The notes under the pieces: model-generated
Seen by the model: only the letters and a program-made list of their open reading frames with translations
Told to the model about the DNA's origin: nothing
The model's database searches: none
Origin: a virus
DNA: 26,387 bases
Virus record (IMG/VR): IMGVR_UViG_3300026209_000702
Location: 1-26,387 of that record
Reading direction: 5' to 3' (one strand)
Shown: positions 1 to 26,387 of the stretch, in pieces
Layout of the letters: every line of letters begins with the position of its first letter
Numbering within the stretch: the stretch's first letter is position 1
Made by a program: the position numbers and the translations under genes

Positions 1-17
1 TTTATATAAACAGTGAA

Positions 18-44
18 AGGAGGATGCACAAAGTACATCCTCCT
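18..44 (-). terminator. Hairpin terminator after the MoxR-like gene
   Basis: A perfect 9-bp inverted repeat (AGGAGGATG / CATCCTCCT) with a 9-nt loop lies just past the stop of the MoxR-like gene. Read on the minus strand it is followed by a moderately U-rich tail (TTCACTGTTTATAT). A second GC-rich hairpin (AGCCGG / CCGGCT, 53-72) lies immediately upstream and overlaps the stop codon. Both fit the end of the leftmost minus-strand transcript. The U tract is imperfect, so efficiency is uncertain. Confidence 0.6.
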
Positions 45-70
45 CAGGAGACAGCCGGAGTGGCGCCCGG

Positions 71-1174
71 CTACGCTTCGATAATTAACTTACCGAACCG
101 TTCAAAAAATTCTTTAAAGTTTGACAACTTCCTGTGATCGAATGGTAGTCCGTAACTCTTAAGTGCCATCCTTGCACCAAATATAGTCATCTCAGTATTG
201 AAGTTGTCCATCATAAACTGGATAAAGTTTCCTGCTTTTACATGCCACTCATCCATTTTCTTTTCCTTCTGTGCAGTTTCGCAGGACTCTTTAAGTTCGT
301 AACACATACCGGTTGTCAATGCATACTGTCCGGAAGTTTCAATGTTAGCACCTGACTTAACCTTGCCATCCAAAATGTCTTGTGGAAGTGGCAAGTGAGC
401 TTTTTGGTTTCTGTGAGTTTGAAACTTAGTTGCAACCCCTTCTCCAACACAACCGGATACCATGTCCATTTCGAGTGTCCTGTCGCTCTCTTCGGCGTTT
501 TCAGTATCACTGTCATACATGAGTTCACTTACAAAAGACCAACTACGTGGAGTTGGAAATGCTTTAGTATCAGCCGCCGGATTAAAATCATACAAGTCCT
601 TCTTTTGGAACTGCAAATACCCAATAACGTCTGGGTGAATTTGGTTTTCTACTGCCCAGTCAAACCAGCAAGTAAAGTCAACCTTAATTTCCAAGTGGAT
701 GAAACGGTTTGCCAACGGCTTTGGCATTCGGTAAGTAACCCCTTTATCAGTTTCGCGGTTCCCTGCCGCAATTAAAAGTACATTGTCTGGTAACTTGTAG
801 GATCCAATTTTTCTGTCCAAAATCAACTGGTAAGCCGCCGCCTGTACACTCGGAGCCGCTCCGTTAACTTCATCTAAAAATACTATTGCGGTGGACTTAG
901 GATCGGTTGGAAGTTCTGCTGGTGGTGCCCATTCCATTTTGCCAGTTTTGGCATTGTAAAAAGGCATACCTTTAATATCGGTAGGTTCCCAAAGTGGTAA
1001 GCGAATGTCTACAACATCTCGTTTTAAAAGTGCCCCTAGCATTCTAACTAAATCGGATTTGCCAATTCCTGGTGCACCCCAAAGCATGAGTGGACGTTTA
1101 ATTCTAAACGCCTTCTTAGCAATTTGCTCTGCTTGCTTCAGTGTTACTGTCCTTGTGTCTATTGCTACTGCCAT
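71..1174 (-). CDS. MoxR-family AAA+ ATPase
   Basis: A 367-residue AAA+ ATPase of the MoxR type. Walker A is GAPGIGKS (residues 33-40) and Walker B is IVFLDEVN (97-104), followed by the sensor-1-like stretch LLIAAGN. The strand LPLWEPTDIKGMPFY between them is typical of MoxR-like proteins that act as metal-insertion or complex-remodelling chaperones, usually with a VWA-domain partner. No VWA partner is in this window, and a terminator follows, so any partner lies elsewhere. The start ATG at 1174 has a good Shine-Dalgarno (GGAG) and its own TTGACC/TATAAT promoter. A CobS-type chelatase subunit is a related alternative. The family call is firm; the substrate is unknown. Confidence 0.85.
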   Translation of the reverse strand: MAVAIDTRTVTLKQAEQIAKKAFRIKRPLMLWGAPGIGKSDLVRMLGALLKRDVVDIRLPLWEPTDIKGMPFYNAKTGKMEWAPPAELPTDPKSTAIVFLDEVNGAAPSVQAAAYQLILDRKIGSYKLPDNVLLIAAGNRETDKGVTYRMPKPLANRFIHLEIKVDFTCWFDWAVENQIHPDVIGYLQFQKKDLYDFNPAADTKAFPTPRSWSFVSELMYDSDTENAEESDRTLEMDMVSGCVGEGVATKFQTHRNQKAHLPLPQDILDGKVKSGANIETSGQYALTTGMCYELKESCETAQKEKKMDEWHVKAGNFIQFMMDNFNTEMTIFGARMALKSYGLPFDHRKLSNFKEFFERFGKLIIEA

Positions 1175-1223
1175 TTTGTCTCCTTAGTTAAAATTAATGC
1201 CACTTAATTAACTTAATATAATA

Positions 1224-1252
1224 ATTATACGCTCTTGACTCCAAAAGGTCAA
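1224..1252 (-). promoter_or_regulatory. Sigma70-like promoter of the MoxR-like gene
   Basis: On the minus strand TTGACC (1252-1247) and TATAAT (1229-1224) are separated by exactly 17 nt, an almost perfect vegetative promoter. The -35 box overlaps the TGA stop of the upstream gene (1249-1251). The leader to the ATG is 49 nt and carries GGAG before the start. It closely resembles the promoter at 1511-1539. Confidence 0.8.
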
Positions 1253-1467
1253 CCTCTTTTTGCATTAAATTCTCTATCCCAACGATCCCAATGCTTATGA
1301 TTGTTGTCTAAAACTCGATTAGTTCGGATAATGTATGCCATGTTCTTATCCATCATTCTGTCACTTATTGGGGATTTTTCAAGCCCTTGCAGAAGCATAG
1401 TTTCTTCAACTTTTTCTGCTTTTCTTGTTTGTGCTTTTACGTATTGTATAAAAGTTAAATCCGCCAT
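1249..1467 (-). CDS. Small hypothetical protein
   Basis: A basic 72-residue protein of unknown function. No signal peptide or membrane segment is visible; the N-terminal half (residues 8-30) looks helical and charged. Start ATG at 1467 follows AAGGAGACAAG, the same ribosome-binding context as the next gene downstream. It has its own strong promoter and its stop lies inside the -35 box of the MoxR promoter, so the two genes are probably separate early units with the same timing. I do not recognise the family. Confidence 0.75.
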   Translation of the reverse strand: MADLTFIQYVKAQTRKAEKVEETMLLQGLEKSPISDRMMDKNMAYIIRTNRVLDNNHKHWDRWDREFNAKRG

Positions 1468-1501
1468 CTTGTCTCCTTGAAAAGTTAACTTATTAACTTA
1501 A

Positions 1502-1531
1502 TTTACAACTATTATACTATCTGCTTATAAA
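1502..1531 (+). promoter_or_regulatory. Possible divergent promoter for the usg-like gene
   Basis: On the plus strand TTTACA (1502-1507) and TATAAA (1526-1531) are 18 nt apart. They interleave with the minus-strand promoter at 1511-1539, so the two polymerases would compete. It is the only candidate seen for the lone plus-strand gene starting at 1567. AT-richness makes chance matches likely. Confidence 0.4.
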
Positions 1532-1539
1532 AAGGTCAA
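1511..1539 (-). promoter_or_regulatory. Sigma70-like promoter, twin of 1224-1252
   Basis: Minus-strand TTGACC (1539-1534), 17-nt spacer, TATAAT (1516-1511), then a 43-nt leader to the ATG at 1467. The boxes, the spacer length, the AAGTTAAT tract in the leader and the AGGAGACAA ribosome-binding segment match the MoxR promoter cassette. Confidence 0.8.
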
Positions 1540-1566
1540 CCGGTAAATATAGAAAATTAGGATATT

Positions 1567-1821
1567 ATGGCAGAAATTTTATTAAATAAATGGACTTTAG
1601 CAACTGTACGGGTAATCTATCATATACCTGATTACATACATATTCTTAACGAATTTGCATGGCAAACAGAAGACGAGATACCCGATTATCCCAGAATTCA
1701 AAGGTTTTTAAATTATTGGGATAAACATATCGACGGACCGATTAAAGATGTTTACATATATGACCACGACGCATTGCGAGGTACTGTTAGACATGTTGAT
1801 CGTAGGTTTAAGTTAAACTAA
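1567..1821 (+). CDS. usg: Usg-like family protein
   Basis: An 84-residue protein on the plus strand, the only plus-strand gene seen. From memory it matches the Usg-like family (Pfam PF06233) almost end to end: an LxTAxxIYxxPD start, the WQ-xxD-xxPD-xP centre (FAWQTEDEIPDYPRIQRF), then FLxYWDxxIDGPI and the C-terminal RxVDxxFxLN. The family is short (about 90 residues), of unknown function, and known to me mainly from alphaproteobacteria, where usg sits near trpF. Start ATG at 1567 follows AGGATATT. The 3' end overlaps the convergent gene by 4 nt. It is probably a host-derived auxiliary gene; its role in the phage is unknown. Confidence 0.75.
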   Translation: MAEILLNKWTLATVRVIYHIPDYIHILNEFAWQTEDEIPDYPRIQRFLNYWDKHIDGPIKDVYIYDHDALRGTVRHVDRRFKLN

Positions 1822-2198
1822 ATTTTAGCATTACACCATGCATTTATATCTCCATCATATAGTTTGAGATCAAATACATCGGTAGCACCAAACATTGTTA
1901 TTTCACGCCGTGTTAAGTAATACGGCCAATATAAATTTCTATCTAATAAAATTAGATTCTTACCTTTAACTTCATTTTTGATTTTTATTGTTGACGAGTC
2001 GTAGAGTCTTTTACAGACTTTATAGCCATAAGGGGTTAGGCGCAAACCCGAGCCATTTGGCCTATAATTGTCGAATATAAGTCGAGGTTTGGGGGGTTCG
2101 ATATGGTCCTCTAGGACACGAATGTCTTCGAGGACTTTAATCTGAATTTGATGAGGCTCAACTTTGTTGTGAGCATGGGCAGTCGCATTTGCAATCAT
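1818..2198 (-). CDS. Conserved hypothetical phage protein
   Basis: A 126-residue protein. The C-terminal two thirds (GLRLTPYGYKVCKRLY onward, then LLDRNLYWPYYLT and MFGATDVFDLKLYDGDI) look like a compact conserved domain that I associate with T4-like marine phages but cannot name. The N-terminal 35 residues are low-complexity and include two KVLEDI/RVLEDH-like segments. The ATG at 2198 lies inside the upstream Cys-rich ORF in another frame (41-nt overlap). No other ATG, GTG or TTG near it gives a better start, so translation is probably coupled. Confidence 0.65.
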   Translation of the reverse strand: MIANATAHAHNKVEPHQIQIKVLEDIRVLEDHIEPPKPRLIFDNYRPNGSGLRLTPYGYKVCKRLYDSSTIKIKNEVKGKNLILLDRNLYWPYYLTRREITMFGATDVFDLKLYDGDINAWCNAKI

Positions 2199-2265
2199 CT
2201 TTATGTGGACCGCCTACAGTACACTCACATATGTCGCACTTACATTCTGGGCAACATTTTTCCAT
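2158..2265 (-). CDS. Cys-rich, metallothionein-like mini-protein
   Basis: A 35-residue ORF with 10 cysteines (positions 4, 5, 8, 10, 13, 15, 25, 27, 29, 31), one histidine (21) and no aromatic residues. Most cysteines form C-x-C pairs (CKC, CEC, CKC, CDC, CPC), as in metallothioneins that hold Zn, Cu or Cd clusters. ATG at 2265 lies 3 nt after the stop of the two-TM gene, so it reads as part of the operon; the ribosome-binding site is weak. Its end overlaps the next gene in another frame. It has no close match that I know. Short length and the overlap keep certainty moderate. Confidence 0.55.
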   Translation of the reverse strand: MEKCCPECKCDICECTVGGPHKDDCKCDCPCSQQS

Positions 2266-2268
2266 ATT

Positions 2269-2568
2269 TTATTTCCCGTTAATAACGTCTGCTTCTTGCA
2301 GGGCTTGTGCTTCATTAATTTCTGGATCGTCTTTCTCTTTAAACCAATAATCGGTTGTTTTCGCTAAGACCGCTACATAAGCACCTAACAAAATATTCAA
2401 TAAGTCTCGTGCTTCTTGTGGTAATGTAGCGAAAAACAATAATCCAACTAATCCTAAAAAGGTTAAAACGATTATCATTGATAGCGAGTATCTAGCAAAC
2501 CAGTTCCGACTTCGTCTGCTTTCTAAATTATCATGTTTTTTTGTACTATCCACCATTTCTTCTGCCAT
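2269..2568 (-). CDS. Two-TM membrane protein, possibly holin-like
   Basis: A 99-residue protein with a charged N-terminus (residues 1-27), TM1 at about 29-48 (SMIIVLTFLGLVGLLFFATL), a short acidic loop, TM2 at about 55-70 (LNILLGAYVAVLAKT) and a charged C-terminal tail. Two helices with charged ends suit a small holin or another envelope-acting phage protein. A clearer holin is present at 25332-25796, so a lysis role here is only a possibility. It sits between a secreted protein gene and the Cys-rich ORF. Confidence 0.6.
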   Translation of the reverse strand: MAEEMVDSTKKHDNLESRRSRNWFARYSLSMIIVLTFLGLVGLLFFATLPQEARDLLNILLGAYVAVLAKTTDYWFKEKDDPEINEAQALQEADVINGK

Positions 2569-2598
2569 AATATTTTTTCTATTATTGTTATAATATCA

Positions 2599-3159
2599 TT
2601 ATTTATTAATTAAATCGCCCCAAGTTGGTTGATCCTTGGTGGGTTCGACTACTTCTGGGTCTGCTTCTACTTCTTCCAACGGCGGTGCTTTTTCAACTTT
2701 CATTGGAATTTCAATGTTGTTACTTTTATTATCTGATGTTGTTGCATTATCGCCTCCAAGGTTGATATATGCTTTCTTTACTTCGTCGCCCATTGAACCA
2801 TTTAGTATACATTTCTTACTAAGTTCTGCTATATAAACATCAGATGTACCTTCAAGGGTAAATTTTGAATAATCTTCTTGGCATGGGTAATCTGTTCGTA
2901 TAGCATCGGTTACACATGAACAATGGTTCATTCCTAAGAATGGTTGTATAGGTGCTCCCCAAGAGGTTATGCTTTGTTTATTCATGGCTTTAAAACATTC
3001 ATTCACCATAAATGTTACTGGACCTGAACTCCAATTCAGGGGATACTGACATTTTTTATCCTTACCATCAGCAAGGATTGGCACCATTAAGAAACATAAT
3101 AGTGCCGTAATCCATCTAGCGACTTTTACCTGGAGGTTGTAACTTTCCTTGTTTGTCAT
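2599..3159 (-). CDS. Predicted secreted Cys-containing protein
   Basis: A 186-residue protein with a hydrophobic N-terminal segment (residues 15-30, ARWITALLCFLMVPILADG) that looks like a signal peptide or anchor. The following region has about seven cysteines (KKCQYP, NECF, HCSCV, YPCQ, KKCIL), suggesting disulfides in the periplasm. The last 40 residues are acidic and proline-rich and contain EEVEADPEV, encoded by a 27-bp exact repeat also found at 6911-6937. The gene starts 44 nt inside the HtrA-like gene, so the two are probably co-translated and may act together in the periplasm. Family unknown. Confidence 0.65.
   Translation of the reverse strand: MTNKESYNLQVKVARWITALLCFLMVPILADGKDKKCQYPLNWSSGPVTFMVNECFKAMNKQSITSWGAPIQPFLGMNHCSCVTDAIRTDYPCQEDYSKFTLEGTSDVYIAELSKKCILNGSMGDEVKKAYINLGGDNATTSDNKSNNIEIPMKVEKAPPLEEVEADPEVVEPTKDQPTWGDLINK
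2650..2676. repeat. 27-bp exact repeat, copy 1
   Basis: The 27-bp run beginning TACTTCTGGGTCTGCTTCTA is identical to 6911-6937. In both places it is read in the same frame, giving EEVEADPEV near the C-terminus of otherwise unrelated proteins. Here it lies in the acidic tail of the secreted protein. Confidence 0.85.
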
Positions 3160-4186
3160 ATAATTCGCCTGCTCGTATTTCCAATTTTCTCAACGTAACT
3201 TTAACATTTTTGTTAAGTTTATCTCTTATTATTAAGAGATTTATTGTTTCGCCTACCTTCTTTTTTCGTACAACGTTTGTTAAATCTTCTTGACGGTTGA
3301 CTGCATTTCCATCTACACCTATTATTATATCAAAGTATTGGAGACCTTCTGGCATTTCGCCTAAAGGTGCAATCAGACATCCAAAAATATTTGGAATAGT
3401 AATATTAGCCTCTTTAACTTCGGGCATCTCTTTTACTGTATCTAAATTTAATGGATTTAGATTAACTAATCGAACGCCAATGTATGCTCGTACAAATTCT
3501 TTACCTTCTTTAATAACATCAACAATTTCTTTTGCATCATCTTTACGTATCGACAATGCCATGCCTATATTTGTTTTAGGTTGTATTGGCGACGGATTAA
3601 TTATCATCGCATTAACACCAATAACCTTCCCTGCTGTATTAACTAAAGGTCCTCCTGAGTTACCATGATTTATTGCTACATCGGTTTGAAGTAATCGAAC
3701 ATAAGGTGATCTTATAATTCTTTCTGTATTACTTACAATACCTTTTGATACAGACCAAACCATGCCAAATGGATGACCTACTGCAAATACATCCATACCA
3801 TCCCATAATTCTTCTTCGGACCATTCTAAGTAAGGTAATGGTTTTTTACGTTTTGGTATGTGTATTACTGCTAAATCCGATAATGGATCTTTACCAATAA
3901 TTTCAACTTTATAAATATTCCAATCGTCTTTGTCATAAAATGCAAGTTTTAATTCATCTGCATTATGTATGCAATGATAATTGGTTACTATATGTCTTTT
4001 TTCATTAATAACAAATCCACTACACATACCAGATCCTTCTGGATTGCGTACAGAAAGGTTATTATTGCTCTTCATTAGTATAAAGACGGTAGCCGCCTTT
4101 ACACGGTCTACTATTTCTTTATTGAGACCTGCCCATGCGATTGAAGCAACACAGAGGGCAAGTGCCACTGTGGTTAGTTTTTTCAC
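3116..4186 (-). CDS. HtrA/DegP-like trypsin-type serine protease
   Basis: A 356-residue periplasmic protease. Residues 1-19 form a signal peptide (KKLTTVALALCVASIAWA). The catalytic triad is visible: His71 (VTNYHCIH), Asp104 (DPLSDLAVI) and Ser177 (NHGNSGGPL), the standard HtrA arrangement. Residues from about 235 to 335 form one PDZ-like domain (IGVRLV, then a GEMPEGLQYFDIIIGVDG loop and a VRKKKVGETINLLIIRD strand). One PDZ is fewer than the two in DegP, as in DegS. The start is GTG at 4186 with AGGAG upstream; the nearby ATG at 4190 is out of frame. It may help quality control or envelope remodelling during infection. Confidence 0.9.
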   Translation of the reverse strand: MKKLTTVALALCVASIAWAGLNKEIVDRVKAATVFILMKSNNNLSVRNPEGSGMCSGFVINEKRHIVTNYHCIHNADELKLAFYDKDDWNIYKVEIIGKDPLSDLAVIHIPKRKKPLPYLEWSEEELWDGMDVFAVGHPFGMVWSVSKGIVSNTERIIRSPYVRLLQTDVAINHGNSGGPLVNTAGKVIGVNAMIINPSPIQPKTNIGMALSIRKDDAKEIVDVIKEGKEFVRAYIGVRLVNLNPLNLDTVKEMPEVKEANITIPNIFGCLIAPLGEMPEGLQYFDIIIGVDGNAVNRQEDLTNVVRKKKVGETINLLIIRDKLNKNVKVTLRKLEIRAGELYDKQGKLQPPGKSR

Positions 4187-4195
4187 TCATATCTC

Positions 4196-5152
4196 CTACT
4201 CGTGTCCTCGATTAAGGTACCGAACATGTTCGTTAACTTGTTCGCCACATCGTGTTAGACTGTACTTTCCGCAGAATTTCATAAAGTGAATTCCAACCAT
4301 GGGAACCTTTTTTGGTTCAACCTCGTTGATACATCCTTCCAATGCTTCTCTTATGTTTTTGGGTTGGTTGGTCAAGTCTATCAATTGTTTGTTTTCTAAA
4401 TAAGCGTCTATTACTTTACGCTCGTTATTGTCATGGTCAACCCAACGTTGTAACATTAAGTTATTCCATGCAAATCCTTTGCTATTTCTATCGTCAAAAG
4501 CCTCTAATAGCCCAATTTGTTTTTTCGTACTCTTTGTACGTACACCTGGGTAGGCTGATTTAACATTATCAGATGAATCGCCTCTCATACATTTTTCGAA
4601 TAATAACCATTCAGGATCAGGTGTATCTTTAAGTTTATTTCCTTTATCATCAAAATAACCTTCCAATTTAATAAGGTTATTTGTTATACCGTTGTATATT
4701 TCAACATTAGGATTAATTAATTGTAAATAATCACTATCACTGCTTACGATAACATGTTTTTTATCTGGAAACTTTTGTGCCCAAGCCGCAATTAAATCGT
4801 CTGCTTCCATTTCGGGATGGTGCAATACAGTACAATTTGATTTACTTTTAAAAAATTCTAATGTATCGTCCAATGCATCAAAAAGCATCTGTACTTCTCG
4901 TAATTCTTTAGTTGATGCTTGTGCTTGTAATTCTTTGCGGTTTGCTTTATATATTGGATATACTGTTTTACGCCAACTTCGTCCTTCCGACGCAATAATA
5001 ACATGTCCGCCAAACTTCTTGCTGACATAATTTATACTGGAAAATAGAATATGTAAACACATACCTATTTTTGTTTCAACATCTGGTCCTCTTGACACAT
5101 GTTTTGCTCTATGAAACATGTTATGTAAATCTACAAGAATGTAATCAGTCAT
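4196..5152 (-). CDS. 5'-3' exonuclease / T4 RNase H-like FEN nuclease
   Basis: A PIN/FEN-superfamily 5' nuclease of 318 residues. Acidic metal ligands in order: Asp8 (ILVDLHN), Glu116/Asp118/Asp119 (MEADDLIAAW), Asp139/Asp141 (SSDSDYLQL), Asp192/Asp195 (GDSSDN). The YPIYKANRK stretch is the usual basic arch segment. In T4 the equivalent RNase H removes RNA primers from Okazaki fragments, which fits a phage with its own polymerase and clamp. I prefer ATG at 5152, 4 nt after the previous stop, because the family fold begins there. An in-frame ATG at 5170 would add six residues and overlap the preceding gene by 14 nt. Confidence 0.9.
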   Translation of the reverse strand: MTDYILVDLHNMFHRAKHVSRGPDVETKIGMCLHILFSSINYVSKKFGGHVIIASEGRSWRKTVYPIYKANRKELQAQASTKELREVQMLFDALDDTLEFFKSKSNCTVLHHPEMEADDLIAAWAQKFPDKKHVIVSSDSDYLQLINPNVEIYNGITNNLIKLEGYFDDKGNKLKDTPDPEWLLFEKCMRGDSSDNVKSAYPGVRTKSTKKQIGLLEAFDDRNSKGFAWNNLMLQRWVDHDNNERKVIDAYLENKQLIDLTNQPKNIREALEGCINEVEPKKVPMVGIHFMKFCGKYSLTRCGEQVNEHVRYLNRGHE

Positions 5153-5156
5153 ATTA

Positions 5157-5453
5157 TTATCCGTTTGCATAAATTGATCGACAAAGTTCTGTTAACCATT
5201 CATCAATTATTTCCTCGTCATTACCTTCGAACCCATGTTCTTTAAGGTATCTAACAAAGTCATTATTCCAATCTAATTCAATAAAACCTTTACTTGGGTC
5301 ATCCGGGTTAAGATTTAAATCTATAACTTTAACCCACGGTTCACCTTTTTTATCCGCCTGTAATTTTTCTTTTGCTAAATCAGCATCCATTATTGGAGCC
5401 GGCAAAACTTTAGGCTTATCCTTTTTCTTTTTAAAAATATCTTTAAGTCCCAT
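5157..5453 (-). CDS. Conserved hypothetical T4-like phage protein
   Basis: A 98-residue protein. The first 20 residues are lysine-rich (GLKDIFKKKKDKPK); the rest is acidic and contains GEPWVKVIDLNLNPDDP, then GFIELDWNNDFVRYLKEHGF and a final helix EEIIDEWLTELCRSIY. I recall similar proteins in T4-like cyanophages, always uncharacterised. It lies between queE and the 5' nuclease gene, with 3 nt separating it from queE. No function can be assigned. Confidence 0.7.
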   Translation of the reverse strand: MGLKDIFKKKKDKPKVLPAPIMDADLAKEKLQADKKGEPWVKVIDLNLNPDDPSKGFIELDWNNDFVRYLKEHGFEGNDEEIIDEWLTELCRSIYANG

Positions 5454-5456
5454 TGT

Positions 5457-6299
5457 CTACGTTCCCCATGCATTGCCAAAAAGCCCTACATGTAGTCGAG
5501 GACTGAACTTAAAGCCATTTGCTAAACTTACATCAGCAACCTGTCGTTCAGTCAGGTTTAATGTTTCTTGTGTACCCCCTACTGGCATAAGATATACTGG
5601 AGTACTACTTGGTAGTTTATATTCGTTAAGTGCTTTTTTAACATCATATAAACATTGTTCGTCTTGGACAACGAATTTAAAAAACAATTCGCTATTCTTA
5701 ACCTTTCCATACATATTTACCACATCTGGTCTAATGGCTTTATCCCAAGGTTCACCGCTAATGCTTAGTTTTGCTGAACAGGCAAATGTTGTATAGAAGT
5801 TAGAGTTTTCAAGAAATTCTATAAATTGAGGTCTTAATTTTTGAGTTCCGTTTGTTTCAAACGTAATATGTTTTAAATCTTTTAACTTTTCATCACTGAG
5901 TAATTCTGGAAGTTGTTTTTGCCACATAAGTGGTTCTCCTCCAGTAATAACTAGATGTATATTTTCCCATTGTTTAGTTGGTGTAATGTCGATTAGTCGT
6001 TTTGCAACTAATGATGCTTCTTCGTAGGTTGTTAAATGCATGTATTCTTTTGCCCAAGTGGCACTAGAATCACAACCTATTGCTGGTACTGGTAAGTCAT
6101 TAAATGATTTGTATTCTTTTATCTTTGGATCAATTCGATGAGGCATCCATTCTTTTTTAATCCAGTTATTTGGATCCCTGCCCTGTCCAAATCCTCTACA
6201 TTCAAAGTTACAACCAAATAATCGCATAAAAACACTTGGTGTTCCTATCCATTTGCCTTCGCCTTGAATACTATAAAAAATCTCGCTGAATCGTATCAT
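5457..6299 (-). CDS. queE: QueE-like 7-carboxy-7-deazaguanine synthase
   Basis: A radical SAM enzyme of 280 residues. QueE converts 6-carboxytetrahydropterin to 7-carboxy-7-deazaguanine (CDG). The N-terminal FSEIFYSIQGEGKWIGTPSVF is the QueE signature. Later come VITGGEPLMW (SAM-binding GGE) and ITFETNGT. The cluster cysteines are Cys30 and Cys34 (GCNFEC) and, after a 41-residue insertion, Cys76 in GCDSSATW, which corresponds to the usual CDS-xxxW. The gene overlaps the RHH-like gene by 29 nt, and a promoter-like site lies 60 nt upstream. With FolE and the QueD-like gene it completes CDG synthesis. Confidence 0.9.
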   Translation of the reverse strand: MIRFSEIFYSIQGEGKWIGTPSVFMRLFGCNFECRGFGQGRDPNNWIKKEWMPHRIDPKIKEYKSFNDLPVPAIGCDSSATWAKEYMHLTTYEEASLVAKRLIDITPTKQWENIHLVITGGEPLMWQKQLPELLSDEKLKDLKHITFETNGTQKLRPQFIEFLENSNFYTTFACSAKLSISGEPWDKAIRPDVVNMYGKVKNSELFFKFVVQDEQCLYDVKKALNEYKLPSSTPVYLMPVGGTQETLNLTERQVADVSLANGFKFSPRLHVGLFGNAWGT

Positions 6300-6597
6300 G
6301 CATTATTTCGTTAATAAGATTGTTTAATGTGATATTTCTGCTATGAGCTTGCTTTGTTAAGTATAACAGATTTATATCCGAAAGGTCAATCTCTATTTTG
6401 CTGGTGTTTGAACCAATAAGAAATTCTGAAGTATGTTGATCGTACATTATTTCGCCTTCGGATGTTATGTTATTTGCGTTAATTGTAGTCGCTTGTTCCA
6501 TGCCTTCCTTTTCTTTTTTTAGTTTTGCTTTTTCCTCTTCTTCACGTTGAAGTTCAGGTAATCTTTCCTTGTACCACCAGTCTGCGGTGCTTCCCAT
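6271..6597 (-). CDS. Putative ribbon-helix-helix-like protein
   Basis: A 108-residue protein. Residues 1-35 are a charged helix (coiled-coil-like, Glu/Lys rich). The C-terminal part reads as a ribbon-helix-helix: strand SKIEIDLS, helix DINLLYLTKQAHSRN, turn and second helix ITLNNLINEIMHDTI. Such proteins are often DNA-binding regulators. The start ATG at 6597 has AAGGA 9 nt upstream. It sits between a structured GC-rich element and queE, overlapping queE by 29 nt, so it could regulate the local transcript. The fold is inferred from pattern only. Confidence 0.55.
   Translation of the reverse strand: MGSTADWWYKERLPELQREEEEKAKLKKEKEGMEQATTINANNITSEGEIMYDQHTSEFLIGSNTSKIEIDLSDINLLYLTKQAHSRNITLNNLINEIMHDTIQRDFL
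6360..6389 (-). promoter_or_regulatory. Possible internal promoter upstream of queE
   Basis: Minus-strand TTGACC (6389-6384) and TATACT (6365-6360) are 18 nt apart, 60 nt before the queE ATG. The -35 box and following TTT match the two promoters at the left end. It lies inside the RHH-like coding sequence, so it could be chance. Confidence 0.45.
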
Positions 6598-6617
6598 TCT
6601 TTGTTCCTTATAAAGAA

Positions 6618-6672
6618 TAGATAGCCCAAAGGCTGAGCGCCAGGACGCCCACCTGGGCCCCCAGACTACCTA
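6618..6672 (-). other. GC-rich structured element between genes
   Basis: The 81-nt gap at 6598-6678 holds a 55-nt GC-rich block unlike the AT-rich surroundings. As minus-strand RNA its ends pair (UAGGUAG / CUAUCUA, 7 bp with one G-U). Inside are CCAGG-N7-CCUGG and AGCC-UUUG-GGCU hairpins, and an alternative CUGG/CCAG stem. It could be a cis-regulatory leader for the RHH-like/queE genes, a processing site or a weak terminator (tail AUCUAUUCUUUAU). It does not look like a tRNA. Confidence 0.5.
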
Positions 6673-6678
6673 AAATCG

Positions 6679-6864
6679 TTATGGATTCCTTGTCACTGAA
6701 TATGCAAGTGCTCCATCGGGATAGTTTCGAATACCATTGTCATATTGCTTACGGCGTTCTATTTCTTCTCCTATTTCTTCACGAAATTTTAATTCCTGTT
6801 CACACCATTCTTTTACTTGTTTTATTTCTGTGGTGTTTAAATTTTTAATATCAATTGCCGTCAT
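6679..6864 (-). CDS. Small hypothetical protein
   Basis: A 61-residue charged protein with a helical first half (TTEIKQVKEWCEQELKFREE) and a C-terminal NGIRNYPDGALAYSV segment. Start ATG at 6864, 1 nt after the stop of the preceding gene, so it belongs to the same transcript. The GC-rich structured element follows it. Function unknown. Confidence 0.65.
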   Translation of the reverse strand: MTAIDIKNLNTTEIKQVKEWCEQELKFREEIGEEIERRKQYDNGIRNYPDGALAYSVTRNP

Positions 6865-6865
6865 A

Positions 6866-7174
6866 CTAAAACCCCATTGCCTTTTCTTCGGCTTTAGAAT
6901 AGTAATCGTGTACTTCTGGGTCTGCTTCTACTTCTTCTTTGCCGTCTTCTTGTATTAGTATTTTATCAAGAGATCGAGTAGTTTCACACAAATCACTTTT
7001 AGCATCAAAATTGATACAGTCTTCGTCGTCCCAATCATAACAGTCAGCGGCATCATCACATGCTTCTTGCCATGTTTCCGCATCGTAGTATGTTTCTAAT
7101 TCTATCGGTCCGACATCTTCTTCTTCGTCGTCATAAAGCCCTGAGGCTTCCCATATAAACCTTACTCTAACCAT
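6866..7174 (-). CDS. Acidic hypothetical protein
   Basis: A 102-residue, strongly acidic protein with many Asp and Glu (YDDEEEDVGPIELETYYD, YDWDDEDC). Three of its four cysteines follow acidic clusters. Near the C-terminus EEVEADPEV is encoded by a 27-bp repeat shared with the secreted protein at 2599-3159. It overlaps the upstream gene by 8 nt. No family recognised; a DNA-mimic-like charge pattern is only an impression. Confidence 0.65.
   Translation of the reverse strand: MVRVRFIWEASGLYDDEEEDVGPIELETYYDAETWQEACDDAADCYDWDDEDCINFDAKSDLCETTRSLDKILIQEDGKEEVEADPEVHDYYSKAEEKAMGF
6911..6937. repeat. 27-bp exact repeat, copy 2
   Basis: Identical to 2650-2676 over 27 bp and read in the same frame. 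It lies in the C-terminal part of the acidic protein gene. Confidence 0.85.
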
Positions 7175-7382
7175 TGTTTTTTTCTACATGATGTTTATGC
7201 AAATATGTAAAATCTCGTTCTAATTCTGCTAGTCTTAATCTGAGATGTACTATTTGATTTTCAAGTTTTTCAACTTCGGCTTTCGTAGCCCACTTTCTAT
7301 TTAGTGATGTGACTTTATCTTGGTATAATTTATGTACGTCCTCTGGCCGAGGAGTTGGTTTGCTGAAGAATCCTTTTTTCAT
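7167..7382 (-). CDS. Small coiled-coil protein
   Basis: A 71-residue basic protein. Residues 30-62 form a likely coiled coil (TKAEVEKLENQIVHLRLRLAEL with leucines at heptad spacing). The N-terminus is KKGFFSKPTPRPEDV. It overlaps its neighbours by 4 nt (ATGA) upstream and 8 nt downstream, so the genes are translationally coupled. Function unknown. Confidence 0.65.
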   Translation of the reverse strand: MKKGFFSKPTPRPEDVHKLYQDKVTSLNRKWATKAEVEKLENQIVHLRLRLAELERDFTYLHKHHVEKNNG

Positions 7383-7603
7383 GATGGGAACCTCACTCCT
7401 TTTTCTTCCATTGCTTCATGAATAATATCCCTTATACCTTGTAAAGTTTCGTCAACTTCTTTAAAATCATGATTATCATATTTAATCCAATCACGGCATT
7501 GTTGATCAATATCCCATGCAATTAATGCCCAGTCCATTGCTTTAGATGCAACATTAAATTGTTCTTCATCTTCAGGTAAATTAAATGTTAGTTTTGCTTT
7601 CAT
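7379..7603 (-). CDS. Small hypothetical phage protein
   Basis: A 74-residue acidic protein: KAKLTFNLPEDEEQFNVASKAMD, then WALIAWDIDQQCRDWIKY and a helical end with EETLQ-like spacing. This style (a beta strand, LPEDxxxF, then DxxxRxWxKY) is common among small phage proteins of unknown role. ATGA overlaps on both sides place it firmly in the folE operon. Confidence 0.7.
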   Translation of the reverse strand: MKAKLTFNLPEDEEQFNVASKAMDWALIAWDIDQQCRDWIKYDNHDFKEVDETLQGIRDIIHEAMEEKGVRFPS

Positions 7604-8229
7604 GATCCACCGAACCCTTTCATGCCATTTAATAATGATAGAAACTCTTGTTTAATATGTGGGAATTCTCTAAAGTCGCCTCGCATTACCGAAGTTGTCA
7701 TATCACTTTCGTGTTCTTTAACACCTCTATGAGTTAAACACATATGTTCTGCTTTAACAATAAGTGCAATACTTTCTGCGCCTGTTTCTTCTTGTATAAC
7801 ATCTGCAATTTGAACAGTCATTTCCTCTTGTATTTGCGGTCTGCTTGCAATCCAATCTACCAGTCTATTAAACTTGCTTAATCCGATAACATTTTTTGCT
7901 GGCTTAATACCAACCCATGCATTACCAACAATTGGTTGAAAGTGATGGGCACAAGTACTTCGTATTCGTATTGGACCTGTTATATATAATTCGTCGTAAT
8001 CATTAATATTTGGAAATGCAGTTATATCTGGTTTAGGTTCGTATCTACCAGCAAAGATTTCACGTACCATCATTTTTGCTACCCGCTTTGCAGTTTCTTG
8101 AGTATTATGATCGTTTTCTGTATCTATTTTTAATGCTTCTAGAACTTTTTGAAAATGTTTTTCAACATCACGTTGCATTTTATTAAGTTCTTTATCTGTT
8201 ACACTGACTGTTTCGTTACATCTAGCCAT
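7600..8229 (-). CDS. folE: GTP cyclohydrolase I
   Basis: A 209-residue FolE (T-fold). It converts GTP to dihydroneopterin triphosphate, the first step of both folate and 7-deazaguanine synthesis. Zinc ligands are Cys93 and His96 (STCAHHFQP) and Cys164 (HMCLTHRGV); His95 and His162 match the catalytic histidines of the E. coli enzyme. GLSKFNRLVDWIASRPQIQE is the standard core. The gene overlaps the radical SAM gene by 8 nt and the next small gene by 4 nt. With QueE and a QueD-like protein nearby, supply of 7-deazaguanine is a more likely role than folate. Confidence 0.95.
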   Translation of the reverse strand: MARCNETVSVTDKELNKMQRDVEKHFQKVLEALKIDTENDHNTQETAKRVAKMMVREIFAGRYEPKPDITAFPNINDYDELYITGPIRIRSTCAHHFQPIVGNAWVGIKPAKNVIGLSKFNRLVDWIASRPQIQEEMTVQIADVIQEETGAESIALIVKAEHMCLTHRGVKEHESDMTTSVMRGDFREFPHIKQEFLSLLNGMKGFGGS

Positions 8230-9226
8230 TTATCCATTCCTTTATAGTGTTAAGTGTTTGCTCGTCTTCTATTGATTTTACAATTGGTGTACCATCGCCT
8301 TGTCGATGAGTGCCTTGTCGTGTTATTTTAAATTCTACATGCTTAACACCGAGGTTATTGCATATTTGTTTAACCTTAGGAATTTGGTGCCAATTATGCT
8401 CCCATACTAAAAAATCCCAATGGGCATATCCACCGGCATTACAATATGATGTTAAGTTATTCCAAATATTATCCCAACTAGTTCCATATCTGTAAATATG
8501 ATTTGTGTCTTCTAATCCGTCTATAGAAAATACAATTTTTAAATGAATATTAGCAATTCGTTTATAAAACTCCGGGCTTCTAAGACTTCCGTTTGTGTTA
8601 ATTTTTAAATGAAGTCTCTGACATACATATTCAATGAGCTCCTCAATATCTGGATGCATCATTGGGTCTCCTCTAGTACCACAAAATACAATAGATTTGA
8701 TACCAGGAAAATATTCAATAGCATTATCAATACATTGTTTAATTTTAATAGTTGGTGTATGAATAAGTTTAAGATCTTGACGTGCTTTTCTTGTATTATT
8801 ATCTGTGCGATTACACCCCGAACATCCTGCGTTACAATGTGAAGTAATTCCAAGTTCAAGTGATTGAAGAGACCTTTTTGTTGTTAGTAATTTGGATCGA
8901 TTCCTTTTCCCCTTTTGGTAGTCCAAATCCATGTTTTTCAACTTCGATTTACTACAATTCCTTTTACATATCCATGAACATTTTGTTTCATCATCCCAAT
9001 GTTCATAATTAAAATGTGTCGTAAATGCATCGTGATTGAATACTTCATCAAATGATTTATTTTGTAGAGAATTCCAATCTTTATCTAATACATTTAAAAA
9101 TTCATCCCGGACTGCTTTTCCTCCGCTCTCAGTTTTGTTATAGGAATTGCTAACAAACGGACACGGCCATAAACGTAAGTTCTCGTCTATTTTTACTAAG
9201 TTCCGTGTCTTGCATTCTGGGCTCAT
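8222..9226 (-). CDS. Twitch-radical SAM fusion protein
   Basis: A 334-residue protein with a reversed domain order. Residues 1-95 resemble a twitch/SPASM-type auxiliary cluster domain: DENLRLWPCPF, WNSLQNKSFDEVF, AFTTHFNYEHW and cysteines 5, 22, 83, 87 and 91. The radical SAM domain follows, with Cys131, Cys135 and Cys138 (CNAGCSGC), then FCGTRGDPMMHPDI and INTNGSLR. I recall an NCBI family of N-terminal-twitch radical SAM proteins common in phages; the substrate is unknown. Both domains have close paralogues next door (9247-9567 and 9557-10207). It is cotranscribed with folE. Confidence 0.8.
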   Translation of the reverse strand: MSPECKTRNLVKIDENLRLWPCPFVSNSYNKTESGGKAVRDEFLNVLDKDWNSLQNKSFDEVFNHDAFTTHFNYEHWDDETKCSWICKRNCSKSKLKNMDLDYQKGKRNRSKLLTTKRSLQSLELGITSHCNAGCSGCNRTDNNTRKARQDLKLIHTPTIKIKQCIDNAIEYFPGIKSIVFCGTRGDPMMHPDIEELIEYVCQRLHLKINTNGSLRSPEFYKRIANIHLKIVFSIDGLEDTNHIYRYGTSWDNIWNNLTSYCNAGGYAHWDFLVWEHNWHQIPKVKQICNNLGVKHVEFKITRQGTHRQGDGTPIVKSIEDEQTLNTIKEWING

Positions 9227-9230
9227 ATAT

Positions 9231-9259
9231 ATTATAACATCTTTCTTTACTCTTGTAAA
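9231..9259 (-). promoter_or_regulatory. Promoter of the twitch-radical SAM/folE operon
   Basis: Minus-strand TTTACA (9259-9254), 17-nt spacer, TATAAT (9236-9231). The ATG begins only 4 nt after the -10 box, so the transcript would start at or inside the start codon and be leaderless. Confidence 0.6.
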
Positions 9260-9567
9260 GATATATTTCGTGCTTCAAATGGTGCATCGGATTCTTCAGA
9301 ACAATATTCTTTACAAAGTGGCGAACATTTACTATTATTCCAATGTCTATCATTAAAATGTGTCGTAAATGCTTTATGTTTTAGAATCTCTTCTAATGTA
9401 TATGTATTTAGAGAATTCCAATCTTTTGGGAGAGAATCAACATAATCATCTCCAGTTTTCCCTTGTCCTTCGGCATTAGCAGTATCATAATAGCAACACG
9501 GCCATGCTCTTAAATTTTCGTCGACTTGAATCTCTCCTTCGTCAATTATTTGGCACTTAATACTCAA
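9247..9567 (-). CDS. Stand-alone twitch/SPASM-like Cys domain protein
   Basis: A 106-residue protein homologous to residues 1-95 of the fusion at 8222-9226. Shared features are DENLRAWPCCY, DWNSLNTYTLEEIL, AFTTHFNDRHW and the C-terminal CSPLCKEYC cluster. In related enzymes such domains bind an auxiliary iron-sulfur cluster. The start is TTG at 9567, with GGAG 7 nt upstream and an 11-nt overlap with the radical SAM gene before it. It probably works with that protein as a two-piece enzyme, in the order radical SAM then twitch. Confidence 0.7.
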   Translation of the reverse strand: MSIKCQIIDEGEIQVDENLRAWPCCYYDTANAEGQGKTGDDYVDSLPKDWNSLNTYTLEEILKHKAFTTHFNDRHWNNSKCSPLCKEYCSEESDAPFEARNISLQE

Positions 9568-10207
9568 TCATTTTCTCCACTGCTTTTTTAATATCTTTAC
9601 CAATTGGCGTACAATACGAATTGCCTAAGGATACTATTTTGAAACCAACTTCTTCAATACCAAGTTCTTTTGCTTCTTTTTTTACTCTTGGAATTTGGTG
9701 CCAGTTGTGAGACCAAACCAAAAAGTCCCAGTCTACCCAACCATCTGCTTTACAAAATGTAGTGAAGTTTTCCCATATTGCATCAAAGTCTAAACCTATT
9801 CTATACATGTGATTAGTATCTTTAAACCCATCTATTGAAAATATAATGTTACAATTAGGTCCGTGCTTTTCTGCTATACGTTTATAAAAATCAGGATTAC
9901 GAAGACTGCCGTTGGTGTTTATACCAACTTTTCGGTGAGAACAAACTGCATCTATTAGATACTCAATATCTGGATGCATCATTGGGTCGCCACGTTCGCC
10001 ACAAAATCTAATGTACTCAACGCCAGGAAAGTAATCGTTTTTTTCAAATACTTTTACTAACTTCCTGGCATTAATATGAGTTGGCGTTAACCACGGCCAT
10101 GCTTGTTGAACATCTTCATCTGTGCGAGGACAACTAGGACAGGCGGCATTGCAATATGTTGTTATACCAAAATCTATCCATTTTTTTTGTTTGTTCCAAT
10201 CAACCAT
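9557..10207 (-). CDS. Radical SAM enzyme (core domain only)
   Basis: A 216-residue radical SAM protein with Cys19, Cys23 and Cys26 (CNAACPSC), then FPGVEYIRFCGERGDPMMHP and INTNGSLRNPDFYKRI. It is clearly paralogous to the radical SAM half of 8222-9226: both share FCG-x-RGDPMMHPDI, DTNHxYR and WDFLVWxHNWHQIP. It ends without an auxiliary-cluster domain; that domain is encoded separately just downstream. I chose ATG at 10207, 1 nt after the stop of the glycosyltransferase gene; a GTG at 10225 is in frame but overlaps that gene. The substrate is unknown. Confidence 0.8.
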   Translation of the reverse strand: MVDWNKQKKWIDFGITTYCNAACPSCPRTDEDVQQAWPWLTPTHINARKLVKVFEKNDYFPGVEYIRFCGERGDPMMHPDIEYLIDAVCSHRKVGINTNGSLRNPDFYKRIAEKHGPNCNIIFSIDGFKDTNHMYRIGLDFDAIWENFTTFCKADGWVDWDFLVWSHNWHQIPRVKKEAKELGIEEVGFKIVSLGNSYCTPIGKDIKKAVEKMIEY

Positions 10208-10208
10208 G

Positions 10209-11432
10209 TTAATATTTAGGTACACTTACATTATTTCTGTACCTATTTCCGCCTCTCCAATATGGCGAACTGCTTGGCTTAGCAAACTTTGGAAGTTCAA
10301 GTACATCAACAGTTCTATCGATAGTTTTGTTTTGATAATCGCTTACTTTACCAACCCATTTGGGCGGAATATCATAACTTAGTAAATTCTCAAGTTTACT
10401 TGTTGCATCGTCTAGACTCCATGGTATATACATTTGTTCTGCATTATTTGCAAATACTTCTGGAAAAGATCTATAAGCAGGAAACAATGTCATTGCTCCG
10501 AGTGTATCTGCTTCACTAACTGTATTGCTTACCCAATCTTGTAATGCACAATTAAATAGTACTTTTGAATTTGCTAATATATCGTAATACTCGTCTTTTT
10601 TAAGATTGTCGTATATTTTTATTATACCAACTTTTTCTAATTCTTTAGCACGTTGTAAAAGTTTTGGATCATTACTACGTAATGGACCTCCACAACAAAT
10701 TGCAAACTCGGGTAATTCTGGTGGCTCCGCTTCTTCACTGTATAAGCCTTTTTCAGTAGACCATCTTTCTGCTAAGTCCATATAAAAATTTGGTTGTTTC
10801 TCTTGGTCCCAGCGAGCCGCAAATACTATTCTATTTGCTCTTTCACGCATAAAATAAGGACGAGCACCTGTTCGTAAACTTACTTCTTCTTTACCGTATG
10901 GTAAGCCAGTTACAAATGTTTCTGTTCTCCATCCTGCTATTTTAATATGTGCAACCATTTCTTCGCTTGCACAAAGAACACCATCGACAAATTCACTAAC
11001 CATTTGTTCATACTTGCTCATCCAATCATACATACCCCAAACATGTACAAAATCATCAGGATCAATTGTTTGTGCAAGACATCTTACATAAACTCTTGGT
11101 CTTAATTCGTTGGGAATTTGATTCATGATGTATGGTAATGATTCAATTCCGGGTTGGAACATATCTTCAAAAAATATTACACTATCATTGTCGACCTGAC
11201 CTTCTCGCATCATTTTAACCAAACTCATCATTTGGCTCATAGCAAAGTATGAACGCCCGTGGGCGTCTAATACTTGTCCTGTTACTATTGCTTTGGAATT
11301 ATCTAGTGTTTCACCGGGAACAATTACGTATTCAAGACTACGTTTTTTAAATACTCGTTCGTTCCAGTCTTGGAGTTGTAGGGTATACCTACCTTCATAG
11401 GGCTCGAGACCCATGTAAAATAATTTATTCAT
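10209..11432 (-). CDS. GT-B fold glycosyltransferase
   Basis: A 407-residue glycosyltransferase resembling GT4/GT1 phage enzymes. The N-terminal Rossmann half includes FFEDMFQPGIE; the C-terminal half has RIVFAARWDQEKQP, AICCGGPLRS, and SNTVSEADTLGAMTLFPAYRSFPEVF, which matches the E-x7-E-type donor-binding region. The sugar and acceptor are unknown: modified DNA bases, capsid or host glycans are all possible. The start is ATG at 11432, 7 nt after the previous stop and preceded by AAAGGC; the longer frame back to 11519 would lie inside the QueD-like gene. Confidence 0.8.
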   Translation of the reverse strand: MNKLFYMGLEPYEGRYTLQLQDWNERVFKKRSLEYVIVPGETLDNSKAIVTGQVLDAHGRSYFAMSQMMSLVKMMREGQVDNDSVIFFEDMFQPGIESLPYIMNQIPNELRPRVYVRCLAQTIDPDDFVHVWGMYDWMSKYEQMVSEFVDGVLCASEEMVAHIKIAGWRTETFVTGLPYGKEEVSLRTGARPYFMRERANRIVFAARWDQEKQPNFYMDLAERWSTEKGLYSEEAEPPELPEFAICCGGPLRSNDPKLLQRAKELEKVGIIKIYDNLKKDEYYDILANSKVLFNCALQDWVSNTVSEADTLGAMTLFPAYRSFPEVFANNAEQMYIPWSLDDATSKLENLLSYDIPPKWVGKVSDYQNKTIDRTVDVLELPKFAKPSSSPYWRGGNRYRNNVSVPKY

Positions 11433-11439
11433 AATGCCT

Positions 11440-11826
11440 TTATTTGCCTTGTACCTTGGTTGGAGAAACCTCATTGTATTCGACCCGACAGCCGTTTTCT
11501 CCATCCTCTGATACTTCAATTACTAAGTTGCGACCTGGATACTTATTTTTAATATATGCGGCCAAGTCATCTGACATCATTTCGCATGATTTATAATCGA
11601 GTTGTATAGTTCCTTCTGAATATAGTGATTCTAGTTCACGTTTAAACAAAATAAACTCTACTTCTCTATCGTCATGCCAAACCTGTAACTCTACTCTAAA
11701 ATGAAATATATGTCTGTGTTCGTTTGCGAGAAATTCTACGCCTGGTAAATCAACAGCACCCGGATACTTGTGGATGCCTTCTTTACGAAATGTTACCCAT
11801 ATGTATCGTTTGTCCATATAATACAT
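11440..11826 (-). CDS. QueD-like 6-carboxytetrahydropterin synthase homologue
   Basis: A 128-residue protein, the usual QueD length. It has a T-fold-like pattern: strand IWVTFRKEGIHKYP, then VEFLANEHRHIFHFRVELQVWHDDREVEF with the HRHIFH zinc-type motif (His37, His39, His42), KSCEMMSDDLAAYI and a final strand LVIEVSEDGENGCRVEY. QueD turns dihydroneopterin triphosphate into 6-carboxytetrahydropterin, the step between FolE and QueE. The sequence is divergent from cellular QueD, so the call leans on pattern and context. Its ATG overlaps the previous stop (TAATG). Confidence 0.6.
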   Translation of the reverse strand: MYYMDKRYIWVTFRKEGIHKYPGAVDLPGVEFLANEHRHIFHFRVELQVWHDDREVEFILFKRELESLYSEGTIQLDYKSCEMMSDDLAAYIKNKYPGRNLVIEVSEDGENGCRVEYNEVSPTKVQGK

Positions 11827-12023
11827 TACTTTTTTTCAAGATCGATGTCAAAGTGTTTTGCAAAACCTTGTGCAATTTGATATATTTCCCATAATTTCCA
11901 ATCCAGTGCTTCGATTGTTTTCATGAGTTTTTGTTTTTCGTTTATAGTCAGGGCACCTTCTGATAAATCATCTATACCTTCATCAGTTTCTGGATCATCG
12001 ATTAATCTAATTTTTTTAGCCAT
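11826..12023 (-). CDS. Small conserved phage protein
   Basis: A 65-residue acidic protein with a likely helical region (NEKQKLMKTIEALDWKLWEIYQIAQGF). Start ATG at 12023 follows AAAAGGAAAT. I recall similar short proteins near QueD-like genes in T4-like marine phages, without function. It is cotranscribed with the QueD-like gene through a 1-nt overlap. Confidence 0.65.
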   Translation of the reverse strand: MAKKIRLIDDPETDEGIDDLSEGALTINEKQKLMKTIEALDWKLWEIYQIAQGFAKHFDIDLEKK

Positions 12024-12031
12024 ATTTCCTT

Positions 12032-12550
12032 TTAGTTGTTAAGTGGTTTATCATTGGCAAACTGATCCCATGTAGTTAGGTTATCAGTAGTTAGAACGTC
12101 TTTCAAATCAAAGCACCAAATGCCTTTATTTGTTTGACGGTTTATAGACATGTCGTCTATTTTTATATTGAAGTTCTTATTCTCTGTATTTATATTTGGT
12201 ATTGGAATGCTTAATTGTGGAATAAAAAGTTCATGTATCCACAATTCTTTCATTTCTTGTTTTAAGTAATTAATATCCAATTCATAAAAATTTATTGATA
12301 CTGCTAAGTTGTTATCAATACATGCTTTAGTCATATTATACCATCCAGTCATTAAATGGCTGTATGAATGATTAGCACCTAAATATATATGCATTGCTTT
12401 ATGACTTAATGCAGTATTAACAATTTCGCTTGGATCTTGTACTCCAATAACAAATAATGTTTTAAGTCCTTTTGCTTTAGTATTTTCTATTTCAATGCCA
12501 GTAAAGAATTTTGGTTCAGTTTCCGGCCAGTCGTGTGTAAGTCTAGTCAT
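12032..12550 (-). CDS. Conserved T4-like phage protein of unknown function
   Basis: A 172-residue protein with the stretches FFTGIEIENTKAKGLKTLFV, IGVQDPSEI, HIYLGANHSYSH and GIWCFDLKDVLT, which I associate with an uncharacterised family of marine T4-like phages. It reads as an alpha/beta fold; no catalytic motif is certain. The ATG at 12550 lies only 5 nt behind a TATAAT box. It heads the unit that leads to the QueD-like, glycosyltransferase and radical SAM genes, so a link with nucleotide modification is possible but unproven. Confidence 0.7.
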   Translation of the reverse strand: MTRLTHDWPETEPKFFTGIEIENTKAKGLKTLFVIGVQDPSEIVNTALSHKAMHIYLGANHSYSHLMTGWYNMTKACIDNNLAVSINFYELDINYLKQEMKELWIHELFIPQLSIPIPNINTENKNFNIKIDDMSINRQTNKGIWCFDLKDVLTTDNLTTWDQFANDKPLNN

Positions 12551-12555
12551 ATATT

Positions 12556-12585
12556 ATTATAACACAGATTTCCAATAATAGTCAA
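12556..12585 (-). promoter_or_regulatory. Promoter of the QueD-like/radical SAM unit
   Basis: Minus-strand TTGACT (12585-12580), 18-nt spacer, TATAAT (12561-12556). The -35 box contains the TGA stop of the upstream gene. The ATG begins 5 nt after the -10, again implying a leaderless message. Confidence 0.65.
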
Positions 12586-13256
12586 GTGTTTTTTTGTTTT
12601 TTTATTATGTTGAAATTTCTAAAGCAATAATGGTTTGTTCTAAACTTAAATATATGTTTAGGCATAGGTTCTACTTCAAGCCAATTTGCAAAATTAGTAA
12701 ATTCCTTATAATTGCTTTTAAGTATTATCTCATTATAATTAAAATCAAATAAGTCTATATTATTGCTAGGTTGAGTGTTGGCGCCTATATATTCGCGGTG
12801 AATAGTCTCATGTTCACGAGGTCCATTTTTAACAGTATCTAATTGTTGACAGTATACCATGGTTTCGTCATCTTCTGTAAACACCCTAATAACCTTATTA
12901 CTTGGTCCAAGTTGACTTTGATTTAATTCCTTAACCGAAACATGACATTGTTGTATTGAAAATAAAGATGGATCAAGCCATTCTTGCAATTTAAGTCCTT
13001 TAAATATGTAATCATTGTTTTTGACATTTTTATTTATTAACTCGGTTAAATTTGATTCTGGCGAAGTATTATCTTCAAAAGCACATTGTATGCCAACGTA
13101 TCCATTAAACTTATCTATTAAAATGGTTTCCCACCCTGATTGATTGTTACAACTATTAAAATAAAAAGATGCTAATGAAATTATAAAATGAGCACCACAA
13201 CCACCTTGTTGGGTTAATATCACAACCTTATTATGTTCTTTGGGATAGGACGTCAT
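12582..13256 (-). CDS. P-loop/sulfotransferase-like hypothetical protein
   Basis: A 224-residue protein. The N-terminus (KVVILTQQGGCGAHFIISLASF) looks like a hydrophobic strand plus a glycine-rich loop and helix, as in sulfotransferase-type P-loops. The C-terminal part DLFDFNYNEIILKSNYKEFTNFANWL resembles the sulfotransferase end region. The N-terminal pattern recurs at 23152-24180 and, weakly, at 19085-19906. It overlaps the HExxH gene by 26 nt. The function is an inference from pattern. Confidence 0.6.
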   Translation of the reverse strand: MTSYPKEHNKVVILTQQGGCGAHFIISLASFYFNSCNNQSGWETILIDKFNGYVGIQCAFEDNTSPESNLTELINKNVKNNDYIFKGLKLQEWLDPSLFSIQQCHVSVKELNQSQLGPSNKVIRVFTEDDETMVYCQQLDTVKNGPREHETIHREYIGANTQPSNNIDLFDFNYNEIILKSNYKEFTNFANWLEVEPMPKHIFKFRTNHYCFRNFNIIKKQKNT

Positions 13257-14166
13257 TAATACCCGTTACAAATTTTTTCGCGGCACGTTGATATCTTGGT
13301 TTATCGTGTGTACGTAATATTGAAAAAAATGTTGGATTCTGCTTATCACCTTTTGCTAAGTGATCACGTATTTGAGTAGTTAGATCTTTGTTTTCTTTGT
13401 AATCATTTATAAACTCACCAATTTCAGATTGTATTGTTGGATCATATTCGTTTGGACTTAGGTAATAATTTTTCTTGCCTGCATGATATCCTGGTAATGC
13501 TTTATTTTGTCCTGTTGAAACCGGATCACCTACTCCGACTGTTTGTCTAGTTTTATCAAGTCGTCTTGCAGATTTTCTTTCATACCTATCTTTTTTAGAA
13601 TAAACTAAACCTATTGATTTATCTTGTACAAAATGCATTAGTTCGTGACCCAAATCATATTTCATAAGTGTCATCATGCCCGCAATATCATCCTTAATAT
13701 CTTCTATATTATCTTCTTCATCTGGATCTTCTAAAGGAGTGTCAAATGTGTATTGTGGCAAGTATGCATTTATTGATGCCCATTCCGGATCGTATTCCAT
13801 TTTTACTGCCGCTTTGGGAAGCTCTTTGGTAACGATAAAAAGTAGTTGATCAAAGTCGGGTTCTGGTTCTGGATACCCATCTGGCCAATCAACTATAATC
13901 TCTTCGAATGAGGCTTTACTTGAAGCACCTTTGTTTATTATTTTACTATCTTTTACAAACGGCACACCATACTTTTTCATCATTGCTTTGGCCGCTCTTT
14001 TATGTTGCGGATACTCGGCATGAGCATGAAAGTAATAACTTAATATGTATTTTGTCATTACCTTATCAAATTTCTCATATACTGATGGCGGATATTTAAT
14101 AAGTTTTTCTAGTAATAAATCATTCAATTGCATAGTTATATTTATTTGGTATCCCTTGTCTAGCAT
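13231..14166 (-). CDS. Putative HExxH zinc metalloprotease
   Basis: A 311-residue protein with LGHELMHFVQD, a gluzincin-type HExxH motif (His174, Glu175, His178). A third ligand could be the Glu of SPNEYDP, about 60 residues on. The region before is acidic (EDPDEEDNIEDIKDD), the C-terminus basic. No signal peptide is seen, so it would act in the cytoplasm or in the virion. ATG at 14166 and an in-frame ATG at 14133 (QLNDLLLEKLIKYPP) are both possible starts; the latter begins where the helical domain starts. The family is not recognised. Confidence 0.65.
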   Translation of the reverse strand: MLDKGYQINITMQLNDLLLEKLIKYPPSVYEKFDKVMTKYILSYYFHAHAEYPQHKRAAKAMMKKYGVPFVKDSKIINKGASSKASFEEIIVDWPDGYPEPEPDFDQLLFIVTKELPKAAVKMEYDPEWASINAYLPQYTFDTPLEDPDEEDNIEDIKDDIAGMMTLMKYDLGHELMHFVQDKSIGLVYSKKDRYERKSARRLDKTRQTVGVGDPVSTGQNKALPGYHAGKKNYYLSPNEYDPTIQSEIGEFINDYKENKDLTTQIRDHLAKGDKQNPTFFSILRTHDKPRYQRAAKKFVTGINDVLSQRT

Positions 14167-14251
14167 GAATGTAAGGAATATAACTAAGTTGCGAAGTTAT
14201 ATACATCATAGATGTTATAATAATTATGTAATAGAATAAACACTCTTTCAT
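14120..14251 (-). CDS. Possible 43-residue membrane peptide
   Basis: A 43-codon ORF whose ATG overlaps the stop of the 46-residue gene (ATGA). Residues 4-22 are hydrophobic (LFYYIIIITSMMYITS-like), suggesting one membrane helix. Its end overlaps the start of the HExxH gene in another frame. The gap is otherwise empty, which favours a real gene, but AT-rich sequence could give this by chance. Confidence 0.4.
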   Translation of the reverse strand: MKECLFYYIIIITSMMYITSQLSYIPYIHARQGIPNKYNYAIE

Positions 14252-14388
14252 TTTGTTTGTTCCTTTTGAAATTCTGCTAGTATAACGAGAAGACGTTCAT
14301 ATTGTTTTGGTGTTAGTTTTCTTAACTTTTCAATACTTGCTCCATCGAATCCCATCTTGTACATTTCACTATGACCTATTGCTTTCAT
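14248..14388 (-). CDS. 46-residue protein coupled to the TGT-like gene
   Basis: A short ORF whose ATG overlaps the stop of the TGT-like gene by the ATGA arrangement, a strong sign of coupled translation. The sequence is soluble and basic: KAIGHSEMYKMGFDGASIEK, then KLRKLTPKQYERLL and a polar end. It looks like a helical adaptor of about two helices. No family is known to me. Its tight link suggests a role with the transglycosylase. Confidence 0.65.
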   Translation of the reverse strand: MKAIGHSEMYKMGFDGASIEKLRKLTPKQYERLLVILAEFQKEQTK

Positions 14389-15884
14389 ACTGTTTGTTCT
14401 AGTTCTTCAAGTTGATCATCATGCTCGTCAAATGCTTCGCTATCATTATCAGTACCAGCATCTTCTGTATCAAATAAATTTGTAAATGTTGTTGCTGAAC
14501 TTTTACGTAATCTACCCTTACTAAATTCAGATAAGAACGGAGTTGCTTTTTCAATTACATCCATTGGTGTTTGACTACGAAATACTTCTTTAGCAAGTTC
14601 TACAAAGTATATTACATTACGTGGAACCCAAGTGTCATACTCGTCCTGTCCTTTTTTAACTTTAGACCATTGTGTAACTGGCGGTTGGTGTAATGAGCAT
14701 GCCATATCCGCTAATGCATTTGCTCGTTGTACACTTTCAATATGTTGATACACGTTGTGTCCCATTTGTAAAAAATACGAAAAAGAGTCCCAACTTGATT
14801 TACCCTCTTTACCTAGTTTATTTAAATCTCCAGGTTTATACCAGCAAACATCGCCCATTGTCATACGTTCTGCTATTGGACTATTCCAAGGTAATGGAAT
14901 TTTACTACCACTTAATCGCTTATCGTCAATCATTTTATCCATAATATAACTATTACGATCATTTCTATGTACATGTTGTGTGTACATTTGTCCATGTGCG
15001 GTTGCAATAAACGGACTTGCACAATCATATGTAACAGTAAAATCTTCGTTAATAGTACTTCTTATTTCACGTTGTAGTGCAGTAAGAGCAACACCAAATT
15101 CTAACTTGGATGAACCTAAAAAGTGCATTAAATCACGTTCGCCCTTTTCAAGTAATTTTTCGTCACGTAAATTAATAAGCCTGCGTAATATCAATTTAAA
15201 GTCTTGCATGTTATTACCGCCCATTCCCCAACCTTCAAATGGAAGATTTTTAACTTCGTTATACCAAATATCTGCTTCTACATTATCGGAGCCTTGTAAA
15301 ACATTTAAAAATTTTGTTTGATGTTTTCGATGCTTCATGAAGAAAGCATTATTATATATTGTGCCGTCTAAACAATCTCGAAAACTATTCAATCCTGTTC
15401 TAGCATTTAATGGAGGCCTGGCGGCCCAAGTAGGTATGTCTAGTATCATTGAATAATCGGCAGTATGTTCTAACCAATTAAGTAGTTTGGTTCTAACTGT
15501 ATCAGCACTACCTTCATAAAATTTATCCCAATCAAATTTAATAATACCTTTGGCAATTTGAAAGCCACCGCTATCGCCTATTATAAGTGTATTATTTCGA
15601 TCACGTTTTTGTACCATACTTTCACTAATATCGCTTTTTGCAATATCTAGTTGAGCATGTCCTGCTGAATATAAAGCCCATTTATACTTAAAGTATCCTT
15701 TATCAGCATTTAAAAAATTCATACCTTCAATACCATTTTCAAACTCTACTGGTATTCTATCCTTAGGTACATATTCTTCGTGTTGTTGTTTGGATATAAA
15801 TGCATTATAGAAACCACTTATGCTTGGTAAAAATACTGCATAATCGTTATTAGATTCTGTTAGGTTTTGTAAGGTCTTTGTCAT
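14385..15884 (-). CDS. TGT/DpdA-like guanine transglycosylase
   Basis: A 499-residue tRNA-guanine transglycosylase superfamily protein. Core features align with bacterial TGT: Asp104 in GDSGGFQ (general acid/base), VLQG at 195-198, GWGMGGN at 219-224, and Asp287 in TYDCASP, the position of the catalytic nucleophile. It is longer than bacterial TGT (about 375) with an acidic C-terminal tail, and I see no CxCxxC zinc site. Such divergent phage enzymes (DpdA) swap guanine in DNA for 7-deazaguanines; canonical TGT acts on tRNA. With folE, queD-like and queE present, a DNA-modifying role is the leading idea. Confidence 0.8.
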   Translation of the reverse strand: MTKTLQNLTESNNDYAVFLPSISGFYNAFISKQQHEEYVPKDRIPVEFENGIEGMNFLNADKGYFKYKWALYSAGHAQLDIAKSDISESMVQKRDRNNTLIIGDSGGFQIAKGIIKFDWDKFYEGSADTVRTKLLNWLEHTADYSMILDIPTWAARPPLNARTGLNSFRDCLDGTIYNNAFFMKHRKHQTKFLNVLQGSDNVEADIWYNEVKNLPFEGWGMGGNNMQDFKLILRRLINLRDEKLLEKGERDLMHFLGSSKLEFGVALTALQREIRSTINEDFTVTYDCASPFIATAHGQMYTQHVHRNDRNSYIMDKMIDDKRLSGSKIPLPWNSPIAERMTMGDVCWYKPGDLNKLGKEGKSSWDSFSYFLQMGHNVYQHIESVQRANALADMACSLHQPPVTQWSKVKKGQDEYDTWVPRNVIYFVELAKEVFRSQTPMDVIEKATPFLSEFSKGRLRKSSATTFTNLFDTEDAGTDNDSEAFDEHDDQLEELEQTV

Positions 15885-16374
15885 GTTTTAATCTTTCTCC
15901 AACAATTCTATCATAGTAGCCTTTGTCCCAATATGAGTAATAATTTGTTTTGTTTTGTAACCATGTAGCCTTTTGATTAAGATCACTTAATGTTTGTATA
16001 AGGATCATTGCTAAACCTGGATTACCGTGTGTTAACCCAGCAATGTATCCTTCGCTATCGTCTGGATGTGATGGATACAAATATAAGTCTTGTTTGATTG
16101 CAAAGTCTTGCCATTTTTCGCAAAACTCATCTAACTGTTTTGATGTAAACTCTTTAGAATCAGTAACACATAATACAAGTTTTTTATGTGGTGGATAATT
16201 TTTAATGTAGCCTTCAGCAACTACGAGCGTATTTTTGCCATGTTTTACAAACTCAACCTCGCCCTTATCTAAGCCTATCCGAGCAAAAGGACACATCGGC
16301 ATGCCCCCCATCTCGGGATTTGATTTAGTAACATGCTCTACTAATTCATCTAATTTTTTATCAATATTTTTCAT
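15850..16374 (-). CDS. Hypothetical protein with CPFA motif
   Basis: A 174-residue protein with MPMCPFARIGLDKGEVEFV near residue 28, then a strand/helix pattern (LVLCVTDSKEFTSKQLDEFCEKW) and YLYPSHPDD. The CPFA motif recalls the DUF1415 family, but this is weak. It starts 4 nt into the end of the clamp gene (ATGA) and overlaps the TGT-like gene by 35 nt, so the three are cotranscribed. Function unknown. Confidence 0.65.
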   Translation of the reverse strand: MKNIDKKLDELVEHVTKSNPEMGGMPMCPFARIGLDKGEVEFVKHGKNTLVVAEGYIKNYPPHKKLVLCVTDSKEFTSKQLDEFCEKWQDFAIKQDLYLYPSHPDDSEGYIAGLTHGNPGLAMILIQTLSDLNQKATWLQNKTNYYSYWDKGYYDRIVGERLKHDKDLTKPNRI

Positions 16375-17117
16375 TTACTCATCGCCGGTAATATATAGTC
16401 GTAGTTTGCTAAACCACTATCGATAGTAATTTGCAATGCACCTTTGTCGCTAAGTTTCATTACACAATTACCACTCATACCAAGTTTAAGAATACCTATA
16501 ACTTGATTTAATGGCCATGACCAAGTTTGTGTAAGTGTACCTTCAACATTATTTGCAAAGATACGTTTACCAAAATGTCCACTACCATCAGCAGTACCTA
16601 ATGTAAATACTAAATTTTTATTATCAGTACTTGCACTAAATGTCGGTTCTACTGTTCCGTAAATAGTTGCAACTTGAGCAAGCTCACTTACTTTTGGTTT
16701 TGTTGGTGTTACTGTTACATCCCAAGAAGCACCTTTAAACTTGACTGTTCGAAGTTGTTGATTTACAATTTCTTTGCTCATAAATCTATACTGATCTGTA
16801 TTACCATATTGGTCTTCGAAAGTTAAACTCTCTGGAACTTCTTCACCATTCATATTACGAGTTTTTACTTGTATATCGGTGTCTGCTTCTTGATAATTAT
16901 TTAGGCCTAATACGCCATTTAAAAACGTTAAGTTACCTAATCCAAATTCACCATTGAATTCACTTATGTTACTGTGAGTTGTTGCGTTTAAGATCACAGT
17001 TCTATCAGGATCCATTGCTTCAATTATAGTTGCTTTATCGTCTGAAGTGACTTTTGCAGATTCAATGAAACCAAGTCCTGCTGTATGCTTTACTATATCC
17101 AGAATTATATCTTTCAT
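16371..17117 (-). CDS. Sliding clamp, T4 gp45-like
   Basis: A 248-residue DNA polymerase processivity factor. The middle has GEFGLGNLTFLNGVLGL, like the gp45 core, and the C-terminus GALQITIDSGLANYDYILPA matches the usual clamp ending. It would form a ring that tethers the phage polymerase and, in T4, also activates late transcription. ATG at 17117 follows TAAAGGCAAAT. It is the first gene behind its own promoter, away from the polymerase gene, which is not the T4 order but is common in marine relatives. Confidence 0.85.
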   Translation of the reverse strand: MKDIILDIVKHTAGLGFIESAKVTSDDKATIIEAMDPDRTVILNATTHSNISEFNGEFGLGNLTFLNGVLGLNNYQEADTDIQVKTRNMNGEEVPESLTFEDQYGNTDQYRFMSKEIVNQQLRTVKFKGASWDVTVTPTKPKVSELAQVATIYGTVEPTFSASTDNKNLVFTLGTADGSGHFGKRIFANNVEGTLTQTWSWPLNQVIGILKLGMSGNCVMKLSDKGALQITIDSGLANYDYILPAMSK

Positions 17118-17147
17118 ATTTGCCTTTATTAGAATGTTTACTTAAAC

Positions 17148-17177
17148 ATTATAACATGTTATGATGCTAAATGTCAA
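17148..17177 (-). promoter_or_regulatory. Promoter of the sliding clamp operon
   Basis: Minus-strand TTGACA (17177-17172), 18-nt spacer, TATAAT (17153-17148), then a 30-nt leader to the clamp ATG at 17117. A 12-bp perfect palindrome overlaps the upstream edge of the -10 box. Confidence 0.75.
17151..17162. promoter_or_regulatory. Palindromic operator candidate, clamp promoter
   Basis: ATAACATGTTAT is a perfect 12-bp palindrome touching the -10 box. The same TAACATGTTA core lies at the same place in the dsbA-like promoter (24483-24492), so both promoters may share a regulator. Confidence 0.5.
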
Positions 17178-17958
17178 GTGTTTTAACAGAATAATCTATT
17201 CTGTTGAAGTCGTATGGACGACCTCGTGGGTTACTTAAAAAGTGTATACCATGCTCTTTTTCTTCCATAACATCATGCGAATGTCCGCTAATCCAATACT
17301 TAATTTTACTTGAGTATTTTTTTGCTATTGGCATAAATTTAGCATTACCATATAAACCATTTCTTACCTTTGGTCCGGGGTAATGAGTTGTACACATGGT
17401 TGGGTGTGCTACGACATGAGTAACAACTATTATTTTTTTCACTTTATCGTAAATGTTTTTGATTTGTTGTTCTAATTCGATTGCATCTTTTTTTGCAAGA
17501 TATGTAAAAAAATGGCGAAGTATTTCTGTATCAATTTTAAACCCTTCTCGTAGTTTCCAATCCTCTAAACATTCTTCCGGGTCAGTTCCATCAAATGTAT
17601 AATCCCACCAGCCATTACAACCAACAATACCAACATCACCTATTATGTTTTCTTGCATTGGAATATAATGTACATTTTCTAATACACCTATACAATCTAT
17701 TAAATCTTCTTTTACTGCTTCTACATTTAATCTGTTTGGTTGAAACTCGTGATTACCATCAACAAAATACACATCTTTATATATGTTACCTAAACGTATA
17801 AGGCTTGTATATACATCATTCTCGTCGCCGGTTTCAATATAATCTGAAATGTCGCCGGCAATTAAAATATAATCACTTTTTCGTGTAGTAGTCCAGTTCC
17901 ATCTTTGCTCGGGTTGCCAAGTATCTACATGTAAATCGGATACAAAGTCTATCTTCAT
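17167..17958 (-). CDS. Calcineurin-like metallophosphoesterase
   Basis: A 263-residue metallophosphoesterase with all motifs: SDLHVD (D-x-H), AGDISD, GNHEF, VVTHVVAHP and GHSHD. These bind two metal ions and hydrolyse phosphomono- or diesters; the substrate is not evident. I chose ATG at 17958, 4 nt after the stop of the Na/Pi gene, since the fold begins with KIDFVSDLH; an upstream ATG at 18000 would overlap that gene. It closes the long polymerase operon. Confidence 0.9.
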   Translation of the reverse strand: MKIDFVSDLHVDTWQPEQRWNWTTTRKSDYILIAGDISDYIETGDENDVYTSLIRLGNIYKDVYFVDGNHEFQPNRLNVEAVKEDLIDCIGVLENVHYIPMQENIIGDVGIVGCNGWWDYTFDGTDPEECLEDWKLREGFKIDTEILRHFFTYLAKKDAIELEQQIKNIYDKVKKIIVVTHVVAHPTMCTTHYPGPKVRNGLYGNAKFMPIAKKYSSKIKYWISGHSHDVMEEKEHGIHFLSNPRGRPYDFNRIDYSVKTLDI

Positions 17959-17962
17959 ATTG

Positions 17963-18463
17963 TTAAAATTTTGATATAAACCGTGATATTGGTTGTACAA
18001 ATGGAAGTAATGCCACTGCCATTACTGTATTAACTCCTGTATGTATAAGAGCTACCTGTCGTGTAATGCCCGTAGGCATTCCATCACTAACTAATATCCC
18101 TGCGATCCATACTGTACCTGTTGTGCCTACGTTTGCTCCTAGTATTGCGGCTACTGCTGAGGGCAACGGCAATGTTCCTGAAGCGACAAGTCCTATAACT
18201 GCTGTTGTTGTAAGGGATGATGATTGCCAAAGAAGTGTACAAACAATAGATCCAACAAACATATAATAAGGGTTCCCTAAAAACCATTCAAGTTGTTCTA
18301 AGCGACCCATTGACTTCATTCCACCTGAGAACAGTTTTAATCCTATGTAAAATACTACCAAACCGATGAGGGTTTGCATAACAGGATTATTAAATTCCAT
18401 AAAATTTTTACTCCATTTCTTATATTTCCACGAATCGTAGAGCTTTCTATGTTCCTTCTTCAT
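17963..18463 (-). CDS. Half-size Na/Pi cotransporter family protein
   Basis: A 166-residue membrane protein with the Na/phosphate cotransporter (NptA/PNaS) signature: Gln80-Ser81-Ser82-Ser83 (LLWQSSSLTTTAVIGL) and GANVGTTGT (109-116). Predicted helices are about 26-46, 66-80, 84-108 and 113-127, with a last one at 136-156. Cellular members have two such QSSS repeats and more than 300 residues; here only one repeat exists. It may act as a homodimer or modulate the host carrier. Phosphate uptake during infection is a plausible benefit. It sits in the long replication operon, 8 nt after the preceding gene. Confidence 0.85.
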   Translation of the reverse strand: MKKEHRKLYDSWKYKKWSKNFMEFNNPVMQTLIGLVVFYIGLKLFSGGMKSMGRLEQLEWFLGNPYYMFVGSIVCTLLWQSSSLTTTAVIGLVASGTLPLPSAVAAILGANVGTTGTVWIAGILVSDGMPTGITRQVALIHTGVNTVMAVALLPFVQPISRFISKF

Positions 18464-18471
18464 CCAGGTAT

Positions 18472-18720
18472 TTATGTACCTACGATCAATAAAGCAACTA
18501 TCCAGCCTGCCATTCCGTATCGCATATCAGACCATGACCATTTATGGGGTGGGTTTTTGGAATCCCAAAATTCTTTTGCCACTGTAATAACTAAGCCTGA
18601 TATAAGCAATGGTTTCCACCATACTGCTAATGTGGTAACACTAAATGCCCAAAAGAAATGTAATTGTTGTTCTTGGTATTTGTATAGTAATTGATCTAAC
18701 TTATCTAAAAATTTTTTCAA
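18472..18720 (-). CDS. Small membrane protein
   Basis: An 82-residue protein with two hydrophobic segments (FFWAFSVTTLAVWWKPLLIS and AGWIVALLIVG) and the intervening VITVAKEFWDSKNPPHKWSWSDMRYG. The H-x-x-x-F...KE-x-x-D...SD-x-x-x-G layout recalls YfiM/DUF2279-type phage membrane proteins. It is translationally coupled to the HIT gene (ATGA). Function unknown. Confidence 0.6.
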   Translation of the reverse strand: MKKFLDKLDQLLYKYQEQQLHFFWAFSVTTLAVWWKPLLISGLVITVAKEFWDSKNPPHKWSWSDMRYGMAGWIVALLIVGT

Positions 18721-19088
18721 TAATAGCCTTTTCCGGGGATAATATGTCTAACGCCTCCTCTGGGATTTTCCATGTCCCCTTCATATCTTGGTATTAAATG
18801 CATATGCATGTGGAAAATTGTTTGTCCAGCATATGCACCAATATTTATACCAACATTCCATCCGTCGCATTCTACTGTTTCTTTATACTCATTTGCTAAC
18901 ATATGCATAAATTCTAAATCGTATTTGGTTAAATCAAACCAACTTTCTACGTGCTTGTCAGGTATAATTAATGCATGTCCTGGAGATACAGGATACTGAT
19001 CTTTTATTAAAAAGCAGGTTTGAAATTCCTTTTCAAATCCTCGTATAATTCTATCTTCGGGTAGGTTACAAAATAAACAATCGTTCAT
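18717..19088 (-). CDS. HIT-family nucleotide hydrolase
   Basis: A 123-residue HIT protein. The histidine triad HMHMHLIPR places histidines at 93, 95 and 97. The N-terminus has CLFC (Cys4, Cys7), which in many HIT proteins binds zinc with a later histidine, and PGHALIIPDKHVESW is the standard beta region. HIT enzymes hydrolyse or transfer nucleotide monophosphates (AMP-lysine, Ap4A-type substrates). It overlaps its neighbours by 4 nt. A role in nucleotide salvage or in clearing nucleotide conjugates is plausible. Confidence 0.92.
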   Translation of the reverse strand: MNDCLFCNLPEDRIIRGFEKEFQTCFLIKDQYPVSPGHALIIPDKHVESWFDLTKYDLEFMHMLANEYKETVECDGWNVGINIGAYAGQTIFHMHMHLIPRYEGDMENPRGGVRHIIPGKGYY

Positions 19089-19906
19089 GTGTTATCCTCT
19101 ACAAATAGTTTAAAAATCTCATATTCACTCTGCATTTTAGGATTAAATTCTATATTTAAAGTGTCACATAACTCTTCAAAATTTATATTCATCATATCTA
19201 CAATTATACAAGTATTATGATTTATAAAATGATTATTGTAAAGTTCAGCGTTTGATGGTTGATGCATCAGTACTTGGTTATGCACTTCGTTTCTATATTC
19301 ATTATATCTATCAAGAGGAAGCAATTCCTTCCACGATCCGTGATATAGTGCTTGTAACTGCCAAAAATATAATACTCCTTGTTCTTTAAGTAATTCGTCA
19401 GCTCTGTTAAGATGTCTGGTAAGCATTTCATCTTTATATTCCGTATCTTTAAAATGATGATCATTACAATGGAACCACATGCTTTCACGAATCTGACTTG
19501 CATTAAACTCTCTTTTAAAATAAACATTTAACCAGAGATCAGTCATTAAGTCAGCATCTTCCATATATGTGTATATTTTAGTTAAACCATCACAAATCCA
19601 TTCAGTTTTATGCTCCCATTGACCGTAGGCATTACCTACTACACCGAAATTATATTTTGTAAAACTTTTAACATGAGCAGTTAATTCATCTACATTGCGT
19701 TTTTCGTCCTCTTGAATACAAATCAAATCATGTAAAAAATCACCATTGGATTTATCAGATACATTAGGATGATGATTGTCCCATGGATCTGCATTGGTAG
19801 AATCATATAAACAAAAATTAGAATCAATTGTGTTACTTTGTTGAAGTATCCATGCTAGAATACTTGCTATAAATTGATTATTATAGATATAAATTAAGTT
19901 TTTCAT
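19085..19906 (-). CDS. Hypothetical protein, sulfotransferase-like pattern
   Basis: A 273-residue protein. The N-terminus KNLIYIYNNQFIASILAWIL matches the strand-helix of the P-loop-like proteins at 12582 and 23152 but lacks the glycine loop. The C-terminus (MNINFEELCDTLNIEFNPKMQSEYEIF) resembles the sulfotransferase end. The centre is rich in aromatic and His residues. It overlaps the SGNH-like gene by 26 nt. If related, it is probably catalytically altered. I cannot assign a function. Confidence 0.55.
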   Translation of the reverse strand: MKNLIYIYNNQFIASILAWILQQSNTIDSNFCLYDSTNADPWDNHHPNVSDKSNGDFLHDLICIQEDEKRNVDELTAHVKSFTKYNFGVVGNAYGQWEHKTEWICDGLTKIYTYMEDADLMTDLWLNVYFKREFNASQIRESMWFHCNDHHFKDTEYKDEMLTRHLNRADELLKEQGVLYFWQLQALYHGSWKELLPLDRYNEYRNEVHNQVLMHQPSNAELYNNHFINHNTCIIVDMMNINFEELCDTLNIEFNPKMQSEYEIFKLFVEDNT

Positions 19907-20489
19907 TTACTATGGCTTGTCCTTTTTCATTTAAATGATTAGGTGATGTTCTACTATGAGTTGGATAATCTAATTGTGCGGGATGAAATTTATTAACATC
20001 TGGGTGTTTCATTATTTCACGTGGAAAATCGTTTCCTGCGTGTAAAAAATATTTATGGTCAACAAATTCTAATAATCGCGTTGCATCCATTACTAACAAA
20101 TAAGAAAAAAACTTTTGAAAGTAGGGTGAAAAATATTTCTTACGATAATCTTGCTCGTTTTTTGATAAAGGTACAATGGCTGGATGACCGTCTTTCCAAA
20201 ATGCATTAAACCTATTAGTGTTTGTCCAAAAGACTAAAATATAATTACAGTTATATCTGAGTGCCATTTTAATTTGCATGTAAATGTCATAATTACTAGC
20301 ACCACCACGTGAAAAATTATCAAGTGATGCTTGTCCAGTAAATCTATTACACCACAAATCTTCGTTTGTCATTGTTGATTCTTTATACTTTGCTTCGTTT
20401 TTATTCGTACCTTCATACCTATCAAAATCTGTTGCATACGAGCAACCACAAATTGCTAATTTACATCCACTGGGCACTTTTGTATACAT
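19881..20489 (-). CDS. SGNH/GDSL hydrolase-like protein
   Basis: A 202-residue protein. Block I is ICGCSYATD (Ser17), block II NFSRGGASNYD (Gly63, Asn66), block III VFWTNTNR, and block V SPNHLNEKG with the catalytic His. This fits SGNH esterases that remove acyl groups from glycans or lipids. It follows the polymerase gene, overlapping by 1 nt, and precedes the sulfotransferase-like protein. A role in modifying surface polysaccharide is possible. Confidence 0.7.
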   Translation of the reverse strand: MYTKVPSGCKLAICGCSYATDFDRYEGTNKNEAKYKESTMTNEDLWCNRFTGQASLDNFSRGGASNYDIYMQIKMALRYNCNYILVFWTNTNRFNAFWKDGHPAIVPLSKNEQDYRKKYFSPYFQKFFSYLLVMDATRLLEFVDHKYFLHAGNDFPREIMKHPDVNKFHPAQLDYPTHSRTSPNHLNEKGQAIVNEKLNLYL

Positions 20490-23155
20490 TATGCTACCTC
20501 GAATAAACTTTCAAATGTTGTATTTTGTTGAGTTGCTTTTAGATCCCAATCCATAACACTAAGTAAGTTACCAATCTTATTATCAATAATAGTTTCTTCC
20601 ATTGCTCTGTGATCAAATGGCAAATCTTTAAACCATTGTGGTAAATGCAACTCGTCAATTGGAAGTGCAACTGATCGCATCTTCATTGGATTGTCTTTGA
20701 GTTTACATACAATAGTTTTCATGCCATCTATAACTTCCATACTAAATTTATCACTGTATGCTTTACGCAATATGTTCCAATTAATACCAGCCATAACATG
20801 CCCAACTCCACATCTACCTGTCTTATTATACTCTTTGGTATAATGTGTTATTCTATTAACACGCTTTGGTGTACCTTTTTCCCAACCAGGACGTTCCTTA
20901 AATTTTTCTCTAAACTCAGTTATCGTTTGCAATATTTCGTCTTCTTGTGTACCTTTTAATACAGATAATAATATATTTTCTAAAAACCTTTGCATAAACT
21001 CTGGTGTATCACTACGTTTAAGATCAAGTCCCATTGCTTTGAGTTTGCCATCACTATCAATATCTTTGCGATTGCCTTCTTCGTCGTATACTAAAATACC
21101 ATATCGTTTTTTAGTAATAAACAATCCACGTTCTCCACATAACTCTCTACCTGCTTTAATAATAGCACCATTATCTCTTGTTGTATGAAATGCTTTGTTC
21201 ATGAACTCAGGAAACGTATCATTAACTTGCTCACATATTGCATCATATACTTCGACTACTGTTTCTTTATTCCATTCAAGTTTACCATTATCTATATCTT
21301 CTTTCCATGGAATTGTTGCTGAAAAATAACAACTATCAGTATCACCATATATAATACCGTCACCTACATGATCATATTTGCCGGCAATAAATTCATTTAC
21401 TTTACCAGCCATATGTTTAACAATGCTTCTACCGCAAAGTGTAGTACTTTGTCCTATTCTCATATCAAAAAATCTTGAACCCGGATTTAACAAAGCACCA
21501 TACAAACTATTTAAGTTAATTTTCTTTACAAGTTGTCTCTTATCCCAAAATTCTATTTGTTCTTTGTTTTTGCTATCAATTGACTCTTTAAGTTTTACCT
21601 GCATTTGTTTACGTTCTGCATACCAACGTTCTAACAATCCTGGTATAATACCTTTTTCATCATATCTAAATATTACGCCATTTGCAGTTATACACCATGG
21701 TTTTCCACTATTAAAAACAAGTTCGTATACTTCAGCACCAGTTAATTTCATCCTATCGCCATTAACAAAAACAACATCTACTTCGTGTTCTTTGTCTTGC
21801 GCCATTACATATTCATATTCTAATGTTGAAAACCGTGGTAACCAAGCATCAGCAAAACTCATTTTCTTTTCGTCACGCCCATCAACACGACCTTCAATGT
21901 AGTTTTTTGTATAGTCTGGATCAATATGTGCAACAATAGTTTCTGGACTCATGTTTAATGCACGAATTGCAGACGGATACAGACTGTTAATGTCCATTGA
22001 ACCAATCCAATCCCATAAGCCTGGTTTTGGATATGCTACATACGCACCTGCGGCTGTTGTTGCTTCTCCGTGATCTTTCTTATCTGGAACTTGAACACCT
22101 AATGCATGTGATTCATTAATAATTGCTTGATCACTAACTGCAACTGCACCTAACGTTGTTTTTAACAATACAGTATTAGCATGGGCAAGTACATTATGTA
22201 AATCTATATAGCGAAGTTTTTTATCTATTTTAACAAGCATTTCTGTATCTTGCCTGTTATAAGCAATAAACTTTTCAAAATCATTATTATATAATTGATC
22301 AAGTGTGCCTTCGTAAGGAACTTTATTTTCGCCAATTTCAACTTCGCCAATAAAGTCTAATCTATAAGAATGATGTTCGTGGAATGTATTTTTTCTGTAC
22401 AACTGTAAGTAATCTAAATGTACCCGTCCTATTAAATCATATGTTTCTTGTAGTCGCCCATAATTTTCATATTCACGTTTAATTGGATATTTTTGCCACA
22501 AACAAAATTCTCGTGTACGTTCTTTACCTAATAACATTGTTACCCGATTAACTATATACGGAATATCATAACCTTCTGAGTTCCATCCGCTTAGTATATC
22601 AGCATCTTCTATTAATGCAATAAAATGATTTAACATTTCTTCTTCGCTACTGCAAAGAATTGTATCGTCAAATCTACTACAAATTTCTTCTGCTTGTGTT
22701 TTATTAAGTGTTTTGGGAGCAAGACAAAGTGTTACTAACTTGTCTATCCAATCAAGGCCTAATGTAATTGCAGTTATTTTAGCAAACGGATTAGACGGAT
22801 CTGCATATCCTCTTGCACTATCAAAATCAACTTCGATATCAAAAAAACATGTATTAAGTTTTGCAGTCCTCCCGTCAATATAATTTTCACTTAAACATTG
22901 AAAAATAGGATTAATGTCGCTTTCAAATAACGTCTTGTTACTTAAAAGTTTACGTTCTTTCCTAAATGCTTTTGTGCTATTACATTGAACACGTTGCAAC
23001 GGGTCGCCGTAAATGCTTTTAAATTTACCTCTAGGATCTGTATAATAGAAAGTATATTTTGCAGGGTAGGTTTTATATTCTCTTTTGACTTTTGTTCGTT
23101 CTACTACTTCAATACAATCTCTGTCTCTATCAAAAAATGCGTCAATATAGCTCAT
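20489..23155 (-). CDS. Family B DNA polymerase, T4 gp43-like
   Basis: An 888-residue replicative polymerase with 3'-5' exonuclease. Exo I: FFDIEVDF (Asp106, Glu108); Exo II: SGWNSEGYDIP (189-199); Exo III: YNRQDTEML (Asp303). Polymerase motifs: SMDINSLYPS (Asp388), KKINLNSLYGAL (544-555) and YGDTDS (603-608). Length and order match T4 gp43 (898). It works with the gp45-like clamp at 16371-17117. The C-terminus ends NTTFESLFEVA, a likely clamp-binding tail (xxLF). It is the third gene of the dsbA-led operon and overlaps the P-loop gene by 4 nt. Confidence 0.97.
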   Translation of the reverse strand: MSYIDAFFDRDRDCIEVVERTKVKREYKTYPAKYTFYYTDPRGKFKSIYGDPLQRVQCNSTKAFRKERKLLSNKTLFESDINPIFQCLSENYIDGRTAKLNTCFFDIEVDFDSARGYADPSNPFAKITAITLGLDWIDKLVTLCLAPKTLNKTQAEEICSRFDDTILCSSEEEMLNHFIALIEDADILSGWNSEGYDIPYIVNRVTMLLGKERTREFCLWQKYPIKREYENYGRLQETYDLIGRVHLDYLQLYRKNTFHEHHSYRLDFIGEVEIGENKVPYEGTLDQLYNNDFEKFIAYNRQDTEMLVKIDKKLRYIDLHNVLAHANTVLLKTTLGAVAVSDQAIINESHALGVQVPDKKDHGEATTAAGAYVAYPKPGLWDWIGSMDINSLYPSAIRALNMSPETIVAHIDPDYTKNYIEGRVDGRDEKKMSFADAWLPRFSTLEYEYVMAQDKEHEVDVVFVNGDRMKLTGAEVYELVFNSGKPWCITANGVIFRYDEKGIIPGLLERWYAERKQMQVKLKESIDSKNKEQIEFWDKRQLVKKINLNSLYGALLNPGSRFFDMRIGQSTTLCGRSIVKHMAGKVNEFIAGKYDHVGDGIIYGDTDSCYFSATIPWKEDIDNGKLEWNKETVVEVYDAICEQVNDTFPEFMNKAFHTTRDNGAIIKAGRELCGERGLFITKKRYGILVYDEEGNRKDIDSDGKLKAMGLDLKRSDTPEFMQRFLENILLSVLKGTQEDEILQTITEFREKFKERPGWEKGTPKRVNRITHYTKEYNKTGRCGVGHVMAGINWNILRKAYSDKFSMEVIDGMKTIVCKLKDNPMKMRSVALPIDELHLPQWFKDLPFDHRAMEETIIDNKIGNLLSVMDWDLKATQQNTTFESLFEVA

Positions 23156-24180
23156 AGTTTTTCATGCATAACATATTTGTCTAATAAGTTTACTATATTT
23201 TCCTTGGGTTGTAAACCTAAAAATGCTAATATGCCGTGTAACGTTTCTTTCTTCATTACTTCACCAAGTGGTGTTTCAGGGCATCTATATAAATCATTAT
23301 AAAAAACATTGTATATTTCCCACCAGTTTTCGTTAAATGACGGTGCTACAATATCTGTAAAATTTAAACCTAAGTACTCCAGATAACCACCAGGATAGTT
23401 AAAGTTTTTATCTAGTATTTCGTCTAGTTCATTTTTATTAGAATTAACATCAACTTCCCAACGTGTCAATTTGTTGTAATCAATTTTATCACCAACTCTA
23501 ATTTTATTATTATAATTTTTGATTAGTGAGTTAATATTACCTATGTTTAAATCGGATGGTGTTTTAGGAAGTATTTTAATAATTTTAGCATTTTCAAAAT
23601 ATCTTAATGTTTGTGTTATATCCAAATGCAATGCAGTTAAGTACACTTCGTACCCATCTTCTTTTGCTCTATTTGCGTAAGTTGTTATTTCTTGTGCATG
23701 TTGTTTAGGATTTTCTAATTGCCAAAAATGATCCTGTTCTACTGCTTGTAATTCTATAGTATCAAAATCACTAATACATTTTCCACCATCGCCGAATTCA
23801 AGTTGCTTATCATTGTATAGATGATTATATATAAGTGTTGATAAAAAATCACCTCCCATGCCAACTGGTGCTTGTACAAATATAGTTGGAGTTTTAATTA
23901 CATACTTTTCAAATAGCCATGGGTTAGTTTCCATATCAACTTCTGAACCCATTATTATTAAAAAGTCTTCAAATGTATTATCAAGTTGATGTACAAACAA
24001 TTCAGGTGTAAACCAATGGTTTGCTGTCCACGGTTTATCTAAAAAATATCGGCCTCTTAAAAAATGATATAGTATTGCTTGAAAATACCTATCTAAATCA
24101 TTGAGGGACTCAGGAATATCAACGCCTAGTCCCTTCATATAATTTGTAGTATTTTTGATAATACTGGTGGTGTCAATCAT
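23152..24180 (-). CDS. P-loop/sulfotransferase-like hypothetical protein
   Basis: A 342-residue protein. After an N-terminal helical part it has TPTIFVQAPVGMGGDFLSTLIY (about residues 93-114), a strand, glycine loop and helix like a sulfotransferase nucleotide-binding site. The C-terminal end (ENWWEIYNVFYNDLY, ETLHGILAFLGLQPKENI) resembles the sulfotransferase tail. It lies between dsbA-like and polymerase genes, overlapping each by 4 nt. Function inferred only; it may act on nucleotides or glycans. Confidence 0.6.
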   Translation of the reverse strand: MIDTTSIIKNTTNYMKGLGVDIPESLNDLDRYFQAILYHFLRGRYFLDKPWTANHWFTPELFVHQLDNTFEDFLIIMGSEVDMETNPWLFEKYVIKTPTIFVQAPVGMGGDFLSTLIYNHLYNDKQLEFGDGGKCISDFDTIELQAVEQDHFWQLENPKQHAQEITTYANRAKEDGYEVYLTALHLDITQTLRYFENAKIIKILPKTPSDLNIGNINSLIKNYNNKIRVGDKIDYNKLTRWEVDVNSNKNELDEILDKNFNYPGGYLEYLGLNFTDIVAPSFNENWWEIYNVFYNDLYRCPETPLGEVMKKETLHGILAFLGLQPKENIVNLLDKYVMHEKL

Positions 24181-24434
24181 GCAGTTCTTCCGACTTGAAT
24201 AAGAATATCTTCAAGTTCTTCCATGTCGTCTTTAGTCTTTTGTAATTCTGCTTTGTGTGCAACACGAATTGCTTTATTAAGTGTTCCGGGTTTCATGTCG
24301 AGTTCTTGTGCTACGGCTTTTACTGTATCGCCTAGCCCTTCACGTAAATCTTTAATTTCTTGAGATACTTGTACACCTTCGTTAATAACTTGCTTTAATT
24401 TAGCAAGATCAGTTTGTCCGAATGCTCTTGTCAT
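24177..24434 (-). CDS. DsbA-like dsDNA-binding protein (T4 type)
   Basis: An 85-residue protein: TDLAKLKQVINEGVQVSQEI, LREGLGDTVKAVAQELDMKPGTLNKAIRVA and an acidic end. The centre reads as a helix-turn-helix. I match it to the T4-like DsbA family, a dsDNA-binding protein that aids late transcription. I chose ATG at 24434, with AAAGGA upstream, over the longer frame to 24488, because that start lies upstream of the expected transcription start. It opens the polymerase operon. Confidence 0.75.
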   Translation of the reverse strand: MTRAFGQTDLAKLKQVINEGVQVSQEIKDLREGLGDTVKAVAQELDMKPGTLNKAIRVAHKAELQKTKDDMEELEDILIQVGRTA

Positions 24435-24478
24435 AGTTCCTTTTGGAGTTTTTGCTCGCAGAATGCAAAGCAATATAT

Positions 24479-24507
24479 AGTATAACATGTTAAGATTAAC
24501 ATGTCAA
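24479..24507 (-). promoter_or_regulatory. Promoter of the dsbA-like/polymerase operon
   Basis: Minus-strand TTGACA (24507-24502), 17-nt spacer, TATACT (24484-24479). The leader to the ATG at 24434 is about 40 nt. The spacer is filled by a 20-bp inverted repeat. Confidence 0.75.
24485..24504. promoter_or_regulatory. Inverted-repeat operator candidate, polymerase operon
   Basis: ACATGTTAA and TTAACATGT face each other across 2 nt: a perfect 9-bp inverted repeat that fills the promoter spacer. The TAACATGTTA core also lies in the clamp promoter. A dimeric repressor or activator could bind here. Confidence 0.55.
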
Positions 24508-24512
24508 GTCTA

Positions 24513-24989
24513 TTATATAGCAAATCCTGGCTTATAAACAGTACGTTTATTAATTCGTAAGGCTGTTAAAATCTTACGCCGATTAGTACCATCTCGTTTA
24601 TAACTACAATGTACCCATCCGCTATGTGGATCGCCTTTCTTATAGAATTCTAATATAATTTGGTCCCAGTCTAAGTTTTTAGTAATCCATTTTGCTAAGT
24701 CGGGATTAGAAACTGAAAAACATTCTAAATCAACTGCTTCGCCATTACAATGCTGACTTCTTGCTGATCCACCTACTGCTTTATTAAGTGCTGGTGATCG
24801 ATATCCACTATTGACTGTAACTACACCAAACTGTTCTCTAACTGGTTGTAAAATTTTATGAGTAACAACTGTCAAATTAATCAAATGTTCGGTACTAGGC
24901 CCGTTGTCAATATCTAACCTATCTGCCGTTGAACTTGCAGTTAACTCTTTTAGATTGAAATTTTTTGATATTTTAATTTTTTCACTCAT
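24513..24989 (-). CDS. M15-family peptidase, likely endolysin
   Basis: A 158-residue VanY/M15-type peptidase. Zinc ligands are His80 and Asp87 (SQHCNGEAVDL) and His127 (GWVHCSY); VNSGYRSPALN is the usual upstream motif. Phage enzymes of this type cut the peptide stems of peptidoglycan. A holin gene lies just upstream at 25332-25796, so this is the probable endolysin. No signal peptide is seen, consistent with holin-dependent release. It overlaps the preceding gene by 4 nt. Confidence 0.9.
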   Translation of the reverse strand: MSEKIKISKNFNLKELTASSTADRLDIDNGPSTEHLINLTVVTHKILQPVREQFGVVTVNSGYRSPALNKAVGGSARSQHCNGEAVDLECFSVSNPDLAKWITKNLDWDQIILEFYKKGDPHSGWVHCSYKRDGTNRRKILTALRINKRTVYKPGFAI

Positions 24990-25324
24990 GTTGGTATTTT
25001 AATTCCTGCTATGTTAAGTAAAGATCTGCCCATTGTAATTGCTTCATCAACTACATAATCAACATTCTCTTTAGGTATTCCAAATTCATTACATGCATAT
25101 TCAAGTAACTTATCCCATTCTTCGTCAGTTAAATCTATAACTTCTGGTAATACGTCATCTATATTATCTATTGCTGGAGCCAATTTTTTTATTGGTTCAA
25201 CAAAGTTTTTAGCATCCCATAAATCAATATCGCCATCTTCTAAACTTACTTGAACTGCTTTTATAAGCGAAAAAACAAATGCTAATAATTCTTTTACTTC
25301 TTTAATGCCACGTTCGTCTGCCAT
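24986..25324 (-). CDS. Hypothetical protein in lysis cluster
   Basis: A 112-residue acidic protein with a helical start (IKEVKELLAFVFSLIKAVQVSL), a middle (KNFVEPIKKLAPAIDNIDDV) and DLTDEEWDKLLEYACNEF near the end. It is soluble, with no clear membrane helix. It lies between holin and endolysin, overlapping the latter by 4 nt, so a virion or lysis-related role is possible. I recall similar small proteins beside phage holins but no function. Confidence 0.65.
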   Translation of the reverse strand: MADERGIKEVKELLAFVFSLIKAVQVSLEDGDIDLWDAKNFVEPIKKLAPAIDNIDDVLPEVIDLTDEEWDKLLEYACNEFGIPKENVDYVVDEAITMGRSLLNIAGIKIPT

Positions 25325-25331
25325 GTTACTC

Positions 25332-25796
25332 CTATTTGTTAAGTTGCTTTATTTTAGGCATTGCCCTAGATCCAAACCAAAAACTAATGATAGCGGCAAA
25401 TAATGCTTCTGTTTGATCGTCCCATATTACTGCAATGGTTGCATTTAAATCACTACCATTTTTTATTGCTTGGTATACTAAAGTAATTTTAACACCAATA
25501 AATGTTAAAAAGAATACATAAGTTATAAACGGTCTTACGAATGCTCGTAATGAATTTATAAATCCTTTTTGATTTCCAAGAGCTGTATCATGTGCTAAAA
25601 GCATCTTTTGCTCTTCAAAATCTTTTTTCGCGGCAAATGTTTGAAGATCTAATTCAACTCCCTGCTTTTTTGCTTCGAGTTGGAGTTTAAGTTCTTCTGT
25701 TTTTTGTTTAGTTTCTTCTTTGCCTTTAAAATAATCTATTACGCTTGGGACTGCCGATCCGGCAAAGCCTAATAAACTTCCTAATACTGTAAGCAT
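25332..25796 (-). CDS. Holin of the 3-TM type
   Basis: A 154-residue protein resembling the GTA_holin_3TM family. The N-terminus is a weakly hydrophobic segment (LGSLLGFAGSAVPSVI), then a long charged helix (about 25-70), then SLRAFVRPFITYVFFLTFIG and a final hydrophobic segment ALFAAIISFWFGSRAM. Start ATG at 25796 has AGAGG upstream. Next to an M15 peptidase it forms a lysis pair. Confidence 0.8.
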   Translation of the reverse strand: MLTVLGSLLGFAGSAVPSVIDYFKGKEETKQKTEELKLQLEAKKQGVELDLQTFAAKKDFEEQKMLLAHDTALGNQKGFINSLRAFVRPFITYVFFLTFIGVKITLVYQAIKNGSDLNATIAVIWDDQTEALFAAIISFWFGSRAMPKIKQLNK

Positions 25797-25830
25797 ATTA
25801 ACCTCTTTAATTTTCTGTTAATACAGATTT

Positions 25831-26387
25831 TTAAACTGTGTATTTTTTGCCATTCCAGACAAAATATTTAAGTGTCTTACCATTTTTTAACTTCATGGTT
25901 TTTAAATTAGCAGAATCTGCTTTTGCTTCAGCATGTGCTTGTTTAAATGTTCTTTGAACTAAGCCTACCTTCATCATTAACTTTTGTTCTGCTTTTGAAT
26001 ATTTACTATATTTTTTTCTTTTGGCTTTTATTTGTGCAAATAATTTTTCTTCGTCGTTATTAAGCCTTGTTTTGCCTTTTCCTTTTCCTACTGCAACAAT
26101 CAATCCATTATCACCAATAAGTGGTTTTGCAACATTTTTATTTTTAGATGATTCAATAGAGCCCAATGCTTGTGATATTGCACTACTTACTTTTTTACCT
26201 GATTGTTTTGCTTTTATATTAGCCCCATTCTTTGTTGTAGTAGGTGGAACATTTACTAATGAAATATTCCTAGCCATAGCATTATGTTTTGCAATATCTT
26301 TTTTTGTTAGCACAGGCTTTTTAATTTTTGGTTTTTTATAATCTGCTTTTGCTTGAGCAACGGTATCAGGTTTAAAATCTTTTATAT
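25831..26387 (-). CDS. Lysine-rich protein, truncated by window edge
   Basis: The reading frame stays open to the right edge, so the gene starts outside the window. At least 185 residues are visible. A GTG at 26313 could be a start, but the preceding in-frame sequence (KPDTVAQAKADYKKPKIKKP) looks like coding sequence, with no in-frame stop. The protein is rich in Lys and Ala, with a polar low-complexity middle and a C-terminal KNGKTLKYFVWNGKKYTV. It may bind DNA or be a virion protein. Family unknown. Confidence 0.7.
   Translation of the reverse strand, partial: IKDFKPDTVAQAKADYKKPKIKKPVLTKKDIAKHNAMARNISLVNVPPTTTKNGANIKAKQSGKKVSSAISQALGSIESSKNKNVAKPLIGDNGLIVAVGKGKGKTRLNNDEEKLFAQIKAKRKKYSKYSKAEQKLMMKVGLVQRTFKQAHAEAKADSANLKTMKLKNGKTLKYFVWNGKKYTV

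Follow-up and report, generated by a model that had tools for sequence, protein, structure and literature searches.

The window analysed here is the whole stretch of 26,387 nucleotides of viral DNA and carries a trio of genes formed by a stand-alone radical SAM core (R1), a stand-alone twitch subunit (T1) and one protein with a twitch domain ahead of a radical SAM core (T2-R2). Their positions and those of the flanking genes are listed in Table 1. All three frames are open on the minus strand in the order that the initial annotation described along the transcript (radical SAM, twitch, twitch-radical SAM), with T1 as a separate TTG-started gene downstream of R1 and the second twitch domain preceding radical SAM in a single protein. 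A GTG at 10225, 18 nt upstream of the R1 ATG, is an alternative start. The T1 frame has a TGA stop directly 5' of its TTG, and the T1 orthologue of a diverged relative (contig L006) also has TTG as its sole candidate start. A sequence search of the PDB at E <= 0.1 gave nothing for the glycosyltransferase-like neighbour.

Table 1. Features of the radical SAM/twitch locus and its flanking genes in the window.
Feature	Position	Strand	Basis
folE (GTP cyclohydrolase I), neighbour; start overlaps R2 stop by 8 nt	7600-8229	minus	PF01227 E 7.5e-50; same neighbour in L006
T2-R2: one protein, 334 aa, twitch then radical SAM	8222-9226	minus	Open reading frame
R2: radical SAM core, C terminus of T2-R2, stop included	8222-8866	minus	PF04055 44.0 bits, residues 127-272
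T2/R2 linker, low confidence	8867-8950	minus	pLDDT 54-56 in blocks of residues 91-120
T2: twitch domain, N terminus of T2-R2; conserved Cys 5, 22, 87, 91	8951-9226	minus	47% identity to T1; invariant columns in alignment A2
T1: stand-alone twitch subunit, 106 aa, TTG start	9247-9567	minus	Open frame; L006 orthologue
R1 stop / T1 start overlap, 11 nt	9557-9567	minus	Sequence
GGAG Shine-Dalgarno-like site, 7 nt before T1 TTG	9575-9578	minus	Sequence; same GGAG...TTG in L006
R1: stand-alone radical SAM core, 216 aa, CX3CX2C	9557-10207	minus	PF04055 45.6 bits; ATG start also used by L006 orthologue
Putative glycosyltransferase-like protein directly upstream of R1	10209-11519	minus	Weak: PF13524 E 0.026, below cut-off; same neighbour in L006

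The radical SAM pair and the Cys-rich pair are each homologous, as had been claimed. In pairwise comparison R2 and R1 share 52% identity over 199 aa (E 1.2e-66), and T2 and T1 share 47% (E 4.1e-22), both far beyond chance; the objection that the Cys-rich domains might be unrelated does not apply, T1 and T2 being related as judged from their sequences. R1 and R2 belong to the radical SAM superfamily, both scoring above the PF04055 cut-off of 29.5 bits; the CX3CX2C motif is present in 88 of 88 rows and C19, C23 and C26 of R1 are invariant in alignment A3. T1 alone had no match beyond chance in the libraries searched (lowest E 0.042 in Pfam and 0.14 in PHROGs, nothing in NCBIfam). The NCBIfam model TIGR04317 (tungsten oxidoreductase rSAM maturase) was matched by T2-R2 with 56.6 bits and by R1 with 48.0 (cut-off 380), and TIGR04466 by both R domains with 35.9 and 35.2 bits (cut-off 400). 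The radical SAM and twitch profiles were seeded with sequences of the window and of L006, so the scores of these two against them are no independent evidence. Between the twitch profile and the solved SPASM domains the sequence link is weak (anSME, E 0.078), and Pfam SPASM matched the relative L164 at E 0.0013, below cut-off.

The conserved cysteines of T1 are 5, 24, 85 and 89, of which C24, C85 and C89 are invariant and C5 is present in at least 90% of the rows. Across the twitch family 61 rows have letters at these four positions, and all 61 carry the four cysteines; GX4C is found in 65 of 85 rows and CX3C in 76 of 76. The twitch/SPASM motif is given in the literature as CX9-15GX4C and then further cysteines for one auxiliary cluster (PMC6231123). 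In the window lineage L replaces the G of GX4C, the motif being CX13LX4C in T1 and CX11LX4C in T2. Neither twitch lies C-terminal to radical SAM in the same chain, T1 being separate and T2 N-terminal.

Two structure models were compared with solved enzymes: T2-R2 (pLDDT 90, pTM 0.87 for the whole chain) and the fused relative L036 (pLDDT 94, pTM 0.92). The L036 model matches across both domains SuiB (Z 19.6, 272 residues), SkfB (Z 19.1, 249), BlsE (Z 18.4, 264) and BtrN (Z 16.3, 224), with an aligned span of residues 1-356 for SuiB and 1-364 for BtrN. The T2-R2 model aligns with SuiB 5v1s, SkfB and BlsE from residue 118 on only (VIA; residues 118-334), and its T2 part had no match to a twitch as such among the VIA matches listed; alignments with NifB, RlmN and GDGT-MAS begin within residues 1-59 in some VIA rows. 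The top Foldseek match of both models is BlsE (cytosylglucuronate decarboxylase; PDB 7vob), a one-chain enzyme whose reaction the window proteins need not share; the TIGR04466 matches of R1 and R2 are both far under cut-off. The VIA and Foldseek rows leave room for likeness to families outside those listed. BtrN (2-deoxy-scyllo-inosamine dehydrogenase; PDB 4m7t) has, as L036 is predicted to have, a radical SAM barrel and a four-Cys twitch for one auxiliary cluster, but it is a single chain with radical SAM first, whereas here the twitch is separate (T1) or first (T2-R2).

The diverged relative L006 carries the same trio between the same two neighbours. Its R1 orthologue (L006:5325-5975) is 93% identical to that of the window (dN 0.036, dS 0.487) and its T1 orthologue 89% identical in amino acids (dN 0.056, dS 0.528); in this one genome pair dN is well below dS for R1, T1 and T2-R2. 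The T2-R2 orthologue has 308 aa against 334, being 26 residues shorter overall. A sequencing artefact or pseudogene was considered and is ruled out because the L006 trio has dN far below dS, and the suspicion that the T1 frame was an artefact joined to R1 falls with it. Contigs L004 and L005 have R1 and T2-R2 100% identical to the window in the same R, T, T-R layout. When the trio was sought in other viruses, as the initial annotation had proposed, the exact trio was met only in the window lineage (four contigs plus the window, of which the 26 places in the census are repeated fetches), while split pairs and arrays proved common in viral contigs. Among INPHARED phages T2-R2 had no match at 1e-5 and T1 none at 0.01; the split-clade radical SAM protein L116 matches three Campylobacter phage records (~24%), and the fused L036 also matches pelagiphage Mosig. 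The genome contigs gave 5 loci, 2 of them fused Bdellovibrionales MAG genes. The window's DNA polymerase has its nearest counterparts in very large phages.

The census comprises 447 radical SAM hits including repeated fetches, or 136 rows after dereplication at 90%, nearly all viral. Among the matches listed, 66 rows have a separate twitch ORF after radical SAM (split), 60 are ordinary radical SAM-to-twitch fusions, 3 lie in nested R-R-T-T sets and only 2, both of the window lineage, are twitch-to-radical SAM fusions; 1 row is at a contig end and 4 are without a twitch found, although three of the latter (L029, L054 and L087) have a weak same-ORF twitch match in another scan. Split pairs, whose two genes mostly overlap, occur singly or in arrays (R-T-R-T, three consecutive pairs, nested R-R-T-T). 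The large scans (alignments A1, A3, A8 and A9) had only radical SAM sequence as query, so a twitch next door is not built into the counts; the loci added by twitch queries sit on contigs that the radical SAM scans also found. The census leans to the clades of the queries, since each viral scan contributed at most the best 80 of 448, 412, 493 and 169 relatives. Hits weaker than E 1e-40 (census) or 1e-44 (88-row tree) and near-copies by identity were left out before counting.

The separation of T1 from R1 might be apparent only, the two ORFs being read as one protein by programmed frameshifting. R and T share one chain in the fused relatives, and the R1 and T1 frames overlap (Table 1). However, in 27 pair rows (near-copies included) the first candidate starts of the separate T genes are ATG, GTG or TTG; they lie between 26 nt within R and 13 nt past its end, and both other frames are used. 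With starts and frames so varied no single shift signal is conserved, and the spread agrees better with independent initiation than with a single conserved frameshift; GGAG-like sites are present at several T starts, including that of the window, and the TGA just before the TTG closes the T1 frame. Frameshifting is thus very unlikely, and separate initiation of T1 is the reading followed here.

Ordinary-order fused enzymes and separate-gene enzymes form, in the sequence trees, the two sides of one tree. The split or fused state needs a single change on 109 labelled rows (SH-aLRT 98; mean of shuffled labels 33.5, 0 of 500 as low), and the split side is supported 98/99 in a careful tree of 88 rows. 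In a tree with an outgroup of fused-looking phage CP220 proteins (their twitch recognised by eye only, the twitch profile giving no match) the split rows are one clade (SH-aLRT 99) that branches from a polytomy shared with several fused groups; this favours the fused state as the probable older one. L104-L106 were left out of the 109-row and CP220-outgroup trees. The split pair of Pelagibacter phage Mosig EXVC030M (Mosig_00084/00085) has a very long branch that falls outside the split clade, and with it the tree requires two changes; its twitch-like gene matches the twitch profile at E 0.022 only, and its placement is either a second fission or a misplacement.

Within the split clade R2 is sister to R1 or to the L006 orthologue of R1 (100/95 in the 88-row tree, 97 in the CP220 tree). 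T1 and T2 are joined by a weak fork (89/28) in one twitch tree, and in a larger one keeping them together costs the best such tree 4.26 log units (p-AU 0.379). The proposed phylogeny of each domain makes sisters of the radical SAM domains; T2 may be the duplicate of T1 or may come from another unit. The R gene was probably duplicated later than the split, in the window lineage, and a twitch was then fused ahead of R2.

The twitch-first order could instead be inherited, T2-R2 being a member of the N-terminal-twitch family NF033640 (N_Twi_rSAM) with an origin unrelated to R1 and T1. NF033640 proteins have the same order, and among NCBIfam models theirs scores best with T2-R2 (60.9 bits, E 1.1e-16) and with its L006 orthologue (60.2 bits). 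Similar-looking genes (neighbour cluster c2, with an N-terminal C...G..PCC noticed by eye) are found near split pairs in L008, L009, L149, L170 and L171, and their N-terminal stretch is weakly like the twitch family (profile comparison E 1e-4, probability 58). Both scores, however, are far below the curated cut-off of 170, and NF033640 is matched by the twitch-less R1 as well (47.6 bits), so much of the match is radical SAM. R2 is sister to R1 inside the split clade, in trees without NF033640 members, and T2 is close to T1 in sequence; the high score of T2 with the twitch profile proves nothing here, T2 having seeded it. Membership of NF033640 is highly improbable.

The preferred history is therefore one of fission, duplication and re-fusion: an ordinary radical SAM-twitch gene probably underwent one split in this sample, its pairs multiplied into arrays, and in the window lineage a second copy of R arose and a twitch became joined again, now in the permuted position. 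Fission would have come first. The initial annotation had suggested duplication followed by splitting or shuffling; all three events are retained, but their order is not, the split being older and common to a viral clade and the duplication of R later. By sequence, the domains of T2-R2 stand in the order that circular permutation of the ancestral enzyme would give, R having been duplicated and one copy joined behind a twitch. In the solved twitch enzyme SkfB the chain wraps back, so that strand 1 of the radical SAM barrel has the first strand of the twitch as its neighbour (PMC6231123). With that arrangement the permutation looks geometrically easy, the twitch being tetherable to either end.

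The trio is likely to comprise a two-component radical enzyme of BtrN type (R1 plus T1) and its permuted one-chain paralogue, T2-R2. R1 and T1 would assemble into a two-subunit enzyme, the conserved pairing of their genes being what points to binding. R1 would bind a [4Fe-4S] cluster and SAM and generate the 5'-deoxyadenosyl radical; T1 would hold one auxiliary [4Fe-4S] cluster through its four cysteines, and this cluster would accept an electron from the substrate radical, as proposed for BtrN. T2-R2 would perform the same chemistry within one chain. It is plausible, as had been suggested, that the two versions carry out two related reactions on similar substrates. An unlikely extension is that free, exchangeable twitch subunits serve several radical SAM cores and that T2-R2 pairs with R1 and T1 or passes electrons to them, giving a combinatorial enzyme set from few parts. 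The arrays of three pairs and the nested R-R-T-T sets are the layouts behind this idea.

Speculatively and with considerable doubt, the enzyme could oxidise or epimerise a sugar-like compound that goes into glycans of the virus or of the host surface. A C-terminal short-chain-dehydrogenase-like domain follows the twitch in 5 of 6 long ORFs tested among the relatives, only that of L162 exceeding the Pfam cut-off, by 0.1 bit. The L006 contig has genes for UDP-glucose dehydrogenase, ribulose-phosphate epimerase and SIS about 60 kb from the trio, and the split radical SAM/twitch-like pair of Mosig lies two genes before one annotated as UDP-4-amino-4-deoxy-L-arabinose aminotransferase. The sugar reading is weak because, for the fused relatives, the nearest NCBIfam profiles are those of maturases (TIGR04317, far under its cut-off) and SuiB and SkfB act on peptides. 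Modification of peptides or proteins instead of sugars, as cofactor maturase or in RiPP-like chemistry, is a tentative alternative that draws on the same two points, SuiB and SkfB being among the top solved structures and TIGR04317 among the best NCBIfam matches. Against it, no precursor peptide was noticed by eye among the neighbour genes listed, the top Foldseek match of both models is a sugar-nucleotide enzyme (BlsE), and the dehydrogenase-like domains of the relatives suit small molecules better. A partial parallel to these relatives is AprD4/AprD3, in which a radical SAM dehydratase is accompanied by a distinct NADPH-dependent reductase (PMC5461906); it is an analogy only, and the window trio is without a dehydrogenase-like domain.

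The trio might also belong to 7-deazaguanine DNA-modification genes of the virus and alter the modified base. The overlap of folE with the R2 stop, a queE-like gene 2 kb on (NCBIfam QueE models, below cut-off) and a short QueC match on a related 99-kb contig (57 of 210 positions, 22.9 bits for a cut-off of 22) agree with this, as does the gene at 14385-15884, which has a TGT-type DSGGFQ motif and is presumably DpdA-like. Phage genes are tightly packed, however, so the adjacency of folE and queE is weak evidence, and the DpdA-like assignment is by motif only, the gene having no Pfam, PHROG or PDB sequence match. In the relatives L008 and L009, inspection by eye of the neighbouring genes showed neither folE nor queE. 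The neighbours of 39 split loci and of 30 fused ones clustered into core viral genes, further radical SAM genes and some lipase- or SGNH-like hydrolases; besides radical SAM and twitch no cluster is present in more than 14 of the 39 split loci, so none is common to the split clade. A role of the trio in base modification is accordingly improbable. In a Pfam search of 20 chosen proteins, five neighbours in the window had no usable match.

Radical SAM genes are numerous in some marine T4-like viral genomes, with 12 in one of 183 kb (PMC5332604) and cassettes of them in a hypervariable region of pelagimyophages (PMC7029224); split or permuted twitch genes are not described in the portions of these two papers available. 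What auxiliary clusters do in radical SAM enzymes has been called largely enigmatic (PMC10470005); in the enzymes described in PMC9012708 and PMC10470005 these clusters lie in extensions at the C terminus of the catalytic chain. A limited survey of the open-access literature, with subscription journals mostly outside it, turned up no account of a twitch that is separate or permuted. With the auxiliary-cluster domain as a gene of its own, it can be added, omitted or swapped directly, and the split pair offers a naturally occurring setting in which to ask if the helper half can work as a protein of its own. T2-R2 beside this pair looks like a natural circular permutation reached via fission, duplication and re-fusion, whose intermediate gene orders persist in relatives.

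All three ORFs named by the initial annotation are genuine; they occupy the minus strand, with R1 first, then T1, then T2-R2. R1 is a stand-alone radical SAM (rSAM) gene and T1 a separate twitch gene, whereas T2-R2 carries the twitch ahead of rSAM (permuted). The homology of the domains in pairs, also proposed there, was borne out: identity is 52% between R1 and R2 (E 1e-66) and 47% between T1 and T2 (E 4e-22). The Pfam rSAM model is passed by the R1 and R2 domains alike; T1 alone gave nothing above chance among library models. The T1 frame opens at TTG only, with GGAG 7 nt ahead, kept in L006 (a diverged relative with the same trio). In 27 rows of split pairs (rSAM followed by a separate twitch ORF), near-copies counted, the first candidate twitch start falls between 26 nt inside the rSAM gene and 13 nt past it, in either frame. 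From the sequence, T1 is better read as a separately initiated protein than as a frameshift product.

Location of the trio, the related pairs and other viral genes
Feature	Position	Strand	Description
R1	9557-10207	minus	rSAM
T1	9247-9567	minus	twitch, TTG start
T2-R2	8222-9226	minus	twitch and rSAM, single chain
DpdA-like candidate	14385-15884		TGT-type DSGGFQ motif
HIT-family hydrolase candidate	18717-19088		HMHMH motif (by eye)
HtrA-like serine protease candidate	3116-4186		by eye
rSAM with weak 2OG-Fe(II) oxygenase domain	L119:4326-5711		PF13640 E 1.1e-4, under cut-off
rSAM with weak 2OG-Fe(II) oxygenase domain	L136:4326-5663		PF13640 E 1.3e-3, under cut-off
Small IscU-like protein	L129:1-222	minus	by eye, near split pair
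Split rSAM and twitch-like genes	L356:2956-3922		Pelagibacter phage Mosig EXVC030M, cultured

The window, 26 kb long, is a viral record of IMG/VR. Its DNA polymerase most resembles the polymerases of very large phages, at 50% for Sinorhizobium phage Phosso and 47% for Agrobacterium phage Atu_ph07. Searching other viruses for the same trio, as the initial annotation had advised, turned it up in four further contigs: in two, R1 and T2-R2 are identical to the window's, and in the other two the copies have diverged. Between the window and L006, dN is far under dS in R1 (0.036/0.487), T1 (0.056/0.528) and T2-R2 (0.164/0.450), the last being the faster-changing.

The twitch family shares four Cys, present in all 61 rows with letters at the four positions; the third and fourth are spaced CX3C in 76/76 rows, and Gly stands five residues ahead of the second in 65 of 85, being Leu in T1 and T2. 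The model of a fused relative, L036 (rSAM and twitch in one ORF; pLDDT 94, pTM 0.92), aligned across both domains with SuiB, SkfB, BlsE, MoaA, anSME and BtrN (Z 16-20). The T2-R2 model (pLDDT 90, pTM 0.87) aligned with SuiB 5v1s, SkfB and BlsE from residue 118 onward only, as would be expected from a permuted order and a sequential aligner, though some of its other alignments (NifB, RlmN, GDGT-MAS) begin within residues 1-59. The SkfB chain is described as wrapping back, its first twitch strand laid beside barrel strand 1 (PMC6231123), which makes an N-terminal tether of the twitch in T2-R2 plausible.

Sequences of the window and its relatives served as seeds for rSAM and twitch profiles, with which the loci of seven viral-contig scans and one genome scan were searched, together with three segments of the record from which L006 comes. 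The 447 rSAM hits, including many repeats of the same loci, were reduced to 136 at 90% identity; this census leans to the query clades and includes a few rows of bacterial origin (L102, L103, L106). It comprises 66 split rows, 60 fused rows (twitch C-terminal in the same ORF), three rows from nested R-R-T-T sets (L031, L174, L271), two permuted rows (window and L006), one at a contig end and four in which the profile search found no twitch. Since the large scans were queried with rSAM sequence only, the constant company of the twitch is a result and not an input. Pairs also form arrays, with two units in L008, L118 and L171 and three in L025 and L100/L101. In the nested L031 the first rSAM and the last twitch have their relatives in common (L008, L074), a grouping that suggests a pair inserted within a pair.

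The split or fused label changes once over 109 labelled rSAM rows of the tree, and support for the split side is 98/99 in a careful 88-row rSAM tree. The root was placed on the rSAM proteins of Campylobacter phage CP220, fused-looking by eye (GX4C and later Cys past the rSAM domain) and without a match by the twitch profile. Rooted in this way, the tree gathers the split rows into a single clade (SH-aLRT 99), which leaves one fork together with several fused groups in no supported order, a topology favouring fission of a fused gene as the direction. R1 and R2 are sisters in two trees; T1 and T2 share a weakly supported fork in one tree (89/28), and in a larger one their sisterhood is neither recovered nor rejected (p-AU 0.379). 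The simplest path would be duplication of a split pair, joining of a twitch to the following rSAM and loss of the other partners; the nearness of such joining is shown by L008, where the twitch A gene overlaps the rSAM B gene by up to 25 nt.

In the cultured Mosig, Mosig_00084 is an rSAM (E 3e-30) and Mosig_00085 is twitch-like, with a profile E of only 0.022, yet with GX4C and CX3C; they are annotated as a putative molybdenum cofactor biosynthesis enzyme and a hypothetical protein. The pair sits outside the split clade, at the end of a long branch, and with it two split/fused changes are needed, which makes a second fission possible.

The DpdA-like product, without Pfam, PHROG or PDB sequence match, is 35% identical to hypothetical-annotated genes of Pseudomonas phage PA5oct and relatives (best 8 of 13 records). 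It carries a TGT-type motif and is perhaps DpdA; its presence alongside folE and a gene resembling queE is a hint of 7-deazaguanine in viral DNA. The IscU-like neighbour (cluster 22) is also found at four other split loci; viral IscU has been reported (PMC5332604). rSAM genes are very numerous in several carriers. Among 13 hand-picked records, counts of PF04055 matches at E <= 1e-3 are 16 in 98.8 kb (L006), 20 in 91 kb (L171), 15 in 58.8 kb (L130), 18 in 85.8 kb (L173), 13 in 98.6 kb (L031) and 22 in 328 kb (L051), and 2 to 7 in the remaining seven; one published genome of 183 kb has 12 (PMC5332604).

In the standard chemistry the radical-forming cluster belongs to the rSAM core; for BtrN-like enzymes the auxiliary cluster is described as the likely electron acceptor (PMC9012708). 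Given this chemistry and the electron passage between rSAM proteins reported for PapB and QueE (PMC10470005), R1 and T1 would be expected to form one enzyme. Several lines hint at a sugar-like substrate as one possibility: BlsE is the best fold match; a dehydrogenase-like domain is fused past the twitch in five of six long relatives tested, one barely above the Pfam cut-off; a weak 2OG-oxygenase domain is fused ahead of the split-clade rSAM in L119 and L136; sugar-nucleotide genes lie ~60 kb off on the L006 contig, and genes annotated as such are near rSAM genes in both Mosig and CP220; and a pelagimyophage region is described with rSAM cassettes together with many LPS-related genes (PMC7029224). 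Against it, peptide enzymes are among the best matches and neighbour comparison across loci found no conserved neighbour. The extra C-terminal domain of the long fused ORFs (L044, L020, L053, L162, L178) is short-chain dehydrogenase-like; for L046, an ORF of similar length, no such match was obtained. The function proposed for the trio is hypothetical. The architecture finding is real and well supported: the separate and permuted twitch is a new form of a known enzyme type.
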